From contig JACQWX010000035.1 of NCBI GenBank assembly GCA_016209035.1, forward strand, positions 1-64,000: a stretch of DNA of 64,000 nt, read 5' to 3'. A model generated the notes under the pieces. It did not search any database. It was not told where the DNA came from and saw only the letters and a list, made by a program, of their open reading frames with translations. The stretch comes from Elusimicrobiota bacterium (lineage in GTDB: Bacteria > Elusimicrobiota > Elusimicrobia > UBA1565 > UBA9628). Numbering within the stretch: position 1 is the stretch's first letter; each line of letters starts with the position of its first letter. The position numbers and the translations under genes are program-made. Positions 1 to 64,000 of this stretch are shown in pieces.

Positions 1-1
1 G

Positions 2-115
2 GGCATCGCGTACAGCCACATCACCGCCGTCCTGGTCAAGGCGCTCCATGAGCAGCAGGAGCAAATCGAGAAGCTCCAAGCCGAGGTCAAGCGTCTTGGA
101 CGCCGAACGCCATGA
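2..115 (+). CDS. C-terminal end of a phage-tail/surface protein with S74-type chaperone tail (partial)
   Basis: Only the last 37 codons are in the window, read in frame 2 from the left edge to the TGA at 113-115. The start GIAYSHITAVLVKAL followed by a charged helix (EQQEQIEKLQAEVKRL) is the usual ending of proteins with a peptidase S74 intramolecular chaperone domain, found in tail spikes, fibres and large bacterial surface proteins: a short amphipathic stretch, then a coiled coil that trimerises before self-cleavage. The catalytic part lies outside the window, so the family call rests on this tail alone. The next gene follows after about 45 bases. Confidence 0.55.
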   Translation, partial: GIAYSHITAVLVKALHEQQEQIEKLQAEVKRLGRRTP

Positions 116-148
116 AGCGGACTCCGTTGCCCTGGATCGCGTAACTGC

Positions 149-154
149 TATAAT
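149..154 (+). promoter_or_regulatory. TATAAT -10 box just before the HEPN gene
   Basis: A perfect TATAAT ends seven bases before the ATG at 162, so transcription would begin at or next to the start codon. No Shine-Dalgarno sequence precedes that ATG. One of several such sites in the window. Confidence 0.5.
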
Positions 155-161
155 CACCGTG

Positions 162-554
162 ATGGCCAAGCGATACAAGGATTGGTTGGCCCAGGCGGAA
201 AGCGACCTGGAACACGCCAGAAAATCCGTTCCCATGCGGGACTTCAACTGGGCATGCTTCGCGAGCCAGCAGGCGGCGGAGAAGGCGCTCAAGGCGATCT
301 ACGACTTCCTGGGAGGCGAGGGCTGGGGGCATTCGGTCGTCAAGCTGGTCAGAGAGCTTCCTTCCGAGCATGCCCCTGCCGCCGCGGGCCTTTTGGACAA
401 AGCCGCCTCGCTGGACAAGCTCTACATCCCGACGCGCTACCCGAACGGCTTCGCGATCGGCTCGGCCGCGGAGTACTACACGGAACAAGAGGCCCTGCAG
501 GCCATCGCCCATGCCGGGGATATTCTTTCCTTCGTCAAGTCCCAGATTCGCTGA
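162..554 (+). CDS. HEPN domain protein (toxin half of a HEPN/MNT pair)
   Basis: 130 residues. The protein is helical, with YKDWLAQAESDLEHA at the start and WACFASQQAAEKALKAI in the middle, the hallmark of small HEPN proteins that pair with minimal nucleotidyltransferases (MNT). In characterised pairs the HEPN protein is an RNase toxin and the MNT partner silences it by AMPylation or by binding; that function is family knowledge. The reading frame is open upstream to 48, but the ATG at 162 is chosen because it starts the domain and follows a perfect -10 box. The MNT gene overlaps its 3' end by 44 bases, indicating co-translation. Confidence 0.8.
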   Translation: MAKRYKDWLAQAESDLEHARKSVPMRDFNWACFASQQAAEKALKAIYDFLGGEGWGHSVVKLVRELPSEHAPAAAGLLDKAASLDKLYIPTRYPNGFAIGSAAEYYTEQEALQAIAHAGDILSFVKSQIR

Positions 555-879
555 CCCGGGCCGGACGGTCGCGGAGCTCAAGACGCTCTCTTCGGCTCTC
601 GGGGAGAGGAACGCGCTTATCGAGCGGATCTGCCTCTTCGGGTCCTACGCGGAAGGCAACGCCTGCGCCAGAAGCGACGCCGACGTCCTTGTCGTGCTCT
701 CGCGGGACCGCCGTCCCGTGCGCGAGAGGCTGGAGGAGTTCCTGCTCGCCTTCGCCGATGCGCCGGTCCCCGTGGACGTCCTTGTCTGCACGAGAAGCGA
801 ACTCGATGAGGCCCGGAAGGAAGGCAACCGTTTCATGAACCGCGCCGCGTCGGGGATAGACCTCTACCGTCGGGTCTAG
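511..879 (+). CDS. Minimal nucleotidyltransferase (MNT) antitoxin
   Basis: 122 residues from the ATG at 511. The nucleotidyltransferase signature is complete: GSY followed by DAD at the correct spacing (GS-x10-D-x-D, residues about 45-58), and a third acidic residue in VDVLV about 40 residues later. The C-terminus is short, as in stand-alone MNT proteins. It lies directly after and overlaps the HEPN gene, the standard order of HEPN/MNT toxin-antitoxin modules. Starting inside the HEPN gene is unusual but no other start codon exists in frame downstream before the catalytic motif. Confidence 0.78.
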   Translation: MPGIFFPSSSPRFADPGRTVAELKTLSSALGERNALIERICLFGSYAEGNACARSDADVLVVLSRDRRPVRERLEEFLLAFADAPVPVDVLVCTRSELDEARKEGNRFMNRAASGIDLYRRV

Positions 880-891
880 CTAGGTGGAAAA

Positions 892-1203
892 CTATAGCGG
901 CGGGCCGATCCGGCGGGAACATGCTGCTTTGCGGTACGCCACGTCATGGACCCCGAAGGCCAGGAAGCGGACGGCGTCCGCATGGATCGTATAGAGGATG
1001 CGGTAGGCGGCGCCTTGGAACCCGAAGTCATAGCCCCAGACATGGGCCAGGGAACCGTGCTTCTTGCGTCCGGTATGATACGGGGCTTGCAGGATCCTGG
1101 GGATATGGGTCTCCAGGAGCGCCCTGCCCAAGGGCTTGTTCTTCTTGGCCAGTTTGTAGAGGTCCTGGGCGGCCTTGGGATGGAACCTGGAACCCCAGGG
1201 CAT
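892..1203 (-). CDS. RelE/ParE-family toxin
   Basis: 103 residues with the RelE fold pattern: an N-terminal strand and basic helix (FHPKAAQDLYKLAKKNKPLG) and C-terminal strands AYRILYTIHADAVRFLAFGVHD, which form the active-site sheet of ribosome-dependent or free mRNA endonucleases of this family. It starts two bases after the stop of the upstream antitoxin on the minus strand, so the two form an operon with antitoxin first. The last dozen residues (KAACSRRIGPPL) extend beyond the usual family end and may not be functional. It converges with the MNT gene. Confidence 0.75.
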   Translation of the reverse strand: MPWGSRFHPKAAQDLYKLAKKNKPLGRALLETHIPRILQAPYHTGRKKHGSLAHVWGYDFGFQGAAYRILYTIHADAVRFLAFGVHDVAYRKAACSRRIGPPL

Positions 1204-1205
1204 CC

Positions 1206-1445
1206 CTAGGACCCGAGTTCTTTTTTCAACTGCGCGAGGTAGGTCGCCCCGTCCACGTCGGAGACCCGGTCCGCGAGGCGTCCGGCAAGGAGGACATCTT
1301 CGTCCTCACCGTTGAGGAGGAAGACAAGGCCCTTGTGGATGCTGCGCCTGAGGACCTCGGCCCTCTTGAGTTTGTACCTGCGGCTGAGAAGGCAGATGGC
1401 CTTGTAGTCCTCAGGGTCCAACCGGATGGTAGTGAGTGTCTTCAT
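1206..1445 (-). CDS. Small antitoxin, probably ribbon-helix-helix
   Basis: 79 residues from the ATG at 1445. The N-terminus MKTLTTIRLDPEDYKAI is a beta strand followed by a helix as in ribbon-helix-helix DNA-binding antitoxins, then RRYKLKRAEVLRRSI forms the second helix. The acidic C-terminal part (GEDEDVLLAGRLADRVSDVDG) would bind the partner toxin. A further ATG eight codons upstream exists, but the shorter form begins at the conserved strand. It precedes the RelE-type gene by two bases. The assignment is from pattern and context. Confidence 0.68.
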   Translation of the reverse strand: MKTLTTIRLDPEDYKAICLLSRRYKLKRAEVLRRSIHKGLVFLLNGEDEDVLLAGRLADRVSDVDGATYLAQLKKELGS

Positions 1446-1521
1446 TGTATTCTCTCTGTATTCTATCATGAGAAAGCAGGGGAGTCAAGTGCTGTGCCCG
1501 GCGACTGTGGGGCACGGGGGC

Positions 1522-1944
1522 TCAATCGGAGAGGACGGGCAGTCCCATGGACTTGAAATGGACGTCGAAGGTCGCCGTGGGGACGCGGTCGAGCACGGTC
1601 GTCACCGCGACGAAAGACATGCAGTCGCACCATGAGAGTTTCTTGTCCCGGCCAAGGCGCAGGAAGACCTCGGCGGTTTCCTCCCGCATCGAATCGTCGC
1701 ACGGGACCAAGTGGAGACCGGGCAAGACCCTCTGGAGGAACCCGGCCGCCTCTCTATAGCCGGCCTTGCGGCGCAGCAGGGTGACGGTCTCGCCGACCAC
1801 GTCCCAGGTGCACCAGAAGGCCGTGCCCGCGCGGGCCGAGCGCTGCGCCCAGCGGAGCGCCTGGACATGATGGAGGTCCCGCCGGTCCAGGCTGGCGAAG
1901 AAAAACGATGTGTCGCAAAAGACGCGTTCCGGCCAACCGTCCAT
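1522..1944 (-). CDS. PIN-domain RNase (VapC-like toxin)
   Basis: 140 residues. The acidic residues that bind the metal in PIN nucleases can all be seen: D in FCDTSFFFA near residue 10, E in VVGETVTLL near residue 50, D in SWCDCMSFVA near residue 106 and D in ATFDVHF near residue 125. The start codon overlaps the stop of the preceding gene (TGATG), typical of vapBC-style pairs in which the antitoxin is translated first. The substrate is unknown; related toxins cleave tRNA or rRNA. Confidence 0.82.
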   Translation of the reverse strand: MDGWPERVFCDTSFFFASLDRRDLHHVQALRWAQRSARAGTAFWCTWDVVGETVTLLRRKAGYREAAGFLQRVLPGLHLVPCDDSMREETAEVFLRLGRDKKLSWCDCMSFVAVTTVLDRVPTATFDVHFKSMGLPVLSD

Positions 1945-2204
1945 CAGTAGAGATGCCTGTCCACGTCTTCCGAAACCTTCATCCGGCCCCGCGCGCGCTT
2001 GCGGCCGGCGAGCGCCAGCAGCGCCCGGGCGGCCTCCCCCTTCTTGGCCACCAACGCCGGAGCCTTCAGCTCAGCCACCAGGCGCTTGCGCGAAAGAATG
2101 CGGAAGACGCGGTCCGGATGGCGCTCCAGATCGCGGATCAGGCCCGGCAGGAACTGCCGCGCCTGGGATACGTTGAACTCGAAGCGCCCGGGCTCTTGCC
2201 TCAT
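1944..2204 (-). CDS. Antitoxin partner of the PIN toxin
   Basis: 86 residues if started at the ATG at 2204. The sequence FEFNVSQARQFLPGLIRDLERHPDRVFRIL resembles the N-terminal DNA-binding part of Phd/YefM-type antitoxins, followed by a basic, helical C-terminus. The frame is also open to an ATG at 2237, but that start would place three TGTACA repeats inside the coding region; with the later ATG they lie upstream as a plausible autoregulatory operator. The stop overlaps the PIN start by one base. Confidence 0.65.
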   Translation of the reverse strand: MRQEPGRFEFNVSQARQFLPGLIRDLERHPDRVFRILSRKRLVAELKAPALVAKKGEAARALLALAGRKRARGRMKVSEDVDRHLY

Positions 2205-2208
2205 TTTA

Positions 2209-2232
2209 TGTACATATTGTACATTATGTACA
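2209..2232. promoter_or_regulatory. Triple TGTACA operator-like repeat
   Basis: Three copies of the palindrome TGTACA at 2209, 2218 and 2227, each exactly nine bases apart, immediately upstream of the antitoxin ATG at 2204. On the minus strand TACAAT within this block can serve as a -10 box. Regular spacing of a palindrome over the promoter of a toxin-antitoxin pair suggests binding by the antitoxin. This is inference from position. Confidence 0.5.
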
Positions 2233-2268
2233 TCCATAGCGCAAGGCCCCCAGGGCCAGGATGCCGGC

Positions 2269-3393
2269 TCAGGGAGGAGGGAGCCTCAGCCAGAAGGTGC
2301 TGCCCTCGCCGGGCGTGCTCTCGACGCTGACACTCCCGCCGTGGGCCTCGGCGATGCGCTTGACCAGGGCCAGGCCGAGCCCCAAGCCCCGCACCTTGCG
2401 GGTCATGAAGTCCGCGATCTGGTAGAAGGCGTCGAAGATGGTGAGGCGCTGGTCCAGGGGCACGCCTTCCCCGGTGTCCTTCACCGCGAACTCGACGCCC
2501 GTCGGGCCGCTCTGGACCACGACGTCCACGGTCCCGTTCTGCTTGTTGAACCGGATGGCGTTCAAGACCAGGTGCCGCAGGGCCTTGGAGAGCATCTCGC
2601 GGTCGGCCATGACGTGGACGGGCCCTTCGGCCATGAAGGCCGCGACCTTGATGCCGCGGGCCTTCCACTCGGGAGCGGTCTCCTCCACCACCTTCTGGAC
2701 CACGGGCGCGACCTCGACGTCGGTCTTCTCGATGTCGAGGCCGGGGTCCTGGATCTCGGCGAAGCTCACGATGTCCTCCACGACCTCGCGCAGGCGCCGG
2801 GCCCCGTCCGCGGCGGTCTTGAGCCTCTCGGCCGTGCAGACGGGGTCCCCCTGGTGCTTCTGCGCCATCTCGAGGCAGCCGAGGACCTGGGCCAGCGGGG
2901 TGCGCAGTTCGTGGCTCACGCGGCTGATGAAGCCTTCCTTGAGCTGCTCCATCCTCTTGAGCTCCTGGTAGGCGGCCTGGAGCTCCTCCCGGAGGTGCTT
3001 CTCGGTGGCGAGCTCCTCCTTGGTGGCGCGGGCCTCGGCGCAGCGCCGCACCACGGCCCTGAGCTCCTCCTTGGTGATGGGCTTGCGGATGTAGTCGTAA
3101 GCCCCTTCCTTGACCGCGGCGATGGCCGAGTCGAGCGTCGGCGCGCCGGTCATGAGGATGACGTCCGTGGAAGGGGAGCGAGCCTTGACGACGCGCAGGA
3201 GCTCCAGGCCGCTCATCCCGGGCATCATGAGGTCGGTGAGGACGATGTCGTAGTGCGCGGCGAGCTTGTCGAGGGCGTCGGCCCCCTTGGACGCCTCGTC
3301 GACGGGGTAGCCATCGGAACGGAGGATCTTGGCGCACAGGAACAGGAGGTCCTGGTCGTCGTCGACCACCAGGATGGTCTGGCTCCTCGGCAT
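2269..3393 (-). CDS. Hybrid receiver-histidine kinase
   Basis: 374 residues, no membrane segment. Residues 1-120 form a receiver domain (ILVVDDDQD acidic pocket, VLTDLMMPGMSG with the phosphorylated Asp, then the Lys of YIRKP). A coiled coil (about 125-150) leads to the HisKA dimerisation helix with FISRVSHELRTPLAQ, whose His is the autophosphorylation site, and then the ATPase domain: N box LRHLVLNAIRFN, G1 VKDTGEGVP, G2 GLGLGLALVKRI. A receiver in front of the kinase on a soluble protein means it probably relays a signal from another kinase. No cognate regulator is adjacent; the OmpR-type gene at 6264 is the nearest. The minus-strand neighbour is the toxin pair downstream. Confidence 0.9.
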   Translation of the reverse strand: MPRSQTILVVDDDQDLLFLCAKILRSDGYPVDEASKGADALDKLAAHYDIVLTDLMMPGMSGLELLRVVKARSPSTDVILMTGAPTLDSAIAAVKEGAYDYIRKPITKEELRAVVRRCAEARATKEELATEKHLREELQAAYQELKRMEQLKEGFISRVSHELRTPLAQVLGCLEMAQKHQGDPVCTAERLKTAADGARRLREVVEDIVSFAEIQDPGLDIEKTDVEVAPVVQKVVEETAPEWKARGIKVAAFMAEGPVHVMADREMLSKALRHLVLNAIRFNKQNGTVDVVVQSGPTGVEFAVKDTGEGVPLDQRLTIFDAFYQIADFMTRKVRGLGLGLALVKRIAEAHGGSVSVESTPGEGSTFWLRLPPP

Positions 3394-3439
3394 GGCACAT
3401 ATTTAACGCTCTTCGAGCGCGGAATGCAAGCCACTTTAC

Positions 3440-3445
3440 TATAAT
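3440..3445 (+). promoter_or_regulatory. TATAAT -10 box for the FAD oxidase gene
   Basis: A perfect TATAAT 20 bases before the ATG at 3466, giving a leader of roughly a dozen bases. No convincing -35 hexamer is visible. Confidence 0.45.
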
Positions 3446-3465
3446 GAGGGAGACTGACCCCATCC

Positions 3466-4884
3466 ATGATCTCCGACATCGGAAGGCTCCTCGGCCCGGC
3501 ACGGGTCCTCGAGGACGAGCCAGCCAGGCTCTCATCCGCGCGGGACTCCTGGCCTCAGGCCCTGGGCTGGACGCAGGAAGAGCTGCGCGGGCGCATGCCG
3601 GCGGCCGTGCTCAAGCCCCGCGACGATGGCGGCGTGTCCGCGGTTCTGGCCTGGGCTGCGGCTGAAGGCTTCTCCGTGGTGCCCCGCGGCGCCGGGTCCG
3701 GAGTCCTGGGCGCGGCCGTCCCGCAAGGGCCCAAGACCGTGGTCCTCGACCTCTCCGGCCTGACGGAGAGGTTCGAGATCGACGCTCGGCCGGGCCGTCC
3801 GGCCGTCGTGTGCGGCGCCGGCATGCTCGGCTCGGACCTGGAGGCCAGGCTCCAGGGCCGGGGCTGGTCCCTGATGCACTTCCCGCAGTCCATGGAGGAC
3901 TCCTCCGCCGGCGGCTGGATCGCGACCGACTCCTTCGGCCAGTTCTCCACGCGCTACGGCGGGGTCAAGGACCAGGCCCTCTGGGTCAAGGCGGCGCTGC
4001 CGGACGGGGGCTGGCGCACCGAGGAGGCCGCGCCCCATCTCGGGGCGGAGGGGACCCTCGGCGTCATCACGGAGGTGGCGCTGCGCGTGCGGCAAGCTGC
4101 CCGCTCGAGGAAGTTCCACGCCTTCCGGTTCAAGACCCTGGGATCTGCCCTGGACTTCGCGGCCGGCACCATGGCCCGGCCGGTCGCGCCGTCGGTCCTA
4201 AGGCTCTACTGCCCCACGGACGCGTTCTTCAACGGGCTGCGGCGGGGCCGGGGGACCGGGACCGCCTCATCGACCTGGATGGAGGCGGCCCAGTCCCTCA
4301 TGCTCAGGCGCACCCGCCTGTTATACGCCCTTTCACCCTTGGTCGGACGGCATTGGATCGCCATCGTCATCTATGAGGAAGAACCAGGTTTTGAGGGCAA
4401 CGCGCCCGCGCGGACGGCCGCGGGCGCGAGCATCGGCGAAGGCCCTGCGCTGCGGTGGTGGGAGCGGCGCTACCACCTGGACCGCGAACGGCTCGAGCGG
4501 GTGTTCCAGCGGGGCTGCTTCGCGGACACCCTCGACCTCTGGGCGCCCTGGGCCAAGCTGGCGGAGCTCCACCGAGCGGTGCTCTCGGCCCTGCGGCCCC
4601 ACGCCTTCGCTTTCTCGCACCTCTCCCATTTCGACCACCGCGGAGCCTGCCTCTACGTGACGCTGGCGGGGTCCGGCGCCCAGGACCACGCCGAGGCGTG
4701 GTCCTCCGCCATGGACGCGGCCGTGAGGACGGGAGGCTCGGTGAACCACCATCACGGGGTCGGCCTCGCCAAGCTGCCGTGGCTCCAGTGGGCCCGCGAT
4801 GCCGACTGGCGCGCCAGCTGGCGGGCCGAGAAGACCCGCCGCGACCCCAAGGGCATGCTCAACCCGGGCAAGCTATGCCAGTAG
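3466..4884 (+). CDS. FAD-linked oxidase similar to alkyldihydroxyacetonephosphate synthase
   Basis: 472 residues. The N-terminal half is a vanillyl-alcohol-oxidase type FAD domain (VVPRGAGSGVLGA, DLSGL, GWIATDSFGQFSTRYGG). The C-terminal half has the pair typical of alkyl-DHAP synthase: a DTLDLWAPWAKL segment and the motif GSVNHHHGVGLAKLPWL, then DPKGMLNPGKL. Alkyl-DHAP synthase swaps the acyl chain of acyl-DHAP for a fatty alcohol, the step that forms ether lipids. GlcD-like lactate or glycolate dehydrogenases share the fold, so the exact substrate is uncertain. The glycerophosphodiesterase start codon lies within its last codons, so both are co-translated, supporting a glycerolipid role. 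Confidence 0.72.
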   Translation: MISDIGRLLGPARVLEDEPARLSSARDSWPQALGWTQEELRGRMPAAVLKPRDDGGVSAVLAWAAAEGFSVVPRGAGSGVLGAAVPQGPKTVVLDLSGLTERFEIDARPGRPAVVCGAGMLGSDLEARLQGRGWSLMHFPQSMEDSSAGGWIATDSFGQFSTRYGGVKDQALWVKAALPDGGWRTEEAAPHLGAEGTLGVITEVALRVRQAARSRKFHAFRFKTLGSALDFAAGTMARPVAPSVLRLYCPTDAFFNGLRRGRGTGTASSTWMEAAQSLMLRRTRLLYALSPLVGRHWIAIVIYEEEPGFEGNAPARTAAGASIGEGPALRWWERRYHLDRERLERVFQRGCFADTLDLWAPWAKLAELHRAVLSALRPHAFAFSHLSHFDHRGACLYVTLAGSGAQDHAEAWSSAMDAAVRTGGSVNHHHGVGLAKLPWLQWARDADWRASWRAEKTRRDPKGMLNPGKLCQ

Positions 4885-5627
4885 GCTCCTTCAAGCTCTT
4901 CGCCCACCGCGGGGCCAGGATCATGGCCCCTGAGAACACCCTGGCCGCCATCGAGAACGCTCAAGCCGAGGGCGCCGACGGCATCGAGCTCGACGTGCAG
5001 TTGACCGCCGACGGCCAGCCTTTCCTCTTCCACGACAAGACCGGCGAGAGGGTCGCCGGGACGAAGGCCGAGCTCCGCACGCTCACCTGGAAGGAGATCA
5101 GGGACCTGAGGGCCTTCGGCAAGCATCCCATCCCCCACCTCGACGACGCCCTAGCCGCCATGGAAGGCTGGCGCGGGAGCCTTCTCTTCCTCGACCTCCA
5201 TCAGCGCTCCGAGGAGCTGGCGGTGGCCGTGGCCGGCTCCGTGTCCGCCTCTCCCGTGCGCGAGAGGACCTGCATCCTCGATTTCTACTCGAACCGCCGG
5301 TTCCTGACGCTGGCTGCGCGGGCCGCTCCGGACATCCAGATCGCGGTGATGCCGGGCTCTCCGTGGAACACGGACGCCTCGGCCGCCCTGGGCGCGGCGG
5401 CCCTGTGCCTCGGCTGGGACGGCCCCTTCACGAAGACGCTCTACAAGGCCGCCTGCCGGGTCTACGACGTCAGGCCCGCCTTGGAGCGTTGCCGGCAGAT
5501 GGGGCTGGGCTTGAGCGCAGGCGTCGCCAACACCCCGGAGGAGATCAGGTACTTCTTCAGCCAAGGGTTCGACGCCTTCTGGACGGACGACCTCAGGATG
5601 GCCCGGCTGGCGGCGCAGGCCCTCTGA
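4875..5627 (+). CDS. Glycerophosphodiester phosphodiesterase family protein
   Basis: 250 residues from ATG 4875, overlapping the oxidase stop by ten bases. The catalytic signature is clear: LFAHRGARIMAPENTLAAI (HRG and PENT motifs) with GIELDVQLTADGQPFLFHDKT supplying the E-x-D and HD metal and catalytic residues. The C-terminus ends in VFWTDDLRMA-type sequence usual for the family. No signal peptide is visible, so it is probably cytoplasmic. Such enzymes release glycerol-3-phosphate from deacylated phospholipids. Co-translation with the ether-lipid-type oxidase suggests a linked role in lipid head-group or backbone turnover. Confidence 0.85.
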   Translation: MPVGSFKLFAHRGARIMAPENTLAAIENAQAEGADGIELDVQLTADGQPFLFHDKTGERVAGTKAELRTLTWKEIRDLRAFGKHPIPHLDDALAAMEGWRGSLLFLDLHQRSEELAVAVAGSVSASPVRERTCILDFYSNRRFLTLAARAAPDIQIAVMPGSPWNTDASAALGAAALCLGWDGPFTKTLYKAACRVYDVRPALERCRQMGLGLSAGVANTPEEIRYFFSQGFDAFWTDDLRMARLAAQAL

Positions 5628-5644
5628 CGCCGCCTCGGCGTCAG

Positions 5645-5692
5645 AGGCGCCAGGCTTGAACCTTGTAGCTTGACCCTCTACGCCTGGCGCCT
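5645..5692. repeat. Inverted repeat of the AGGCGCCAGGC family
   Basis: AGGCGCCAGGC at 5645-5655 pairs perfectly with 5682-5692, with a 26-base spacer. It sits between convergent genes and could act as a bidirectional terminator. The same core recurs at 9842-9872, 13128-13166 and 42666-42687. Confidence 0.6.
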
Positions 5693-5706
5693 GGGCCAAA
5701 CCTGGA

Positions 5707-6264
5707 CTATAAAGCGTCGAGAGCCTCCAGCTTCCGCCAGCGATCGGGGTAGCGGGCCTTGAACCGCCGCAGGAGCGACTCGCGCAGAGCCTTCCAGGCG
5801 CCGGCCGCCTTGCCCAGCTTGCGCCGGTCGGAATCCCAGACTAGGAAGGCGTGGATGGCGCGGGCATCGCCCTCGCCGATGCCGCTGGACGACTTTGCGG
5901 CCATCCTGTCCACGCAGCGCTTCCAGATGTCCGCTTCGACCTGCCACACCCACGGCTCGCGGAAGAATTCGGGATGGTCGGCCTTGAGCGAGGAGACCGC
6001 CGCCTCCTTGTCCGGGAGGTTCTTGCCATCCGGTTCGGCGTACCGGTGGTGGAGAGCCCGCGCCGGCGTGTGGCAGGTTCCACAGCGGACGAGGGCCAGG
6101 CTGAAGCCTCCACGCAAGCCCTCCGGCATCCCCCCCGCCCCGCCCAGGGTCCGGGGGCCGAGGTCCGAAGGGAAAATCTCCCTGGCCGGGGCGGCGGGCC
6201 ATGCCGAAAGGCCGACCGCGACGAGGCCCGCGAGGAGCGCCGCCGGCTTTATGGCCGCGGACAT
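5707..6264 (-). CDS. Secreted c-type cytochrome-like protein with one CxxCH
   Basis: 185 residues. An N-terminal signal peptide (hydrophobic ALLAGLVAVGLSAWPAAPA, cleavage near AREI) precedes a single heme-binding motif CGTCH at about residue 63. Trp-rich and charged helices follow; the distal Met ligand is not certain. The start ATG at 6264 shares a base with the stop of the upstream response-regulator gene (a GTG one codon earlier is possible), so the two are translationally coupled. Monoheme periplasmic cytochromes carry electrons or sense redox state; the coupling hints at regulation but no partner oxidase is nearby. Confidence 0.7.
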   Translation of the reverse strand: MSAAIKPAALLAGLVAVGLSAWPAAPAREIFPSDLGPRTLGGAGGMPEGLRGGFSLALVRCGTCHTPARALHHRYAEPDGKNLPDKEAAVSSLKADHPEFFREPWVWQVEADIWKRCVDRMAAKSSSGIGEGDARAIHAFLVWDSDRRKLGKAAGAWKALRESLLRRFKARYPDRWRKLEALDAL

Positions 6265-6941
6265 CACCCTACCAGCTCGTAGCCGTCCGCCGCGGTCTGG
6301 ATGCGGCGGCCCTCCACGCGCCCAAAGTCCTCCCGCAGGCGCTGGACGGTCTTCTCAAGGGCGCTCACGCGCCCCGTGGCCCCCCACAGCGCGGCCAGGA
6401 TCTTCTCCTTGCGCACCGGCCCCGCGGCCTCGATGAGGAGCCTGAGCAGCGAGGCCTTCTGCGGGGAGAGCGTGGCCAGCAGCTTGTCTCCCACCCAGAC
6501 CGTCCGGTAGCGGATGTCGAGGCGCACGGCGCCTTTCTGCACCGTCTCGACGGCCTGGGTCTTGCCCGGGGACTTGGCCAGGACCCGCGCGGCCAGGCGG
6601 ATGAGCTCCCGCAGCTCGAAGGGCTTGCGCAGATACTCGACGGCGCCATGGGCCTTGATGGTCTCCTCGAGCATCCCGGGCTTGTCGGCATGGCCGGTGA
6701 CCACGATGACGGGGATGCGCCGGGCCACCGGATGGGCCGTCGCCTTCTTGAGCACCTCGACCCCGTTGAGCACGGGGAGCATCAGGTCGAGGATGACGAG
6801 GTCGGGATGGAGCGAGAGAATCTTCTCGTAGCCCTCCTGCCCGTTGAACGCATAGTGCGCCTCGTAGCCTTCCTTGAAGAACGCGAGGCTCATCAGTTCC
6901 ATCAGCGCGCCGTCGTCTTCTATCAGCAGGATCCGGGCCAT
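6264..6941 (-). CDS. Response regulator, receiver plus winged-helix-like output
   Basis: 225 residues. Receiver domain at 1-120: ILLIEDDGALMEL acidic pair, LVILDLMLPVLNG with the phosphoacceptor Asp, VVTGHADKP, and EYLRKPFELREL with the conserved Lys. The C-terminal 90 residues (KGAVRLDIRYRTVWVGDKLLATLSPQKASLLRLL, then a recognition helix region ALEKTVQRLREDFG and a final strand pair IQTAADGYELVG) follow the OmpR/PhoB winged-helix pattern but are shorter than usual. It is the first gene of an operon with the monoheme cytochrome. Confidence 0.85.
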   Translation of the reverse strand: MARILLIEDDGALMELMSLAFFKEGYEAHYAFNGQEGYEKILSLHPDLVILDLMLPVLNGVEVLKKATAHPVARRIPVIVVTGHADKPGMLEETIKAHGAVEYLRKPFELRELIRLAARVLAKSPGKTQAVETVQKGAVRLDIRYRTVWVGDKLLATLSPQKASLLRLLIEAAGPVRKEKILAALWGATGRVSALEKTVQRLREDFGRVEGRRIQTAADGYELVG

Positions 6942-7031
6942 GGCCTACTCTAGAAAATCTGGGTCGTTTACTCAAATTTTACCTACGGCCGTCCGCAGCA
7001 GCCGCGCTGACATGCCCTGACACCGAACAAC

Positions 7032-7059
7032 TTGATTAAACGCGGCAAAAGGGTATGCT
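7032..7059 (+). promoter_or_regulatory. Promoter of the MopE-repeat protein gene
   Basis: TTGATT at 7032-7037 and TATGCT at 7054-7059, separated by 16 bases, about 50 bases before the ATG at 7109. That ATG also has a strong GGGGAGG ribosome-binding site at 7096-7102. Confidence 0.5.
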
Positions 7060-7108
7060 TGTAGTAAGACCCAGTGGCGAGGCGTGCCGGAACCTGGGGA
7101 GGTATATT

Positions 7109-8260
7109 ATGAAGCCCATCGGAACGGTATTGCTGACAGGGATCGGGATGCTGGCGCCGGCCGTTATGGCGGCCGAGACCGTCAACTGGCAAGTGACCGT
7201 CACTGCGCAGGAGGAGTTCGTCACCCAGCAGTGGCAGGGATTCTCGGCGACCGTTGGACTCTCCGGCATGGGCGGCGTGAACAACTACGTGCCTCCGCAG
7301 GGGACGGTGCGCCTCGACATCACCGTGGCCTTCCCGGATACCACGGCCTGCCAGAACTGCAGCGAGTCCTTCACCTCCATACCGCTCGGATATCCCTATT
7401 ATGCCGTGTGGTACACCTACCTGGGCGGGGGCGTGCACAAGGTGCAGGTCTTCGGCGGCAACGTCGGCGGCGCGCTGCTCCGCGAGGCGGTCTTCGAGCG
7501 GTATTGCCCCAACGGCTACCGCCAGATGACCGTGATGTTCGACGCCCTGGTCAAGACCACCCAATCGCAGCCCCGCTCGGCTTCAGCCGGCGGGACCATG
7601 ACCGGGGGCCTGGGAGAGGTCCAGTCAGCGCCTTGGGCCGCCGCTCCGGCGGCCCAAGGGGGAGGCACGCTGACGAACTACTCCGCGTCCGTCGCGGGCG
7701 ACAACCCGAAGGTCGAGTTGAGCCTCTCCGTCAATGGGGACAAGGTCTCCGGCACCGTCACGGCCAAGTTCCCATCGTGCGTCCCCTCCCCCGAGGTCTG
7801 CGACGGAGCGGACAACGACTGCGACGGGAGCGTGGACGAGGACCAGGGGATGGCGTCCTGCGGCGTCGGGGCATGCGCCACCGCGGTGCCGGCTTGCGTG
7901 GACGGGAAGGCCAATGCCTGCGTGCCGCTCCCTGCCGGCGCCGAGGTCTGCGACGGAGCGGACAACGACTGCGACGGGAGCGTGGACGAGGACCTCGGGT
8001 CCTTGAGCTGCGGCGCGGGGGCGTGCGCGAACACGGTGGCCGCCTGCGTCGGCGGACAGGTCCAAAGCTGCTCGCCGCTTGCGCCCCAGCAGGAGAGGTG
8101 CGACGGCGTGGACAATGACTGCGACGGCGTGGTGGACAACGGGTGCCCGAACGGCATCATCAACCTGATCCAGCGCCTGCTCACCGACCCCACCCCGCCG
8201 CCAGGCCTCGAGAAGAACCTGGACAAGCTGCTCGACAAGTGGAACAACCGCAGGAAATAG
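7109..8260 (+). CDS. Secreted protein with three MopE-type metal-binding repeats
   Basis: 383 residues. A signal peptide (MKPIGTVLLTGIGMLAPAVMA) leads to a domain of about 200 residues I do not recognise, with CQNCSE and several aromatic strands. The C-terminal third carries three copies of the calcium or metal-binding motif CDGxDNDCDGxVD (residues roughly 227, 278 and 330), spaced by Cys-rich linkers. This motif is found in MopE and many extracellular proteins of Deltaproteobacteria and related groups. The protein ends in a basic amphipathic helix. Codons 175-184 are formed by a perfect palindrome. A SD sequence GGGGAGG precedes the ATG. It is transcribed alone and ends at a strong hairpin. 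Likely surface-located; function unknown. Confidence 0.8.
   Translation: MKPIGTVLLTGIGMLAPAVMAAETVNWQVTVTAQEEFVTQQWQGFSATVGLSGMGGVNNYVPPQGTVRLDITVAFPDTTACQNCSESFTSIPLGYPYYAVWYTYLGGGVHKVQVFGGNVGGALLREAVFERYCPNGYRQMTVMFDALVKTTQSQPRSASAGGTMTGGLGEVQSAPWAAAPAAQGGGTLTNYSASVAGDNPKVELSLSVNGDKVSGTVTAKFPSCVPSPEVCDGADNDCDGSVDEDQGMASCGVGACATAVPACVDGKANACVPLPAGAEVCDGADNDCDGSVDEDLGSLSCGAGACANTVAACVGGQVQSCSPLAPQQERCDGVDNDCDGVVDNGCPNGIINLIQRLLTDPTPPPGLEKNLDKLLDKWNNRRK
7631..7659. repeat. Perfect 13-bp palindrome inside the MopE-repeat gene
   Basis: CCTTGGGCCGCCG, a three-base loop, and its exact complement. It encodes an Ala/Pro-rich stretch (PWAAAPAAQG) in a linker of the protein and is in frame. Confidence 0.7.
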
Positions 8261-8263
8261 GGG

Positions 8264-8314
8264 CCGCCCCTCGGGCGGTTACGGGCGGATGGGCCTTTAG
8301 GCCCATCCGCCCGT
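8264..8314 (+). terminator. Double hairpin after the MopE-repeat gene
   Basis: Two stems follow the stop codon: CCGCCC/GGGCGG at 8264-8278 with a three-base loop, and a perfect 15-bp stem at 8281-8314 with a TTTA loop. A T run (CCCTTTTT) follows about ten bases later, so it is a hairpin terminator or mRNA stabiliser rather than a textbook intrinsic terminator. Confidence 0.65.
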
Positions 8315-8392
8315 AGGCCCTCCAGCCCTTTTTCGGGCCGATAGTCCTAGTACACTGATCGCGTGAATCATTCCCGCCGAGGAGGCAACCCC

Positions 8393-9649
8393 ATGGTTCT
8401 TGGCAGGCTGCTGGTGCTGGTCGCCGCGCAAGTCTTCTTCATCTCGAAGGCCGACGCGGCCTGCCCTTACGGCCCGACGGTGCGCAGGATCGTCTCCTGC
8501 AAGCCCGGCGTGAGCGCCCAGGACTGCCGCAAGGTGGCCGAGAAGGCCGGCTGCGACGTAGTCAGGGAGCTCGAGCTCATCAACGCCATCGTCATCGACG
8601 TGAGCGCGACCCAGGAGAAGTCGGCGGACCTGGAGCTCGCCGCGGCGGCCGAGGTGAAGCGCGTCGAAGCGGACCGGAAGGTCAACTGGCTCAAGGCCCT
8701 GGGCGAGTTCAGGCTCCCGGACATCAGAGAGACGGTCGCCCACTTCAGGAGCGCCCTCGCCCCCGACCGAGCGATACCGCGAGGAAGTGCCGCCTCCGAG
8801 GTCTTGGGAGCGGCCGCGCCCAAGGCCGAAGACGACCCTGAGCAGCCCTGGGGCATCCAGCGGTTGAACGCCTCCGGCGCCTGGGCCCGCACCCAAGGAG
8901 CCGGGGTCAAGGTGGCGGTCATCGACACGGGCATCGACTACACGCATCCGGACCTCAAGGCCAACGTGTACGGCGGGGCCAATGTGGTCAACCCCGACAC
9001 GCCGAAGAACTACAAGGACGACCAGGGGCACGGCACCCACGTCTCCGGCACCATCGCGGCGGTCAAAGACGGCCAGGGCGTGGTCGGCGTCGCTCCCAAG
9101 GCCAAGCTCTACGGCGTCAAGGTGCTCGACGCCGACGGCAGCGGCGACTACTCCACCATCATCGCGGGCATCGAGTGGGCCGTGAAGAACAAGATGGTCG
9201 TCGCCAACATGAGCCTCGGCGCCGAGGAGGGCATGGACTCCCTGCAAGACGCGGTCAAGGCCGCGGCCGAAGCAGGCCTCCTCATCGTGGCGGCCGCGGG
9301 CAACAACGGCGGCGCGGTCTGCTATCCCGCGGCCTACCCGGAAGTGGTCGCGGTCTCGGCATCGAACTCCGCGGACAAGATCGCCTCCTTCTCCAGCCGC
9401 GGGCCGGAGATCGCCTTCATCGCGCCCGGCGCGAGCATCAAGTCCACCTTCATGGGAGGGGGCTACGAGACCCATGACGGCACTTCCATGGCCTCCCCCC
9501 ATGTCGCGGGACTCGCGGCCTTGGCTGCCGGCCTAGGGTACAGGGGAGAGGCCATCCGGGGGGCCCTGCAGCGGGCCGCCGCCAAACTGCCCGAGCTGAC
9601 AACATCCCAGCAGGGCAAAGGGCTCATCAACGCGGGCAAGATAAAGTAG
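8393..9649 (+). CDS. Secreted subtilisin-like serine protease (S8) with I9-type propeptide
   Basis: 418 residues. The ATG at 8393 is preceded by GAGGAGG at ideal distance; a GTG ten codons upstream is less likely. Signal peptide to about residue 23 (ending ADAAC), then a propeptide of about 110 residues with the fold pattern of inhibitor I9. The catalytic triad is intact: Asp in VAVIDTGIDYTHPDL, His in GHGTHVSGTIAAV, Ser in GTSMASPHVAGLAAL, and the oxyanion Asn in AAAGNNGG. Length fits a single-domain exported subtilase. It follows the metal-binding-repeat gene but after a terminator, so is probably expressed separately. Confidence 0.93.
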   Translation: MVLGRLLVLVAAQVFFISKADAACPYGPTVRRIVSCKPGVSAQDCRKVAEKAGCDVVRELELINAIVIDVSATQEKSADLELAAAAEVKRVEADRKVNWLKALGEFRLPDIRETVAHFRSALAPDRAIPRGSAASEVLGAAAPKAEDDPEQPWGIQRLNASGAWARTQGAGVKVAVIDTGIDYTHPDLKANVYGGANVVNPDTPKNYKDDQGHGTHVSGTIAAVKDGQGVVGVAPKAKLYGVKVLDADGSGDYSTIIAGIEWAVKNKMVVANMSLGAEEGMDSLQDAVKAAAEAGLLIVAAAGNNGGAVCYPAAYPEVVAVSASNSADKIASFSSRGPEIAFIAPGASIKSTFMGGGYETHDGTSMASPHVAGLAALAAGLGYRGEAIRGALQRAAAKLPELTTSQQGKGLINAGKIK

Positions 9650-9877
9650 CCCAGCCAGGGGGTATCCACATTATTAACAAATTGGGTGCCGGACATCCCC
9701 GCCGGGAAGTAACGGCTTCCCGGCGCCCGGCCGTCGGTCCCATGTCAAGAATTCCTTTTTGTTAAGTTTTAGGTGCCTGACATTTCCTGTTGACTCAAGT
9801 CAATTCCACTTTGTCCCCATTTTGTGCTATAATGTCCAAGTGCCAGGCTTGAATCAGGTGCCCAAGCCTGGCGCCTA
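9650..9877 (+). promoter_or_regulatory. Intergenic region with extended -10 promoter and leader hairpin
   Basis: No gene. TGC-TATAAT at 9825-9833 is an extended -10 element for the fatty-acid-type operon. The predicted leader then contains an inverted repeat (9842-9851 with 9863-9872) of the CCAGGC family, ending five bases before the ATG at 9878, where it could restrict ribosome access. The left part holds several short copies of GGTGCC(G/T)GACAT. Confidence 0.5.
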
Positions 9878-10867
9878 ATGAGCGAACCAACAACAGGGTC
9901 CTCCCGACCGTTCGCAGGCAGAAGTCTTTGGGCCGTCATCCTAGGGGGTTCCTCCGGCTTCGGCCTGGCCTCAGCCAAGAGGCTGGCCAGGGCAGGGATG
10001 AACATCCTCATCGGCCACAAGGACACCGAAGGGACCGTGGAAACGGTCATCAAGCCGCATTTTGACGAGATCCGCGGCCAGGGGGTCGCCCTCGTCACCC
10101 ACAACGCCAACCTCTTCGACGAAATGGAGCGCGGGGCGGTGTTCGAGAGCATCCGGGAGCACGCCGGCCCTGCCGGCGCGCATCTTTTCATGCATTCCAT
10201 CGCGGCCGGGTCCTGCCGCCTGCTCATCGACGACAGAGGGCCGGATTTCAAAGGAATCGCCTTGCGCGGACTGGCGGCGGCCCTTGCGAAGGAAGGAGTG
10301 GCGGTCACGGTGGAGACATTGCGCAGGGCTGTCAACGCCGCTTTCCACGAATCGGGCTGCGACGCGCTGCACACGGTCGCTGAGAGCAATATCCCCTGCA
10401 GCGAGGACCTCTTGACAGAGGTCCAGCTTCAGCGCACGGTCTGGATGATGGGCTACGACTACATGCTCTGGGGACGCGAACTGCTGAAAGAAGGGCTCCT
10501 CTCCCCATCCGCTAGGCTCGTGGCCCTCACATCCGAAGGCAACGCCGTGTCCTGGAGGGGCTATGCCGCCGTCTCCGCCGCAAAGTGCGGCCTGGAGGCG
10601 TGCGCCAGGGCCATGGCGGTGGAGCTGGGCCCCTATGGCGTCCGGTGCTTCGTGCTTCAGCCCGGCATCACGGACACGCCGGCCGGCAACGCCATCCCGG
10701 ATTTCGATCTGATGAAGGCCGAGGCGCGCATGCGCAACCCGTCGCATCGGCTCACCACCCCGGAGGACGTGGCCGAGGTCGTGGCCGCCATGTGCCTGCC
10801 CGGGTTCGACTGGGTCAACGGCGCCGTCATCCGCGTGGACGGCGGCGAGGCAGTATCAGGAGGGTGA
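9878..10867 (+). CDS. Enoyl-ACP reductase-like short-chain dehydrogenase
   Basis: 329 residues, longer than usual FabI/FabL (about 260). Rossmann motif LGGSSGFGLASAKRLARAG sits at residue 22. The catalytic segment YAAVSAAKCGLEACARAMAVELG has Tyr and Lys separated by six residues, the spacing of enoyl-ACP reductases rather than the YxxxK of ketoreductases. The end WVNGAVIRVDGGEAV is typical of the family. A middle insertion of about 60 residues (from about 120 to 190) is unusual. It opens the gene set that continues with KAS III seven bases later, so it probably performs the last reduction of each elongation cycle. Substrate is unknown. Confidence 0.78.
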   Translation: MSEPTTGSSRPFAGRSLWAVILGGSSGFGLASAKRLARAGMNILIGHKDTEGTVETVIKPHFDEIRGQGVALVTHNANLFDEMERGAVFESIREHAGPAGAHLFMHSIAAGSCRLLIDDRGPDFKGIALRGLAAALAKEGVAVTVETLRRAVNAAFHESGCDALHTVAESNIPCSEDLLTEVQLQRTVWMMGYDYMLWGRELLKEGLLSPSARLVALTSEGNAVSWRGYAAVSAAKCGLEACARAMAVELGPYGVRCFVLQPGITDTPAGNAIPDFDLMKAEARMRNPSHRLTTPEDVAEVVAAMCLPGFDWVNGAVIRVDGGEAVSGG

Positions 10868-10873
10868 ACAAGG

Positions 10874-11878
10874 ATGAAACTCGGCATTCTCGGGATGGGC
10901 TGCTATCTGCCGAAGAACGAAATCGACAACGATTTCCTTCATAAGGAAGTGGGCTTGGAGAAGGGCCCGGACTGGGTGAATTCAAGGCTGGGCATCTACC
11001 GCCGGTTCTCCGTCCTGACCAAGGACTACATCGTCAAGACCAAGAACCAGAACCCCAGCCAGGGCATGGCCCACGCGCGCGCGCACGGCGAGACGCCCGT
11101 GACCATGGGCGTCAAGGCGGCCAAGGAGGCCCTCAAGATGGCCGGCGTCGACCCCGAGAAGGTCGGCATGGTCATCGCCAACAGCGACACCCCCTTCGAC
11201 ACCATCCCGGCGACCGCCAACCTCGTCGCCAAGGGCTTAGGCGTGCGCTCCGGCGCGAACTGCGACGTGAACTGCGCCTGCTCGAGCTTCGCCAAGCACA
11301 TGCAGATCCTCTCCGACATGAGGCCCGAGCGGGTGCCCGAGTTCGTGCTCTGCGTGCAGACCGCTTGCTACACCGTGCGCACGGACTACTCCCCGCACTC
11401 GGTCGACGCCTACATCTTCGGCGACGGGGCCTGCGCCCAGGTGCTCTCCACCCGCCACCAGGGAAGGCTGACGGTCGAGCCCATGATCTTCGGGACCGAC
11501 CCCGACGCGGCGGAGAGCATCCTCGTCGACATCGCCGGCCACGTGGTGCAGGACGGCAGGATGGTGCGCGAGTTCTCCGTCCGCAAGACGTGCGAGATGT
11601 ACGAGCACATCGCGGGCGCCAAGGAGCTCTACGCCGACGAGGTCTACACCGTGGCCCACCAGGCCAATTACGTCATGCAGAACTCGGTCCTCCATCACCT
11701 GAGCCTCCCCGAGGACAAGCACCTCAGGAACGTGCATCTGCAGGGCAACATCGCGGCCGCGGGCTGCCCTTCGGCCATCTGCCAGAACCTCGACCGGCTC
11801 CACCGGGGCGACAAGCTCGTCTACGCGGTGCTGGGCGCCGGCCTGGCCTGGGGCGGCGGGTACATGGAAGCCAACTGA
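10874..11878 (+). CDS. 3-ketoacyl-ACP synthase III-like protein
   Basis: 334 residues, normal FabH length. The Cys-His-Asn triad is present: Cys in VNCACSSFAKHM near residue 135, His in VAHQANYVMQ near 260, Asn in LQGNIAAAGCPSA near 292. The N-terminus (GILGMGCYLPKNEIDN) and WVNSRLGIYRRF are family features. It would condense a primer acyl-CoA or acyl-ACP with malonyl-ACP to start a chain. The stop overlaps the start of the next SDR gene. Primer preference cannot be read from the sequence. Confidence 0.85.
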   Translation: MKLGILGMGCYLPKNEIDNDFLHKEVGLEKGPDWVNSRLGIYRRFSVLTKDYIVKTKNQNPSQGMAHARAHGETPVTMGVKAAKEALKMAGVDPEKVGMVIANSDTPFDTIPATANLVAKGLGVRSGANCDVNCACSSFAKHMQILSDMRPERVPEFVLCVQTACYTVRTDYSPHSVDAYIFGDGACAQVLSTRHQGRLTVEPMIFGTDPDAAESILVDIAGHVVQDGRMVREFSVRKTCEMYEHIAGAKELYADEVYTVAHQANYVMQNSVLHHLSLPEDKHLRNVHLQGNIAAAGCPSAICQNLDRLHRGDKLVYAVLGAGLAWGGGYMEAN

Positions 11879-12600
11879 TGGAAGAGATAGCGGTCGTCAC
11901 CGGCGCGGGCGGCGGCATCGGCAAGGCCGTCTCGCTCATGATCCACGACAAGTCCGGAGGCGCGCTCAAGCTCGCCCTGTGCGACATCAACGAGAAGTCC
12001 ATCTCGGAGCTGGCATCCCGCATCCCGGGCTCGTTCGCGGTGGCGTCGGACATCACGACCGAGCTCGGCCGCAAGGCCCTCTTGGACGCGGTCTTGGGCC
12101 AGGGCGCCCCGTCGGTCCTGGTCAACAACGCCGGCGTGGACAAGCCCCACGAGCCCGCACTCGCCATCCAGGAGCCGTCCTACGACGTCCTCCTGGGCTT
12201 GAACCTCAAGGCCCCGGCCTTCCTCATGAAGAGCTTCGGCAAGGAGATGGCGGCCTCGGGCGGAGGCGCCATCGTCAACATCAGCTCGGTCCTGGCCCGG
12301 CACGCCCTCACCGGTTCGGCCCTCTACAGGGCCGGCAAGGCGGCCTTGGAGGCCCTGACCAAGCAGTTCGCCATGGAGCTCGGGCCCCGCGGGGTGAGGG
12401 TCAACGCCGTGGCCCCGGGCTTCATCATGACGCCCATGACGGAGGGCATCCCGCCCGAGACCAAGGAGAAGATCCGGTCCATGGTCGCGTTGGGCGAGTT
12501 CGGCGCGCCTGAGGCCGTGGCGGAGGCGGTCTGGCACCTCATCGAGAACCAATACATCAACGGGGCCGTTTTGCCCGTTGATGGAGGAATGGCCCTATAA
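11878..12600 (+). CDS. 3-ketoacyl-ACP reductase-like SDR
   Basis: 240 residues. Classical short-chain dehydrogenase: VVTGAGGGIGKAVS cofactor motif, VNNAGVD, catalytic Ser in NISSVLA, Tyr and Lys in YRAGKAALEALTKQFAMELG, and the C-terminal INGAVLPVDGGMAL. This is the FabG pattern, reducing 3-ketoacyl to 3-hydroxyacyl thioesters with NADPH. Its start overlaps the KAS III stop (TGATG), so both are translated in step. A spacer of about 50 bases with a palindromic repeat follows before the dehydratase gene. Confidence 0.85.
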   Translation: MEEIAVVTGAGGGIGKAVSLMIHDKSGGALKLALCDINEKSISELASRIPGSFAVASDITTELGRKALLDAVLGQGAPSVLVNNAGVDKPHEPALAIQEPSYDVLLGLNLKAPAFLMKSFGKEMAASGGGAIVNISSVLARHALTGSALYRAGKAALEALTKQFAMELGPRGVRVNAVAPGFIMTPMTEGIPPETKEKIRSMVALGEFGAPEAVAEAVWHLIENQYINGAVLPVDGGMAL

Positions 12601-12612
12601 AACGACACTCAA

Positions 12613-12649
12613 CCCCCACACTGCGCGCCTCCCCGCGGGGGAGGCTTGC
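12613..12649. repeat. Palindromic repeat carrying a Shine-Dalgarno sequence (copy 1)
   Basis: 37 bases, nearly identical to the reverse complement of 39896-39933 (one single-base gap). The core GCCTCCCC-GCG-GGGGAGGC is a perfect stem. Its 3' arm GGGGAGG lies eight bases before the ATG at 12653 and is the only ribosome-binding site there. Confidence 0.75.
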
Positions 12650-12652
12650 ATC

Positions 12653-13180
12653 ATGACCCTCTCTCCCGCGGACATCCTGGCCCTGGTCCCACAGGCTAGG
12701 CCCATGCGGTTCATCGACGAGATCGTGGAGGTCGACGCCGACCACATCGTGGGCGTCTACACCTGGAAGGAGGAGGACTGCGCGGGCCACTTCCCCGGGA
12801 ACCCCGTGGTGCCCGGGGTCAAGCTCATCGAGATGGCGGCCCAGGTCGGCAACGTGGCGTGGGCCATCTGGCTGATGGCGCTTGAGCGCGACCCTGAAGC
12901 CGTGCACGGCATGGTGGGCTTCTTCACCGGCATCGAGCAGGGGACGTTCAAGAAGGTGGTCCGGCCCGGCGACAAGGTCCGCGCCCGGGCCGAGTTCGGC
13001 GACGAGGGCTATTTCCGCTCGAACAAGCTCGCGGCTTTCGTCGAGATACGGTTCGACGGCGGGCCCCAGGACGGGGAGCTCGCCTTCGAAGGCTTCACCT
13101 CGGGGATGTGGGCCCCCCGCGAAGCGGAGGCGCCAGGCGAGGCGCCCGGCTCGAAGCCTGGCACCTGGACCCCGAAATGA
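12653..13180 (+). CDS. 3-hydroxyacyl-ACP dehydratase-like hotdog protein (FabZ/FabA type)
   Basis: 175 residues. Hotdog-fold signature GHFPGNPVVPGVKLIEMAAQVG near residue 45 contains the catalytic His and the helix that normally carries the acidic residue (Glu in KLIEM). The opening RPMRFIDEIVEV is typical of FabZ. It is longer than FabZ (about 145); the last 25 residues (REAEAPGEAPGSKPGTWTPK) are encoded by an inverted repeat and are probably an acquired tail. It dehydrates 3-hydroxyacyl-ACP. The stop overlaps the next KAS gene by four bases. Confidence 0.82.
   Translation: MTLSPADILALVPQARPMRFIDEIVEVDADHIVGVYTWKEEDCAGHFPGNPVVPGVKLIEMAAQVGNVAWAIWLMALERDPEAVHGMVGFFTGIEQGTFKKVVRPGDKVRARAEFGDEGYFRSNKLAAFVEIRFDGGPQDGELAFEGFTSGMWAPREAEAPGEAPGSKPGTWTPK
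13128..13166. repeat. AGGCGCCAGGC-family inverted repeat in the dehydratase 3' end
   Basis: AGGCGCCAGGC at 13128-13138 and GCCTGGCACCT at 13156-13166, one mismatch. It encodes the non-conserved C-terminal tail of the dehydratase. Confidence 0.55.
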
Positions 13181-14487
13181 GGAAGCGCGTCGTCGTCACC
13201 GGGGTCGGCGTCGTGGCGCCCAACGGAGTGGGCCTGCCGGCCTTCAGGGCCGCGCTCAAGGCCGGCAAGTCCGGCATCCGTTGGCACGAGCCCCTGAAGA
13301 AGCTCAATTTCTCCTGCCAGATCGGCGGCATCCCGGACCTCCGCGAGGAGGACATCCTCAAGGTCATTCCCGAGGCGGAGAGGGCCAAGCTCGGGGAGGC
13401 CCAGGTGTACGCCGCGTTCGCCGCCGTGGAGTGCGCGCGCTCGGCCGGCATCCCGGTGGACCTCTCCAACGGCTTCAAGGACGGCTCCGTGGACTGGCAG
13501 ACCGGCGTGGTCATGGGCTGCGGCATCGGCGGCATGGACACCATCTTCGAGGAGATGGGGCCGGCCATGGCCGAAGCGGAGGCCGCCGAGCCCGGCCGGG
13601 GACCTGCCGCCATGGGCACGGGCGTCGTCCCCAAGATCATGGGGAGCTCCACGAGCGTCGTGATCGGCCGGTTCCTCGGCCTGGGGAACCTCACCAGCAG
13701 CAACAGCTCGGCCTGCAACACCGGGACCGAGGCGGTCTTCGCGGGGTACAACCACATCCAGCTGGGCCTGGCCGACGCCATGTACGTCGGCGGAGCGGAA
13801 GGCGCCCACTACGCCATCTGGGCCGGGTTCGACGCCATGCGCGACGTCCTCTGCTCCAAGTACAACGAGATGCCCGAGAAGGGCTCCCAGCCCATGGGGG
13901 CCGGGGCCTGCGGGTTCGTGCCCGGCTCGGGCGCGGGGGTCCTGCGGCTCGAGACCCTGGAGTCCGCCCGCAAGCGCGGCGCTCCCATCCTCGCCGAGCT
14001 CCTTGCAGCGTCTTGCAACTCCGGCGGCCAGCGTGACGGCGGCTCCATGACTTTCCCCAACCCGGAGGGGGTGGCGCGCTGCATCCGCAAGGCCGTCCGG
14101 GACGCGGGCGTTTCGCCCTCCTCCATCAGCCTGGTCAACGGGCACCTCACCTCGACCGGAGCCGACCCCCAGGAGGTCGGCAGCTGGATGGCGGCCTTGG
14201 AGCTCGAACCCGAGCGGTTCCCTCTCATCCAATCCACCAAGTCCATGATCGGCCACGGCCTGGGCGCGGCCGGCGCCATGGAGGCGGTGGCGAGCGTGGA
14301 TCAGCTCAAGGAGGGCTACGTGCACCCCTCCATCAACTGCGACGAGGTGCATCCCCTCATTCGAGCGATTGCGTCAAGTATTCCCCGCTCATGTGTCGAG
14401 CAATCGCTCGAACTCGTCATTAAGGCCTCCTTTGGTTTTGGAGACGTGAATGGCTGCCTGATGTTCAAACGCTGGGACGGGAGGTAA
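13177..14487 (+). CDS. 3-ketoacyl-ACP synthase II-like (KAS I/II family)
   Basis: 436 residues. Active-site Cys in SSACNTGTEAVFAG near residue 186, first His in NGHLTSTGADPQE near 324, second His in KSMIGHGLGAAGAMEAV near 361, and the C-terminal KASFGFGDVNGCLMF. These are the elongating condensing-enzyme features. The motif around the first His (NGHLTST) differs from the standard NAHGTST, as in specialised or polyketide-type synthases. ATG overlaps the dehydratase stop (ATGA). A 13-bp inverted repeat lies near the 3' end, where the protein (IRAIASSIPRSCVEQS) departs from the family. Confidence 0.85.
   Translation: MRKRVVVTGVGVVAPNGVGLPAFRAALKAGKSGIRWHEPLKKLNFSCQIGGIPDLREEDILKVIPEAERAKLGEAQVYAAFAAVECARSAGIPVDLSNGFKDGSVDWQTGVVMGCGIGGMDTIFEEMGPAMAEAEAAEPGRGPAAMGTGVVPKIMGSSTSVVIGRFLGLGNLTSSNSSACNTGTEAVFAGYNHIQLGLADAMYVGGAEGAHYAIWAGFDAMRDVLCSKYNEMPEKGSQPMGAGACGFVPGSGAGVLRLETLESARKRGAPILAELLAASCNSGGQRDGGSMTFPNPEGVARCIRKAVRDAGVSPSSISLVNGHLTSTGADPQEVGSWMAALELEPERFPLIQSTKSMIGHGLGAAGAMEAVASVDQLKEGYVHPSINCDEVHPLIRAIASSIPRSCVEQSLELVIKASFGFGDVNGCLMFKRWDGR
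14360..14412. repeat. 13-bp inverted repeat inside the KAS II-like gene
   Basis: TTCGAGCGATTGC at 14360-14372 and its exact complement at 14400-14412, separated by 27 bases. The block is visibly richer in A and T than the surrounding gene. Confidence 0.65.
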
Positions 14488-14498
14488 ATAGGAAAGAA

Positions 14499-15419
14499 AT
14501 GGCATTCAAGCGCAAGGAAGCAGTCGTCGAGGCCGTGGACCTCAACAGCATCACGCCCCAAGACGCCGAAAAGAGGATCATCCTCGGCGTCAAGAAGTAC
14601 GCCACCAACGAGGCCAACTGGTCCAGGGCCGACCGCAACACGCCGTACCTGGGCCACGTCATCGGGATGGGCATCGAGTCCGCGAACCTCGCCGACATCA
14701 CGATGTCGATCGAGCGCCAATTCCTGACCAGGAAGACCAAGAAGGTCCCGGTCGCGGGATCCGAGACCGAGTTCACCCTGGAAGACGGCGAATTGGGCAA
14801 GCTGCGCATCCTCGAGGGCCAGGATTCGGTGATGGCCACCCCCGGGCTCACCCTCCAGAAGCTCATGGAGCTCGGCCACATGCCGGCCGACCTTGCCTAC
14901 CTCGAAGGCGTGGCGTCCTTCGCCACCAGCGTGACCGTGGGCGCGGGCTACCGTCTCAACGACGCCCTGCTCAAGACCATCTCGCGCTTCCGGGTCCTGA
15001 CCGGCCCCGAGCGCGCCCAGGCCAAGGCCAACCTCGAGTCCCTCTCCACGCAGGCGAAGGACTATGAGACCCTGATCGGCGACCCGGCGGCGCTCGCCGC
15101 GTCCAAGGCCAATGACTTCGAGACGGACAAGGCCTCGCTGACCGCGTTGAACAACGAGCTCGCCATCGTCAACGAGAAGCTCAAGGGCGTGACATCGGAC
15201 GATCCCTCGCGCACGGCAAGCCTGCGCTCCGAAGAGACGCAGATACGGACCAGGCTCCGGATGATGCTCCAGAAGCTGACGGTCTCCGAGGAGGCCGTCC
15301 GCGGCGCGGGCGCGCGCAAGGCCGTCGACCAGGCCAAGTACGACGAGGTCGCGCAAATCCTCGCCAAGACCGTCCGCCAGGCCCAGGACTGCCTCGCGGA
15401 AGCGCCGGTCGGGGGCTGA
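14499..15419 (+). CDS. Unrecognised 306-residue protein of the fatty-acid-type cluster
   Basis: I do not recognise a family. The first 140 residues look globular and mixed (NWSRADRNTPYLGHVIGMGIESANLADI, then a strand-rich part around TEFTLEDGELGKLRI). From about 165 to 300 the sequence is almost purely helical and charged, with heptad-like stretches (LTALNNELAIVNEKLKGV, RSEETQIRTRLRMMLQKL), suggesting a coiled coil. No signal peptide, no membrane segment, no phosphopantetheine DSL/DSV motif, so it is not an acyl carrier protein. It lies 11 bases after the KAS gene and 29 bases before the PlsC-AcpS fusion, so it is probably part of the same operon, perhaps as a scaffold. Confidence 0.6.
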   Translation: MAFKRKEAVVEAVDLNSITPQDAEKRIILGVKKYATNEANWSRADRNTPYLGHVIGMGIESANLADITMSIERQFLTRKTKKVPVAGSETEFTLEDGELGKLRILEGQDSVMATPGLTLQKLMELGHMPADLAYLEGVASFATSVTVGAGYRLNDALLKTISRFRVLTGPERAQAKANLESLSTQAKDYETLIGDPAALAASKANDFETDKASLTALNNELAIVNEKLKGVTSDDPSRTASLRSEETQIRTRLRMMLQKLTVSEEAVRGAGARKAVDQAKYDEVAQILAKTVRQAQDCLAEAPVGG

Positions 15420-15448
15420 AGACGCTCTCCCCCGCCGACGTCAGGCGC

Positions 15449-16822
15449 TTGAAGCTCCAACGGTTCCTGGGGAACCTGGCCGTCCCTTTCATCCACGTCT
15501 TCCTCACGATCGCGGCCTGGCGCTTCGGCTACGCGTTCAGGGACCTCGCCGCCTTCCGGCGGCGGGCATGGGAGGCGCTCGACGGCCACGACGGGCCGGT
15601 CATCTGGGCCGCCAACCACCTGACGCTCTGGGATTCGTTCCTCATCTTCTACGCCGCGTTCCCGTTCCACAAGACCTTCGTCAGCCGGCGCCTCCCATGG
15701 TCCACGCCGGAGCACACCAACTACTACATGAACGGCGGGTGGCTCAAGCGGCACGCGGTGCGGACCTTCATGTACCTGTGCCGCTGCATCCCCTTCATCA
15801 GGGGCGGCGAGGACGAGGCCTCCGTGCGATGGCGGCAGATCGCCTTCGAGAAGTGCATCTGGGTGGTCGAGAACGGAGGCACCGTGTTCGTCTTCCCCGA
15901 GGCAACCCGCGCCAGGAACGGCTGGTTCGACGCCTGCCAGCCCAAGGACTTCCTCGGGAGCCTCTGCCTGCGCGTCCCGAACGCCAAGGTCCTGACCATC
16001 TACCTGCGGGGAGAGAGCCAGGTGGGCACGACCGCCTACCCGGCCCAGGGCGAGACCTTCCGCATGGACGCCGGACTCTGGGACCCTGCTACGTGCCCGG
16101 GCAGCACCGCGCGGTCCATCTCCCAAGGCCTTTTCGACAGGATCGGCGCGCTCCAGGAGCGGTGGTTCGCCGGAAGCTCCATGCTCAAGAACTGCTCCGG
16201 CGACGACGTGGTGGACCTCGGCTCCCCGCTGGCCCGCGAGCACTTCAGCGACGATGGCGCCGGGGTCGACCCGGAATGGGCGGCCAGGCTCCTCACCCCC
16301 AAGGAAGCCGCTTACCTCCGGTCCCGCCCCCTGGGCGAGGTATTCAGGACCTTCTGGCGCTTCCACGCGGCCAAGGAAGCCGCTTCCAAGGCCCTCGCGC
16401 AGGCGGGGATCAAGGTCCTGCCCGGTGGATTCTCGACCATCGAGGTCGACCTCTTCACCCGCAGGGCCAGGCATCTGCCGACGCTGCTCGAGACCCGCCT
16501 CCTCTTCACGGACGACGACGAGGACAAGCTGCACTGCGTGGCGTGCTTGAGGGGCGGCGCGCTCGGCGACGCTCAGAATCCCGGCGACGTCCTCTGGAAG
16601 GTGGTCGAGGTCCCGCCGGGGGAGTCGCCCTCCGAGACCGCCCGGGAAGCGTGCCTGGAGCTCATCGCGAGCTCCTCCGACGACATCCCCTCCAGCGCAT
16701 GCCTGTGCTTCACCGAGATCGACGACATCCCCCGGGTGGTGCGCCATGGCAAGGCGCAGGATTGGGGCGTGTCGATCTCGCATTCGGGAAGGTACGCGGC
16801 ATGCAGCTTCATGGTATCCTGA
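15449..16822 (+). CDS. Fusion of PlsC-type acyltransferase and holo-ACP synthase-like domain
   Basis: 457 residues, TTG start (a CTG at 15416 is possible). Residues about 45-200 form a glycerolipid acyltransferase domain: ANHLTLWDSF is the H-x4-D catalytic motif and FVFPEATRARNGWF the substrate motif, with hydrophobic N-terminal anchor. Residues about 255-457 resemble a 4'-phosphopantetheinyl transferase of AcpS type: DDVVDLGSPLAREHF supplies the first metal Asp, FWRFHAAKEAASKAL the WxxKEAxxK motif, and VSISHSGRYAACSFM the final SxSH strand. The pairing in one chain couples acyl transfer with carrier-protein activation. Position in the cluster suggests it activates the ACP used here. Confidence 0.75.
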   Translation: MKLQRFLGNLAVPFIHVFLTIAAWRFGYAFRDLAAFRRRAWEALDGHDGPVIWAANHLTLWDSFLIFYAAFPFHKTFVSRRLPWSTPEHTNYYMNGGWLKRHAVRTFMYLCRCIPFIRGGEDEASVRWRQIAFEKCIWVVENGGTVFVFPEATRARNGWFDACQPKDFLGSLCLRVPNAKVLTIYLRGESQVGTTAYPAQGETFRMDAGLWDPATCPGSTARSISQGLFDRIGALQERWFAGSSMLKNCSGDDVVDLGSPLAREHFSDDGAGVDPEWAARLLTPKEAAYLRSRPLGEVFRTFWRFHAAKEAASKALAQAGIKVLPGGFSTIEVDLFTRRARHLPTLLETRLLFTDDDEDKLHCVACLRGGALGDAQNPGDVLWKVVEVPPGESPSETAREACLELIASSSDDIPSSACLCFTEIDDIPRVVRHGKAQDWGVSISHSGRYAACSFMVS

Positions 16823-16850
16823 TGAGAAACGGCATCAGCCCCCTCCGCTA

Positions 16851-16875
16851 CTTGCCTCCCCGTGGGGGAGGCAAG
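16851..16875. repeat. Palindrome carrying the ribosome-binding site of the acyltransferase gene
   Basis: CTTGCCTCCCC, loop GTG, and its exact complement (11-bp stem). The right arm contains GGGGAGG and ends on the first base of the GTG start codon at 16875. It shares the GCCTCCCC/GGGGAGGC core with 12613-12649 and 39896-39933. Confidence 0.7.
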
Positions 16876-17810
16876 TGAAGGCCTGCATCCTCTTCGCCGG
16901 CCAGTCCGTCCAGGAGACCGGGATGTGCCGGGAGCTCTGGAAGAACAAGGCGGCCCGGGAGGTCCTTGAGCGCTTGAAGCCGACGCTCGGCCGGGACCTC
17001 GAGTACGTCACGACCGAGATGCCGGAAGAGGAGCTTGCGCTCACCTTCAACGCCCAGCGCGCCATCCACGCCCACCACCTCGGGCACTGGTTCGCCTACC
17101 AGGCCGCCCACCCCGATATCGAACTCGACGGCGCGGTCGGGCACTCCATGGGGGTCGTGGCCGCGCTGGCGGCGGCCGGGGCCATGTCGGTCGAGGATTC
17201 GGGGGTCTTCATCCGGGCGCGGGCCCAGGTCTTCTCGGACGTGTGCAAGACCTTTAAGGAGCCCATGGGCCTGGCCGCGGTCATGACGGACTTCGTGGCC
17301 GACTACATCGAGAAGATCGACGCCTTCCCGGGAGTGTCGTTCGCCCTCCACAACACCATCGGCCGCGGCACGGCAGGGGGCAGGCTCGCGGACCTTTCGG
17401 CGCTCGCGCGCCACGCCGAGTCCGAGGCCTGGCCGGTCAAGATCATGGCGCTCAAGGTCGAGGGGCCCTACCACACCGCCGCCTTCAAGGCCGCCCAGCC
17501 GGCCCTGCTCCAGGCCCTCGCCGGCATCAACCTCGCGGCGCCCAAGGTCCCGGTCTTCATGGGCACCTCCGGCAAGCTCGAGACCGAGCCCGCGAGGATC
17601 GCCCGACTCCTGGCCGAGCAGCCCTTCACCCTTGAGAAGCACTTCGACGCGGTCTGGGCCGCCTACGGCCACGGGTGCAGGAACTTCCTCGAGGTCGCTT
17701 ACAAGCCCCAGCCCGTCGGCTGGATCAAGGACCAGCTGGTCGACGAGGACGGCAAGCGCCTTCCGGACGTCGCCGCCCTGGCGGTCAAGACCGCCGACAT
17801 CGGGCCGTAA
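16875..17810 (+). CDS. Malonyl-CoA:ACP transacylase-like protein (FabD family)
   Basis: 311 residues from a GTG. The N-terminus KACILFAGQSVQETGMCREL is typical of FabD, the nucleophile elbow is GHSMGVVAALAAAG near residue 91, the conserved Gln is in FNAQRAIHAHH, and the second His is probably in EGPYHTAAF near 198. The end is slightly longer than FabD. It would load malonyl groups onto the carrier protein used by the cluster. Its last 90 bases before the final three codons are duplicated exactly at 23489-23578. Confidence 0.82.
   Translation: MKACILFAGQSVQETGMCRELWKNKAAREVLERLKPTLGRDLEYVTTEMPEEELALTFNAQRAIHAHHLGHWFAYQAAHPDIELDGAVGHSMGVVAALAAAGAMSVEDSGVFIRARAQVFSDVCKTFKEPMGLAAVMTDFVADYIEKIDAFPGVSFALHNTIGRGTAGGRLADLSALARHAESEAWPVKIMALKVEGPYHTAAFKAAQPALLQALAGINLAAPKVPVFMGTSGKLETEPARIARLLAEQPFTLEKHFDAVWAAYGHGCRNFLEVAYKPQPVGWIKDQLVDEDGKRLPDVAALAVKTADIGP
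17713..17802 (+). repeat. 90-bp direct repeat, copy 1 (in the acyltransferase gene)
   Basis: Identical base for base to 23489-23578, 5,776 bases downstream, in the same orientation. Confidence 0.9.
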
Positions 17811-18213
17811 GGCCCGCCGCGCGGGTCAGGCCCCGACGAGCTCGCGGACCTTGCCGCGGAACTCGTTCAGCGCCATTGTCAGCGCCGATCTGCCGTCGAT
17901 GCCGCGGGTTTGGCACCATAGGGGGGATGCCACGCCGATGGAGAGGTGTTCAGAGGCTTCGTCGGCCATCTCCCGAAGGGCGGCCTGAGTCGGCAGAATC
18001 GGACGGCTTGGCGTTTCCAATCGGCCGAATCGGGCGATCTGGCCCTTTGGTGCATGGACAGGGGACCTGCGCCGGCCTGGCGTCCAGGCCTTCGCTTTAG
18101 AGGGAACAAAAAATGGTCCGGCTCGTATGCCATCCAGTAGAATTGAGACGTTATGAGGCCGTTTGATCTGTTGACACCCCCCTCGAGAGAAAGCCGTTAT
18201 CTTGGAGGGAGTC
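17811..18213. other. Gene-free stretch with a receiver-gene tail fragment
   Basis: No credible gene in about 400 bases. Positions 17826-17860, read on the minus strand, match the end of the receiver gene at 25716 (both end KVRELVG plus stop) with few mismatches, so a piece of a receiver gene may have been left here. Nothing else is recognised. Confidence 0.4.
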
Positions 18214-18537
18214 ATGGGAAAGAAGAAGTCGTTGAAGAAGGTCTGGTCCGTATCCGAGAAGCTGGAGGCCGTGCAAGCGTGCCAGAGCGGGTTGTCTTTG
18301 ACGGAGGTAGGCGAGCTCTACGGGATGAGCCACACGACGGTGCGCACATGGGCGAGGAAGTACGAGGAAGGCGGCCTGGCGGCTCTGGAGAACGCGCCGC
18401 AAGGGAGGGCGCGGGCCGCGGCCTGATCCTTGAGGAGAAGTTGGCCCTCCTTCGAAGCGTCGCGCAGAAGGCCTGTGCCGAATACGGATTGAAGCCTGCG
18501 TCGCTCCCCACCACCGAAACTCCGACCGGCCCGTAGG
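18214..18537 (+). pseudogene. Transposase N-terminal remnant (helix-turn-helix)
   Basis: From the ATG at 18214 (SD GGAGGG) 70 codons encode a helix-turn-helix protein: KKVWSVSEKLEAVQACQSG then LSLTEVGELYGMSHTTVRTWARKYEEGG, as in OrfA or the N-terminus of IS3, IS481 or IS630-type transposases. A stop at 18424 cuts it off; an adjacent frame continues with transposase-like ILEEKLALLRSVAQKA to 18537. No catalytic DDE domain follows, so this is a frameshifted, truncated insertion-sequence remnant. It marks the left part of a rearranged region. Confidence 0.6.
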
Positions 18538-18637
18538 GTGAAGCAAACCATCGTGAAGGTCGTCAGGGCCGCGTCCGACCTGGCCGGGAAGTAGCCTGGC
18601 ATCCCGCCCTACTTGAGCGCGCGGCGCCCCCCTTTGT

Positions 18638-20074
18638 ATGATGATAACTGTGGAACTCAAGGACGTGGCGCTCCTGATCCGCGGGGGCGAGGGCCTCTTC
18701 GTCGAGTTCAAGGAGAGATACACCTCCAGGATCGACGAGGATATCGTGGCTTTCGCGAACACCAAGGGCGGGGCGATCCTCCTGGGCGTCCGCGACGGCG
18801 GGACTCTCGCCGGCGAAAGGCTGACAAACGACCTCAAGGGCAGGATCACCAGCCTGGCGCGCAACTGCAAGCCGGCCATCCACGTGGAAATGGCGCAGGC
18901 CGGCGGCGTGGTCGCGGTCGAGGTGCCGGAAGGCGTCGAGAAGCCCTACAGCTGCGGCTCCGGGTACTTCAGGCGGCTCAACGGCAGCACCCAGAAGATG
19001 GGCCACGAGGAAATCCGGATCATGTTCCGGGAGAACGATCCCTTCCCGTTCGAGGAACGGCCGGCCAAGGGCTTCGCCTTCGACGGCTTGTCCAGGGCCA
19101 AGGTGCTGGCCTTCGCCAGGGAAGCGGGCGTCAATATCGGGAAGACCACGACGGCCGACTTCCTAAGAAGCCTCAAGGTCGCCGATGAGACGAGCGTCAA
19201 GAACGCCGGGATTCTCTTTTTCGCGAAGGACCCGCACGAGCATATCCGTCAGGCGCAAATGACGCTCGTCGCTTTCAAGGGGACCAAGAAAGGACTCATT
19301 CTCGACCGGCGCGACGTGCGCGACGATCTCTTCACGCAGTTTCGCGAGGCCGTTGTTTTCCTTGAAAGGCACCTCAACGTGAGGAGCGAGATCAGGGGAT
19401 ATAACCGCGTAGACATTCTCGAGATTCCTCCGGCGGCGCTGCGTGAGGCCGTGGTCAACGCCCTCGTGCACCGAGACTACAGCATCACTGGCACGCAGGT
19501 CAGCGTGGAGGTTTTTGACGACCGGGTGGAGATCACCAACCCCGGAGGCCTGCCAAAGGGGCTTTCCCAGAAGTCATTCGGCAAAGGCATCTCCATCAGG
19601 AGGAACGAGCTGATAGCAGACCTCTTCTTTCGCCTGGACAAGGTCGAACGCGTGGGACAGGGCATCCAGCGGATGAAGGACGCCATGGCCGACGCGGGCT
19701 TGAAGGAGCCGGAGTTCGACGCAAACGGCTTCTTTAGGGCCGTCTTCCACAGGTCGCCGGAATTCTCCCTTGCGCCGGGTACCCAGAAAGGTTCACAGAA
19801 AAGTACCCAGAAAGGTTCACAGAAAATCCTCGCGCTGATAGCGGAACGATGCGACGTCACCATCGCCGAGTTGGCAGTGCATTTGCGCATCAGCCCCCGC
19901 GCGGTCAAAAAACATCTCCGCAAGCTTAAGGCGCGGGGCTTGCTCAGAAGGGTGGGGCCGGACCGAGGCGGCCGCTGGGATATTCCGCCCACAGGAAACC
20001 GGAAGGAAAGTCAGGAGGAAAACCAGGAGAGATTGGAAGAAGGGTCGGACGGAACCGCAAGGAGGCGTTCATGA
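18638..20074 (+). CDS. AlbA_2 / RecG-like ATP-binding regulator
   Basis: 478 residues. N-terminal AlbA_2 (Schlafen-type) domain: FVEFKERYTSRIDEDIVAFANTKGGAILLGV. Central HATPase_c_4-type domain: ALREAVVNALVHRDYSITG and IEITNPGGLP with RNELIADLFFRL and VGQGIQRM. A TQKGSQKS linker formed by a 24-base tandem repeat leads to a C-terminal winged helix (VTIAELAVHLRISPRAVKKHLRKLKARGLLRRVGP). Such proteins are common in accessory and defence regions; the biochemical role is unclear. Its stop overlaps the start of the SNF2 helicase by four bases, tying the two. Confidence 0.82.
   Translation: MMITVELKDVALLIRGGEGLFVEFKERYTSRIDEDIVAFANTKGGAILLGVRDGGTLAGERLTNDLKGRITSLARNCKPAIHVEMAQAGGVVAVEVPEGVEKPYSCGSGYFRRLNGSTQKMGHEEIRIMFRENDPFPFEERPAKGFAFDGLSRAKVLAFAREAGVNIGKTTTADFLRSLKVADETSVKNAGILFFAKDPHEHIRQAQMTLVAFKGTKKGLILDRRDVRDDLFTQFREAVVFLERHLNVRSEIRGYNRVDILEIPPAALREAVVNALVHRDYSITGTQVSVEVFDDRVEITNPGGLPKGLSQKSFGKGISIRRNELIADLFFRLDKVERVGQGIQRMKDAMADAGLKEPEFDANGFFRAVFHRSPEFSLAPGTQKGSQKSTQKGSQKILALIAERCDVTIAELAVHLRISPRAVKKHLRKLKARGLLRRVGPDRGGRWDIPPTGNRKESQEENQERLEEGSDGTARRRS
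19779..19826 (+). repeat. 24-bp tandem repeat, two copies
   Basis: Two adjacent identical 24-base units (19779-19802, 19803-19826) encode the linker TQKGSQKS repeated. Expandable TQK linkers are usual in this protein family, and the copy number is likely to vary between strains. Confidence 0.8.
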
Positions 20075-23025
20075 CCGCGACGAAGCTGCTGGGGATGGAA
20101 GTCGATCTGGACCCGTTTTGCGTGGAGAAGAACCTGCGCTCGTGGGCCTCGGGCCGCATCATCTTCCGAGGCCGGGACTACTACCGGCAGAAGCGCGTGC
20201 TGACGCTCGAGAGCTACGACAGCGGCCGGATCGAGGCCCAGGTGGAGGGCACGGCGTCGGCCCCCTACCGCGTGGAGATCCAGTTCGACCGGTTCGGCAT
20301 GCCTGTTTCGCGGTGCACCTGCCCGTTCAAGTTCGAGCCGCTGTGTAAGCACGCGGTGGCGGCGCTGATCGCCTGGCAGCAGGAGGAAACGGGCTCGGAG
20401 CCTGATTTGGGCGAGTTGCCCGGGGACTTCGCGGGCTGGGAGGACGACGCCTCGCAACGCGGCCGCTATCTGGAGGAGCTGGCCAAGGTCGAGCGGGAGG
20501 CGCGGCGCTTGAGGTGCGGCGAACAGGGCCTCCGGATCGTAGGCAGGCCGTCGGCCGGCGTATTGGGAGTCTATGAAGTCGCCTCCGGGACCATGGACAG
20601 GAAGGGCCGCCGCTACACGGTGACGGTGCGCGACGCCGATTGGAGGCACGCGTCGTGCGGCTGCGTGGACTACCTGACGAACGAGCTGGGAACCTGCAAG
20701 CACATCGAGCGGGTGAAGTCCTCGTTGGGACACGCCGGGGAGCGCCGGCTCAAGGCCGCCGAGGCCAAGGCCGGCAGGATATCCTTCTACCTCGCGAGCC
20801 GGCCGTCCCACGAAACGGTTCCCCATCCGCTGGAAGAGATCCGGGTCCATATCCCGGAACGGCTTCGAGCCAAGGCCCCGTTCAAGCTTGTCAAGGCCGT
20901 GGACCGGGACGGCTACCTGTCGAACGGCAAGGACCCCATGCGCCAGAAGGAGGCTTTCGCGGAGCTGCTGCGCTGCGCGGCCGCCGAGTCGCGCTTGCCG
21001 CTGGAGGTCGAGCCCGCCGTCCGCGAGCTGATGGAGCGGGAGGCGGAGGCTTTCCAGTGGGAACGCCGGATCGAGGCCATGGCCAAGGACCCCGGCAAGC
21101 ATCCGGCCTGGCGCGAATCCGCGGGCGCCATGGACATCAAGCTGCATCCCTACCAGGTGGAGGGAATACTGTTCGCGGCCAAGAAGCGGCGGGCCTTCAT
21201 CGGCGACGACATGGGCCTGGGCAAGACCGTGGAGGCCATCGGGGCGGCCCTGTTGCTCCAGGCCCTGGGGGCCGCGCGGCGGACCCTCATCATCTGCCCG
21301 GCCTCGCTGAAGCAGCAATGGAAGCGCGAAATCGAGAAGGTGTCCAAGTCCCAGGCCTCCATCATCGCGGGGCCGGCCCGCGAGCGCGAACGCCTCTACG
21401 GCGACGTCCGGACCTTCTTCATCATCGTCAACTACGAGCTTCTGTACCGCGATTTGAAGCAGATCGCGGGGCTTAAGGCCGACCTTGTCGTCCTGGACGA
21501 GGCCCAGCGCATCAAGAACTGGGAGACCAAGATCGCCCAGTGCATCCGGAAGCTCGACAGCCCGTGCCGGTTCGTGCTGACGGGCACGCCCTTGGAGAAC
21601 AGGCTGGCGGAGCTGCATTCGATCTCGGAGTATCTCAACCCCAAGGCGCTCGGGGCGGCCTGGAAGCTGATGCCGACCTACGCCCGGCTGGACGCGGACG
21701 ACCGGGTCGTGGGCTATCAAAGGCTCGACCACTTGCGCGCCCGCCTGAACCATTTCTTCATCCGGCGCACCCGGACCGAGGTCCTGTCGCAGCTGCCGGA
21801 GCGCACAGACAACAGCTTCTGGACGCCGATAACGGCCGATCAAGCCGACGTCCAAGACCACCTGGCCAAGCAGGTGAGGCGGCTGATGAACAAGTGGGAG
21901 AGATACAAGCGCCTGACCAAGGAGGACATGCAGCGGCTGTTCATGCTGCTGACCTGCATGCGCATGGTGTGCAACGCCTACGGCCAGTACGACTGGAAGC
22001 CCATCGAGCTGGAGGTGATGACCGCCCGGCGGCTCTCAGGCGGCTTGAAGGCCAAGATCGGCTCTCCCAAGCTGGAGGAATTCCACCGGGTCATGGCCGA
22101 CCTGCTGGAGACTCCCGGCCAGAAGGTGGTGGTGTTCAGCCAGTGGGAGCGGATGCTGCGGCTGGGCGAGCTCTACATCCGCGACCTGTTGGAGGAAAGC
22201 GGCAGCCGGTCCGTCATCTTCTGCGGGGCGCTGTCGCTCAAGAAGCGCGAGGCCGAGATCCAGCGTTTCCTGAAGGACCCGGCCACGCGCGTCTTCTTCT
22301 CGACCGACGCGGGCGGGGTGGGCTTGAACCTCCAGGAAGGCTCCAGCTGCGTGGTCAACCTCGAGATCCCCTGGAATCCCTCGGTGCTCGAGCAGAGGAT
22401 CGGGCGGGTGCACCGCATGGGCCAGAAGAAATCGGTCGAGGTGGTGAACCTGATATCCTCGGAGTGCGTCGAGGAAAGGATATTCAACCTGGTGGCCCAG
22501 AAGAAGGCGCTGTTCGACGGCGTTTTCGACGGGCGCACCGTGGACATCCGCTTCGACGCCAAACAGACGGCGTCCTTCATGGAGAAAATGAAGACCATCT
22601 TCCCGGTTTCGGGATCGGCGGAGGAAGAGCCGGCGGAGGATTCGCAGGAAGCCGCGGACGCGGAGGTTGAAGCCGCGTCGGACGCGGTACCCCAGGTCGA
22701 GGCCGTCCCGGCCGGGCCGCCGCCCCCGGCCGGAGTCCTGCCTGCGCCGCCCGCGCCCGGCGTTTCCGGCGCGGGCGCGCCGCCTGCGTCCTGCACGGGA
22801 AGCGGCCTGCCTGCGCTCCCGGCGCCGGTCGTCAGCCTCGACATCACTTCGGCCCTGGCCGCCCTGGCCAAGGCCGCTGGCGCGCCGGAGCCGCCCCCGC
22901 AAGCGGGGACGGTGCGCGTCAGCCAGGATGGGGACGACTACCGCTTCTCGGTCCCCAAACCGGCGGTGGAGCTTCTCAAGGGGTTCAGGCCGATTCTGGA
23001 GGCGTTGCTCAAGCTGGGCGGTTGA
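20071..23025 (+). CDS. SNF2-family helicase with two SWIM zinc fingers
   Basis: 984 residues. Two SWIM-type fingers lie in the N-terminal part: CTCPFKFEPLCKHAVAAL near residue 88 and CGCVDYLTNELGTCKHIE near 196. The SNF2 motor follows: Walker A DDMGLGKTVEA near 377, DEAQ box LDEAQRIKN, LTGTPLENRLAEL, then the C-terminal lobe with STDAGGVGLNLQ and RIGRVHRMGQKKSVEV. A Pro/Ala-rich linker of about 80 residues (about 850-930) precedes a small C-terminal helix domain. Proteins of this type remodel or translocate on DNA; SWIM fingers bind DNA or protein. Coupled to the AlbA_2 gene (ATGA overlap). Confidence 0.9.
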   Translation: MTATKLLGMEVDLDPFCVEKNLRSWASGRIIFRGRDYYRQKRVLTLESYDSGRIEAQVEGTASAPYRVEIQFDRFGMPVSRCTCPFKFEPLCKHAVAALIAWQQEETGSEPDLGELPGDFAGWEDDASQRGRYLEELAKVEREARRLRCGEQGLRIVGRPSAGVLGVYEVASGTMDRKGRRYTVTVRDADWRHASCGCVDYLTNELGTCKHIERVKSSLGHAGERRLKAAEAKAGRISFYLASRPSHETVPHPLEEIRVHIPERLRAKAPFKLVKAVDRDGYLSNGKDPMRQKEAFAELLRCAAAESRLPLEVEPAVRELMEREAEAFQWERRIEAMAKDPGKHPAWRESAGAMDIKLHPYQVEGILFAAKKRRAFIGDDMGLGKTVEAIGAALLLQALGAARRTLIICPASLKQQWKREIEKVSKSQASIIAGPARERERLYGDVRTFFIIVNYELLYRDLKQIAGLKADLVVLDEAQRIKNWETKIAQCIRKLDSPCRFVLTGTPLENRLAELHSISEYLNPKALGAAWKLMPTYARLDADDRVVGYQRLDHLRARLNHFFIRRTRTEVLSQLPERTDNSFWTPITADQADVQDHLAKQVRRLMNKWERYKRLTKEDMQRLFMLLTCMRMVCNAYGQYDWKPIELEVMTARRLSGGLKAKIGSPKLEEFHRVMADLLETPGQKVVVFSQWERMLRLGELYIRDLLEESGSRSVIFCGALSLKKREAEIQRFLKDPATRVFFSTDAGGVGLNLQEGSSCVVNLEIPWNPSVLEQRIGRVHRMGQKKSVEVVNLISSECVEERIFNLVAQKKALFDGVFDGRTVDIRFDAKQTASFMEKMKTIFPVSGSAEEEPAEDSQEAADAEVEAASDAVPQVEAVPAGPPPPAGVLPAPPAPGVSGAGAPPASCTGSGLPALPAPVVSLDITSALAALAKAAGAPEPPPQAGTVRVSQDGDDYRFSVPKPAVELLKGFRPILEALLKLGG

Positions 23026-23058
23026 GCCTCGCCCCTGGGCGAGCGCCTGGCAGCGGGG

Positions 23059-23488
23059 TTGAAAGAGTCAGGCCGCGGAAGGCTACAGAAGCTGAAGGAA
23101 TTCGCCCTGGCGCTCTCGGCATGGGAAGGCCAGTTCGTCGAATTCAAGGAGTCCGTTTCGGACTCGCTGGCGCGGGAATTCGTGGCGTTCGCCAACTCCA
23201 CCGGCGGACGCATCTTCGTCGGAGTGGCGGACGACAAGCAGATCAAAAGCATCGCGGTCACCAACCGCCTGCTTTCCCAGGTGGTTGACATCGCCCGGCA
23301 TTGCGACCCGCCGGTAGCCGTCCACATCGTTGCCTTCAAGCATGAAGGCCATGAGCTTGCGCGACGTCCGGCCGCAGGGGGGCAAGTCAGTCCCCGGGAC
23401 CGGACCATCCTCCAATTCTGCAAGACCCCGCGGTTCCTGAAGGAGATCATGGCCGAGATCGGCATCAAGAAACGGGATCACGCCATGC
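23059..23488 (+). pseudogene. AlbA_2 protein remnant with central deletion
   Basis: The frame from a TTG at 23059 gives an AlbA_2 domain (FVEFKESVSDSLAREFVAFANSTGGRIFVGV) related to the gene at 18638, then after KHEGHELARR jumps to RTILQFCKTPRFLKEIMAEIGIKKRDH, the start of the C-terminal winged helix of such proteins. The whole ATPase domain is missing, and the winged helix is cut at 23488 by the 90-bp repeat copied from the acyltransferase gene. Not expected to be functional. Confidence 0.7.
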
Positions 23489-23578
23489 CCCGTCGGCTGG
23501 ATCAAGGACCAGCTGGTCGACGAGGACGGCAAGCGCCTTCCGGACGTCGCCGCCCTGGCGGTCAAGACCGCCGACATC
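23489..23578 (+). repeat. 90-bp direct repeat, copy 2
   Basis: Exact copy of 17713-17802, read in another frame here and joined directly to the truncated AlbA_2 remnant. The 3' neighbour differs from that of copy 1 after ATC. Confidence 0.9.
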
Positions 23579-23942
23579 ACATCACCTCGCCGCTGAGAAG
23601 TCGCTACTCCACAGCCTTACGCTTCCAGAAGATCCAAGACCCCCCGACGACTCGGCGGGTCGCTCGTATAGAAGGATGGCATGCCCCATGCCTCCCAGCG
23701 CCCTTCCAGCCGTCCTTGCCGGGCTCGCGATTCACGCAGGAGCGCCTGCGCCGGAGCATCCTGCGCCGCATGGTCCGGCTTGGCGCGGTCCCCGAGGAAT
23801 CCGCCCGGGAGATACGGACTTCCCCAAGACGCGTCATCCCCGGAGGCCGACTTCGGTGAGAACGAAGAAGTGCCTGGCCCCCTTTCCGACATCCGCGACC
23901 GGCTTCGGAGCCTGCGATCGGCTCAAGAGCTCTTGGGCGGCG

Positions 23943-24353
23943 ATGGACGCCGACTTCGGCCATGTGGTGGTGAGGGGACCGTTCGTGCACGGCGGCCTGC
24001 TGATCAAGGCGATCATCGACGGTCACACGCCGGTCACGCTGGTGACCTCTGAGGGAGCCGGCCTCACGATCCTCGGGCAGGAGGTTCCCGGACGAGCCCG
24101 CTACGGCCCGGAGCGGTTCGTGGGCTCCCGATGGATGGACGACAAATCCAGGGTGATCGGTCAGGCGGTGCTCCTGGACTCCATCGAAATCGGCGGAGCC
24201 AAGGCCGAGAAGACCGTCGCGCGCGTCGAGCCGGTGGACTTCGAGGGGACGGACGGCTTCCTGGGCCTCAACGTTCTCGAGCTCTTCGACGCCGAGGCCG
24301 AGATGGACTACGGCGGCAAGTCAGGCCAGCTCCACCTCTGGAACCTGCGGTAA
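23943..24353 (+). CDS. Retropepsin-like aspartic protease fold without the DTG motif
   Basis: 136 residues from ATG 23943; the frame is open to 23676, so a longer form starting at GTG 23856 or ATG 23676 is possible. The order of strands (LLIKAIIDGHTPVTLVTSEGAGLTILG, later VLLDSIEIGG and DGFLGLNVLELFDAEAEMDY) matches secreted or periplasmic gag-asp proteases, where the final motif is typically DGLLGxDFL. The catalytic D-T/S-G is replaced by SEG, so it is probably inactive. The upstream sequence is scrambled, so the N-terminus may have been lost. No clear partner. Confidence 0.5.
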   Translation: MDADFGHVVVRGPFVHGGLLIKAIIDGHTPVTLVTSEGAGLTILGQEVPGRARYGPERFVGSRWMDDKSRVIGQAVLLDSIEIGGAKAEKTVARVEPVDFEGTDGFLGLNVLELFDAEAEMDYGGKSGQLHLWNLR

Positions 24354-24366
24354 CCGCCGCTGCTAT

Positions 24367-25617
24367 TCATCCCCGGCGGGCCAGGAGCACCGCTGTTTCG
24401 ACATGGGGCGTATGAGGGAAGAGGTCGAACGCGGCGGCCTCGGACACCGCGTAGACCGCGCCGAGGGCCTTGAGGTCGCGCGCCAGCGCGTCCGGGTTGC
24501 AGGAGACGTAGATGAGGCGGGACGCGGGCCTCGCGACAGCGGCGGCGAGGAGCTTGGGATGGAGCCCGGGCCGCGGGGGATCCACGATGACGGCATCGGC
24601 CGGGGGGAGCGTCGGCAGCACGGCTTCAGCGAGCCCCTGCACGAAGCGTGCGTTGCCGATCCCGTTCAAGGCCGCGTTGGCCTGGGCATCGGCGACTCCC
24701 AGTGGGTTGGACTCCACGCCGACCAGCTCGCCGCAGAGGTCGGCCACGGAGAGCCCGATGCCGCCCCCGCCGCAGTAGAGGTCCTGGACCGCGCCCGGAG
24801 AGAACGCCCGCACCCATTCCCGGACCTGGGAGTAGAGCAGCTCCGTCGCCAGGGTGTTGGTCTGGAAGAACGACTGCGGGGAGATCCGGAACCTGAGGCT
24901 GCGGCGGGCCGCGGGAGGATCCCCTCCCGCAGACAGTCCGCGCAGGTTCAGGGCCTCGGTGATGGAACCTTCGCCCGTGAGGACCTCGCGCGACCCGCAC
25001 TCCGCCGTGTCCGAGACGCCCGCATTGATCCCCCACAGCGCGGTCGTCACGGGCACGGGCGAGAGCGCCGACAGGAACGACTCCTTGAGGCCGGCGGCGG
25101 CCGGGAGCCGGGGATCGCCCGCGGTAGTCACCAGCATGACCATCCTCTCTCCGGTGTTCTTGGCCTCCCTGAGCACCAGGTACCTCAAGAGCCCCGTGCG
25201 CTTGACGCTGTTGTAAGGCGGGAGCTCTCGGGCCTCGGCCCAAGCCCGGACCCGGGCCAGCAGGAGGGACGCATCCTCCGAGGCCAGCAGGCAGTCCCCG
25301 ACGTCGACGGTCTTGTTCCAGCGCTTGCGCGCCTTGAACCCCAGCCTCAGCCACGGCCCGTTGTCCTCGGGCGGGTACACGTCGCCGAAGGCGAACTCCA
25401 GCTTGTTCCGGTAGCGCCACACGGCCGGCGCAGGACGCACCGCGGGCGCAAGATCGAGCCCGGCCGCCGCAAAGGCGGCCGCGACCCTCTCCGATTTCGC
25501 TTCCAGCTGGCCATCATAAGGAACGTCCTGAGAGGCGCAGCCTCCGCACTCGCCGAAGCGCCGGCACGGGGCCTGGGAAGTCACGCGCTCAGGGGGAGAA
25601 CTTGAAGAAGCAGACAT
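24367..25617 (-). CDS. RlmD/RumA-type 23S rRNA (uracil-5-)-methyltransferase
   Basis: 416 residues from ATG 25617; starts at 25635, 25623 and GTG 25584 are alternatives. N-terminal Fe-S cysteines CRRFGECGGC and a later C in VGDCLLA match the RlmD/TrmA class; a TRAM domain is absent. SAM-binding region VQDLYCGGGGIGLSVA with acidic VGVESNPLG, IVDPPRPGL, the catalytic nucleophile in YVSCNPDALARDL, and the base in DLFPHTPHVETAV. The product methylates C5 of a uridine in rRNA or tRNA. The C-terminus converges on the retropepsin-like gene with 13 bases between. The 5' end overlaps a ychF tail fragment. Confidence 0.88.
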   Translation of the reverse strand: MSASSSSPPERVTSQAPCRRFGECGGCASQDVPYDGQLEAKSERVAAAFAAAGLDLAPAVRPAPAVWRYRNKLEFAFGDVYPPEDNGPWLRLGFKARKRWNKTVDVGDCLLASEDASLLLARVRAWAEARELPPYNSVKRTGLLRYLVLREAKNTGERMVMLVTTAGDPRLPAAAGLKESFLSALSPVPVTTALWGINAGVSDTAECGSREVLTGEGSITEALNLRGLSAGGDPPAARRSLRFRISPQSFFQTNTLATELLYSQVREWVRAFSPGAVQDLYCGGGGIGLSVADLCGELVGVESNPLGVADAQANAALNGIGNARFVQGLAEAVLPTLPPADAVIVDPPRPGLHPKLLAAAVARPASRLIYVSCNPDALARDLKALGAVYAVSEAAAFDLFPHTPHVETAVLLARRG

Positions 25618-25694
25618 CGCCATCCTGGACCTCATAGTCCCTGCCCTCGGAGCGGATGAGCAGCGATGAGCTTGAGGTCGCCGAGGCGCTTCAT
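25589..25694 (-). pseudogene. C-terminal remnant of a ychF/engD-type GTPase gene
   Basis: Read on the minus strand, one frame gives MKRLGDLKLI and, after a short tandem duplication (CTCATC-GCTG-CTCATC), another gives LIRSEGRDYEVQDGDVCFFKFSP and a stop at 25589. This is the TGS-domain end found in YchF (EGKDYVVQDGDV...F+F). The rest of the gene is absent: the receiver gene begins 22 bases upstream. It overlaps the 5' end of the methyltransferase gene, which probably once followed ychF. Confidence 0.6.
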
Positions 25695-25715
25695 ACGAGG
25701 GCCCGCGCGTGAAGG

Positions 25716-26090
25716 TCAGACGCCGACGAGCTCGCGGACCTTGCTGCGGAGATCCTCGGGCTCGAAGGGCTTGACGATGTAGTCATCGGCGCCGATCTCC
25801 TTGGCGGTCTTGATGTCGGCCTTGTAGGACTTGGCGGAGACGAAGAGGATCTTGACGTCCGTGAAGATTCCGTCAGCACGGAGCTTCTGGCACAGCTCGA
25901 AGCCGTGCATCTTCGGGATGCTGATGTCGATGATGGCCAGGGCCGGGAGGACCCTTTGGATCGCGGCGAAGCCCGAGTCTCCGTCGTAGGTCTGCTCGAG
26001 CTCGTACTGCGAGGCCAGGATGGCCTCGTACAGGACGCGGATGAGCGGGTCATCCTCCACCACCACGATCTTCTTCTTGGCGTCAGGCAT
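25716..26090 (-). CDS. Single-domain response regulator (CheY-like)
   Basis: 124 residues from ATG 26090. Receiver fold: IVVVEDDPLIRVL acidic pair, LAIIDISIPKMHG with the phosphoacceptor Asp (DISIP rather than the more common DLxMP), VSAKSY, and DDYIVKPFEPEDL with the Lys. No output domain. No chemotaxis or kinase gene is adjacent. The start codon lies inside a 31-bp inverted repeat shared with the region before mnmA on the other strand. It is a stand-alone signalling protein that probably works through protein contact. Confidence 0.88.
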   Translation of the reverse strand: MPDAKKKIVVVEDDPLIRVLYEAILASQYELEQTYDGDSGFAAIQRVLPALAIIDISIPKMHGFELCQKLRADGIFTDVKILFVSAKSYKADIKTAKEIGADDYIVKPFEPEDLRSKVRELVGV

Positions 26091-26168
26091 TGCGCAATTT
26101 GCGCAACTTACTCTGTGCCGGCACTTGCTGGCGGCAGAGTTGCGCAAATTGCGCAATGCCTGACGCCA
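26078..26168. repeat. Perfect 31-bp inverted repeat between divergent genes
   Basis: Arm 26078-26108 pairs exactly with arm 26138-26168, with a 29-base loop. Each arm contains two TTGCGCAA palindromes. The left arm includes the first codons of the receiver gene, so the duplicated codons ATGCCTGACGCC appear again in the mnmA leader. Confidence 0.85.
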
Positions 26169-26194
26169 GTACCTCCAAGTCTAGCATAGATTGG

Positions 26195-26200
26195 TACAAT
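26195..26200 (+). promoter_or_regulatory. TACAAT -10 box before mnmA
   Basis: TACAAT ends six bases before the ATG at 26207 and no ribosome-binding site intervenes, suggesting a leaderless mRNA. Confidence 0.45.
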
Positions 26201-26206
26201 CTCTCG

Positions 26207-27298
26207 ATGGGGAACCTCACGGTCGCGGTGGGCTTGAGCGGCGGCGTGGACTCCGCGGTCGCCGCGCTCAAGCTCAAGGAGTCGGGCTACGAGGTCTTGG
26301 GCCTGACCATGAAGACCTGGGACGGCCGCCTGGCCATCCGTGACGAGGGGCGCTCCGGCTGCTACGGCCCCGGCGAGGCCAGGGACCTCGAGTCGGCAGC
26401 GAGGGCTGCGCAGCGCCTGGGGATCCCCCATTTCGCGGTCGACGTCGCCTCGCAGTTTAGCAGCGCCGTGCTCGACTACTTCCGCTGCGAGTATCTCGCG
26501 GGCAGGACCCCCAACCCCTGCGTGCGCTGCAACCAGCGCGTCAAATTCGGCGCGCTCCTGCGCTCCGCCCGAGCGGACGGCATCCGGTTCGACCTCTTCG
26601 CCACGGGCCACTACGCGCGCCTACGCCGCAGGGAGGCCGACGGCCGCATCCTCCTCCAGCGGGCAGCGGACCGCAGGAAGGACCAGTCCTATTTCCTCGC
26701 GGGCCTCTCCCAGCGCCAACTCGAGCGGATGCTCCTCCCCCTTGGGGAGCTCGTGAAGGGCGAGGTCAAGGACCTGGCCCGGAAGGCCGGCTGGCGCGAC
26801 CTGGCGGACCGGCCCGAAAGCCAGAACTTCATCGAGAACCGCGGCTATGGCGTGCTGTTCGCTCCCGAGGACGACCTGCCGGGGCCTATCCTGGACCTCT
26901 CGGGCGCGGTCATCGGCGAGCACCGCGGCATCGCGCACTACACGGTAGGCCAACGCAGGAAGACGGGTCTCGGCGGAGGCCGAAGCGCCCTCTATGTCGT
27001 GCGCCTCGACGCCCGAGCCAACGCCGTCGTCGTCGGCCCCAAGCGAGCGCTCCTGGCCGGATCCTTCGTTGCGACCGGAGTCCGCTGGGCCGCGGACGGC
27101 CCGCCGTCGGAGAGCGGCCGGAGGTTCGCCGTGCAGGTCAGATACCAGCACCGGCCGGCGCAGGCCCTGGTCAAACCCAAGGCCTGGGGCCGCGACGCCG
27201 AGGTCGTGTTCGATGAGCCCCAGGCAGCGGTGGCCCCGGGACAGACCGCGGTCTTCTACGACGGGGACGCCGTCTTCGGCAGCGGGACCATTACTTGA
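26207..27298 (+). CDS. mnmA: tRNA-specific 2-thiouridylase MnmA, variant lacking the second catalytic Cys
   Basis: 363 residues. PP-loop ATP motif GLSGGVDSAVAAL at residue 9, catalytic Cys in GRTPNPCVRCNQRVKFG, tRNA and ATP contact segment FATGHYARL, KDQSYFLAGLSQRQL, and the C-terminal GEHRGIAHYTVGQRRKTGLG. MnmA thiolates U34 of tRNAs for Lys, Glu and Gln. In the standard enzyme SQ(G/D)ICFI holds a second Cys that forms a persulfide or disulfide; here the segment reads ESQNFIENRGY and that Cys is gone. An additional Cys in SGCYGPGEA might serve instead. Other MnmA proteins with PESQ(D/N)FI exist, so this is a subtype, not a mutation. Confidence 0.9.
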   Translation: MGNLTVAVGLSGGVDSAVAALKLKESGYEVLGLTMKTWDGRLAIRDEGRSGCYGPGEARDLESAARAAQRLGIPHFAVDVASQFSSAVLDYFRCEYLAGRTPNPCVRCNQRVKFGALLRSARADGIRFDLFATGHYARLRRREADGRILLQRAADRRKDQSYFLAGLSQRQLERMLLPLGELVKGEVKDLARKAGWRDLADRPESQNFIENRGYGVLFAPEDDLPGPILDLSGAVIGEHRGIAHYTVGQRRKTGLGGGRSALYVVRLDARANAVVVGPKRALLAGSFVATGVRWAADGPPSESGRRFAVQVRYQHRPAQALVKPKAWGRDAEVVFDEPQAAVAPGQTAVFYDGDAVFGSGTIT

Positions 27299-27329
27299 TG
27301 CCTGACACCGTATTATCTAGAATTCTTGG

Positions 27330-28691
27330 GTGAATCCGCCCTCGGAATACCGCTTCCCCCAGAGTCCGGTGTTCTATCGCAACCTCACCCGGCGGTTCCC
27401 GAAGATCGTGTGCGGGGAAGGCTGCTGGCTCTTCGATGACAAGGGCAAGCGCTACCTCGACGCTTCGGGCGGGGCCTTCACGGTCAACATCGGCCACGGC
27501 GTGCGCGAGGTCGCCGAGGCGATCGGGGTCCAGGCCGGCCGCGTGGCCTACGTCAACGGCACGGCCTTCACGAGCGACGCCGCCGAGGAACTGGCCCACG
27601 AGCTGGCCAAGCTCAACCCCGAGGGCCTGCGGTACTCCTACTTCCTGGGATCCGGTTCCGAGGCCGTGGAAGCGGCCTTGAAGCTGGCCCGCCAATACTG
27701 GGTCGAGACCGGGAAGCCCTCCAAGCACAAGATCATCTCCCAGAGTCCCGGCTACCACGGCAACACCCTGCTGGCGCTCTCGACCTCCGCGCGGGGGCAC
27801 TACAAGAAGCTCTTCGAGCCTTGGCTGGTGAAGGTCCCGATGATCCCGGCGCCATATCCCTACCGCTGCACTTGCGACGGGAAGGCTTCCTGCCCGGTCT
27901 GCTCGGGCTCGGCCCTCGAGAAGGCCATCGAGGAGGAGGGGCCCGGCACGGTGGCCGCCTTCATCGCGGAGCCCATCGGCGGGTCGTCCACGGGCGCCTC
28001 GGTCCCGCGGCCCGACTACTACCGCCGGGTGCGGGACATCTGCGACAAGCACGAGGTCGTCTTCATCGCGGACGAGGTCCTCACGGGCGCGGGCCGCACC
28101 GGCGAATGGGTCGCCATCCAGCGCTACGGCGTCGTCCCGGACATACTGGTGCTGGGCAAAGGCTTGAGCGGCGGCTACGTCCCCCTCTCGTGCGTCTCGA
28201 CCTCGGAGAAGTTCATCGAGCCCCTGGCGAAGGGCTCTGGCTCACTCAAGCACGCCCAGACCTTCTCGCACACGCCCACGGCCTGCGCCGCGGGCTTGGC
28301 CGCGGTCCGCTACATCAAGAAGAACAACCTGGTCGCCCGGGCCGCCAAGATGGGCAAGGCCCTGGGCCGGCACCTGGAGGCGCTCAGGCCCGCCCACGGC
28401 GTGGGCGACGTCCGCGGCATCGGCATGCTCCACTGCGTCGAGTTCGTGGCCGACAAGAGGAAGAAGACCCCCCATCAGAGGAGCCTCAAGTTCGCGGAGA
28501 CCTTCGTCGATTTCGCGCAGGAGCGCGGCTTGGTCGTGTGGCCCAACGTGGGACAGGCCGACGGCGTGAACGGCGACCTCGTCATGATCGCCCCGCCGTT
28601 CACGATCACCGAAATGGAGATCCGCCAGCTCGTTTCCCTCTTCGAGGACGCGCTGGAGAAGACGCTGGACCACCTCGCCGAGAAGGCCTAG
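27330..28691 (+). CDS. Class III aminotransferase, YodT-like
   Basis: 453 residues, GTG start. PLP-dependent fold type I: SGSEAVEAALKLARQY, GYHGNT, FIADEVLTGAGRTGEW with the Asp that holds the pyridine nitrogen, and the Schiff-base Lys in LVLGKGLSGGYVPL near residue 280. It contains CTCDGKASCPVCSG, a Cys-rich insert seen in the YodT/aspartate-aminotransferase-family branch. In Bacillus subtilis yodT lies with the CoA-transferase genes yodRS and kamA; here a CoA-transferase follows within the same operon and a kamA homologue lies 14 kb away. Probably transfers an omega- or beta-amino group; substrate not determined. The next aminotransferase starts six bases later. Confidence 0.85.
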   Translation: MNPPSEYRFPQSPVFYRNLTRRFPKIVCGEGCWLFDDKGKRYLDASGGAFTVNIGHGVREVAEAIGVQAGRVAYVNGTAFTSDAAEELAHELAKLNPEGLRYSYFLGSGSEAVEAALKLARQYWVETGKPSKHKIISQSPGYHGNTLLALSTSARGHYKKLFEPWLVKVPMIPAPYPYRCTCDGKASCPVCSGSALEKAIEEEGPGTVAAFIAEPIGGSSTGASVPRPDYYRRVRDICDKHEVVFIADEVLTGAGRTGEWVAIQRYGVVPDILVLGKGLSGGYVPLSCVSTSEKFIEPLAKGSGSLKHAQTFSHTPTACAAGLAAVRYIKKNNLVARAAKMGKALGRHLEALRPAHGVGDVRGIGMLHCVEFVADKRKKTPHQRSLKFAETFVDFAQERGLVVWPNVGQADGVNGDLVMIAPPFTITEMEIRQLVSLFEDALEKTLDHLAEKA

Positions 28692-28697
28692 GACCCC

Positions 28698-30026
28698 ATG
28701 CCTCCCAAGACTATGGTGAAACCCGACTATCCCCGCATCCGCGTCGCTCCCCCCGGGCCCAAGGCCAGAGGCATCATCGCCCAGGACCGGGAATGGAGCT
28801 CCCCGTCGTACATCAAGGCCTACCCCCTGGCCATGGCCGGCGGCAAGGGCGCCATGGTCGAGGACGTGGACGGCAACCGCTACATCGACTTCATGGCGGG
28901 CATCGCGGTCTCTTCGACCGGGTACAACCACCCCAAGGTCGTCTCCGCCGTGGTCGAGGCCGCCGGCCGCTTCCTCCACATCTGCGGCACGGACTTCTAC
29001 TACGACGGGATGTCGCGGCTCTGCGAACGCCTGGGCAAGCTCGCCCCCGGCAAGGAGAAGAGCCGGGTCTTCCTCACCAACTCGGGCGCCGAGGCGGTCG
29101 AGGGCGCGGTCAAGCTCGCGCGCTACCACACCCGCAAGCCGCACCTCATCAGCTTCCAGGGCGCCTTCCACGGCAGGACCTACGCCGCCATCTCGCTCAC
29201 CGCGAGCAAGGTCAAGTACCGCGCCGGGTTCGGGCCGCTCCTGCCGGAGGTCACCCACCTCCCCTACGACAACCCCTACCGCGGCGGCGACGCCGTCCGC
29301 GCCGCCAAGGAGGCCTTCGAGAGCAGGCTGCCCGCCAAGGACGTCGCGGCCGTCTTCATGGAGCCGGTGCTGGGCGAGGGCGGCTACGTCATCCCGGACT
29401 CCAAGTTCGTCCGGTTCTGGCGGGAGTTCTGCGACGAGCACGGGGCCCTGCTGGTCTTCGACGAGATCCAGTCCGGCGTGGGCCGCACCGGCAAGTGGTG
29501 GGCCTGCGAGCACCACGGCGTGGAGCCCGATATCCTGCTCTCGGCCAAGGGCCTGGGCTCGGGGATGCCGATCGGGGCCATCGTCGCGAAGGAGGATGTC
29601 ATGACCTGGCCCCGAGGGACCCACGGCTCGACCTTCGGCGGCAACCCGGTGGCCTGCGCCGCCGCCCTGGCCACCCTCGACGTCGTGGAAAGCGAGGGGC
29701 TCGCCAACGCGCGGCTCATGGGAGACAGGCTGCTCCAAGGCCTGCGCAAGCTCCAGGACCGGCACGCCTGCATCGGCGACGTCCGCGGCCGGGGCCTCAT
29801 GATCGGGGTCGAGTTCGTCAAGGACCGCACGACCAAGGAGCCAGACCCCCAGCTGGTGGAGGACCTCGAGCAGCGCGCCTTCCGCAAGGGCCTGCTCCTG
29901 CTCACGGCCGGCAAGTCCGCCATCCGCATCGCGCCGCCGCTCGTGCTCACGGGATACGACGTGGACACGGGTCTCTCGATACTCGACGAGTGCCTCACGG
30001 AACTCAAGAAGCGACGGCCCTTATGA
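28698..30026 (+). CDS. Class III aminotransferase, 4-aminobutyrate/acetylornithine type
   Basis: 442 residues. NSGAEAVEGAVKLARY, FQGAFHGRTYAA, LLVFDEIQSGVGRTGKWWACE, PLP Lys in ILLSAKGLGSGMPIGAI near residue 284, and GTHGSTFGGNPVACAAAL. This is the pattern of GABA or omega-amino-acid:2-oxoglutarate aminotransferases (and of related racemases). It follows another class III enzyme by six bases and its stop overlaps the CoA-transferase start by four bases, so the four genes form one operon. Together they suggest removal of amino groups followed by CoA activation of the resulting acid. Confidence 0.87.
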   Translation: MPPKTMVKPDYPRIRVAPPGPKARGIIAQDREWSSPSYIKAYPLAMAGGKGAMVEDVDGNRYIDFMAGIAVSSTGYNHPKVVSAVVEAAGRFLHICGTDFYYDGMSRLCERLGKLAPGKEKSRVFLTNSGAEAVEGAVKLARYHTRKPHLISFQGAFHGRTYAAISLTASKVKYRAGFGPLLPEVTHLPYDNPYRGGDAVRAAKEAFESRLPAKDVAAVFMEPVLGEGGYVIPDSKFVRFWREFCDEHGALLVFDEIQSGVGRTGKWWACEHHGVEPDILLSAKGLGSGMPIGAIVAKEDVMTWPRGTHGSTFGGNPVACAAALATLDVVESEGLANARLMGDRLLQGLRKLQDRHACIGDVRGRGLMIGVEFVKDRTTKEPDPQLVEDLEQRAFRKGLLLLTAGKSAIRIAPPLVLTGYDVDTGLSILDECLTELKKRRPL

Positions 30027-30928
30027 AAGACAAGCTGAGAAGCATGAAGGACGCCGTCGCGGACTTCGTCCGCGACGGGGACACCGTCGTCATCGAGGGC
30101 TTCACGCACCTCATCTGCTTCGCCGCCGCCCACGAGATCATCCGTCAGGGCCGCAAGGGCCTCACCCTCTGCCGCCTCACCCCGGACCTCATCTACGACC
30201 AGATGATAGCTTCCGGCTGCTGCCGGAAGCTCGTCTTCTCTTGGGCCGGAAACCCCGGGGTAGGATCACTGCATGCGTTCCGGCGAGCAGTGGAGGCTTC
30301 GCCTCCACTGCTCGAGATCGAGGAATACTCCCACTTCGGCATGGTCGGCAGGATGTGCGCGGGCGCGGCCAACCTGCCGTTCTGGCCCATGCGCAACTAC
30401 ACCGGCGCCGACATCCCGGCCTCGAACCCCCTCATCAAGGCCATCCAGTGCCCCTACACCGGAGAGAAGCTCGCCACGGTGCCGGCCTTGAGGCCCGACG
30501 CGACCATCATCCACGCCCAGCGCGCCGACCGGGCCGGCAACACCCAGATTTGGGGCCTCATGGGCGTGCAGAAGGAAGCCGCCTTCGCCTCGAAGCGGGT
30601 GATCGTGGCGGTCGAGGAGATCGTGGACGAGGCCGTCATCCGCTCCGACCCCAACCGCACGCTCATCCCCTCGTTCCAGGTGGATGCCGTGGTCCTCGAG
30701 CCCTGGGGAGCGCATCCGTCCTATGCGCAAGGATACTACGACAGGGACAACGACTTCTATGTGAGATGGGACAAAATAGCGAGGGGCGAAGCGTCCATCG
30801 CGAAGTATCTCGACGAGTTCGTGCTCGGCGTCAAGGACCGCGCCGAGTACATGAAGAAGAACCCGGGCCTAGCCGAGCGCCTCAGGGCCAAGCCGTCCGT
30901 ATGCGCGGGGGTGGATTATGGATACTAA
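30023..30928 (+). CDS. CoA-transferase family I, alpha subunit
   Basis: 301 residues. DGDTVVIEGFTHLICFAAAHEIIRQG is the N-terminal glycine-rich loop of the alpha subunit, SWAGNPGVGSLHAFRRA and EEYSHFGMVGRMCAGAANLPF follow the glutaconate/3-oxoacid CoA-transferase A pattern, then ATIIHAQRADRAGNTQIWG. A perfect 14-bp palindrome forms codons 88-98 (AVEASPPLLE) but the local length is normal. It overlaps both neighbours. With the beta subunit it would move CoA between an acyl-CoA and a free acid; YodS in Bacillus is comparable. Confidence 0.88.
   Translation: MKDKLRSMKDAVADFVRDGDTVVIEGFTHLICFAAAHEIIRQGRKGLTLCRLTPDLIYDQMIASGCCRKLVFSWAGNPGVGSLHAFRRAVEASPPLLEIEEYSHFGMVGRMCAGAANLPFWPMRNYTGADIPASNPLIKAIQCPYTGEKLATVPALRPDATIIHAQRADRAGNTQIWGLMGVQKEAAFASKRVIVAVEEIVDEAVIRSDPNRTLIPSFQVDAVVLEPWGAHPSYAQGYYDRDNDFYVRWDKIARGEASIAKYLDEFVLGVKDRAEYMKKNPGLAERLRAKPSVCAGVDYGY
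30284..30314. repeat. Perfect 14-bp palindrome inside the CoA-transferase alpha gene
   Basis: Stem CGAGCAGTGGAGGC, loop TTC, exact complement. In frame; no disruption of the protein length. Confidence 0.75.
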
Positions 30929-31727
30929 ACCCCCGGATGAGAACGCAAACCTAGAGCCGGTGATGGCGGAGCCATCACCGGCTGAAATGATGACCGTGCA
31001 AGCCGCGCGCGAGCTCAAGGACGGCGAGGTGGTGTTCGTCGGCATCGGCCTGCCCAACCTCGCATGCAACCTCGCCCGCGCCACGCACGCTCCCAACCTC
31101 GTCCTCATCTACGAGTCCGGCGCGGTCGGCGCGGTCCCGGACCGCGTCCCGCCCTCCATCGGCGACCCCGCCCTGGTCACTGGCTCGCTCATGGTCTGCG
31201 GCATGTCGGACGTGTTCCAGCTCATCCTCCAGAACGGCAAGATCCAAGTGGGCTTCCTGGGCGGCGCCCAGCTCGACCGCTACGGCAACATCAACACCAC
31301 GGTCGTAGGCTCCTACAAGAGCCCGAAGGTGCGCCTGCCCGGCTCGGGCGGGGCATGCGAGATCGCGGTCCACGCCCAGCGGGTCCTCATCATCATGAAG
31401 CTCTCGAAGCGCACCTTCATGGAGAAGGTGGACTACATCACCAGCCCCGGCACCAGGCCCGCGGGCCAGCCTCGCGGCGGGGTCTCGATGCCCGGCCGCG
31501 GCCCCATCAAGGTCATCACGGACTTAGGTCTCCTCGAGCCCGACCCCCAAACCGGGGAACTGACCCTGACCTCCATCTACCCCGGCGTCACCGTGGACCA
31601 GGTGCGGGAGAACATCGGCTGGCCCCTCAAGGTGCGCGAGCCCTTGGGCTCCGTGGGCCTGCCCTCAGCCGCCGAGCTCAAGCTCCTGCGCGAGGTCCTC
31701 GACCCCCAGCGGCTGCACATCAAATAG
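30918..31727 (+). CDS. CoA-transferase family I, beta subunit
   Basis: 269 residues. The catalytic Glu is in LIYESGAVGAVPDRVPPSIGDP near residue 72, where a glutamyl-CoA thioester forms; GLPNLACNLA and GGAQLDRYGNINTT are further family motifs, and GSGGACEIAVHA and DLGLLEPDPQTGELTL complete it. The start overlaps the alpha subunit by 11 bases. About 20 N-terminal residues before MMTVQAARELKDGE are non-conserved and partly formed by a 12-bp palindrome at 30956-30982; an internal start near MMTV is possible. Confidence 0.88.
   Translation: MDTKPPDENANLEPVMAEPSPAEMMTVQAARELKDGEVVFVGIGLPNLACNLARATHAPNLVLIYESGAVGAVPDRVPPSIGDPALVTGSLMVCGMSDVFQLILQNGKIQVGFLGGAQLDRYGNINTTVVGSYKSPKVRLPGSGGACEIAVHAQRVLIIMKLSKRTFMEKVDYITSPGTRPAGQPRGGVSMPGRGPIKVITDLGLLEPDPQTGELTLTSIYPGVTVDQVRENIGWPLKVREPLGSVGLPSAAELKLLREVLDPQRLHIK
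30956..30982. repeat. Perfect 12-bp palindrome in the 5' end of the CoA-transferase beta gene
   Basis: GCCGGTGATGGC, loop GGA, exact complement. It encodes PVMAEPSPAE in the non-conserved N-terminal extension. Confidence 0.75.
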
Positions 31728-31737
31728 GCGGTTCGTA

Positions 31738-32455
31738 GGCGGGATAGCCCATGTAGGAGTTCTGCGCCGGCTTGCCTTCGTCGTGGTGGACCACGATGAA
31801 GCTCAGGCGCGGGTGCGGCCCGCCTTGAGGAGGCGCTCGTAGTTCTCCATCAGCCGGTTCGTGGACTCGACGTAGTAGCGGTCGCGGTCGAGCTCCAGCT
31901 CGGTGAACCGCGCGTAGCCCGAGATCGCGAACCCCCCCTAGCGTCGCCGCCCACGGTCCGCCTGGGCTTGGAGTCCCAGCCGGCTGCCGCGGCCTTGTCG
32001 AAGAGATCGACCCAGCCCTGGTAGTCGGCCGGGACCTGGATGGAGTGTCTCCCGAAGAGGCTGATGACGCCCTTGTCCCTCGACAATCGCGCGGCCGCCT
32101 TCCTGTTCAGGATGGTGGTGTCGAAGTTGGACCCGTCCGGATGCGCCTTGACCATGTAGAAGGCCAGGTCAGGGTTGGCGATCTGCCGGGTACGAACGCC
32201 TTCGGCCAGGAGCTGATGGGCCTTGAGGTCGTTGTCGAGCTCGCCGGAGAAGGGCTTGACCTCGGCCACGGTCAGGAGCATGGTGGACCGCAGGACTTTG
32301 TCCAGCACCGCCTGGAGGGGCGCCTGGGGCTTGGGCCTGCGGCCGAAAAGGCCTTGGGAGACGAGGACCTCGGAGGGCGTCTCGTCGGGGATGCCGAAGC
32401 CGCCGAGCGTGTCCGGACCGATGGCGCCATAGGGCCCGACGACGCGCCGAAGCTC
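31738..32455 (-). pseudogene. Frameshifted gene of unknown family
   Basis: No intact gene spans this 700-base stretch, but the minus strand is coding-like. From 32455 one frame runs without a good start codon through IGPDTLGGFGIPDETPSEVLVSQGLFG and AHQLLAEGVRTRQIANPDLAFYMVKAH to KPRRTVGGDA. At a run of seven C (31933-31939) the sense moves to another frame, GFAISGYARFTELELDRDRYYVEST, and again near 31827 to LSFIVVHHDEGKPAQNSYMGYPAY. I do not recognise the family. Either a decaying gene or sequencing errors in homopolymers. It follows the PorV-like gene on the same strand. Confidence 0.5.
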
Positions 32456-33409
32456 CTACTTGGCGAACGACGCCCGCGGAGCTTGGACGCCCTTGCGGAC
32501 TCCGCTCCCGAACTGGACGCTCACGGAAGCCACGTGGCTCATGCCCACGGAGCCGAAGGGGACGACCGCGTAGTCCACGGCCCAACCCCCGAAGGCGACG
32601 CCGAAGCCGCCCGTCGCGCCGGCGGCGCCGTCGACGCCGCGGAGCGTGCGCGAGTTGTACCCTGCCCGCAAGGCGAACCCGAGGTTCGGCTGGTTCGCCA
32701 GCCGCACCTCGGTGCCGAAGGCGCCGTAGGGGCCGTTGCTGCGCGGCACAACGCCCTCTGCGGACACCAGCCACCAGGGGTTGAGCTTCGCCATCAGGCC
32801 CGCCCGCACGGACAAGGGCAGCCTGAATCGCTCCTCGTCGTACTTGAGGTCCCCCCCGATGTTCCTCGCGGCCACGCCGAACCGGAGCCTCGAGTGGAGC
32901 CTGAGCATGAGGCCCAGGTCGACGGCCGCGGTCTCGGCCTTGCGCACGAGCCTGGAGCGCACGTATTTCGCGCTCACCCCGAATGCGACCGGGGAGATGG
33001 CATAGGCCATGCCGAGGGCGGCGGTCAGTTCCCTCGGCGAGACCTGCCCCGTCACCGACCCGCTCGCGTCGGTCTCTTCCACGGTCCCGTACGACATGTG
33101 CTGCACTCCGGCGGCCAGGCCGCCCCGCCCGACGCGATAGACGCTCGCGGCGTAGTCGTAGAAGCCCGAACCGAGGTAGGTCGCGTGCGTGAAGACCAAT
33201 TCCTGCCTCGGCGTCAGAGCCAGACCCGCCGGGTTCCAGTACAGGGCGTGGGCCTCGTCCGCCACCGCGGTATACGCCTCTCCCATGCCCATGGCCCGGC
33301 CGCCGACCCCGAGGTTCAGGAAGCCGGCCGCGGCCGTGCCGCGGCCGCTCCGGTGGAAGTCCTCGGCGTGGCCCGCGCACACGAGGAGCGAGACAAGGAG
33401 GAAGTTCAC
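32456..33409 (-). CDS. PorV/PorQ-family outer-membrane beta-barrel protein
   Basis: 317 residues, GTG start directly after the stop of the preceding gene. Signal peptide (FLLVSLLVCAGHA), then the family opening GTAAAGFLNLGVGGRAMGMGEAYTAVADEAHALYWNPAGLA, which is diagnostic for PorV/UPF0164 proteins. The remainder is a series of amphipathic strands (FGVAARNIGGDLKY, LGFALRAGYNSRTL) fitting a FadL-like barrel. PorV proteins act in type IX secretion in Bacteroidetes and occur widely in Elusimicrobiota and Fibrobacteres. The upstream neighbour carries a type-IX-like C-terminal domain, so it may be a substrate. Confidence 0.8.
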   Translation of the reverse strand: MNFLLVSLLVCAGHAEDFHRSGRGTAAAGFLNLGVGGRAMGMGEAYTAVADEAHALYWNPAGLALTPRQELVFTHATYLGSGFYDYAASVYRVGRGGLAAGVQHMSYGTVEETDASGSVTGQVSPRELTAALGMAYAISPVAFGVSAKYVRSRLVRKAETAAVDLGLMLRLHSRLRFGVAARNIGGDLKYDEERFRLPLSVRAGLMAKLNPWWLVSAEGVVPRSNGPYGAFGTEVRLANQPNLGFALRAGYNSRTLRGVDGAAGATGGFGVAFGGWAVDYAVVPFGSVGMSHVASVSVQFGSGVRKGVQAPRASFAK

Positions 33410-34270
33410 TCAGCGCTCCACGACCACCTTGAAGGTCTTCCTCTGCGTCCCGCTCTCAGCGAAGCCGTAGTACACCCCGCTGGCCGCGTTGGCGCCCGAG
33501 AGGTTCTTCCCGTCCCAGGCCGCCATCCCCGCGGCGTTGGTGGCGAGGTCCTGGACCTTCTCGCCGGCCACGGTGTAGAGCCTAACGCGGGTCAAGGCCG
33601 GCAGGTCGCTGAAGGTCACCGCGGCATGGCCGAGCTTGGGTCTGAAGGGGTTGGGGAAGACCTTGACCGTCGAGACCGTGTCCGAGGGCGACCGCTGCAT
33701 GACCTGGAAGGTCGAGAAGTGGTTGAGCTTCGCCATCAATGTCTTGGCCGCGGTGTCCACGGTGGTCACCAGCGGCACGTAGATCCCGGCCCCCTCAACG
33801 TAGCGTGCGAGGACCAGTCGCGAGGGATTGACCCACGCCGGCAGCGAGTCGCCGTAGCCGATGGTCACGGTCGCTTCCTTGAGAGGCTGGATGTCCCTGC
33901 TCAGCGAGATGTCGAACCCCAAGCCCGTCCCGACCAGCCCCGGCGAGGCCGGTGCGGTCGAGAAGGAGATCCGCTCGACCATGGTCATGACCACGATCTC
34001 GCCGACGGCCTCGGGCGGGACGACCACGCTGACCGTGCCGAAGGTCACCCCGAAGATGACGGTTCCCCCATTCGCGGGATCCAGGCTCAATGGGGGGCTA
34101 ACCGCGGCTGGCGTGAAAGCGACATCCCTCGAGTTCCCCGCCAGGCCCGTGTCGTCGGCAGCGTCGGACCGGGCCGCCGCATTCGGCGCAACGCGCGGTA
34201 ACAAGGAGGATGCGGCAAAAAGCAGGATTAGGCCGACCGCGCGTCGAAGGAACGGGTTGTGGTCGCCCAT
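33410..34270 (-). CDS. Secreted protein with FlgD-like / type IX C-terminal sorting domain
   Basis: 286 residues from ATG 34270; ATG 34276 is possible. N-terminal hydrophobic stretch (AVGLILLFAASSLLPRVA) is a signal peptide. The middle resembles a strand-rich domain (GTVIFGVTFGTVSVVVPPEAVGEIVV). The last 90 residues, VKVFPNPFRPKLGHAAVTF followed by VRLYTVAGEKVQDLATN, WDGKN and ASGVYYGFAESG, match the C-terminal sorting or FlgD-Ig domain that targets proteins to type IX secretion. A TATAAT at 34280-34285 (minus strand) ends nine bases before this ATG. The PorV-like gene starts immediately after its stop. Confidence 0.75.
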   Translation of the reverse strand: MGDHNPFLRRAVGLILLFAASSLLPRVAPNAAARSDAADDTGLAGNSRDVAFTPAAVSPPLSLDPANGGTVIFGVTFGTVSVVVPPEAVGEIVVMTMVERISFSTAPASPGLVGTGLGFDISLSRDIQPLKEATVTIGYGDSLPAWVNPSRLVLARYVEGAGIYVPLVTTVDTAAKTLMAKLNHFSTFQVMQRSPSDTVSTVKVFPNPFRPKLGHAAVTFSDLPALTRVRLYTVAGEKVQDLATNAAGMAAWDGKNLSGANAASGVYYGFAESGTQRKTFKVVVER

Positions 34271-34331
34271 TGGCATCCCATTATATACAAAGGTCATGCA
34301 GTGCAGGGCCCCGTTCTCGACGCTGGCCCCC

Positions 34332-36089
34332 TCAGTGCTTGTGCAGCCGGTAGAAGTAGAGGGCGTTGTGCAGGCTGAAGCTCCCCAGCCAGAGATCGGT
34401 CTTCGGGGCGACCACCCCTCCGCGGAGGGCCTTGAAGGCCACGGGCCGGCACAGGTAGACCTGGGGCAGGTCCTGCTGGTAGAGGTCCTGGAGCTTCCGA
34501 TAGAGCTTCTCGCGGGCCGCCTCGTCGGAGAGGCCCCTGGCCTCGTCCACCAAGGCGTCGGCTTGGGGCTGGGCATAGCGCTGGAGCCGCGGGAAAAAAC
34601 CGGCGCTGTGCATGAGGTTGAAGGCATAGGAATGAGGGTCGGGAAAGTCTGGGCCGAAGCTCGCGATGAAGAGCGGCAGCCTGCGTTCTTCCAGGGCCTT
34701 CAGGAAGGCGTTCCTGGGAACGGGCTTGGGTACCAGGTCGAAGGAGGGGCTGATGGCCCGCAGCTCCGAGGCGAGCAGGTCCGCCGCGGCCTGGGCTTCG
34801 CCCGAGACCGCGTCGAAGAATATCTCGGCCCTGAAGCCCTTGGCCCAGACCTTGCCGCCGGCCGCCTTGCGAAAGGACTCCGCGGCCCGGCCCCGGTCGT
34901 AGTCGTAGGGCGCGGGCCCGGTCTTCCAGTCGAACATGTCGAAGGGGACGGGCCCGAAGACCCGGACGCCTTTGCCGCGAAGGGCGTAGTCGCGGAACAT
35001 CTCGAAGTTGAAGGCATGGGCGAAACCTCGCCGGACGTCCGGGTCGGCGAAGAAGTCGGGCGGGATGCCCTTGCCGTCCAGCCGGCCGCTGCCCAAAGCC
35101 CGCGTCCCCACCGGGTTGACGCCGAAGTTGAAGAACAGGGTCTGCCCGGTGGCCCAGTTGTCGATGTCGTCGAGGACCTTGATGTCGGGGGAGCCGGCCA
35201 GGTCCCGCAGGGACGAGCGGCTGAGCTGGGCATAGTCCGCGTCGCCGGCCTGGAGCATGGCCAGCCGCATGACCTCGCTGCGCACTTCGTGGAATACCAC
35301 GGTCTTGAGCGCCGCGGGCCCGCGCCAATAGAAATCGTTCCTCCTGAGCACGATGAGGCCGCGGGCCGAGTCGGTCGAGTCGAGCACGAACGGTCCGGTC
35401 CCGTTGGCCAGGAACCGGATGTCCGACTCTTCCATGGGCCGCTGGTTGAACCTAGTCCACGAAGCCTCGGCGCCGTCCCACTCCCCGTGGGCCACGGCCC
35501 AGCTCTTGGACAGGACCATGGGCCAGGAGGCCAGGATGTCGAGGAAGGAGGCGTCGGGCTTCTTCAAGGTGACGACGACCCGGTCCCCCTCGGTCCGGAC
35601 GGCCTGCGCCGCCGCCTCATAGGAGACGCGGAGCTTGCCGCCCTTGCCGCGGGTGGACGGGACTCCCAGGATGGGCTCGAGCAGCATCGCGGACGGGCCT
35701 CCGGGGGTGTCGGCCAGAAGGAAGCGCAGCAGGGAGTAGCGGACGTCCTCGGCGCAGAGTTGAGAGCCGTCATGGAAACGCACATCCTTCCTGATGGGGA
35801 AGGAATAGACGCGCCCGTCCGCGGACAGGAGGCCGTTGTCACCAGTCGGCACCTCGGCCGCCAGGAAAGGGGCGAAGGGCATCTTCACGGGGTCCGTGCC
35901 GTAGACCACGAGCGGCTCATAGATGTTCAGGGCCACGGACAGGCTCTCCAGGTCGTACATGGCCGCAGGGTCCAGGGTGAGGATGCCGTCGGCCTCGACG
36001 CTCACGAAGGTGTCGGTGCTCGTCGCGGCGCGAGCCGGGCCCGCGAGTCCGACCAGGAAGACCACTGAAACGAGGATCCTCATCGCCAT
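34332..36089 (-). CDS. ABC-transporter peptide-type substrate-binding protein (SBP_bac_5)
   Basis: 585 residues from ATG 36089. Signal peptide (RILVSVVFLVGLAGPARA). Family 5 features: LTLDPAAMYDLESLSVALNIYEPLV, WRYSFPIRKDVRFHDG-type segment with CAEDVRYSLLRFL, NGTGPFVLDSTD, and ADPDVRRGFAHAFNFEMF. It would bind oligopeptides or other small solutes in the periplasm. No permease or ATPase gene is in the neighbourhood, so it may use a transporter encoded elsewhere. The start overlaps the stop of the preceding secreted-protein gene. Confidence 0.85.
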   Translation of the reverse strand: MAMRILVSVVFLVGLAGPARAATSTDTFVSVEADGILTLDPAAMYDLESLSVALNIYEPLVVYGTDPVKMPFAPFLAAEVPTGDNGLLSADGRVYSFPIRKDVRFHDGSQLCAEDVRYSLLRFLLADTPGGPSAMLLEPILGVPSTRGKGGKLRVSYEAAAQAVRTEGDRVVVTLKKPDASFLDILASWPMVLSKSWAVAHGEWDGAEASWTRFNQRPMEESDIRFLANGTGPFVLDSTDSARGLIVLRRNDFYWRGPAALKTVVFHEVRSEVMRLAMLQAGDADYAQLSRSSLRDLAGSPDIKVLDDIDNWATGQTLFFNFGVNPVGTRALGSGRLDGKGIPPDFFADPDVRRGFAHAFNFEMFRDYALRGKGVRVFGPVPFDMFDWKTGPAPYDYDRGRAAESFRKAAGGKVWAKGFRAEIFFDAVSGEAQAAADLLASELRAISPSFDLVPKPVPRNAFLKALEERRLPLFIASFGPDFPDPHSYAFNLMHSAGFFPRLQRYAQPQADALVDEARGLSDEAAREKLYRKLQDLYQQDLPQVYLCRPVAFKALRGGVVAPKTDLWLGSFSLHNALYFYRLHKH

Positions 36090-36739
36090 ACCTTGTTCCC
36101 GTCCTTGTCGTAGAGGAGCGTCATGAGCGCGTATTGCCCGCTGGTCGCGCTCTGGCTCTGGAAGGACTCGACGACCAGCGAGATGACGCCGGTCAAGTCC
36201 ACCATGAGCTGGCGCACGTAGGTGTTGCCGGAGCCGTTGTCGGTCTCCCGGTACCAGAGGTATGAGCCGAAGCGGTCGAATTTCCAGAGCCGAGCGACGT
36301 TGCGCCCGTTCCTGAGCGCGTTGCCGCCCACAAAGAAGGAACCTTCCGCGTCCGCGGCCACCGCGGTCGGGACGTTGGGGATGCTGTCGTTGAAGAAGCG
36401 ATCCCATTCGAACTGGCCCGCGGGGCCGTAGCGGAACAAGACGAGCGTCTTCAAGCCGTTGGGGTTCTTGCGCACGGCCGCCACGACCAGGCTGCCCGAA
36501 GGGTCGATCGTAGCCGCCGCGGCGCGCTCGTCCACCATCATGTTCCGGACCTGGGTCCAGAGCACGTTGCCGGACGGGTCGGATTTGCGGACCATGACGT
36601 ACTCATTGCTGCCGGCGTAGCAGTTCAAGACCGCGTAGTAGTTGCCGGCGCCGTCGACGAGACCGAGCTGGTTCTCCTGCCCGCCGAGCGCGGCCGGCAG
36701 GAGAGCGAGCAGACCGGAGATCAGGAGCGCTGACTTCAT
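36080..36739 (-). CDS. Secreted beta-propeller-like protein of unknown function
   Basis: 219 residues from ATG 36739. Signal peptide (KSALLISGLLALLPAALGG). The rest consists of repeated strand units with G-N/D-x-L/Y-W motifs (DGAGNYYAVLN, DPSGNVLWTQV, DPSGSLVVAAV, GPAGQFEWDRF, DAEGSFFVGG, DRFGSYLWYRE, DKDGNKVWR), as in SBBP or PQQ-like propellers; the count of about six units suggests most of a propeller. TATAAT on the minus strand ends six bases before the ATG. It overlaps the binding-protein gene downstream by ten bases. Confidence 0.7.
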   Translation of the reverse strand: MKSALLISGLLALLPAALGGQENQLGLVDGAGNYYAVLNCYAGSNEYVMVRKSDPSGNVLWTQVRNMMVDERAAAATIDPSGSLVVAAVRKNPNGLKTLVLFRYGPAGQFEWDRFFNDSIPNVPTAVAADAEGSFFVGGNALRNGRNVARLWKFDRFGSYLWYRETDNGSGNTYVRQLMVDLTGVISLVVESFQSQSATSGQYALMTLLYDKDGNKVWR

Positions 36740-36745
36740 GGCCGG

Positions 36746-36751
36746 ATTATA
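36746..36751 (-). promoter_or_regulatory. TATAAT -10 box before the propeller-like gene
   Basis: A perfect TATAAT on the minus strand ends six bases before the ATG at 36739; probably leaderless. Confidence 0.5.
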
Positions 36752-36798
36752 CAAACTCTCGGGCGGCGGGGAGGTCCATCATGATATCATACCCCATC

Positions 36799-38523
36799 AT
36801 GGCGGGGCCGACGGCCATCCTCGGGGTGTGGGACGGGCATGACGCCGGCTCGGCCATCCTGGTCGAGGGCTCGCTCCTGGCCGCGGCGAACGAGGAGCGG
36901 TTCACCCGGCGCAAGCTCGAGGTCCATTTCCCCGAGGCCAGCATCGGCTTCTGCCTGCGCCAGGCAGGCCTGCGGCCCGACCAGGTGAGTCGGGTCGCCC
37001 TGTCCACGACCGACCCATCCAAGGCCATGACGCGCTGGCTGCCCTCTCTCAAAGAGGAGAACTACCTCCTGCGCCGGCGCAAGAAGCTGCCGGACTGGGC
37101 CACGCCCTACAAGCGCAGGTTCAAGTTCTGGGTCACGAGCCTGCGGCCGAACTGCTTGAGCCGGGCGCTCTCCAGCCTCTATGCCTCCAAGAGGCTCAGG
37201 GCCATGGGCTTTCGTGATTTCGAACTCAAGCTCGTGGACCACCACCTCTGTCACGCCCATAGCGCGGCCGTAGGGTCGGGACTGCCCACCTGCCTGGTCG
37301 TCAGCCTGGACGGCGTCGGAGACGGCTCCTGCGGAGGCGTCTGGGAGTGGGCCGAAGGCCCGCGGGCCGGCAGGCTCCGGGAGGTGGCCCGGCTCGAGGC
37401 CTGGGCCTCGCTGGGCATCTTCTTCGAGACCGTCACGCACCTCATGAACTTCCGCGAGGTCGAGGACGAGGGCAAGGTCATGACCCTGGCCGACTACGCC
37501 TGCCCTGTTCCTGACGCGGACAACCCCATGCTGCGGATGTTCACGGTCGAGGACTTGAGGCTGGCTAGCCCGCTCAGCCGCCGGAGCGCGCAGGTCGAGC
37601 TGGAACGCCTGGCCTGGCGCTTCCCCGCCGACCAGTTCGCCTTCATGGCTCATCGGACGGTCGAAGTGAATGTCTTGGAACTTTTCCGGCAGGCCATGGC
37701 CAAAACGGGAATGAAGGATGTGGCCTACGCCGGCGGCATCGCGGCCAACGTCAAGGTCAACCGACTCATCAGGGAGAAGCTGGGGGTCCGGAGCCTCTTC
37801 GTCTTCCCCCACATGGGAGACGGCGGCCTCGCGGTCGGCGGCGCCTGGGCGCTCGCCAGCGAGTTGGGAGTGCCCTGCGAACCCCTTGGCAGCGTCTTCC
37901 TGGGGCCCGGCTACGCGGACGAGGAGATCGAACGGCTGGCCGCGGCCGAACGCGGCATCATCCTTGAGAAGGTGGCCTCGCCTGCCAAGACCGCGGCAGG
38001 CTTGATCGCCTCCGGCGAGGCCGTGTTCTGGTTCCAAGGCCGCATGGAGTACGGTCCGAGGGCCCTGGGAGCGCGGTCCATCCTGGCCAGGCCTGACTCG
38101 CTGCCCCTCAAGGACTCCCTGAACCTCAGGCTCAAGAGGCGCGCCTGGCACCAGCCGTTTGGTCCCTCCATGCTCGCGTGCGAGGCTTCCCGCCTGCTGG
38201 AGGAGTATCGCGATGCCCCCAATCCCTACATGACCGTGGCCTACATGGTCAAGAAGGACTGCCGAGGAAGCCTGGCGGGGGTCATCAGCGCGGACGGCAC
38301 CTGCCGCCCCCAGATGGTCCCGGAGGACGATTCGCCTTATTCGCATCTGTTGCAGGAACTCCGGCGCCTCACGGGCCTGGGCGCGGTCCTCAACACCAGC
38401 TTCAACCGGCACGGGGAACCCATCGTCTGCTCGCCTGAGGACGCCTTCAGAGCCTTCAGCCAGGCCGCGGTCGACCACATGGTCATCGGGAGCTTCCTGG
38501 CGAAGAAGGCAGGCGCGCCTTAG
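36799..38523 (+). CDS. Carbamoyltransferase (NodU/TobZ/HypF-like family)
   Basis: 574 residues from ATG 36799. The N-terminal Kae1-like domain has ILGVWDGHDAGSAIL, ANEERFTRRK, the metal-binding DHHLCHAHSA near residue 145 and VSLDGVGDGSCG. AYAGGIAANVKVN and HMGDGGLAVGGAW follow. The C-terminal domain contains EYGPRALGARSILARP and NTSFNRHGEPIV, the signatures of O-carbamoyltransferases that move carbamoyl phosphate via an adenylate onto a sugar or antibiotic. The acceptor cannot be told; no glycan cluster is adjacent apart from rmlC 6 kb away. Divergent from the propeller-like gene; TATCAT at 36785-36790 may be its -10. Confidence 0.9.
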   Translation: MAGPTAILGVWDGHDAGSAILVEGSLLAAANEERFTRRKLEVHFPEASIGFCLRQAGLRPDQVSRVALSTTDPSKAMTRWLPSLKEENYLLRRRKKLPDWATPYKRRFKFWVTSLRPNCLSRALSSLYASKRLRAMGFRDFELKLVDHHLCHAHSAAVGSGLPTCLVVSLDGVGDGSCGGVWEWAEGPRAGRLREVARLEAWASLGIFFETVTHLMNFREVEDEGKVMTLADYACPVPDADNPMLRMFTVEDLRLASPLSRRSAQVELERLAWRFPADQFAFMAHRTVEVNVLELFRQAMAKTGMKDVAYAGGIAANVKVNRLIREKLGVRSLFVFPHMGDGGLAVGGAWALASELGVPCEPLGSVFLGPGYADEEIERLAAAERGIILEKVASPAKTAAGLIASGEAVFWFQGRMEYGPRALGARSILARPDSLPLKDSLNLRLKRRAWHQPFGPSMLACEASRLLEEYRDAPNPYMTVAYMVKKDCRGSLAGVISADGTCRPQMVPEDDSPYSHLLQELRRLTGLGAVLNTSFNRHGEPIVCSPEDAFRAFSQAAVDHMVIGSFLAKKAGAP

Positions 38524-38544
38524 GGCGTCATCCGGCGAGGGCTT

Positions 38545-39951
38545 TCAGAACCGCTGCCAGAGCTTCTTGGAGAGCTCCAAGGACTTGGCCGCGGCCTCGG
38601 CCTCGTCGATGCCGAGCTTGAGGCGCTTGCCCTCCATGAGCACCTTGCCCGAGGCGATGGTGGTGTCCACTGACGACTGGGACAGCCCGAAGATGACGTG
38701 CCCGAGCACGGTACCTTCGTCGAAGGGCGTGGGCGGGTGGTAGTCCATCAACACGATGTCGGCCGCCGCCCCTTCCTCCAGGACGCCGAGCTTGACCCCC
38801 CAATGCCGGTCGGCGATCTTGGCGTTGTTGAAGAGCAGGGTCGAAGCGGCCTCCATGAAGCCGCAGCTGGGGTTGTCGTGCGAGAGGTGCTGGGCCCAGA
38901 GCGCGACCCGGAGCTCCTCGAGCATGTTCACGGTCATGGCGTCCGTGCCCAAGCCCACGAGGATGCCCTTGGCCTGCATCTTGATGATGTCGGCCACGCC
39001 GACCGCGTTGTTCATGTTGGACTGGGGGTTGTGGGCCACGGCCGTGTCCGTGGACTTGAGCAGGTCCATCTCGCGGTCGTTGACGTGCACGCAGTGGGCC
39101 GCGATGGTCTTGGGGCCCAGGATGCCGAACTTGTGGAGGCGCTCCACCACGCGCAGGCCGAAGTGACCTTCGTTGTAGTCCTGGTCCGATCTGGCCTCTG
39201 CCGTGTGGACGTGGAAGCCGGCGCCGAGCTCAACCCCCGCCTCGGCCGCGCGGGCCATCGTCTTGTCCGTGATGGTGAAGGACGCGTGCAGGCCGAAGAG
39301 GGCCTTGAGCTGCTCGTCTTTCTCCGCCTTGCAGCGCTTGATGAACGCGACGTTCTCGTCGATGCCGTCCTGGGCGACCTCTTCGCCGTCGCGGTCGGAG
39401 AGCTCGTAGCACAAGGACGCCCGCACGCCCGTCTCCTTGACAGCCTTGGCGATGAGGTCGAGGGAGCCGCGGGCGGCGAAGGGGCTGGCGTGGTGGTCGA
39501 TGAGGGTGGTGGTGCCGCGCTTGACCGCGTCGATCAAGGGCAGAAGAGCGGAGTAATAGCAGTCATCAAGACAAAGCTTCTTGTCCAAACGCCACCAAAG
39601 GTTTCGAAGGATTCCCGCGAAATCCTTCGAAGGCAGGGCTTTGCCAAGTCCTCGAACCATCGTGCTGTAGAAATGCATGTGGCTGTTGATGAACCCGGGC
39701 AGGACGGCCTTGCCGTCCGCGGACAGGACCTTCTTGTACTTCCCCTTGAAGGCGTGGCTCTTGGCGATCTTCGCAATCCGCCCGTTCTCGCACAGGATGG
39801 AATGGCCGGATAGGACCCTGTTCTTGTCGCCGAAGGTGACGATGAGGCCGTCTTTGATAAGCAAGCCGCAAGCCTTGCCGCGAGCCTCCCGTGTCGCAAG
39901 CCTCCCCCGCGGGGAGGCGCGCAGTTGTGGGGGATGGGAAGTCGTCTTCAT
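38545..39951 (-). CDS. ssnA: SsnA-like metal-dependent aminohydrolase
   Basis: 468 residues from ATG 39951, which has an ideal AGGAGG eight bases upstream. Amidohydrolase superfamily: PGFINSHMHFYSTMVRGLG (HxH), ASLCYELSDRDG, FHVHTAEARSDQ, AAHCVHVNDREMDLL and VGLGTDAMTVNMLEELR with the metal Asp. This is the SsnA/ATZ-TRZ branch. Residues 1-29 are not conserved and are encoded by a palindromic repeat inserted between the ribosome-binding site and the likely original start (TTG at 39864). The gene follows the dihydropyrimidine-dehydrogenase-like gene with a three-base gap; in E. coli ssnA is next to ygfK in a purine region, so a nucleobase or related amidine substrate is likely. Confidence 0.82.
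   Translation of the reverse strand: MKTTSHPPQLRASPRGRLATREARGKACGLLIKDGLIVTFGDKNRVLSGHSILCENGRIAKIAKSHAFKGKYKKVLSADGKAVLPGFINSHMHFYSTMVRGLGKALPSKDFAGILRNLWWRLDKKLCLDDCYYSALLPLIDAVKRGTTTLIDHHASPFAARGSLDLIAKAVKETGVRASLCYELSDRDGEEVAQDGIDENVAFIKRCKAEKDEQLKALFGLHASFTITDKTMARAAEAGVELGAGFHVHTAEARSDQDYNEGHFGLRVVERLHKFGILGPKTIAAHCVHVNDREMDLLKSTDTAVAHNPQSNMNNAVGVADIIKMQAKGILVGLGTDAMTVNMLEELRVALWAQHLSHDNPSCGFMEAASTLLFNNAKIADRHWGVKLGVLEEGAAADIVLMDYHPPTPFDEGTVLGHVIFGLSQSSVDTTIASGKVLMEGKRLKLGIDEAEAAAKSLELSKKLWQRF
39603..39631. repeat. 11-bp palindrome inside the ssnA-like gene
   Basis: TTCGAAGGATT and its exact complement with a seven-base loop, in frame. Confidence 0.65.
39896..39933. repeat. Palindromic repeat translated as the SsnA N-terminus (copy 2)
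   Basis: 38 bases, reverse complement of 12613-12649 with one base difference. Core stem at 39900-39918. It lies within the 5' end of the ssnA-like gene and is read as QLRASPRGRLA. Confidence 0.75.
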
Positions 39952-39954
39952 GGA

Positions 39955-42450
39955 TTATGCCTCCTGGAGAAGTTCCAGCTCCTTCTTGGTCCTCTCCCTC
40001 ATGTACAGCGCGCCGGAGAAGCACTTCTGGCTGCAGATGGAGCAGCCGATGCACTTGGACGCGTCGGTCTCGGGCACCTTGTCGTCGTCGAGGGTGATGG
40101 CGAGGTAGGGACAGCGCGCGCAGTTGCCGCAGTGCTGGCAGAGCTCCGAACGCACGGCCGAAATCTTCTTGACAGGGGTGAGCTCCATGAACCCGGTGAT
40201 GGGGTCGGGGAGGCTGCGGCCGATGAGCTCGGACACGGACTCCATGCCGCGCTCCTCGAGCAGGTGGCTGAGGCCCGAGTGGAGGTCGTCCACCACGCCG
40301 TAGCCGTGCTTCATGGCCACGGTGCAGAACTGCACGGTCTTGGCGCCCAAAGCCAGGAAATCGGCCGCGGCCTTGTAGTCCATGGGACCGCCGTTGCCGG
40401 ACACGGTCACGCCGAGCTTCGAGACGTTGGCGAGGGTCAGGTTGCTGATGGGGATGACGCCCTCGCCGCTCAAGCCGATGACCACGCCCTCCTCCCAGGT
40501 CTTCTTCGCGCCCGGCCTGAAGGACAAAGCCGGGAAGGTGTTGGCCAGGGTGACGCCCGCCTTCTTGTCCGGGTAGCGCTCGAAGACCTCGCGGATGGCC
40601 TTGATGATCGGGTAGATGGAGGTGACCGCGGCCGTCAGCTTGAAGAGCTTCGGGACCTCCGGGCTGCCGGCCTGCATGACCCAATCGATGATCCGGGCGG
40701 TCAGTTCCGCGTCCTGGGACACGATGTCTCCCTTGGTGCCGTCCCCCCCCTGCGGGCAGGAGAGGCTGTACTCGATGCCCATGACGCCCGAGGCCTCGAG
40801 CTTCCTGGTGTTCGACTGCCAGCCCGCCCGGTCGTTGTCCGCGTTGCCGGTCACGGGCCCGCCGGTCGAGGCCATGGTGAGCCGGTCCGGGTACTCCCTC
40901 CTCAGATGCTCGACCTCGCGGCAGACGCGGTCCATCGGATGGCCGGACACGTTGTCGCAGTTGCCGTAGGTGGACCGGGTCACGGCGAACATGTACTCGG
41001 ACGGGATGTGGATGGGCACGCCGTCGAAGCAGGTCTTCATGACGCCCCCGGCCCAGCCCGCTTCGTAGGCCTTCTTCATAGCCTCGTAGCCGTCGCTCGG
41101 CGGCGCGGCCGAGAGCAGGAACGGCGAGATTATTTCGCGACCGAAGAATTCGGTCGCGAGGGGCACGGGAAGGAGGTTCCGGCCCTTGAGGATCACCGTG
41201 CTCTTGGTCTTCCTCCTCGGAGGCTCGAAAGCCTCCTCGGAGAGATACGCGTGCGCCGCCATCGCGGCGTTCTTCCCGGCAGCCACGGCTTCCACGACCG
41301 TGGTGGGGCCGTTTTCAAGGTCGCCGGCGTAGAATACGCCGGCGACCTTGTCGGGCTTGACGGTCGCCTTGGCCCCGATGGCCATGATGACCATGTCAAA
41401 GCCTTTCCTGGCCTGTTTGGTCCCGTCCACGTCCTTCATCAGGCTCGGATGGAACTTCTTGCCTTTAGGCAGCTCGACCTTCTTCGTCTTGACGCCCCGG
41501 ACCCTCTTGCCTTTCAGCATGATCGAGGTCACACGGACCCGTCCCGACACCTGAACGCCGGCATCGAGGATGCCGGCGAGTTCCTTGGCGGTGAGCGGCA
41601 TCTCGCTGAGCTTCTCCAGGGCGAAGAGCTCCACGCGCTCGGCGCCCTTGCCCACCGCGACCTCGGCGCAGTCGGCTGCCACGGCCCCGCCGCCGATGAC
41701 CGCCACGGACTTGCCTTTCACGCGGAAGTCGTCGGCATGCCGGAGGTATTCCTGCCAGTCCACGGCCGCGTCTCCTCCCTTGATGCGCAGCATCAAGGGA
41801 ACGTTGAGTCCGGTCGCGACGACGACAGCGGCGAAATTCTTCCGCAGGAGCCCGTCTGGCTCCTGCGGCGGGCTGCCGGCGCGGATCGTGATGTCGCCGA
41901 GCCCTTTCAGGAACTCCAAGTCCGTCTTCAGCACTTCCTTGTCCAGCCTCGATCCCGGGATGAGCGCAGCCATCCCTCCAAGGCCGCGTTGGACCTCGAA
42001 GACGGTCACGGAATAGCCCATTTGCCCCAAGACCGCGGCCGCGCCGAAACCCGCGGGCCCTGCCCCGACCACCGCGACCTTTTTCCCCTTCGCCTTCGTT
42101 GACGCGAAGGCGGGCATGACGCCAAGCTCTTTGGCCTTCTGGATGATGGTCGCCTGCGCCATGGGGATGTCCACCGCGTGGTCGAAGGTCCGGCGCACGC
42201 AGGCCTTCATGCAGTGCCGGTCCGGGCACACCGCGCCGCAGACCCCGCCCAAGGGGTTGGAGCCCATGATGAGAGCGGCCGCGCGCTTGTAGTCGGACCT
42301 GGCGCCCCGCCGGGCCGCCATGATGAAGTCCGCGGGCGAGCAGTCCGCCGGGCAGGCCTCCTTGCACGGCTTCTCAGCGCAGTACTCGCACTTCTCCAGC
42401 TCGGCCTTGAGCTGGGCGTCGGTCAGAAAGAGCGGCTCATGGGTCTTCAT
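39955..42450 (-). CDS. Dihydropyrimidine dehydrogenase-like flavo-iron-sulfur protein (PreT-PreA fusion architecture)
   Basis: 831 residues from ATG 42450. Order: N-terminal Fe-S domain with CEYCAEKPCKEACPADCSP and GGVCGAVCPDRHCMKAC (about 20-90); FAD domain KKVAVVGAGPAGFGAAAVLG near 127; NAD(P)H domain SVAVIGGGAVAADCAEVA near 252; FMN barrel of the dihydroorotate-dehydrogenase type with EYSLSCPQGGDG, whose Cys aligns with the active-site Cys of dihydropyrimidine dehydrogenase; C-terminal two-cluster ferredoxin CQHCGNCARC and CIGCSICSQKC. This is the layout of mammalian DPD in shorter form. It would reduce uracil or thymine, or a related heterocycle. The gene contains at least six perfect palindromes. 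Downstream is the SsnA-type hydrolase. Confidence 0.82.
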   Translation of the reverse strand: MKTHEPLFLTDAQLKAELEKCEYCAEKPCKEACPADCSPADFIMAARRGARSDYKRAAALIMGSNPLGGVCGAVCPDRHCMKACVRRTFDHAVDIPMAQATIIQKAKELGVMPAFASTKAKGKKVAVVGAGPAGFGAAAVLGQMGYSVTVFEVQRGLGGMAALIPGSRLDKEVLKTDLEFLKGLGDITIRAGSPPQEPDGLLRKNFAAVVVATGLNVPLMLRIKGGDAAVDWQEYLRHADDFRVKGKSVAVIGGGAVAADCAEVAVGKGAERVELFALEKLSEMPLTAKELAGILDAGVQVSGRVRVTSIMLKGKRVRGVKTKKVELPKGKKFHPSLMKDVDGTKQARKGFDMVIMAIGAKATVKPDKVAGVFYAGDLENGPTTVVEAVAAGKNAAMAAHAYLSEEAFEPPRRKTKSTVILKGRNLLPVPLATEFFGREIISPFLLSAAPPSDGYEAMKKAYEAGWAGGVMKTCFDGVPIHIPSEYMFAVTRSTYGNCDNVSGHPMDRVCREVEHLRREYPDRLTMASTGGPVTGNADNDRAGWQSNTRKLEASGVMGIEYSLSCPQGGDGTKGDIVSQDAELTARIIDWVMQAGSPEVPKLFKLTAAVTSIYPIIKAIREVFERYPDKKAGVTLANTFPALSFRPGAKKTWEEGVVIGLSGEGVIPISNLTLANVSKLGVTVSGNGGPMDYKAAADFLALGAKTVQFCTVAMKHGYGVVDDLHSGLSHLLEERGMESVSELIGRSLPDPITGFMELTPVKKISAVRSELCQHCGNCARCPYLAITLDDDKVPETDASKCIGCSICSQKCFSGALYMRERTKKELELLQEA
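41135..42112. repeat. Cluster of six perfect short-loop palindromes in one gene
   Basis: Within the flavoprotein gene: 41135-41159 (11-bp stem, 3-base loop), 41316-41350 (16 bp, loop 3), 41556-41578 (10 bp, loop 3), 41776-41800 (11 bp, loop 3), 41842-41868 (11 bp, loop 5) and 42091-42112 (8 bp, loop 6). All are in frame and keep the protein family motifs intact. Their sequences differ from each other. Confidence 0.8.
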
Positions 42451-42470
42451 GTTCAACGGCCCCCTTGGGG

Positions 42471-42629
42471 TCAGCCCTCAACGGCGTATTCCTTCAGCGC
42501 GGCCTTGCAGAACAGGCAGAAACGGTCCATGCAGCTCGGGCAGAAATAGGCCTTGCAGGAGGAACAGCGGTAGAACTTCTTGGCGCCCTTGAGGGACTTG
42601 GCGCATTTGTGGCAAGAGATCTCCGCCAT
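42471..42629 (-). CDS. Small protein with four CxxC pairs (double zinc ribbon)
   Basis: 52 residues from ATG 42629. Four CxxC knuckles: CHKC, CSSC, CPSC, CLFC, enough for two structural zinc ions, with basic residues between (KSLKGAKKFYR). Too short for catalytic activity; likely a nucleic-acid or protein adaptor. TATACT on the minus strand ends nine bases before the ATG. It lies 14 bases before the ATG of the flavoprotein gene's TTG/ATG start region on the same strand and is divergent from kamA. Confidence 0.7.
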   Translation of the reverse strand: MAEISCHKCAKSLKGAKKFYRCSSCKAYFCPSCMDRFCLFCKAALKEYAVEG

Positions 42630-42665
42630 GTCGCGACGAGTATACCAAAAAGCATCGCGCCCCGC

Positions 42666-42687
42666 GCCTGGCATTGCATTGCCAGGC
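42666..42687. repeat. Short palindrome between divergent genes
   Basis: GCCTGGCA and TGCCAGGC with a six-base loop, between the zinc-ribbon gene and kamA. Belongs to the CCAGGC family seen at 5645, 9842 and 13128. Confidence 0.6.
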
Positions 42688-42703
42688 ACGGGAAGGAATT
42701 TGT

Positions 42704-42709
42704 TATATT
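42704..42709 (+). promoter_or_regulatory. TATATT -10 box before the kamA-like gene
   Basis: TATATT ends six bases before the ATG at 42716, without a ribosome-binding site in between; probably leaderless. Confidence 0.5.
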
Positions 42710-42715
42710 AGGCCC

Positions 42716-44080
42716 ATGGCTCGGAAAGTCAAGGCTGACCCCTCTCGCCAGCCCTTCCAGTACCCCTTGAAGCGAGGGTTCGTCGAGCCTGATTTCAAGC
42801 GCCTCCCAGGGTACCGCCAGGTCACGGTCCAGGAATGGGAGAGCGCCCTCTGGCAGCGCCAGCACACGGTCAAGAACCTCAAGGATCTAAAAGTCGCGTT
42901 CGGCGAGCGCCTCCCGGACGACCTTGCCGCGAGCGTCGAGGCCGACCAGCGGGACACCGCCACCATGGCCATCCTGGTCCCTCCGCAGATGCTCAACACC
43001 ATGAACGAGGCTGACCTGTGGAGCGACCCGGTCCGGCGCTACATGCTCCCCGCGGCCCGCGACCGCCACCCGGAGTGGCCGAGCCACCCCATGGCCTCCC
43101 GGGACAGCCTGCACGAGAGCGAGATGTTCGCGGTGGAGAGCCTGGCGCACCGCTATCCCACCAAGGTCCTGGCCGAGCTCACCCACACCTGCCCGCAATA
43201 CTGCGGGCACTGCACCCGCATGGACCTAGTCGGCAACGACGTGCCTCAGGTCAAGAAGCTCAGGTTCGAGCATCCGCCCAAGGAGCGCTACGAGGCCATC
43301 CTCGACTACCTCGCCAAGACCCCCTCGGTGCGCGACGTGGTCGTCTCCGGGGGCGATATCGCCAACGTGCCCATCGCCCAGCTCGTGGATTTCGTCTCCA
43401 AGCTCATGGACCTCCCCAACATCCGGGACGTCCGCCTGGCCACCAAGGCGCTCCAGGCCCTGCCCCAGCACTTCCTCCAGGACGAGGTGCTTAGCGGCCT
43501 CGAACGCCTGGCCAAGAAGGCCTGGGAGCGGGACATCTCCATCGCGGTGCACACCCACATCAACCACGCGGCCCAAGTGACTCCTCTGTTGGGCAAGGCC
43601 GTCCGGAAGATTCTCGCCATGGGCTACCGGGACGTGCGCAATCAGGGCGTGCTCATGCGGGGCGTCAACGCCACGGCCAAGGACCTCCTGGAGCTGTGCT
43701 TCATGATGGTGGACCACGCCAAGATCACGCCGTACTATTTCTACATGTGCGACATGATCCCCAACTGCGAGCACTGGCGGACCTCCGTAGCCGAGGCCCA
43801 GACGCTCCAGCACGACATCATGGGCTACCTCCCCGGCTTCGCCACGCCGAGGATCACCTGCGACGTCCCCCTCGTGGGCAAGCGCTGGATCAACCAGCTC
43901 GCGGCCTACGACAGGATGAAGGGCATCTCGTACTGGACCAAGAACTACCGCACCAGCATCGAAGCGGACGACCCCGACGCGCTCACCCGCCGGTACGAGT
44001 ACTACGACCCTGTCTCCACCCTTCCGGCCGAGGGCCAGGAATACTGGCGCAAGGCGCCCAGGCGCGCGGCCGCCCCCTGA
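42716..44080 (+). CDS. kamA: Lysine 2,3-aminomutase-like radical SAM enzyme
   Basis: 454 residues. The cluster motif CPQYCGHC (CxxxCxxC) is near residue 160, preceded by DSLHESEMFAVESLAHRYP, which aligns with the KamA segment DPLHEDED...LTHRYP. VVSGGDIANVP follows. In Clostridium KamA the substrate lysine is held by two Asp: one in YQCDL and one in VVDAPGGGGK; here YFYMCDMIP and ITCDVPLVGKRW keep both Asp. PLP-binding Lys is likely in that last motif. Divergent residues (CTRMDLVG, CEHWRTS) make a related 2,3-aminomutase possible. Transcribed with rmlC (ATGA overlap). Confidence 0.82.
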   Translation: MARKVKADPSRQPFQYPLKRGFVEPDFKRLPGYRQVTVQEWESALWQRQHTVKNLKDLKVAFGERLPDDLAASVEADQRDTATMAILVPPQMLNTMNEADLWSDPVRRYMLPAARDRHPEWPSHPMASRDSLHESEMFAVESLAHRYPTKVLAELTHTCPQYCGHCTRMDLVGNDVPQVKKLRFEHPPKERYEAILDYLAKTPSVRDVVVSGGDIANVPIAQLVDFVSKLMDLPNIRDVRLATKALQALPQHFLQDEVLSGLERLAKKAWERDISIAVHTHINHAAQVTPLLGKAVRKILAMGYRDVRNQGVLMRGVNATAKDLLELCFMMVDHAKITPYYFYMCDMIPNCEHWRTSVAEAQTLQHDIMGYLPGFATPRITCDVPLVGKRWINQLAAYDRMKGISYWTKNYRTSIEADDPDALTRRYEYYDPVSTLPAEGQEYWRKAPRRAAAP

Positions 44081-44655
44081 TGGCCGCCTTCACCTTCAAG
44101 CCCATGGGCCTCCCGGGCCTGCTCCTCATCGAAGGGAAGCTCTTCCCCGACGAGCGGGGCTTCTTCCTGGAGGCCTACCGGGAGTCCGAACTGACCGCGG
44201 CGGGCATCCCCCCCCGGCTGGTGCAGGACAACGTCTCCAGGTCCGCCAAGGGGACGCTCAGGGGCCTGCACTACCAGAAGAGCCCCGCGGCCCAGGGCAA
44301 GCTCATGCGCTGCCTGCGGGGCAAGGTCTTCGACGTGGCCGTGGACATCCGCAAGGGGTCTTCGACCTACGGCAGGTGGGAGGCCGTCGAGCTCTCGGAC
44401 GAACGCAACATGATGCTCTGGATCCCGGAGGGCTTCGCCCACGGGTTCTTCGTCCTGAGCGACTCGGCCGACATCCTCTACAAGACCACCGACTATTTCT
44501 CGCTGGAGAACGACCGGGGCATCCGCTGGGACGACCCGGCCGTCGCCGTCCGCTGGCCTTCGACGCAAGTCAAGCTCTCGCCCAAGGACGCGCGCCTGCC
44601 GCTCCTGGCCGACGCGGACAACGACTTCGCCTGGACCCCTGGTCCAGGGCCGTGA
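44080..44655 (+). CDS. rmlC: dTDP-4-dehydrorhamnose 3,5-epimerase (RmlC family)
   Basis: 191 residues. Cupin-fold epimerase: PDERGFFLEAYRESEL, VQDNVSRSAKGTLRGLHYQ with the catalytic His, KVFDVAVDIRKGSSTYGRW, and IPEGFAHGFFVLSDSADILYKTTDYF with the Tyr and second His region. It performs the third step of dTDP-L-rhamnose synthesis. No rmlA, rmlB or rmlD is nearby, so the pathway is completed elsewhere. Its ATG overlaps the kamA stop by one base, a curious coupling of an amino-acid enzyme with a sugar enzyme. Confidence 0.88.
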   Translation: MAAFTFKPMGLPGLLLIEGKLFPDERGFFLEAYRESELTAAGIPPRLVQDNVSRSAKGTLRGLHYQKSPAAQGKLMRCLRGKVFDVAVDIRKGSSTYGRWEAVELSDERNMMLWIPEGFAHGFFVLSDSADILYKTTDYFSLENDRGIRWDDPAVAVRWPSTQVKLSPKDARLPLLADADNDFAWTPGPGP

Positions 44656-44675
44656 GACGAACATGAGGTGCCATC

Positions 44676-45110
44676 ATGCCTGAGACCGATCCGATCTTCG
44701 AAGCCGTCAAGGCCGCCGTGGTCTCCAGACTCAAGGACGACCCGCAGGCCCAGCTGCACGTCGGGCCCATCATCCTCGAGCTCGTCCGCGCCGAGCTGGA
44801 GAAGCCGGGCGCCGCGACCAAGCGCGCCATGGCGGAAGCGTGCCACGGCGCCATGAGCGCCCTGCTGCTCCTGGACAAGGACCTCTGCGTCGGAGCCGTG
44901 GAGGTGCTCAAGGGCCTGACCCACATCCTCCAGGAGCGCAGCGGGGACCCCATGCAGACGATGGACTACGCCCTGGAAGGCATCTCGCGCATCGGCGCGT
45001 CGATCTCGTCCGGGCTGCTCTCCGACATCGAGCACCACATCGAGACGGAATTCATGGGGGCCGGGGAGCATTTCAGCCGCCACGCCGAGAAGTACCACAA
45101 GAAAGGCTGA
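44676..45110 (+). CDS. Hypothetical 144-residue helical protein
   Basis: No family recognised. GAGGT seven bases before the ATG is a fair ribosome-binding site. The sequence is predicted mostly helical (FEAVKAAVVSRLKDD, VGPIILELVRAELEKPG, MSALLLLDKDLCVGAVEVLKGLTHIL), without signal peptide or membrane segment, with a His-rich C-terminus (EHHIETEFMGAGEHFSRHAEKYHKKG). It follows rmlC by 20 bases on the same strand. The His cluster could bind metal, which is only a guess. Confidence 0.65.
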   Translation: MPETDPIFEAVKAAVVSRLKDDPQAQLHVGPIILELVRAELEKPGAATKRAMAEACHGAMSALLLLDKDLCVGAVEVLKGLTHILQERSGDPMQTMDYALEGISRIGASISSGLLSDIEHHIETEFMGAGEHFSRHAEKYHKKG

Positions 45111-45254
45111 GGGCTGGCGAGCCCCGACCCCGCCGGCGGAGACGAAACGCCGCATCCTGTCAAGGGCCCCGGGGTCCCGTGGGCCGGGATTGGTTGCCCT
45201 AGCTGGTTCTGGGTCCACGGGCCCTGGCACTCAAGGCTTTCCAGAGACCATACT

Positions 45255-46223
45255 ATGGATATGCCCGACAAGGGCGCCGTTATCCGGGACACGTTCTTCC
45301 TGGGAGTCGCCGTCGTCCTGCACGGCGCCATTTTTGCCGTCGATCCCGGCCTGCGGTGGGGCACCCTGGCCGCTCCCGAGCGCATCATCCCCATCGAGTT
45401 CGTCCAGGCGCCCTTCTCCCCGTTCCTGGCCCCCATACCCCCCGGCGACGGCCGGGGCGACGAGATGCCGGACAACGGTCCCGGGCCCGTGGTCATCCCC
45501 AAGACCCCCCGGCCCGAGCCCAAGGCCAAACCCCAGCTTTCAGCCCCCAAGCCCGAGCCCGAGAAAGCCGCGGCCAAGCCCAAGGCGCCCGAGCCTGCGG
45601 CCAAGGCGCAGCGCCCTAAGCCCAAGAGAGCCGGTCCGCCGGTCAAGCCAGGCCCGACCCCCGCCCAGATCGCCCGCGCCCAGGTCCGGCAGCGGAGGAT
45701 CGATCTGACCCGCGAGCTCGCGGCCTTGAAGGACCCTGACGAGGCCGTGGCGGACTCCTCGGAGGGGGTTGCGGCAGCGGACCTGGCCCTCCAAGACCAT
45801 GGAAGGCCAGGCCCTCGCTCGCAAGCCTCCCTCGAGACCGGGCCTTCGGCCGCATCCGACCCCGATCTCAAGGACGCCCTCAACTCCCAGCCCATGGGCG
45901 GCGGGATCAAGCGCACGGAAGGCTCGATCTCATGGAGCATCGACGGCCCACTGGGGACCAGGAGGCTGCTCCAGCGCCGACTGCCGATCAGCCCTGAGTG
46001 GGTGTCCCAGCGGGGCCTCGACCTCACGGTCCAAGTCAAGTTCCAGGTCCTGGAGGACGGCTCGGTCAAGCCGGGAGCCATCATCAAGGTTACCTCCGGA
46101 TTCCCGGAGCTCGACCGGCTCGCTTTGGACGCCATCAAGCTCTGGAAGTTCGAGGCCGTGCCTAAGTTGGGCGCCTCCGCCCCGCAGACCTGGGGAGTGG
46201 TCACGCTGAGATTCACCATGTGA
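45255..46223 (+). CDS. TonB-family energy transducer
   Basis: 322 residues. A single N-terminal transmembrane helix (FFLGVAVVLHGAIFAVD), a Pro/Lys/Ala-rich periplasmic spacer (PKTPRPEPKAKPQ... to about 140), a helical linker, and a C-terminal TonB domain: LDLTVQVKFQVLEDGSVKPGAIIKVTSG, LDRLALDAIKLWKFEAVP. The arrangement is typical of TonB proteins that transmit inner-membrane energy to outer-membrane receptors; ExbB/ExbD are not in the window. The upstream 140 bases (45111-45254) hold no gene; several GC-rich inverted fragments are seen but no clear terminator. Confidence 0.87.
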   Translation: MDMPDKGAVIRDTFFLGVAVVLHGAIFAVDPGLRWGTLAAPERIIPIEFVQAPFSPFLAPIPPGDGRGDEMPDNGPGPVVIPKTPRPEPKAKPQLSAPKPEPEKAAAKPKAPEPAAKAQRPKPKRAGPPVKPGPTPAQIARAQVRQRRIDLTRELAALKDPDEAVADSSEGVAAADLALQDHGRPGPRSQASLETGPSAASDPDLKDALNSQPMGGGIKRTEGSISWSIDGPLGTRRLLQRRLPISPEWVSQRGLDLTVQVKFQVLEDGSVKPGAIIKVTSGFPELDRLALDAIKLWKFEAVPKLGASAPQTWGVVTLRFTM

Positions 46224-46272
46224 CGGCCGCGGCCATCGGGACCCGGCCGCGGGACGAGCACCCCTAATTCGG

Positions 46273-46278
46273 TATAAT
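46273..46278 (+). promoter_or_regulatory. TATAAT -10 box for the TPR gene
   Basis: A perfect TATAAT 13 bases before the ATG at 46292. Confidence 0.45.
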
Positions 46279-46291
46279 CCAGGCTGCTGCC

Positions 46292-48772
46292 ATGGGATTC
46301 CTAGGGAGAGCGCACGGCCGAGCCAGGCGCCATGCGACGGTCGCGGCGCTGGCGTTGGCGGCGAGCCTGGCCTTGGCCGCCGGCGTCCCGCTCCGCGCTG
46401 AAGGCGCTTCGGGGACGGTGAAGAGCAAGAAAGCCGCCTCCCTGGACGGCTGGGATTCGCTCAAGATGGAGGGGTCCGCCATCCTCGGCGAGCTCAAGCT
46501 GCAGAGCGGCGACTACTCCGGAGCGCGCGAGACCTTCGGCGAGTCCCTGGAGACCAGCGTGAACCTCCGGGACCCGTCGAGCCCGGTCATGGCGCTCGAT
46601 CTCTACCGCAGCGCGCTCCTGGCCGCCGGCCGGGGCGAGGTCGACGAGGCGCGAGGCCACCTTGAGATCCTCATCAACCGCTACCCCGACTCAGAATTCG
46701 CCGTCAAGGGCAGGCAGCTCCTGGCCCTCATCGACCGCGGGGACAAGGTCCGCATCGAAGGGGAGGAGCCGGTCGAACTCGAGCCCCTGGGCGCGCGGCC
46801 CGGCGCCAAGCTCTCCCGCATCCGAGCGAGCCTCCGGAAAGAGCTCTGGCGCGACGCCTTGGGCCAGACCCGGGGATTCCTGGCCGCCAGCCCGGACCAC
46901 GAGTTGGCGGGCGAGGCGCGCCTCTTGGAGGGCCTGCTCTACCTCAAAGTCCAGCCCGCCAAAGCCGCGCCGGTCCTCACGCGCGTGGCCCGGGGCGGTC
47001 CCTCGCACCTGCGCTCCCGCGCCGCCTACCTGCTCGGGTCCGCCGCGGTCTCCCTGCGCAACTGCTCCTGGTTGGCCGAGGACCTTCCCGACCCGTCCGG
47101 ACCTGTCCTTCGGACAGATACCCCCCGGCCGGACCGCTGGCAGCGGGCGCCGGACCGCTGGCAGCGGGCGCCGGACCGCTGGCAGCGGGCAGGCTCGGTG
47201 TGGGCCGCGGCCTGCGACGACTTAAGCGGCCGGCCCGAGTCGGCCGAAGTCAAGTACCGGTCCGTGGCGGAGTCCGCCGGGGAGACCCCGCTCAAAGCGT
47301 ATGCCCTGGCCGCTTTGGCTCAAGCGGCAGCCCGGCAGCAAGAATACGGCTCCGCCCTCATGCTCATGGACAAGGCCGTCTCCGAAGCCGACCGCCACGA
47401 TCTCGACGACGTGGCTGCGGTGGCCGCGCTCTCCCGCGGTCACCTGCTCTACAAGCTGCGCCGCTACCGGGAGGCGGCCTTGGCCTACGGGGCCTTTGCC
47501 GGCGCCTATCCCCAGGACCCGAACAGGACCCTGGCATTGTACCACCGGGCGCTTGCTCTCAAATGGGCGGGCGACAACCGCTCGGCCATCCAGGGATTCG
47601 AGAGCCTCATCGTCCGCTTCCCGGAAACGGTCTATGCCCCGGACGCCCGGCTGCAGCTCGGCCTCCTCTACGATGAGACGGGCCACTCCCAGAAGGCGGT
47701 CGAGAGCTACCGCCGGATGGCCGAGGGGGGCCTTGAGAACCGGAGGGAATCCCTCCTGCTCGAGGCCCAGCACCATTACAACCGCAAGCGCTACCTCTCC
47801 GCCATCCCGCTCTACTGGAAGTTCCTCGCGGAGTTCCCCGACGATCCCCGCCAGGCCGAGGTGGCGACGCTCCTGCTCACCTCTTACTGGGTGGGCTCCA
47901 AGGACGACCCAGGCTTCCTCAAGGCCGCGGAGATGTTCCCCGACCATCCCATCGTGGCGAACCTGCGCTGGAACCTCGCCGCCCAGGCCCACCGGCAGGG
48001 AGACTGCCGGAAGGCCGTGCCCAACCTCCAGCGGTTCGAAGCCGAATACCCTGATTCCCCCCGCATGGAGGAAGGCCTGATGCTCAAGGCCGAATGCCTC
48101 TACGAGCTCAAGGACTACCGCCTGGCGGCCGACGCTTTCACCGAGCTCATTCGGCGCTACCCCAGGAGCAAGCGCGTCCGCGACGCCCGGTTCAAGAAGG
48201 GCCTGGCCTTGCATGGGGCCGGGGACTTCTCGGCCAGCGCCGCCGCCATGAGGCTGGTCGGAGGCTCGGACTCGCTCGCCGCGGACGCCGCCTACAACGC
48301 CGCGCTCTCCGCCGTGAAGACCGGGGACAAGGCCGAAGCCCTCGCCTCGCTCGAGGGCTTCGTGAACGATTTCCCCAGGCATCCCCGCGCGGGCTGGGCC
48401 TTCTTCAAGCTGGGGGAGCTGCGGGAAGGAGCGGGCCGGCACGCGGCCGCGGCCTTGGCCTATGGCCAGGCCACCGAGAACAGGTCCCAAGCGCTCTTCA
48501 ACATGGGCCGCTGCTACGAGAGGATCAAGGATAGGCTTGAGGCCAAGAAGGCCTACGAGGCCCTGCTCAAGGCGCGGCCCGCCAACGACTCCCACCGGCT
48601 CAACGGCCTGGCCAGGCTGGGCCTGTTCTACGAGCTCGAAGGGAAGTTCAAGAAGGCCGCCCAGGTCTACGCCGACATCCTCAAGAACGCTCCCCAGGGC
48701 GACATCCTGGAGCTGGCGCGCAAGAGGCTGCTCGCGCTCACCAAGGACGGCTCGCTCACCACGACGCGCTGA
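46292..48772 (+). CDS. Exported tetratricopeptide-repeat protein
   Basis: 826 residues. A signal peptide (VAALALAASLALAAGVPLRAEG) after a basic start, then about a dozen TPR-like helix pairs: GDYSGARETFGESL, GEVDEARGHLEILINRYPDSEFA, YREAALAYGAFAGAYPQDP, NRSAIQGFESLIVRFPETVYAPDARLQLG, KDYRLAADAFTELIRRYPRSKRVRDARFKKG, KFKKAAQVYADILKNAPQGD. The repeats resemble YbgF/BamD-type periplasmic scaffolds with F/YP at the turn. It probably works with the preceding TonB protein at the envelope (69 bases apart). A 21-base tandem triplication inserts PDRWQRA three times at about residue 280. Confidence 0.85.
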   Translation: MGFLGRAHGRARRHATVAALALAASLALAAGVPLRAEGASGTVKSKKAASLDGWDSLKMEGSAILGELKLQSGDYSGARETFGESLETSVNLRDPSSPVMALDLYRSALLAAGRGEVDEARGHLEILINRYPDSEFAVKGRQLLALIDRGDKVRIEGEEPVELEPLGARPGAKLSRIRASLRKELWRDALGQTRGFLAASPDHELAGEARLLEGLLYLKVQPAKAAPVLTRVARGGPSHLRSRAAYLLGSAAVSLRNCSWLAEDLPDPSGPVLRTDTPRPDRWQRAPDRWQRAPDRWQRAGSVWAAACDDLSGRPESAEVKYRSVAESAGETPLKAYALAALAQAAARQQEYGSALMLMDKAVSEADRHDLDDVAAVAALSRGHLLYKLRRYREAALAYGAFAGAYPQDPNRTLALYHRALALKWAGDNRSAIQGFESLIVRFPETVYAPDARLQLGLLYDETGHSQKAVESYRRMAEGGLENRRESLLLEAQHHYNRKRYLSAIPLYWKFLAEFPDDPRQAEVATLLLTSYWVGSKDDPGFLKAAEMFPDHPIVANLRWNLAAQAHRQGDCRKAVPNLQRFEAEYPDSPRMEEGLMLKAECLYELKDYRLAADAFTELIRRYPRSKRVRDARFKKGLALHGAGDFSASAAAMRLVGGSDSLAADAAYNAALSAVKTGDKAEALASLEGFVNDFPRHPRAGWAFFKLGELREGAGRHAAAALAYGQATENRSQALFNMGRCYERIKDRLEAKKAYEALLKARPANDSHRLNGLARLGLFYELEGKFKKAAQVYADILKNAPQGDILELARKRLLALTKDGSLTTTR
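47129..47190 (+). repeat. 21-bp tandem repeat, three copies, inside the TPR gene
   Basis: Units at 47129-47149, 47150-47170 and 47171-47190 (last base differs). Each contains CCGCT-GGC-AGCGG, a small hairpin, and encodes PDRWQRA. In frame. Confidence 0.9.
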
Positions 48773-48808
48773 CAAGGTCAGCGCAATCGGACCTTCCGCG
48801 GGTGCTTG

Positions 48809-50419
48809 CTATTCGATGAGGTTCGCCTCCCTGAGCGGTTCGATTACGCCGTTCTGGAGCTTGCTCTTGTCGAAACCTTTCTCGGATTCGGCGCGGATGC
48901 TGACGTCTACTTTCCCGGCCATGTCTGCCAGGTTCGCAATCGCGTTCCATGCCGTGTAGAGATGGTCGCGGTCGGCGGTGAAGCTCACTTGAACGACTTT
49001 TTCCAGGGATGGCGGTGGTGTGGCGCCGGATATTGTTCCAGGCGGCGGCGTAGGCCCTGGCGGCGGTGTCGGACTTGGGAGCACAGGACCGGGGCCGGGC
49101 TGAGGCATAGCCTCGGCAGGAATCGCCTGGGGCAGCATCACAAAGCCGGATTCAAGGTCAACCTCGTCGTCTGAGATGGAGACCTCGAAGCGAACCTTGC
49201 TCCGGGCAACCTGATACTTGCCGGCGGCATCAAGCCCAGGCGCCGTGCCGGTGAAGTAGCCAAAATGGCCCTCCTTGACCCCCTCGGCAATCCCCCCGCG
49301 AATTGCGTCGTCGGACAGCAGCCGGGTGAACCCCAGAAAGGAGTAATAGCCGGCCACAATATCCACGCACTTCACGCCTGAAGCCGAGGGTGCGCCTTGA
49401 CCGAGTTTGAATGACTCGACGATTTTCGCCGGCTTGAGTATTGTGAAGACCCTCTTCTGAACCTGCGTGATCAATTCCATGGTGCGCTCATAGATCATCG
49501 CCTGATGCTTTTCGCTGATCGTCGTCTGAAGGGACCGCCCGCCGACCGCGACCTTCTCAATAGTAATGGCGCCCTGGTCGAGTTTGGGAAGCCAGACTTC
49601 CGGGTAGAGCTTCACGAACGCGGACTCGGCGGCGCCGGCGTGAGTGGCCTTGCGCTCCCGAAGTTCGTCGGTCTGCTCCTTGGTGAGGTTATGTTTCTTG
49701 GCCGCCTTGCCGACGCGATCAACCGCGATGTGATAGCGGACTTCGCGGCGCACACTCTCCGTTTGGTCCGTAGCTGGAATCGCCAGAGCCAAGCCGTTCC
49801 GGTATGTGCGGGGTTTGCTGCCGCACTTCTCAATAAACTCGCTCGCAAGGGCGTCCTTCTCTTTGGCCGACTTGTTGGCGAAGTCGAGGGGTAGATAGGC
49901 AATCTGGAAGCGGGGCTGTTCGTCGGGGATGTCGCCGGACGATCCGGGCCAGGCGATGGCGCCGTGGTGCCCGGCGAGCCGTTCCTCCAGCATGGTTTTT
50001 ATCTGGGCGGTGACCAAACTCTCATCCCGCGCGACCGCGTCCGCCTCAGTTTCGATGAGCAGGGTAACGTTCGGGTCCTGCTTGAAGCAGTAGCGTACAC
50101 CGTCGAAGTGGAGGTACTGTTGCGCCTTCTGAATTGTGAGCGGTTCTCCGGGGTACTGGCACAGGTCGGTTACGAACTTCGCCGCGTTGGCCCGCCCGAG
50201 GCTCTGCTTCTTGTTGTCCGGGCCATTCTCCGGCACAAACCGCGAGGCAGGCACCAGCGCGCCATAGACGGCTGCCCGGCAAGCGACCAGAGGCCGCCGC
50301 GCCCACCAGAGGTGCAGGGTCGAGATATGCCCCTTGCGGACGGACTTCTCCCGGCTGGCCTCGGCGGAGATGGCCTCGATGGGCAGGTAGTCTTCGATCA
50401 GGCGTTTGTCATCCGCCAT
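48809..50419 (-). CDS. DUF1156 methylase N-terminus joined to DUF499 ATPase C-terminus (deletion chimera)
   Basis: 536 residues from ATG 50419. Residues 1-90 ([39 protein letters not shown]... to [10 protein letters not shown]) are the start of DUF1156 adenine methylases (COG1743 type). After that the methylase core, including any NPPY and SAM motifs, is missing. From [22 protein letters not shown] on, the sequence matches the C-terminal half of DUF499 AAA+ proteins, including [11 protein letters not shown] and [28 protein letters not shown] Pro-rich linker and a small C-terminal domain end it. Both families are neighbours in multigene phage-defence islands. It overlaps the ATPase gene by 11 bases. 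Probably non-functional for methylation. Confidence 0.7.
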
Positions 50420-52136
50420 TGGCAAGACCTTGGTTCAGGATTGCGGCCATTGCGTCGAGTTTCTCAATGACCTCGGAATGGATTTCCTCCGCCTTCATCT
50501 GCGCCGCAATCTGGAAGTAGTCCTTTTTTGACAGCCGGCACTCAGCCCGCTCCAACAAGCCTGGCAGGATGGATTTGCCGGCCGGGGTGGAGATCAAGTA
50601 ATCGCTGTCCTTGAGCGGGTCCTTGAGAGCGGGCGGGGGAAAGTTCTCGTTCAGGAACTCCTCCGCCTGCTTCCGGCTGCCGATGGAAAACAGGGGCTCA
50701 GGTCCGGCTATAAACCGCAAGAGCGCTTCGGGATGAAGGATATAGTTTTCGATCTCGTAGCGCCGCCACCGCAAGAGCGCAAGGTTGTCCGCGGCAATCT
50801 CGTGGTCGGGTAGGTTCCGGTTGTCTCCGTCCAACAGTAGAACACCCTTTACCGCGGGTGAAATGGCCTTGAGGCCGAAGAAATGCGCTTTTGCTTCACG
50901 GGCATCTCGTCCATGAATCGGGCAGACAAAGGGGGAGGCCGCAAACCGCGCGAAGGGGTGATTGAGAATGCGGGCGAACTCCGCGAGGATTTTAAAATCG
51001 GCCTCGTCTTCGACGTAGAGAATGTGCTGGCCGTTCTCCGCGGCCAGGATATCCAGAGAGGAGAGCCGCTTTAGCGCCTCCCGGACCTGGTCGCGGTCGG
51101 TTTCGATGGCCAGACGATGCGGGCTGCCGTAGAAAGAGAGAATTTGCTCCGGCCCTGTATCCTCCAGGAGAATCTCCGAGTGCGTGGAGATCAGAAGCTG
51201 GCAGGCCCGCTTGCGGGCGACGGCGCGCAGAAGGTCGTACACCTGGCGTTGCAGGATCACGTGGAGATGAGCGTCCGGCTCGTCGAGCAGCAGCACGGAG
51301 GCGGACCGCGTATAGAAAAAGCCAAGCAATGTCAGGACCTGATGAAAACCGCTGCCTGCAGAGGCAATGTCGAAGGCCGTCTTTGTCTCGCCGTGAGTGT
51401 ATTCGACCCGGATGAATGGGTCGGCTGCTTCCGCATACTGAGGTTCCTTGATTTGATACCTGAAAAGGCCGAAGATATCCTCGGTCAAGGCACGCCAGTG
51501 GCCGGTCTTCTCCTTCTGGTCCGTGCGATAGACCTCAAGAAGAAGGTTGCGCAGTATGTCTCCCGGCTTTCCCTGCCCAACGAGACGATTCTGAAACCCT
51601 AGTTGGAGTCCGGTCTCTTCCGCGCCGATGCCCGAGAAGGGCGGCACATGGACGATTTTGATATCGCGGGCCGCCGCGGGAACATCGCTGATGATGTTGC
51701 CTGCATCATCCGCCAATTTGACGTAAATCTGCTCTTTGTTCGTGTAGCGCAAAGTCACGCTTAGGCGCCAGTCGTCTTTCCCCGGATTCTTTCCATAGAG
51801 CGTGATGGCCGCCAATTTCGGTTGACCGGCCGCCGCCCCATCTTTCTCTCCTTGACTGTAAGCCGTATCACGATCAAACCACAGCAGGTTCATCTCGCGT
51901 AAAGGAATGGCTGTGAAATCACCGCGGGAAATGGGAACGCCGGTTCTCTGCTTGGCTTTGGACGACTCCGCGTGCTCCGCCATCCATCGCTGCAACGCGA
52001 GATTCCAGACCGCTACAGCTTGCAGCAACGTCGTCTTGCCGGAGTTGTTCGGACCAGCCAGGACCACGTCATCGTTTACATCAAACGATTGCGACTGAAA
52101 CCGTTTGAAGCCATCGAGTGTGATCTTTGTGATCAT
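50409..52136 (-). CDS. OLD-like AAA ATPase
   Basis: 575 residues. SMC/RecF-type ATPase: N-terminal strand [13 protein letters not shown], Walker [15 protein letters not shown] near residue 30, signature region [16 protein letters not shown], Walker [20 protein letters not shown] near 285, H-loop [11 protein letters not shown]. The C-terminal part begins [17 protein letters not shown] and [10 protein letters not shown], a Toprim-like pattern with acidic residues as in OLD nucleases. Overlap of four bases with the helicase upstream. In defence islands such proteins act as nucleases or sensors. The gene looks intact, unlike both neighbours. Confidence 0.82.
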
Positions 52137-55100
52137 GTTTCTCCTGTTGCTCGTGCGGCGACAGACTGTATCGCATCCGCCGGTATGTCATAGAACCTCG
52201 CCGACACGACCGGCTTGGCCGCGTGTTCGAGATGTTTGGCCGGATTCTGGATCATGACCGGCAGTGGATCGGGATTGTTCAGGGGGTTCCAGACCACGTA
52301 GAGCCAGAAGGAATCGCCGAGTTGCTGGGCCTTGTACCATTCGTTGGTGGTCAGGCGGATGGGTTGGCCTTTCTTGCGGCCCTTGACCTCGATGCGGCGG
52401 ACGCCGGCGATTGGATCGCGATAGCCGGTCTGCGGGTCGGCGGGGCCGAGGCTGCGGACATCGAAGCCGATCTTCTTGTGGCCGACCTTTTCGGTCTCCC
52501 ACCCTCGCCCGGTTTCGTGGGCGATGACGACGTCCTCGGCGGCAAGCTCGCTCCGGCGTTTGGCGTCTGGATCGAGGTCGTCGAAAAGGTCGGGGGGAAC
52601 CGGCCTCTCCATCTGGGTCGCGGGGAGAACGACGGCGGTAGCTAGATAGCGCAATGGACCGTGCCGGGCGACTTCCAGGCGTTTGAGCCCGTCAAGCCGT
52701 TCCTGCCGGGTGCGCTGGAGGTCGGCCAGGTCGTGCTCGGCGCGCTGGCGCGTCAGGGCGATCTCGGATGCGGCGGCCTCGCGGGCGCGCAAGGACATGA
52801 CGCGGTTCTGCGCGGCATGGATGCGGGCCGTGAAGGACTTTTCGAGGTAGTCCCGGCAGACTTCCCGGCGGTCCTGCTGATAGGTGGCTTTCAGGAAGTC
52901 CGCGGCGGGGCCGGAGTCGAACCGGCGCACGGCGGCCGGCGGGGATGGATGGACCGGGAGGTCCAGCAACACGTCGGCGGGAATGATGGAGAACCTCTCC
53001 GGCGGGTCGCCGGCGGTCTCTTCGCGCACGGCGACCAGTTCGCCGTAGAGGGATTGCGGCACGCCCTTGGTGTTCTGGCCGCGGATGGAGATTTCAAAGA
53101 AGTGCAGGAGATACGGGGCCAAGGCTTCGGCCTCGACGAAAAAGGCCGTAGCGCCGGAGAGCGGCGCAAGACGCTCGTTTAGTTTCTCATCAATGGCGGA
53201 GTAAAGCGGGTGGCCGGGACCGAGCAAGACGGCGTCCACGTGTTGGTCCTGCTCCAGGTGGCCCTTGTGGAACGTGATCTTCCGGTAGGAGGGTTCCGGT
53301 TTGCCCAGGTTTTGAACGGTCTTCAGTCGTTCGGAGCGCAAGTCGGCGAGGACGTGCTCCACTCGCCAAAGGCCGTCCGCGCGAGATTCCACTTTGAGCC
53401 CGATCTCCCGGGATGCCTTGACGAATTGGTCTTCGACATAACGCGGCATCAGGCGGCGTTCCTCGGCCTCCACGTTGTCCTTCTGGAAGCCGGAAAAGTC
53501 CACGTTCGTGCGGGCCAGGGCGATGCCGGTGGCGACCTCGTAGCGCATCAGCCGGGACGGGTCCACTTTCTCGATGAGGTCGAGGTATTCGTCCAGGCGG
53601 CGCGGGTCATGGGCGGCTTCGCGCAGCATTTCGGGGAGGTTTATGTCGTTGAGGGACAGTACCTCGCCGATAACATCGAAGACGCGATCGGCGAGAACGG
53701 CGCGCATCTGGTCGAGCTTCTTCAGAAGCCGTTGAAGGATACGGCCCTCGATGATGGGCTGGCCGTCCTCGGATTCGGCGGAGACGAAGTTGAAGGCGCG
53801 GCACTCGCGGGTCTGCCCGATACGGTGGATGCGGCCCAGCCGCTGTTCCAAGCGGGTCGGGTTCCACGGCAGGTCGTAATTGACCATCAGGTGGCAGAAT
53901 TGGAGGTTGATCCCTTCGCCGGCGGCTTCGGTGGCGACGCAGACCTGCCGGGAGACGCGGAAGTCCTCCTGGGCGCGTTTGCGCTCATGCGGGTTCATGC
54001 CGCCGTGTATTTCGCACGTGGAATAGCCCCACTTGTCGAGGTGTTCGCGCAAGTGGGTCATCGTGTCGCGGTGCTCCGTGAAGATCAGGAGCTTGCCGCG
54101 GCCGTCCTTGAGTTCGTGGAACTCGGCCTTCCTCAGGCACTCCTGAAGCGCGGCGAGCTTCGAGTCTGCCTCCGGGCCTTTGTCCTTCAGGCGCTTTGAG
54201 GCGGCGAAGCGCCCAGGGGCAATCCGGGCCGAGCCGGAGAATGTCGCGGCGAATCTCGCCGGCCTTGTCCGCCAGCCGATGCGGCTCCGGGAAAAGGTCG
54301 GGGTCCAGCAGGCGGACGAAGTGCGCGAACCGGTCGTCGTCGCCGTGGTGGGGCGTCGCGGTCAAAAGGACCACATGGTCGGCCTGGGCGGTTAGTTTCT
54401 CGGCGAGTTGATAGCGATTGGTTTTTTCGGCCTCGTCCCCGCGTGAGGAGGATCGCTTCGTGTAGGCGCTGCACTTGTGGGCCTCGTCAATGATGACGAG
54501 GTCCCACCGCTGCTGCCAGACACGCTCCCTCACGTCCTCTTGCTTGGCGTAGTCCATTGAAGCCACAACTTGGTTGCTGCGTTGCCAGGGGTTGGTCAAC
54601 TGCTGTTGGTCCACGGCCGAAAAGATGATGTCGAAGGATTCGCCGAACCATCGGAGCATTTCGTCCTGCCATTGGATGGTCAGCGGTGAAGGGCAGAGGA
54701 TGAGGACGCGTTCAACGGCTTCCCTGAGTCTCAGTTCCTTGATGAGCAACCCGGCCATGATCGTCTTGCCTGCGCCGGGGTCGTCCGCAAGCAGGAAGCG
54801 CAGGCGGGGTTGCGGCAACATCTTGAGATAGACCGCTTCGATCTGATGGGGCAACGTCCGAATTCCTGAAAGGCTGACGGCGAAATGGGGATCGTGCGCG
54901 TAGGCCAGGCGGATGCGGGTTGACTCGATCAACAGGCGGACTTGCTCTGCGTCGGCTGGTTTGGTCGTTATTGTGTCGTTGTCGTTGCCGCCGATGAGTA
55001 TCTGGGCTTCATCCTCGGAGATCGCCGTTTCGTCGAGGGATCCGTCGGCCAAGCGCACGCGGCATTCAAAGCCGTGCCCGATAGGGCGAACGCCTTCCAA

Positions 55101-55196
55101 CACTACGGGGGCAGGAAAATGACCCGGCAGGCCGATCCGTTTGCCGATGGGGAATCTGCCGCTCTCTCCACTCATCTTGTCTCTATTGATTGACAC
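52133..55196 (-). pseudogene. SNF2-type helicase with DUF3883-like C-terminus, internal deletion and frameshift
   Basis: The N-terminal part (55196 to about 54200) has Walker A ADDPGAGKTIMAGLLI, VIIDEAHKCS, LLTATPHHGDDDRFAHFVRLLDP and stays in frame to CPWALRRLK. There the family should continue for roughly 150-200 residues, but the sense moves to another frame, LKDKGPEADSKLAALQECLRKAEFHELKDGRGKLLIFTEHRDTMTHL, which runs on to 52133 with AAGEGINLQFCH, NPTRLEQRLGRIHRIGQ and a C-terminal DUF3883-like part (VKGRKKGQPIRLTTNEWYKAQQLGDSFWLYVV). So a block with a length not divisible by three has been lost. A truncated C-terminal product from ATG 54061 is possible. Confidence 0.75.
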
Positions 55197-55384
55197 GTAT
55201 CAAACGTTCGAACCCGAGCTCAGGTTCGCAATTGATTGCCCAACGTTTTCCGAAAAACCAAGTAGGAAATTTTAGCATGATTTCTACCGCAGGGAACGGA
55301 TAGCGAAGGGATTGTCCGATGGATGGGAGCCGTCGAATGCGACCAGGGATCCTCCACACTTTTCATATAATCCAGGGACTGACC

Positions 55385-55510
55385 ATGAATCCCCTGCTCA
55401 ACCTGCTCGGTGCCGTCACTGTCACCGTCATCATCGCCATGGGATGGGCCTCGCCTGCCTGGCCCGGCACCGCAGCCGCGCTTGCCGCGTTCATCTTGAT
55501 GGGGAGGTGA
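55385..55510 (+). CDS. 41-residue membrane peptide upstream of the DASS transporter
   Basis: The ATG at 55385 begins MNPLLNLLGAVTVTVIIAMGWASPAWPGTAAALAAFILMGR, given in parts: two hydrophobic segments (about 4-20 and 27-39) separated by a short Trp/Pro turn. Three bases separate its stop from the transporter start, and TATAAT at 55366-55371 precedes it, so it is the first gene of the operon. Small hydrophobic proteins of this kind can be accessory subunits. No homologue is recognised. Confidence 0.5.
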   Translation: MNPLLNLLGAVTVTVIIAMGWASPAWPGTAAALAAFILMGR

Positions 55511-55513
55511 CAC

Positions 55514-56893
55514 ATGACTAGCTGGCGCCATCCAATGATCGGGCCCGTGCTCGGGGCCTGCGTCTGGCTGGCCATCGGGTCCTGCGGCCTGTCTCCTGAG
55601 GCCAGGAAGCTGGCCGCCGTCATGGCCTGCGTCGTGTCCTGGTGGGTGGCGGAGTCCATGCCCCTGGCCGTGTCCGCCCTTCTGGCGAGCTGCGCAACCG
55701 TCGTGCTCGGGATCGCCCCGGCCAAGAAGGTGTTCGCGGCCTACGGCGACCCCGTCATCATGCTGTTCCTCGGGTCTTTCTGGCTGGCCGAAGCCATGAG
55801 CGTCCACGGCTTGGACCGGCGCATCGCCGTGCGCCTGCTCTCCTTGCCGGCCTTGAGCCGGAGCCCCCGCACCTTGATCGCGGGGCTCGGGTGCGTGGCC
55901 GCGGCCATCTCAGCCTGGGTCTCCAACACGGCCACCACCGCCATGCTCCTGCCCGTGGCCTTGGGGATGCTCTCAGCCATCCCGGCCGCCTCCCGTGACT
56001 CCGAGTTCGAGAGCAGGCTCCTGCTGATGCTCGCTTTCTCGGCCTCGGTCGGCGGGCTGGCCACGCCGGTGGGCACCCCGCCCAACCTCATCGGCATGGG
56101 GATGCTGGACCGTCTCGCCGGGGTGCGCTTGAGCTTCCTCGGCTGGATGAAGATGGGCATCCCGCTGGCCTTGGCCTCGCTGGCTTTCGCGGGCCTGCTC
56201 TTGTGCCGCGGCGTCAAGACGCCCGCGGGCTGGGACGGCCTGCGGCGCTACCTGGAGGAGGTTGGGCGCGAGCTCGGGCCATGGTCCCGCGGAGAGAAGA
56301 ACACCCTGCTGGCCCTGGGCCTGGCCGTGTGCCTATGGCTCTTCGCCGGCGAGGCCGTGCCCGAAGGGGTCGCGGCTCTCCTGGCCGCGAGCCTCCTTTT
56401 CCTGCTGAAGGACGAAGCGGACCTGCCCACCCTCACCTGGGAGGCCGCCTGCCGCATCGACTGGGGAGTGCTCCTCCTCTTCGGCGGCGGCATGAGCCTG
56501 GGACAACTCCTCTTCGAGACCGGGCTCGCCGACGCCCTGGGCCGGGGCCTCACCGCCTTCCTGGGCGTGCGGTCCTCCTTCGGGACCGCGGGCGTCTCAG
56601 GAGGCCTGGCCCTGGTCACGAGCGAGCTGTCCTCCAACACGGCCTCGGCCAATGTCGCGGTCCCCACGGCCCTGGCCCTGGCCAAGGCGACGGCCGTCGA
56701 TCCCGCCTACCCGGCCCTGGCAGCGACCCTGTGCGCGAGCTTCGGCTTCCTCCTGCCGGTCTCGACGCCGCCCAACACCCTCGTCTACGGCACGGGCAAG
56801 GTCGCCTTGAAGGACATGATGCGCTTCGGCCTAGCGCTGGACGTCTTCGGCTTCTTCCTGGTCTGGCTTGGGTTGGGTCTCCTGGGAAGATGA
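55514..56893 (+). CDS. DASS-family anion/sodium symporter (SLC13 type)
   Basis: 459 residues, about eleven hydrophobic segments. The duplicated substrate and sodium motif is complete: WVSNTATTAMLLPVALG near residue 138 and TSELSSNTASANVAVPTALA near 375, each with SNT. VGTPPNLIGMG and VSTPPNTLVYGTGKV are the second elements of the repeats. Known members import di- and tricarboxylates or sulfate with sodium. The neighbouring genes give no further clue. The start ATG lies three bases after the small membrane peptide gene. Confidence 0.9.
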   Translation: MTSWRHPMIGPVLGACVWLAIGSCGLSPEARKLAAVMACVVSWWVAESMPLAVSALLASCATVVLGIAPAKKVFAAYGDPVIMLFLGSFWLAEAMSVHGLDRRIAVRLLSLPALSRSPRTLIAGLGCVAAAISAWVSNTATTAMLLPVALGMLSAIPAASRDSEFESRLLLMLAFSASVGGLATPVGTPPNLIGMGMLDRLAGVRLSFLGWMKMGIPLALASLAFAGLLLCRGVKTPAGWDGLRRYLEEVGRELGPWSRGEKNTLLALGLAVCLWLFAGEAVPEGVAALLAASLLFLLKDEADLPTLTWEAACRIDWGVLLLFGGGMSLGQLLFETGLADALGRGLTAFLGVRSSFGTAGVSGGLALVTSELSSNTASANVAVPTALALAKATAVDPAYPALAATLCASFGFLLPVSTPPNTLVYGTGKVALKDMMRFGLALDVFGFFLVWLGLGLLGR

Positions 56894-56929
56894 GAAGGCG
56901 GACAGGAAGGAAGAGGCGCAAGCAGCCAC

Positions 56930-57118
56930 GCATGCACTGCCCAGGGGCGGGAGCCCACTTGCCGTAACGCTCCATGATCGATCTGTCCAGGTCCAGAGTC
57001 TCGACAGGAGTTTAGCGATGCTCGTTTGGGAAGCATGCCGAGGGGGCCTGCAAGTCCGTGTCGAGGTGGCATGTTAAAACAAACGCGCTGTATCTCGTCG
57101 ATGACGACCCAGCGGTCT
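56930..57118 (-). pseudogene. Remnant of a DUF4143-type AAA ATPase
   Basis: On the minus strand GELGPKDRWVVIDEIQRV just after the nitrogenase-like gene stop is the Walker B region of ATPases with a C-terminal DUF4143 domain; further on, another frame gives TLDLDRSIMERYGKWAPAPG, the region after the Walker B in the same family. Only these two shreds remain in about 190 bases. No intact gene lies between 56894 and 57118. Confidence 0.45.
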
Positions 57119-58345
57119 TTAGGCCCCAGTTCCCCGGAAAGCAAGGATGGCGGCGGCGACGCGGTCCACCAGATGCCTGAACCCCGAGAACCCCAGATAG
57201 GGCCGCTCAAGCACCGGATGGTCGGCATAGTCGGGGTAGCCCACCGGGACATGGATGGAGCCGCCGTCCGACGAGAGGGTCGAGCCGAAAAGCACCGGGG
57301 CGCGGTCGTCATCCGCTCCATCGTCGCCCCGCGACGAGGGCTCCTCTACGGCAAGGCCCAGCTCGCGGCATAAGTCGGCGAGCGCCTCCTCGAGATGCGG
57401 ATCGTCCACTTCGATGACGGCCCGCCGGCCGCTGATCACCCTCTGTATGTGGGCCTGGACGGCCCGGGCCGCGGCGCGCGCCTCCTGGTCCACGAACCGG
57501 CGGCTGGCGGCCTCCTGGCCGAGGGCCCGGCCCAGCGACTCCATGAAGCGCTTGGTGCGCTTGAGGCCCAGCGGCAGGTCGAGCTCCACCAGCCGGACGC
57601 GGTTGCGCCGGGCCAGGGCGCGGGCCGCCCGCCTGCCGTAAGGCAGCGACACGATGACCGAGGCCCGCGCGACCTCTTGGAGCTCTTCCAAGCCCCGCCC
57701 GGAGAGCCAGACCGAAGCGACGCGCCACCCGAGGGCGCTGAAGAGCCGACGGAGCTCGCTGAGATTGCCGGCATGGTCCGGCTCGTCGCGGTCGAAGAGG
57801 TAGCCGACCACCGCCGCAGTGCGGGGTCTGCGCCTTCGGCCCAGGGGCTGTCGACCCGGCGACCCGCGGCCCGGCAAGGGGATGCCTTGGGCCAGGGTCT
57901 CGCAGAACCGGGCGTAGCCGTCCAGCCAGGTGCCGCCCAGCGAGGCCGACGGGATGTGGAGCACGGGCCGGCGGCCCAGGGCTGAGAACCTCCGGGCGAT
58001 GTCCTTGAGCGGGAAATTGAGAAGCTCGTGGAAGTCGAACGAGGTCGTGAACACCGCGTCGGCGTCAGGGTAGCCGCAGACCCGCTCGAAAAGCCGCTCT
58101 ATGGGGCGCAGGCGGTCGGTGGAGAGCCCGACGACCTCCTCCATCACGGCGGACTGCGCCGTATGCAGTACGCGCGACCGGCCGAGCGGCCTGATGAGCT
58201 CGGACTTCAGGTTGTGGCAGTGCTGCATCTCCGCCTTGGTGGCCACGCAATAGGGCCCGTCGACGATCAGGTAGGCGTTGGGGACGGCGTCGACCGCGAC
58301 GAAGACCCCATTGAGGAAAGGGAGCATCTGGCAGCGGTCTTTCAT
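57119..58345 (-). CDS. Nitrogenase component 1-type protein (NifK-like), divergent
   Basis: 408 residues from ATG 58345, overlapping the preceding homologue by four bases. Component 1 family: GPYCVATKAEMQHCHNLK near residue 31 resembles the P-cluster Cys segment, RVLHTAQSAVMEEVVG, then VFTTSFDFHELLNFPLKDIARRF where the second P-cluster Cys of NifK (TTC) is replaced by Ser, LHIPSASLGGTWLDGY, and AVVGYLFDRDEPDHAGNLSELRRLFSALGWRVASVWLSGRGLEELQEVARASVIVSLPYGRRAARAL. This second half is typical of NifD/K, BchN/B and related enzymes. No FeMo-cofactor ligand pattern is visible. Likely a reductase or maturase of unknown substrate. Confidence 0.78.
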   Translation of the reverse strand: MKDRCQMLPFLNGVFVAVDAVPNAYLIVDGPYCVATKAEMQHCHNLKSELIRPLGRSRVLHTAQSAVMEEVVGLSTDRLRPIERLFERVCGYPDADAVFTTSFDFHELLNFPLKDIARRFSALGRRPVLHIPSASLGGTWLDGYARFCETLAQGIPLPGRGSPGRQPLGRRRRPRTAAVVGYLFDRDEPDHAGNLSELRRLFSALGWRVASVWLSGRGLEELQEVARASVIVSLPYGRRAARALARRNRVRLVELDLPLGLKRTKRFMESLGRALGQEAASRRFVDQEARAAARAVQAHIQRVISGRRAVIEVDDPHLEEALADLCRELGLAVEEPSSRGDDGADDDRAPVLFGSTLSSDGGSIHVPVGYPDYADHPVLERPYLGFSGFRHLVDRVAAAILAFRGTGA

Positions 58346-60003
58346 GGCGCCAGGTGCCTCCGGTGTCGCGGGAAGGGCCTGGTCTCGCAGCGGCGCAGAA
58401 GCCTTCGGGCCGTCCTGATGAAGCCCTCCACCCCGAGCTCGAAGGCGTTCTCGCAGAAGCCCGCGATGCCGTGCCTGGCCAGGCGCGGGTCGAAGTTGAG
58501 ATGCGTGAAAGCGAGGTCGACCCCGCCGGCGAGGAGCCCGTCGAGCTCGCCCGCGGTCTTGAAGGGCACGAACTCGACGCCCGCGGACAGGGACGCGGCA
58601 GGCCCCCGCCGCCACCCCTCCGCGGACCCGGCGTCGCAGACGAGGCAGCGCACCCTAAACCCCATCTCGGCCAGCACGGACCCCACCGAGAAGCCCATGG
58701 GCCGGCCTCTGAGGACCATGGCCTCGAGGTCGGCGCGGTCGCCGACCAGGGCGACGGTGCGCTTGCTTGCTGCCTTGCGGAGCGCCAAGAGGCTTTCGAG
58801 ACCGGCATGGGAGGCAGCGGCATGCCCGATGGGACGCGGGTCGAGCCCCAGCACCGCGGCTACCCTGGCCAGCCAAGCCTTCGTGCCCTCGATGCCGAAA
58901 GGAGGATGATAGCGCACCACGGAGAGGCCGTTGCGGATGAAGTGTTCGTCGCCGATCTTCTCCCAGCCGACCGGGTCCCCCCAGACCACGGCGCCGGCCG
59001 AGCCCACGCCCGGCATGGCCCGGATGTCGAGGTCCGGGAACATGGAGCCGGCGACCCGCAGGCCCAGGCTGCCCAGGAGCCGGCCCAGCTCGCCGCGGGC
59101 CGCCAAAGGCGCTCCCGCGAGGATGACGGCCTTGGGATCGCGAAGGCTTGAGAACCTGATCCTGCGCAGGATCCAGTCGATGACGTCATTGAAGGAGGAG
59201 CCCGAATCCCTGGTCTTGGAAGTCCAGACCACGCGCACGCGGGATCCCTTCTCGAGCCGCTTGATGATGGGGCGGGGGTCGTCTCCCACGATCTCCGGAA
59301 GACAGGTGGTCATCAAGTGGATGAAGGCCGGCCTGCCGCGGGAGGCGGCCTCCCTCATCTTGGAGGCCAGCGCCTCGAGGGTCCTCCCTTGCGCGACCTC
59401 GCGCTCGCCCAGGTCCGTATCGTGGTACAGGATGTCGCGCCGGGAAGGGGGATAGCGGTCGTCCGCGAAGAGGCGCAGCGACGCGACGCTGGCCTGGACG
59501 CTGTTGAACCGGCACTCGCGCGACGCGTGCGAGACGACGGCGACCCCTTTCCCGAGGACCACCGCCTCCTCCAGGAACGGCTTCCTCGGGAAGAAGAACT
59601 TCCACCAATCCGCCGTATGGTCGGCCGTCCGATGGAACCGGTCGAGGCGGGAAGGCGGCTGGGGCCCCTGCGGGTCCGAGTAGAGGAGACCGTCCGCCTT
59701 GAGCCGGCGCAGCAGCTTGTCGAACGGGACCGCGCCCAGCACCGACGACAATGCCTGGCCATGGGAGGGGGCGCGGACTTGCCGGCCGGAGGCGGCGTCG
59801 CATGGCCGCAGCTCGCCCCCGCCCGACCCACGACGCACGAGCTCGTAGCTCAGGCGCTCCGAAGCGCGCGCCAACGAGAACTCGACGCCGCGGTCGCTGA
59901 AGCGGAGGGACTCGACGCTCCAGCCGGGCAGGGCTCGCCGCGCCAGAGTCCGGAAGAACTCCAGCCCGGCCTTCCCGGGCTTGTGCCGAACGACTCCCCG
60001 CAT
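58342..60003 (-). CDS. Nitrogenase component 1-type protein (NifD-like) with N-terminal extension
   Basis: 553 residues. The first 130 residues are an extension I do not recognise (WSVESLRFSDRGVEFSLARASERL, FDKLLRRLKADGLLYSDPQG). The component 1 domain then starts: VVSHASRECRFNSVQASVASLR contains one Cys at the position of the second P-cluster ligand, and LMTTCLPEIVGDDPRPIIKRLE matches STCxxxxIGDD of NifD. The first ligand (GCxYxG) is not seen. The C-terminal half has VALVGDRADLEAMVLRG and VRCLVCDAGSAEGW. Last Cys-rich residues CETRPFPRHRRH end it. It is coupled with the second homologue (ATGA). A NifH-type reductase is not in the window. Possible members of the unassigned nitrogenase-like groups. 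Confidence 0.75.
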   Translation of the reverse strand: MRGVVRHKPGKAGLEFFRTLARRALPGWSVESLRFSDRGVEFSLARASERLSYELVRRGSGGGELRPCDAASGRQVRAPSHGQALSSVLGAVPFDKLLRRLKADGLLYSDPQGPQPPSRLDRFHRTADHTADWWKFFFPRKPFLEEAVVLGKGVAVVSHASRECRFNSVQASVASLRLFADDRYPPSRRDILYHDTDLGEREVAQGRTLEALASKMREAASRGRPAFIHLMTTCLPEIVGDDPRPIIKRLEKGSRVRVVWTSKTRDSGSSFNDVIDWILRRIRFSSLRDPKAVILAGAPLAARGELGRLLGSLGLRVAGSMFPDLDIRAMPGVGSAGAVVWGDPVGWEKIGDEHFIRNGLSVVRYHPPFGIEGTKAWLARVAAVLGLDPRPIGHAAASHAGLESLLALRKAASKRTVALVGDRADLEAMVLRGRPMGFSVGSVLAEMGFRVRCLVCDAGSAEGWRRGPAASLSAGVEFVPFKTAGELDGLLAGGVDLAFTHLNFDPRLARHGIAGFCENAFELGVEGFIRTARRLLRRCETRPFPRHRRHLAP

Positions 60004-60012
60004 ACCCGCCGG

Positions 60013-61344
60013 TCAGAGCAGCTCTGAGGCCAGAGCGGCCAGGCCCGAGCGCTCGATCTTGTCGAACTTGACGGAGCCCGCGACCTTCTGGCCCTTGAAG
60101 CGTTCCACGAGGTTGGACAGCCCGTTGGAGGCGGCGTCGAGGTAAGGGTTGTCGATCTGGTAGGGGTCGCCGGTCAAGACGACCTTGGTCCCCTCGCCCG
60201 CGCGCGAGATGATGGTCTTGACCTCGTGCGGGGTGAGGTTCTGCGCGTCGTCGATGATGATGTACATGCGCGGCAGGCTCCTGCCGCGGAGGTACGAGAC
60301 CGCCTCCACCTCGATCTTGTCCGACTCGAAGATGTCGGCCGCGTCGGTCAGCACCTCGTCCTGGGTCACCTGGCCGGAGGTGTCGCAGAGGAACTCGATG
60401 TTGTCCTTGACCGCGCCCATCCAGGTCGAAAGCTTCTCCTCCTTGGTCCCGGGCAGGAAGCCGATGTCGCGGCCCACGGGCACGACGGGCCTCGAGATGA
60501 GGAGCCTTCGGTAGAGCCGGGACTCGAAGACCTGCTCCAAGCCCGCGGCCAAGGCGAGCAGGGTCTTGCCCGAGCCGGGCACGCCGATGAGCGTGACCAG
60601 GCTGACGTCCTTGTCCATGAGCAGGTCCAGCGCGAAGCGCTGCTGGACGTTCAGGGGCTTGATGCCCCACGGCTTGTGCTGGGCCGTGAGGGGCGCGAGC
60701 CCCTGTCCGGCCTTGAAGCGCGCCAGGCCGCTCGTGGAAGGATTCTCCGCCGACTTCAAGATCACGAACTCGTTCGCCCGCAGGTCCGGGAAGGCGTCCT
60801 CGCCGAGCCGGTGGTCCTTGAAGAGCTTGTCGATCTCGGCCTGTCCGACCACGGCCTCCCTCCAGCCCTTGTAGAGGCCCTGGATGGGGGCCTTCTCGCG
60901 CTCGTAGTCCTGGGTCTCTATGCCCAGGATCTCGGCCTTGATCCTGAGGTTCATGTCCTTCGAGATGAAGACCACGCTCTCGCCCTTCTCCTTGAGGAAG
61001 AGCGCGGTCGCGAGGATCTCGTTGTCCTTCTTGACCGAGGTCCCCTCGAACTGGGGCGGGAGCTTCTCGGCCCTGCGGTACTCGATCACGAGGGTCCCGC
61101 CGTGGTCCAGGGTCACGCCCTGCGAGAGCTTCCCCCGAGAGCGCAGGCGGTCCAGCTGGCGCGAGGCCTGCCGGACGGAATAGCCCCGGTCGTCGTTGAG
61201 GCGCTTGAATTGGTCGAGCTCCTCGATGACGGAGAGCGGCAGGACGACTTTCGATCGCTCGAACCGGGCCAGCGACTCCGGGTCGTGGATGAGCACGTTG
61301 GTGTCCAGGACGAAGGTCCTGGCGACGCGCTGAGCCGGGTTCAT
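60013..61344 (-). CDS. PIN-PhoH fusion ATPase (YlaK/PhoH2-like)
   Basis: 443 residues from ATG 61344. N-terminal PIN nuclease domain: FVLDTNVLIHDPESL, VIEELDQFKR, DNEILATAL, VVFISKDMNLRIKA. C-terminal PhoH ATPase: LIGVPGSGKTLLALAAGL Walker A near residue 258, ISRPVVPVGRDIGFLPG, MYIIIDDAQNLTPHEVKTIISRAGEGTKVVLTGDPYQID with Walker B. PhoH2-type proteins are RNA helicases/RNases. It overlaps the M20 peptidase stop by four bases and the nitrogenase-like gene begins nine bases after its stop. Confidence 0.92.
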   Translation of the reverse strand: MNPAQRVARTFVLDTNVLIHDPESLARFERSKVVLPLSVIEELDQFKRLNDDRGYSVRQASRQLDRLRSRGKLSQGVTLDHGGTLVIEYRRAEKLPPQFEGTSVKKDNEILATALFLKEKGESVVFISKDMNLRIKAEILGIETQDYEREKAPIQGLYKGWREAVVGQAEIDKLFKDHRLGEDAFPDLRANEFVILKSAENPSTSGLARFKAGQGLAPLTAQHKPWGIKPLNVQQRFALDLLMDKDVSLVTLIGVPGSGKTLLALAAGLEQVFESRLYRRLLISRPVVPVGRDIGFLPGTKEEKLSTWMGAVKDNIEFLCDTSGQVTQDEVLTDAADIFESDKIEVEAVSYLRGRSLPRMYIIIDDAQNLTPHEVKTIISRAGEGTKVVLTGDPYQIDNPYLDAASNGLSNLVERFKGQKVAGSVKFDKIERSGLAALASELL

Positions 61345-62573
61345 GGGGTCGAGCTGAGCAGCGTCAGCGCGAACACCTTGGCGTCCCCGATGAGGAAGTC
61401 CAGCGTGCAGCGCTCGTTGGGCTGGTGCGCGGTCTCGTCGATCTTGGAGTAGACGACGGCCGGAAGCCCGAGCCTGCGCAGGAAGGCCGCCACGGTGCCG
61501 CCGCCGATGCCCCGCGGCTTGGGACGGATGCCGTGGACCTCCTTGATGGAGTCTACGAGCTTGCGGACGATCTCGGCGCCGGGGTCGGTGGGAGGCGCGG
61601 CCTCCCCCTTCTGCAGGTCCTCGAAGGAGATCTTGACCTTGTGCTTGCGCTCGACCGCCGTCGCCAGGCGGCGCAGCTCCTTGGCCACCTCGGCCAGCTT
61701 GTAGGCAGGCAGCACGCGCGAGTCGAGGTAGAAGACGTCCTCTCCCGGGATGGTGTTGACGTTGGGGACGTTGGGCTCCTTCTTGGTCGGCTCGAAGGTG
61801 GAGTAAGGAGGCTGGTAGAGGGAGTCCTTCTTGGAGAACTTCCTGTAGAGGCCGCCCATCGCGGTCACCAGCTCGCTCGCGGCGCGAAAGGCGTTGCGGC
61901 CGGCCGACGGCATGGAGGCGTGGCACTGGGCGCCGTGCGTCGTCACCTTCTGCCACCAGATGGATTTCTCCGCGACCTCGACGAGCGAACCCTCCTTGTT
62001 GCCCCCGTCCGGCACCAGGAACATGTCCTTGGCGCCGAAGAGCCCGCGGTGCTTGCGCGTGAGCCAGTCCGCGCCGCAGCCCGAGCCCACTTCCTCGTCC
62101 GCCACGAAGAGGAGCGCCAAGTCGATGGGGGGCCTTGCGCCCGCGTCCATGAAGGAGCGCGCCACCAGGATGCTCGCCGCCACGGCCTGCTGGTTGTCCT
62201 CCACGCCCCTGCCGTAGAGCTTGCCCCCCTCCACGTGGAGGGTGTAGGGGTCGGTCTTCCAGAGCTTGCGCTCGCCAGGCGGCACGATGTCGAGGTGCGA
62301 CATGAGCCAGAGGGTCTTCGTCGAGCTCTGCCCCTTGTACCGGGCCACGATGTTGGGCCGGACCCCGTTCTTGGCCTTGGGGTCGGGCGCGTCGTAGCGC
62401 TGGACCGAGTCGAACTTGAGCTTGGCCAGTTCGGCCTGGAGCCAGACGGCCTTGTCGTACTCCCCCTCACCGCCGCTCGACGGAGCGATGGCCGGGATGG
62501 CGGTCAAGCCCCTCTCGAGCTCGACGGCGTAGTCGCGATAGGATTCGATGTTCCGAAGGATGGTGGATTTCAT
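61341..62573 (-). CDS. M20-family metallopeptidase
   Basis: 410 residues. Metal ligands of the M20 dizinc peptidases: H and D in LMSHLDIVPPGE, D in YGRGVEDNQQAV, EE in FVADEEVGSG, D in LVPDGGNKEG, and the late His in IDETAHQPNERC. The dimerisation or lid domain is in the middle (KVTTHGAQCHASMPSAGRNAFRAASELV). Members cleave dipeptides, N-acyl amino acids or succinyl-diaminopimelate. Overlaps its neighbours on both sides by four bases, so it is co-translated in a four to five gene operon. The exact substrate is not evident. Confidence 0.88.
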   Translation of the reverse strand: MKSTILRNIESYRDYAVELERGLTAIPAIAPSSGGEGEYDKAVWLQAELAKLKFDSVQRYDAPDPKAKNGVRPNIVARYKGQSSTKTLWLMSHLDIVPPGERKLWKTDPYTLHVEGGKLYGRGVEDNQQAVAASILVARSFMDAGARPPIDLALLFVADEEVGSGCGADWLTRKHRGLFGAKDMFLVPDGGNKEGSLVEVAEKSIWWQKVTTHGAQCHASMPSAGRNAFRAASELVTAMGGLYRKFSKKDSLYQPPYSTFEPTKKEPNVPNVNTIPGEDVFYLDSRVLPAYKLAEVAKELRRLATAVERKHKVKISFEDLQKGEAAPPTDPGAEIVRKLVDSIKEVHGIRPKPRGIGGGTVAAFLRRLGLPAVVYSKIDETAHQPNERCTLDFLIGDAKVFALTLLSSTP

Positions 62574-63898
62574 GGGTCTCTCCTAGTCGGTCCGGATTCC
62601 AGGCTCTCGAGGGCCGAGCGCAGGCGCGGCAGCATCCTGGCGATGGCGGCCGGCGAGACCGCGCCCACGGAGAGGCGGAACCAACCCGTGTCGTCGGGAA
62701 CGCCGAAGGCCTGGAACGGCACGGCGGCCAGGCCCGCCTCGCGCAGGAGGAAGAGCCGGATCTCCTCGTTGGACCGCAGGCTCGTCTTGTCCGGCGTCCT
62801 GCGGCCGATGAGGTCCAGGCGCACGGCCAGATAGATCGCGCCCGCGGGGCAGAGCGCCTCCACTGGGTGCCCCGCGGACTTCAACCGGACGAAACCCTCG
62901 TAAAGGGCGTCGAGGCGGCCGGACACGCCGGCCGTCATCTCCCGGCGATATGCGGCCACGCCCGCCTCGTCGGCGAGGAGCGCCGCGGTCGCGACCTGCT
63001 CGGGCCGCGGGGCCCAGGCCCCGACGTGGCCGAGCATCTGTGACATGCGGTTGATGAGGTCGGGCGGGCCCGCCGCCCATCCCACGCGCAGGCCCGTGGC
63101 CGCGAAGGGCTTGGATATGCCGTCCACGAAGATGGTGAAGGGCGCCATGGCGGGCCGAAGGCCCACGGGTTCCACGTGACGCGTCGACCCGAAGGTCAGC
63201 ATCCAGTAGACCTGGTCGTAGAGCACGAAGAGGGGGCGCTCGTCCCGGCCGCGCCGGGCGTTCTCCTCGAGGACGAGGTCGCATATCTCCCCCAGCGCCT
63301 CGGGGGCGAAGGCCGTCCCGGAGGGGTTGAGCGGCGAGTTCAGCGCCAGCAGGCGCGCGCCCCGCAAGGGCCCGGCCAGGCCGCGGGCTGACGGCAGGAA
63401 GCCCTCCTCCGGGCCGCAGGGCACGGCCACGCCCCGGGCGCCGGCCAGGTGGCAGTAGTGGTTGCTGTTCCACGAGGGGACCGGGTAGACCACCGTGTCC
63501 CCTGGGTCGAGCACTGCGCGGTAGGCCCCGTAGATGGCCGGCCGGGCGCCGCCGGTGATGAGTATCCCCTGGACGGGGAAGCGCAAGCCCAGGGTCCGGG
63601 CGTAGAAGTCCGCCACGGCCTGCCTCAGCCCTGGCATCCCGTCCGAGGGCGGGTAGTTGGTCTCCCCGCGGGCGAGAGCGTCGCCGATGGCCTTCTCCAG
63701 TATCTTCGGCACGCGGAACTCCGAGGGGCCGAAGTCGCCCACCGTGAGGTTGCAGACATCCTTGCCGCCGGCGCTCAAGGCGCGGATCTCGGAGGCGATC
63801 CTGAGGATCTCGGAGCCGACGACGCCGGCCGCGATGGCGCCGGCGCGCCGCCCGGACGCGGCGTCGATCCCGGTGGAATCCACGTCGATGGGGCTCAC
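62570..63898 (-). CDS. Class I/II PLP-dependent aminotransferase
   Basis: 442 residues from GTG 63898. Fold type I features: LTVGDFGPSEFRVPKILEKAI, TNYPPSDGMPGLRQAVADFY, ILITGGARPAIYGAYRAVLDPGDTVVYPVPSWNSN, NSPLNPSGT, LYDQVYWMLTF with the Asp and Tyr, Schiff-base Lys in VDGISKPFAATGLRVGWAAGP, and a final FRLSVGAV with Arg. Resembles aspartate or aromatic aminotransferases. First gene of the minus-strand operon. The 100 bases upstream (63899-64000) contain TATGAT on the minus strand about 60 bases before the start, a possible -10. Confidence 0.9.
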   Translation of the reverse strand: MSPIDVDSTGIDAASGRRAGAIAAGVVGSEILRIASEIRALSAGGKDVCNLTVGDFGPSEFRVPKILEKAIGDALARGETNYPPSDGMPGLRQAVADFYARTLGLRFPVQGILITGGARPAIYGAYRAVLDPGDTVVYPVPSWNSNHYCHLAGARGVAVPCGPEEGFLPSARGLAGPLRGARLLALNSPLNPSGTAFAPEALGEICDLVLEENARRGRDERPLFVLYDQVYWMLTFGSTRHVEPVGLRPAMAPFTIFVDGISKPFAATGLRVGWAAGPPDLINRMSQMLGHVGAWAPRPEQVATAALLADEAGVAAYRREMTAGVSGRLDALYEGFVRLKSAGHPVEALCPAGAIYLAVRLDLIGRRTPDKTSLRSNEEIRLFLLREAGLAAVPFQAFGVPDDTGWFRLSVGAVSPAAIARMLPRLRSALESLESGPTRRDP

Positions 63899-64000
63899 AG
63901 CGGCTCGGCCCAGGAACGTCTTTTCGTGTCGGCCATGGCTGTTGCCCGCGGGCAGCCGTTATCATACTGAAATGGGAGCATCCTGTCACGAGCGGACGAC

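Follow-up and report, generated by a model that had tools for sequence, protein, structure and literature searches.

A detached nitrogenase component-1-like gene pair in an Elusimicrobiota genome and the Fe protein that co-occurs with its type

To our knowledge, no function has been demonstrated for the nitrogenase relatives of the Elusimicrobia group, and the window analysed here, a 64,000-nucleotide stretch of DNA from an Elusimicrobiota bacterium, raises the question of what a pair of such genes could do at a site without a Fe protein gene. According to a passage of PMC11423573, nitrogenase relatives take part in the metabolism of chlorophyll, coenzyme F430, methionine and isethionate. The two genes are on the minus strand: K (NifK/BchB-like, type 'K1') at 57119..58345, encoding 408 aa from an ATG start, and D (NifD/BchN-like, type 'D1') at 58342..60003, encoding 553 aa, with an overlap of 4 bases; the 498-aa open reading frame listed for K is the same gene with an upstream GTG extension only. 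The labels 'D1', 'D2', 'K1', 'H-A', 'H-B' and 'LEFF' were coined in the present analysis. Profile matches, homologues, structural models and the tree were used to identify both genes, and the initial annotation was right to describe two overlapping NifD/NifK-like genes, as the PF00148 profile scored 95.7 bits for K and 85.6 bits for D (curated cut-off 28.6), although none of the curated NCBIfam cut-offs was reached. Structure prediction, suggested earlier as a check, agrees with this, with AlphaFold2 single-chain models of D and K both matching component-1 structures, and the nitrogenase component-1 fold is predicted for the two proteins. Searches gave 43 D and 102 K sequences (query included), which argues against a chance pair, and the own genome contains 16 PF00148 matches and has a second D1K1 pair (C20:14042-17022).

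The homologues of D and K carry Elusimicrobia names, and the suggested link to an unassigned nitrogenase paralogue of Elusimicrobia is likely to hold: the pair likely belongs to the group VI paralogues, in which case its kind was already reported in 2020. Meheust et al. (2020, ISME J 14:2907) are said to have described group VI nitrogenase paralogues in groundwater Elusimicrobia. A passage of PMC9391474 names them 'putative tetrapyrrole cofactor biosynthesis genes (group VI)'. In relatives, the loci of this family do combine NifHDK-like genes and a radical SAM suite within Elusimicrobia, and the window contig lacks NifH. The likeness extends to the phylum and to NifHDK-like genes in large clusters with many radical SAM genes, but the window pair represents a detached subtype: its relatives come with a Fe-protein type of their own and a LEFF partner, and have Asp on one of the P-cluster Cys columns. 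A phylogenetic comparison with NifDK, BchNB and Mar references had been recommended, and in a quick tree with long branches and warnings (31 of the 54 collected D sequences, 33 of the 56 K sequences plus the C20 K, from the five genomes G000, G112, G189, G084 and G209, and 19 references, none of them CfbD, Anf, Vnf or Isr) D and K fell into two Elusimicrobia clades, apart from the references for NifDK, NifEN, BchNB, BchYZ and Mar. Against expectation, BchN and BchY were placed on the K side at an open fork, and the alpha/beta split is therefore not firm.

The initial annotation also placed the pair in an operon with a peptidase, an aminotransferase and PhoH. In the window, the genes for PhoH (PF02562), an M20 peptidase (PF01546) and an aminotransferase (PF00155) are indeed co-directional and tightly packed, but this order is not kept in L030, the only same-genus relative with the same site and the one relative compared, where an opposite-strand RimO/MiaB-type gene (UPF0004, TRAM and radical SAM domains) lies between PhoH and D, the gene beyond PhoH encodes a CHAT/TPR protein, and the contig ends 2.5 kb past PhoH. 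A functional operon was set aside for this reason, and the PhoH-like protein with a PIN domain (60013..61344, minus strand), at a site common to both genomes, was judged to be outside the system.

A Fe protein for the pair would have to be encoded elsewhere in the genome. The window contig (contig 17) has neither a NifH match nor LEFF, in line with the remark that no nifH is beside the pair, whereas the proposed genome-wide search gave five NifH matches above cut-off. One distinct Fe protein, H-A, is present in 10 of the 11 genomes with the D1 type and in none of the 33 genomes without it, and adjoins D1 in 9/16 loci. This connection of the D1 type to a single Fe protein by co-occurrence and adjacency is new here. 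In relatives, the D1K1 pair often adjoins its own Fe-protein type, with a radical-SAM-like protein beside it or fused, and several NifHDK sets are clustered with many radical SAM genes; the window pair, a detached copy, stands apart from the rest of its gene set. The H-A gene of the own genome is located on another contig than the window pair and adjoins a K relative which has lost Cys33, and hence may serve another complex.

The cysteines singled out in the two proteins beforehand are real. D-Cys164 (codon 59512..59514, NifD Cys88 column) is Cys in 40/43 D matches, the other three being fragments with a gap there, and D-Cys234 (59302..59304, NifD Cys154 column) is Cys in 43/43; K-Cys33 (58247..58249, NifK Cys95-type position) is Cys in 100/102 K matches, and K-Cys43 in 40/102. 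These counts were redone over all matches, and in the chosen alignments A1/A2 (39/43 D and 42/102 K matches, without fragments, near-duplicates and distant ones) the corresponding numbers are 39/39, 39/39, 42/42 and 30/42. The Ser of 'TTS', reported to stand in place of the Cys of 'TTC', is present, but it is K-Asp104 (58034..58036; all four ligand codons on the minus strand), two residues further on, that aligns with NifK Cys153. This column contains Asp in 55/58 K matches with at least 40% identity, versus Asp in 1/44 and Pro in 38/44 of those below 40%; Asp104 marks the window type only. D-Cys164, D-Cys234, K-Cys33 and K-Asp104 are the predicted ligands of a bridging cluster (three Cys and one Asp), a four-residue set that is new here. 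Mo-nitrogenase NifDK has six P-cluster Cys, and Cys275 and His442 as FeMo-co ligands; the window pair keeps three of the six, and the FeMo-co Cys column contains Asp and the second cofactor column Asn, in agreement with the reported lack of FeMo-cofactor ligands. The nifB gene, already noted as missing beside D and K, was not found in the whole own genome either (TIGR01290, 0 matches at E≤0.001, 93% complete).

With regard to characterised enzymes, DPOR (BchNB with BchL) shares with the window pair the component-1 fold, predicted for the latter, and the expected absence of a metal cofactor, and may share a cluster on three Cys and one Asp, '1Asp-3Cys' in the title of Kondo 2011. The composition predicted from the conserved columns is that of DPOR but the position differs, as the window Asp is on the NifK Cys153 column and the BchB Asp which we take to be the cluster ligand is on the Cys95 column; window D also lacks the NifD Cys62-type Cys and has a 110-residue N-terminal domain. 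D and K are outside the BchN and BchB clades (quick tree with long branches, two references each), the TIGR01279/TIGR01278 scores of K (44.4/43.3 bits) are below the cut-offs of 419.95/490.35, and D scored 39.5 bits with TIGR01279, again below 419.95, with no TIGR01278 match at E≤1. Likewise, D and K were not placed with BchY or BchZ of COR (one reference each, long branches), with NCBIfam cut-offs not reached. The Ni-sirohydrochlorin reductase CfbD/CfbC is alike in being of the component-1 type, and CfbC ranks first or second among the NCBIfam models for 5/5 NifH domains scanned, but the CfbD model TIGR03282 gave no match with either window protein at E≤1; a passage of PMC12552129 describes CfbD as a component-1 enzyme with [4Fe-4S] clusters only.

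We put the chances at about even that D and K form a DPOR-like, ATP-driven reductase of an organic, possibly tetrapyrrole, substrate, probably fed by H-A. The alpha/beta pair would be the catalytic half, and H-A, encoded on another contig, would be the dedicated Fe protein supplying electrons, which would pass from its [4Fe-4S] cluster to the bridging cluster on the four predicted ligands, and then straight on to an organic substrate seated at the FeMo-co place of nitrogenase. This substrate may be a conjugated cofactor precursor, with a tetrapyrrole as leading guess, and would be a product of the extensive radical SAM/NifHDK gene set in these genomes. Of the 'uncharacterised reductase' originally proposed, the uncharacterised component-1 pair stands, and a putative reductase is the best reading; of the two substrates offered, a sulfur compound, as used by a Mar-type enzyme, is disfavoured by the Asp in the cofactor column and the lack of a NifB match, and a tetrapyrrole is possible but nothing picks it out. 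In a phylogenetic profile ALAD does not track the D/K genes, as it is present in 43/44 family genomes with or without them, and CobN/BchH were not found in the own genome. A subtype of the Elusimicrobia group is now tied to a particular Fe protein, four predicted ligands and a radical-SAM-like fusion partner, which gives a minimal three- or four-gene set open to expression and assay, and makes the pair and its partners a testable lead on a little-understood nitrogenase relative.

A real rival to the reductase reading, albeit an unlikely one, is that the window holds a redundant duplicate heading for loss, and that the working enzyme is the H-A-linked copy, here perhaps the C20 pair. The presence of this second D1K1 pair fits such decay, as does the absence of H-A and LEFF from the window contig, and the L030 copy carries an in-frame TAG where the invariant Glu163 would be encoded, although this may be an assembly error. 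Between the window and L030 copies, dN/dS is 0.36 for D and 0.38 for K versus 0.145 for the adjoining PhoH, values that suggest constraint on the window pair, but weak constraint. Conversely, window D and K are intact with the cluster residues of the family present, and the site of the pair has been kept since the split from the L030 relative.

The N-terminal extension of D, unexplained in the initial annotation, can now be explained in part as an accessory domain that neighbouring enzyme families also carry. This domain (approximately residues 1-110, 59674..60003, minus strand) is modelled as a helix, four strands and two helices, with a pLDDT by block of 68 (residues 1-10), 79-94 (11-70), 52 (71-80) and 78-91 (81-110), and by sequence comparison is conserved and common to D1, the sister D types (D2) and the C-terminus of LEFF, a finding which is new here. 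LEFF, a divergent radical-SAM-like family, is fused to D in two genomes; its name is a cautious one, as matches to PF04055 are weak (4/10 members, best E 3.1e-4), only one weak NCBIfam match was obtained, and the conserved Cys 176, 201 and 204 (L037:8027) are not spaced as CxxxCxxC. Against solved structures LEFF had no clear match, the top rows being designed helical proteins on a helical stretch. For a canonical radical SAM family (L036:3483 and kin), the signs of the domain are no more than suggestive: in hhalign, E was 0.017 against the pooled D profile (0/60 column shuffles as good), but 0.063 against the D1 profile alone and 0.099 against the D2 profile alone (1/60 and 3/60 column shuffles). 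The D2-LEFF hhalign comparison was not used. The D2 profile set includes one stray NifH-like row. In the DPOR-like reductase, the domain would likely dock the enzyme onto something common to the other enzymes of the set, and as a shared module it points to how the cluster enzymes may meet their substrate.

The same domain underlies a distinctly unlikely alternative, in which the enzyme acts on a peptide or a protein-bound intermediate and the domain is its docking module, comparable to RiPP recognition elements. Its distribution over D1, D2 and LEFF, and more weakly a radical SAM family, is consistent with this, and 7/11 radical SAM proteins scanned have a peptide maturase (HxsC, HxsC4, PapB, mycofactocin) as best NCBIfam model, none above cut-off, with HemN in another two; however, NCBIfam abounds in peptide-maturase models, which biases best matches, a non-systematic look identified no precursor peptide, and known component-1 enzymes use small molecules. 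We are equally doubtful of its extension to a nitrogenase-type reductase on carrier-bound intermediates, with the common docking domain joining reductive and radical chemistry and the D/K/Fe-protein sets as an assembly line. The domain occurs on NifD-like proteins and the divergent radical-SAM-like family, sometimes both in one chain; the product of such a line would be a cofactor or natural product, with the sets acting in sequence.

It is quite improbable that D and K are a NifEN-like scaffold or maturase, building or repairing a cluster or cofactor for other NifDK-like enzymes, even though relatives group several NifHDK sets with many radical SAM genes and D has NifE among its sequence matches. 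The cofactor Cys kept by NifE is lost in window D, and the [Fe8S9C] cluster of NifEN is made by NifB, for which the own genome gave no match. NifEN is described as carrying this cluster in a passage of PMC12552129, and the same source gives Mar a P-cluster on six Cys and an [Fe8S9C] active site. That the pair is a nitrogenase, or reduces C-S bonds in the manner of Mar/Isr, is hardly credible: among solved structures D matches MarD best, by sequence (E 7e-14) as well as by fold (Foldseek), but both readings were rejected on the NifB result and on ligand residues, Mar having all six P-cluster Cys and the cofactor Cys where the window pair has three Cys and Asp.

A small conserved protein near two of the clusters, which at first looked precursor-peptide-like, is RidA-like by eye.

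The window carries two reverse-strand genes encoding homologues of nitrogenase component 1, a NifK-like K (57119-58345; PF00148, 95.7 bits) and a NifD-like D (58342-60003; PF00148, 85.6 bits), which overlap by 4 bases and of which neither came near the cut-off of any NCBIfam model. Upstream of D, on the same strand, lie genes for a PhoH/PIN protein (60013-61344), a peptidase of the M20 family (61341-62573) and an aminotransferase of class I/II (62570-63898). Searching 5.8 billion proteins with D returned 43 rows and with K 102, query included, and the matches named to organism came from Elusimicrobia, with Deltaproteobacteria too among the distant K matches. The 11 loci recovered from 84,980 species genomes comprised ten titled Elusimicrobia or Elusimicrobiota and one titled 'bacterium' only, and the pair is thus neither chance nor a lone oddity. 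Within the phylum, the D profile (E≤1e-40) matched 14/294 genomes, distant D types among them, all in the family of the window's genome; window-type D (D1, E≤1e-50) was present in 11 of the 44 genomes of this family, and PF00148 in 24 (21 above cut-off), with up to 18 matches per genome. The genome holding the window as bases 1-64000 of its contig 17 (G000; 4.23 Mb, 136 contigs, 93% complete) has 16 PF00148 matches and five NifH matches above cut-off, and the names of its relatives suggest that it belongs to Elusimicrobia. A further D/K pair in it (G000:C122:27887-30474) has a D that lacks the N-terminal domain and retains all three NifD-type cluster cysteines, with a carbamoyltransferase nearby on the same strand.

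Alignment placed D Cys164 and Cys234 on the columns of NifD Cys88 and Cys154, with no cysteine in the window D on the NifD Cys62 column. K Cys33 occupies the NifK Cys95-type position (exactly in the profile alignment, shifted by one column in the multiple alignment), and in both alignments the NifK Cys153 column holds K Asp104. Conservation was near complete for D Cys164 (40/43 matches, the other three being gaps in fragments), D Cys234 (43/43) and K Cys33 (100/102), and K Cys43 was found in 40/102. Asp104 is present in 55 of the 58 K matches with at least 40% identity (the rest being two gaps and one proline) vs 1/44 below 40%, where 38/44 have proline. In an alignment of five genomes, 27 K rows lack the window-type motif; 19/27 of them have proline on this column and 20/27 a cysteine two residues past it. 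Unlike NifD, NifE and MarD, which retain the FeMo-co cysteine, the window D has aspartate on that column, and the other Elusimicrobia rows compared have Asn, Glu, Pro or Asp. Because of these ligand columns, the loss of the FeMo-co cysteine and the failure to find NifB in the 93% complete genome, D/K is predicted to hold a small cluster by three cysteines and one aspartate, and to have a cofactor-free pocket. This would resemble DPOR (BchNB with BchL), which likely also has three cysteines, one aspartate and no cofactor in the pocket, although the aspartate here is on another column; for the P-cluster of methylthio-alkane reductase (Mar), six cysteines are named in PMC12552129. Near the C-terminus of D, Cys539 (codon 58387-58389) is a cysteine in 35/39 aligned window-type D proteins and its column holds cysteine in 26/31 D proteins of all subtypes, vs none of the Nif, Bch and Mar references.

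A distinct Fe protein (H-A) often comes after the D1-K1 pair in relatives; in several of them the order continues with a second Fe protein type (H-B), a sister pair (D2-K2), genes for radical SAM proteins, and a gene that fuses an Fe protein to D, with its K. Counting 16 distinct D1 loci (21 rows minus three duplicates of one place, with two tandem D1 copies merged with their neighbours), H-A lies within 6 kb of D1 in nine; it is absent from that distance despite enough flank in five (the window, contig C20 of the same genome, L030, the first copy in L031, and L038), and two (L039 and L040) end at a contig edge. By genome, H-A occurs in 10/11 D1 genomes vs 0/33 others in the family, uncorrected for kinship and with one of the ten being a 92-residue fragment. 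The H-A of the window's own genome (C103:158-1006) adjoins a K relative without Cys33, its GPxC cysteine being gone (GPRR; G000:C103:158-2277), and a similar K adjoins a second H-A copy in G209:C75. Based on the predicted fold, the ligand columns and this Fe-protein co-occurrence, D/K is likely an ATP-driven reductase. Single chains joining a NifH-like Fe protein to a NifD-like protein, with a K gene beside them, are found at G000:C85:47264-49609 and G000:C20:30768-33227, and make up 15/51 collected D proteins in eight genomes; a nifH/nifE fusion was described in Methanomassiliicoccales in 2014 (PMC4153887). NodU/HypF-type carbamoyltransferases recur near the clusters (G000:C83:28136-30907; L037:4543-8022, with ferredoxin, carbamoyltransferase and radical SAM domains on one chain), and one is found in the window (36781-38523). 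A 400-residue membrane-protein-like family (L033:14273-15475 and kin), by eye reminiscent of prepilin peptidases, is found repeatedly in the collected clusters (seven members in seven genomes) and had no Pfam match at E≤0.01.

A tetrapyrrole is a possible substrate, since those component-1 enzymes that PMC12552129 names as containing no clusters other than [4Fe-4S] have tetrapyrrole sites, and two HemN-like genes lie in the genome's own contig C20. However, the presence of ALAD does not track the D/K genes, CobN/BchH was not found in the genome, and 7/11 radical SAM proteins scanned were closest to peptide maturases, with none over the cut-off. A DAHP synthase gene (PF00793; L036:7533-8486) lies between the D and K genes of one cluster, a possible pointer to a substrate derived from shikimate.

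The N-terminal accessory domain of D (residues 1-110) was modelled with fair to good confidence except at 71-80 and the very start, and is common to the D1 and D2 types (hhalign E 7e-7, probability 92). It also occurs at the C-terminus of LEFF, a divergent radical-SAM-like family, to which the pooled D profile aligned with E 8.6e-5, a probability of 60 and a score of 33.3, vs at most 13.0 across 60 column shuffles. A canonical radical SAM family is another possible carrier of it. LEFF is found in 11/11 D1 genomes vs 3/33 others, one of these three (G258) being without a PF00148 match, and forms a single chain with D1 in two genomes (G189_C45:39032-42376, also a public 1114-aa protein with PF00148; L039:4915-7980, open at the contig end).

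A 2020 paper reportedly described, from two groundwater clades of Elusimicrobia, nitrogenase paralogues accompanied by an extensive set of radical SAM genes. After that paper, group VI is listed as 'putative tetrapyrrole cofactor biosynthesis genes' in PMC9391474. Because of this entry and the earlier description, the kind of system, very probably a group VI paralogue, is already known; the dedicated Fe protein, the aspartate column and the LEFF fusion were not mentioned in the literature within reach of our search, which did not extend to the text of the 2020 paper.

The window site is also present in a same-genus genome (L030, equal to G209:C110), with PhoH, D, K and five genes paired by their N-termini with window positions 42716-48772; there, an opposite-strand RimO/MiaB-type gene lies between PhoH and D, and a CHAT/TPR gene past PhoH. 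The L030 D (L030:5662-7419) has an in-frame TAG at the invariant Glu163 codon, directly before the invariant cluster cysteine, and the K gene next to it is open. Between the window and L030, dN/dS is 0.36 (D) and 0.38 (K), vs 0.145 for PhoH. The window copy of D/K is intact and under weak constraint, and is possibly in decay. Window 42716-44080, kept along with the same site in L030, encodes a protein of 454 aa that contains a CxxxCxxC motif and by eye resembles a lysine 2,3-aminomutase-type radical SAM enzyme, but no Pfam model matched it at E≤0.001.
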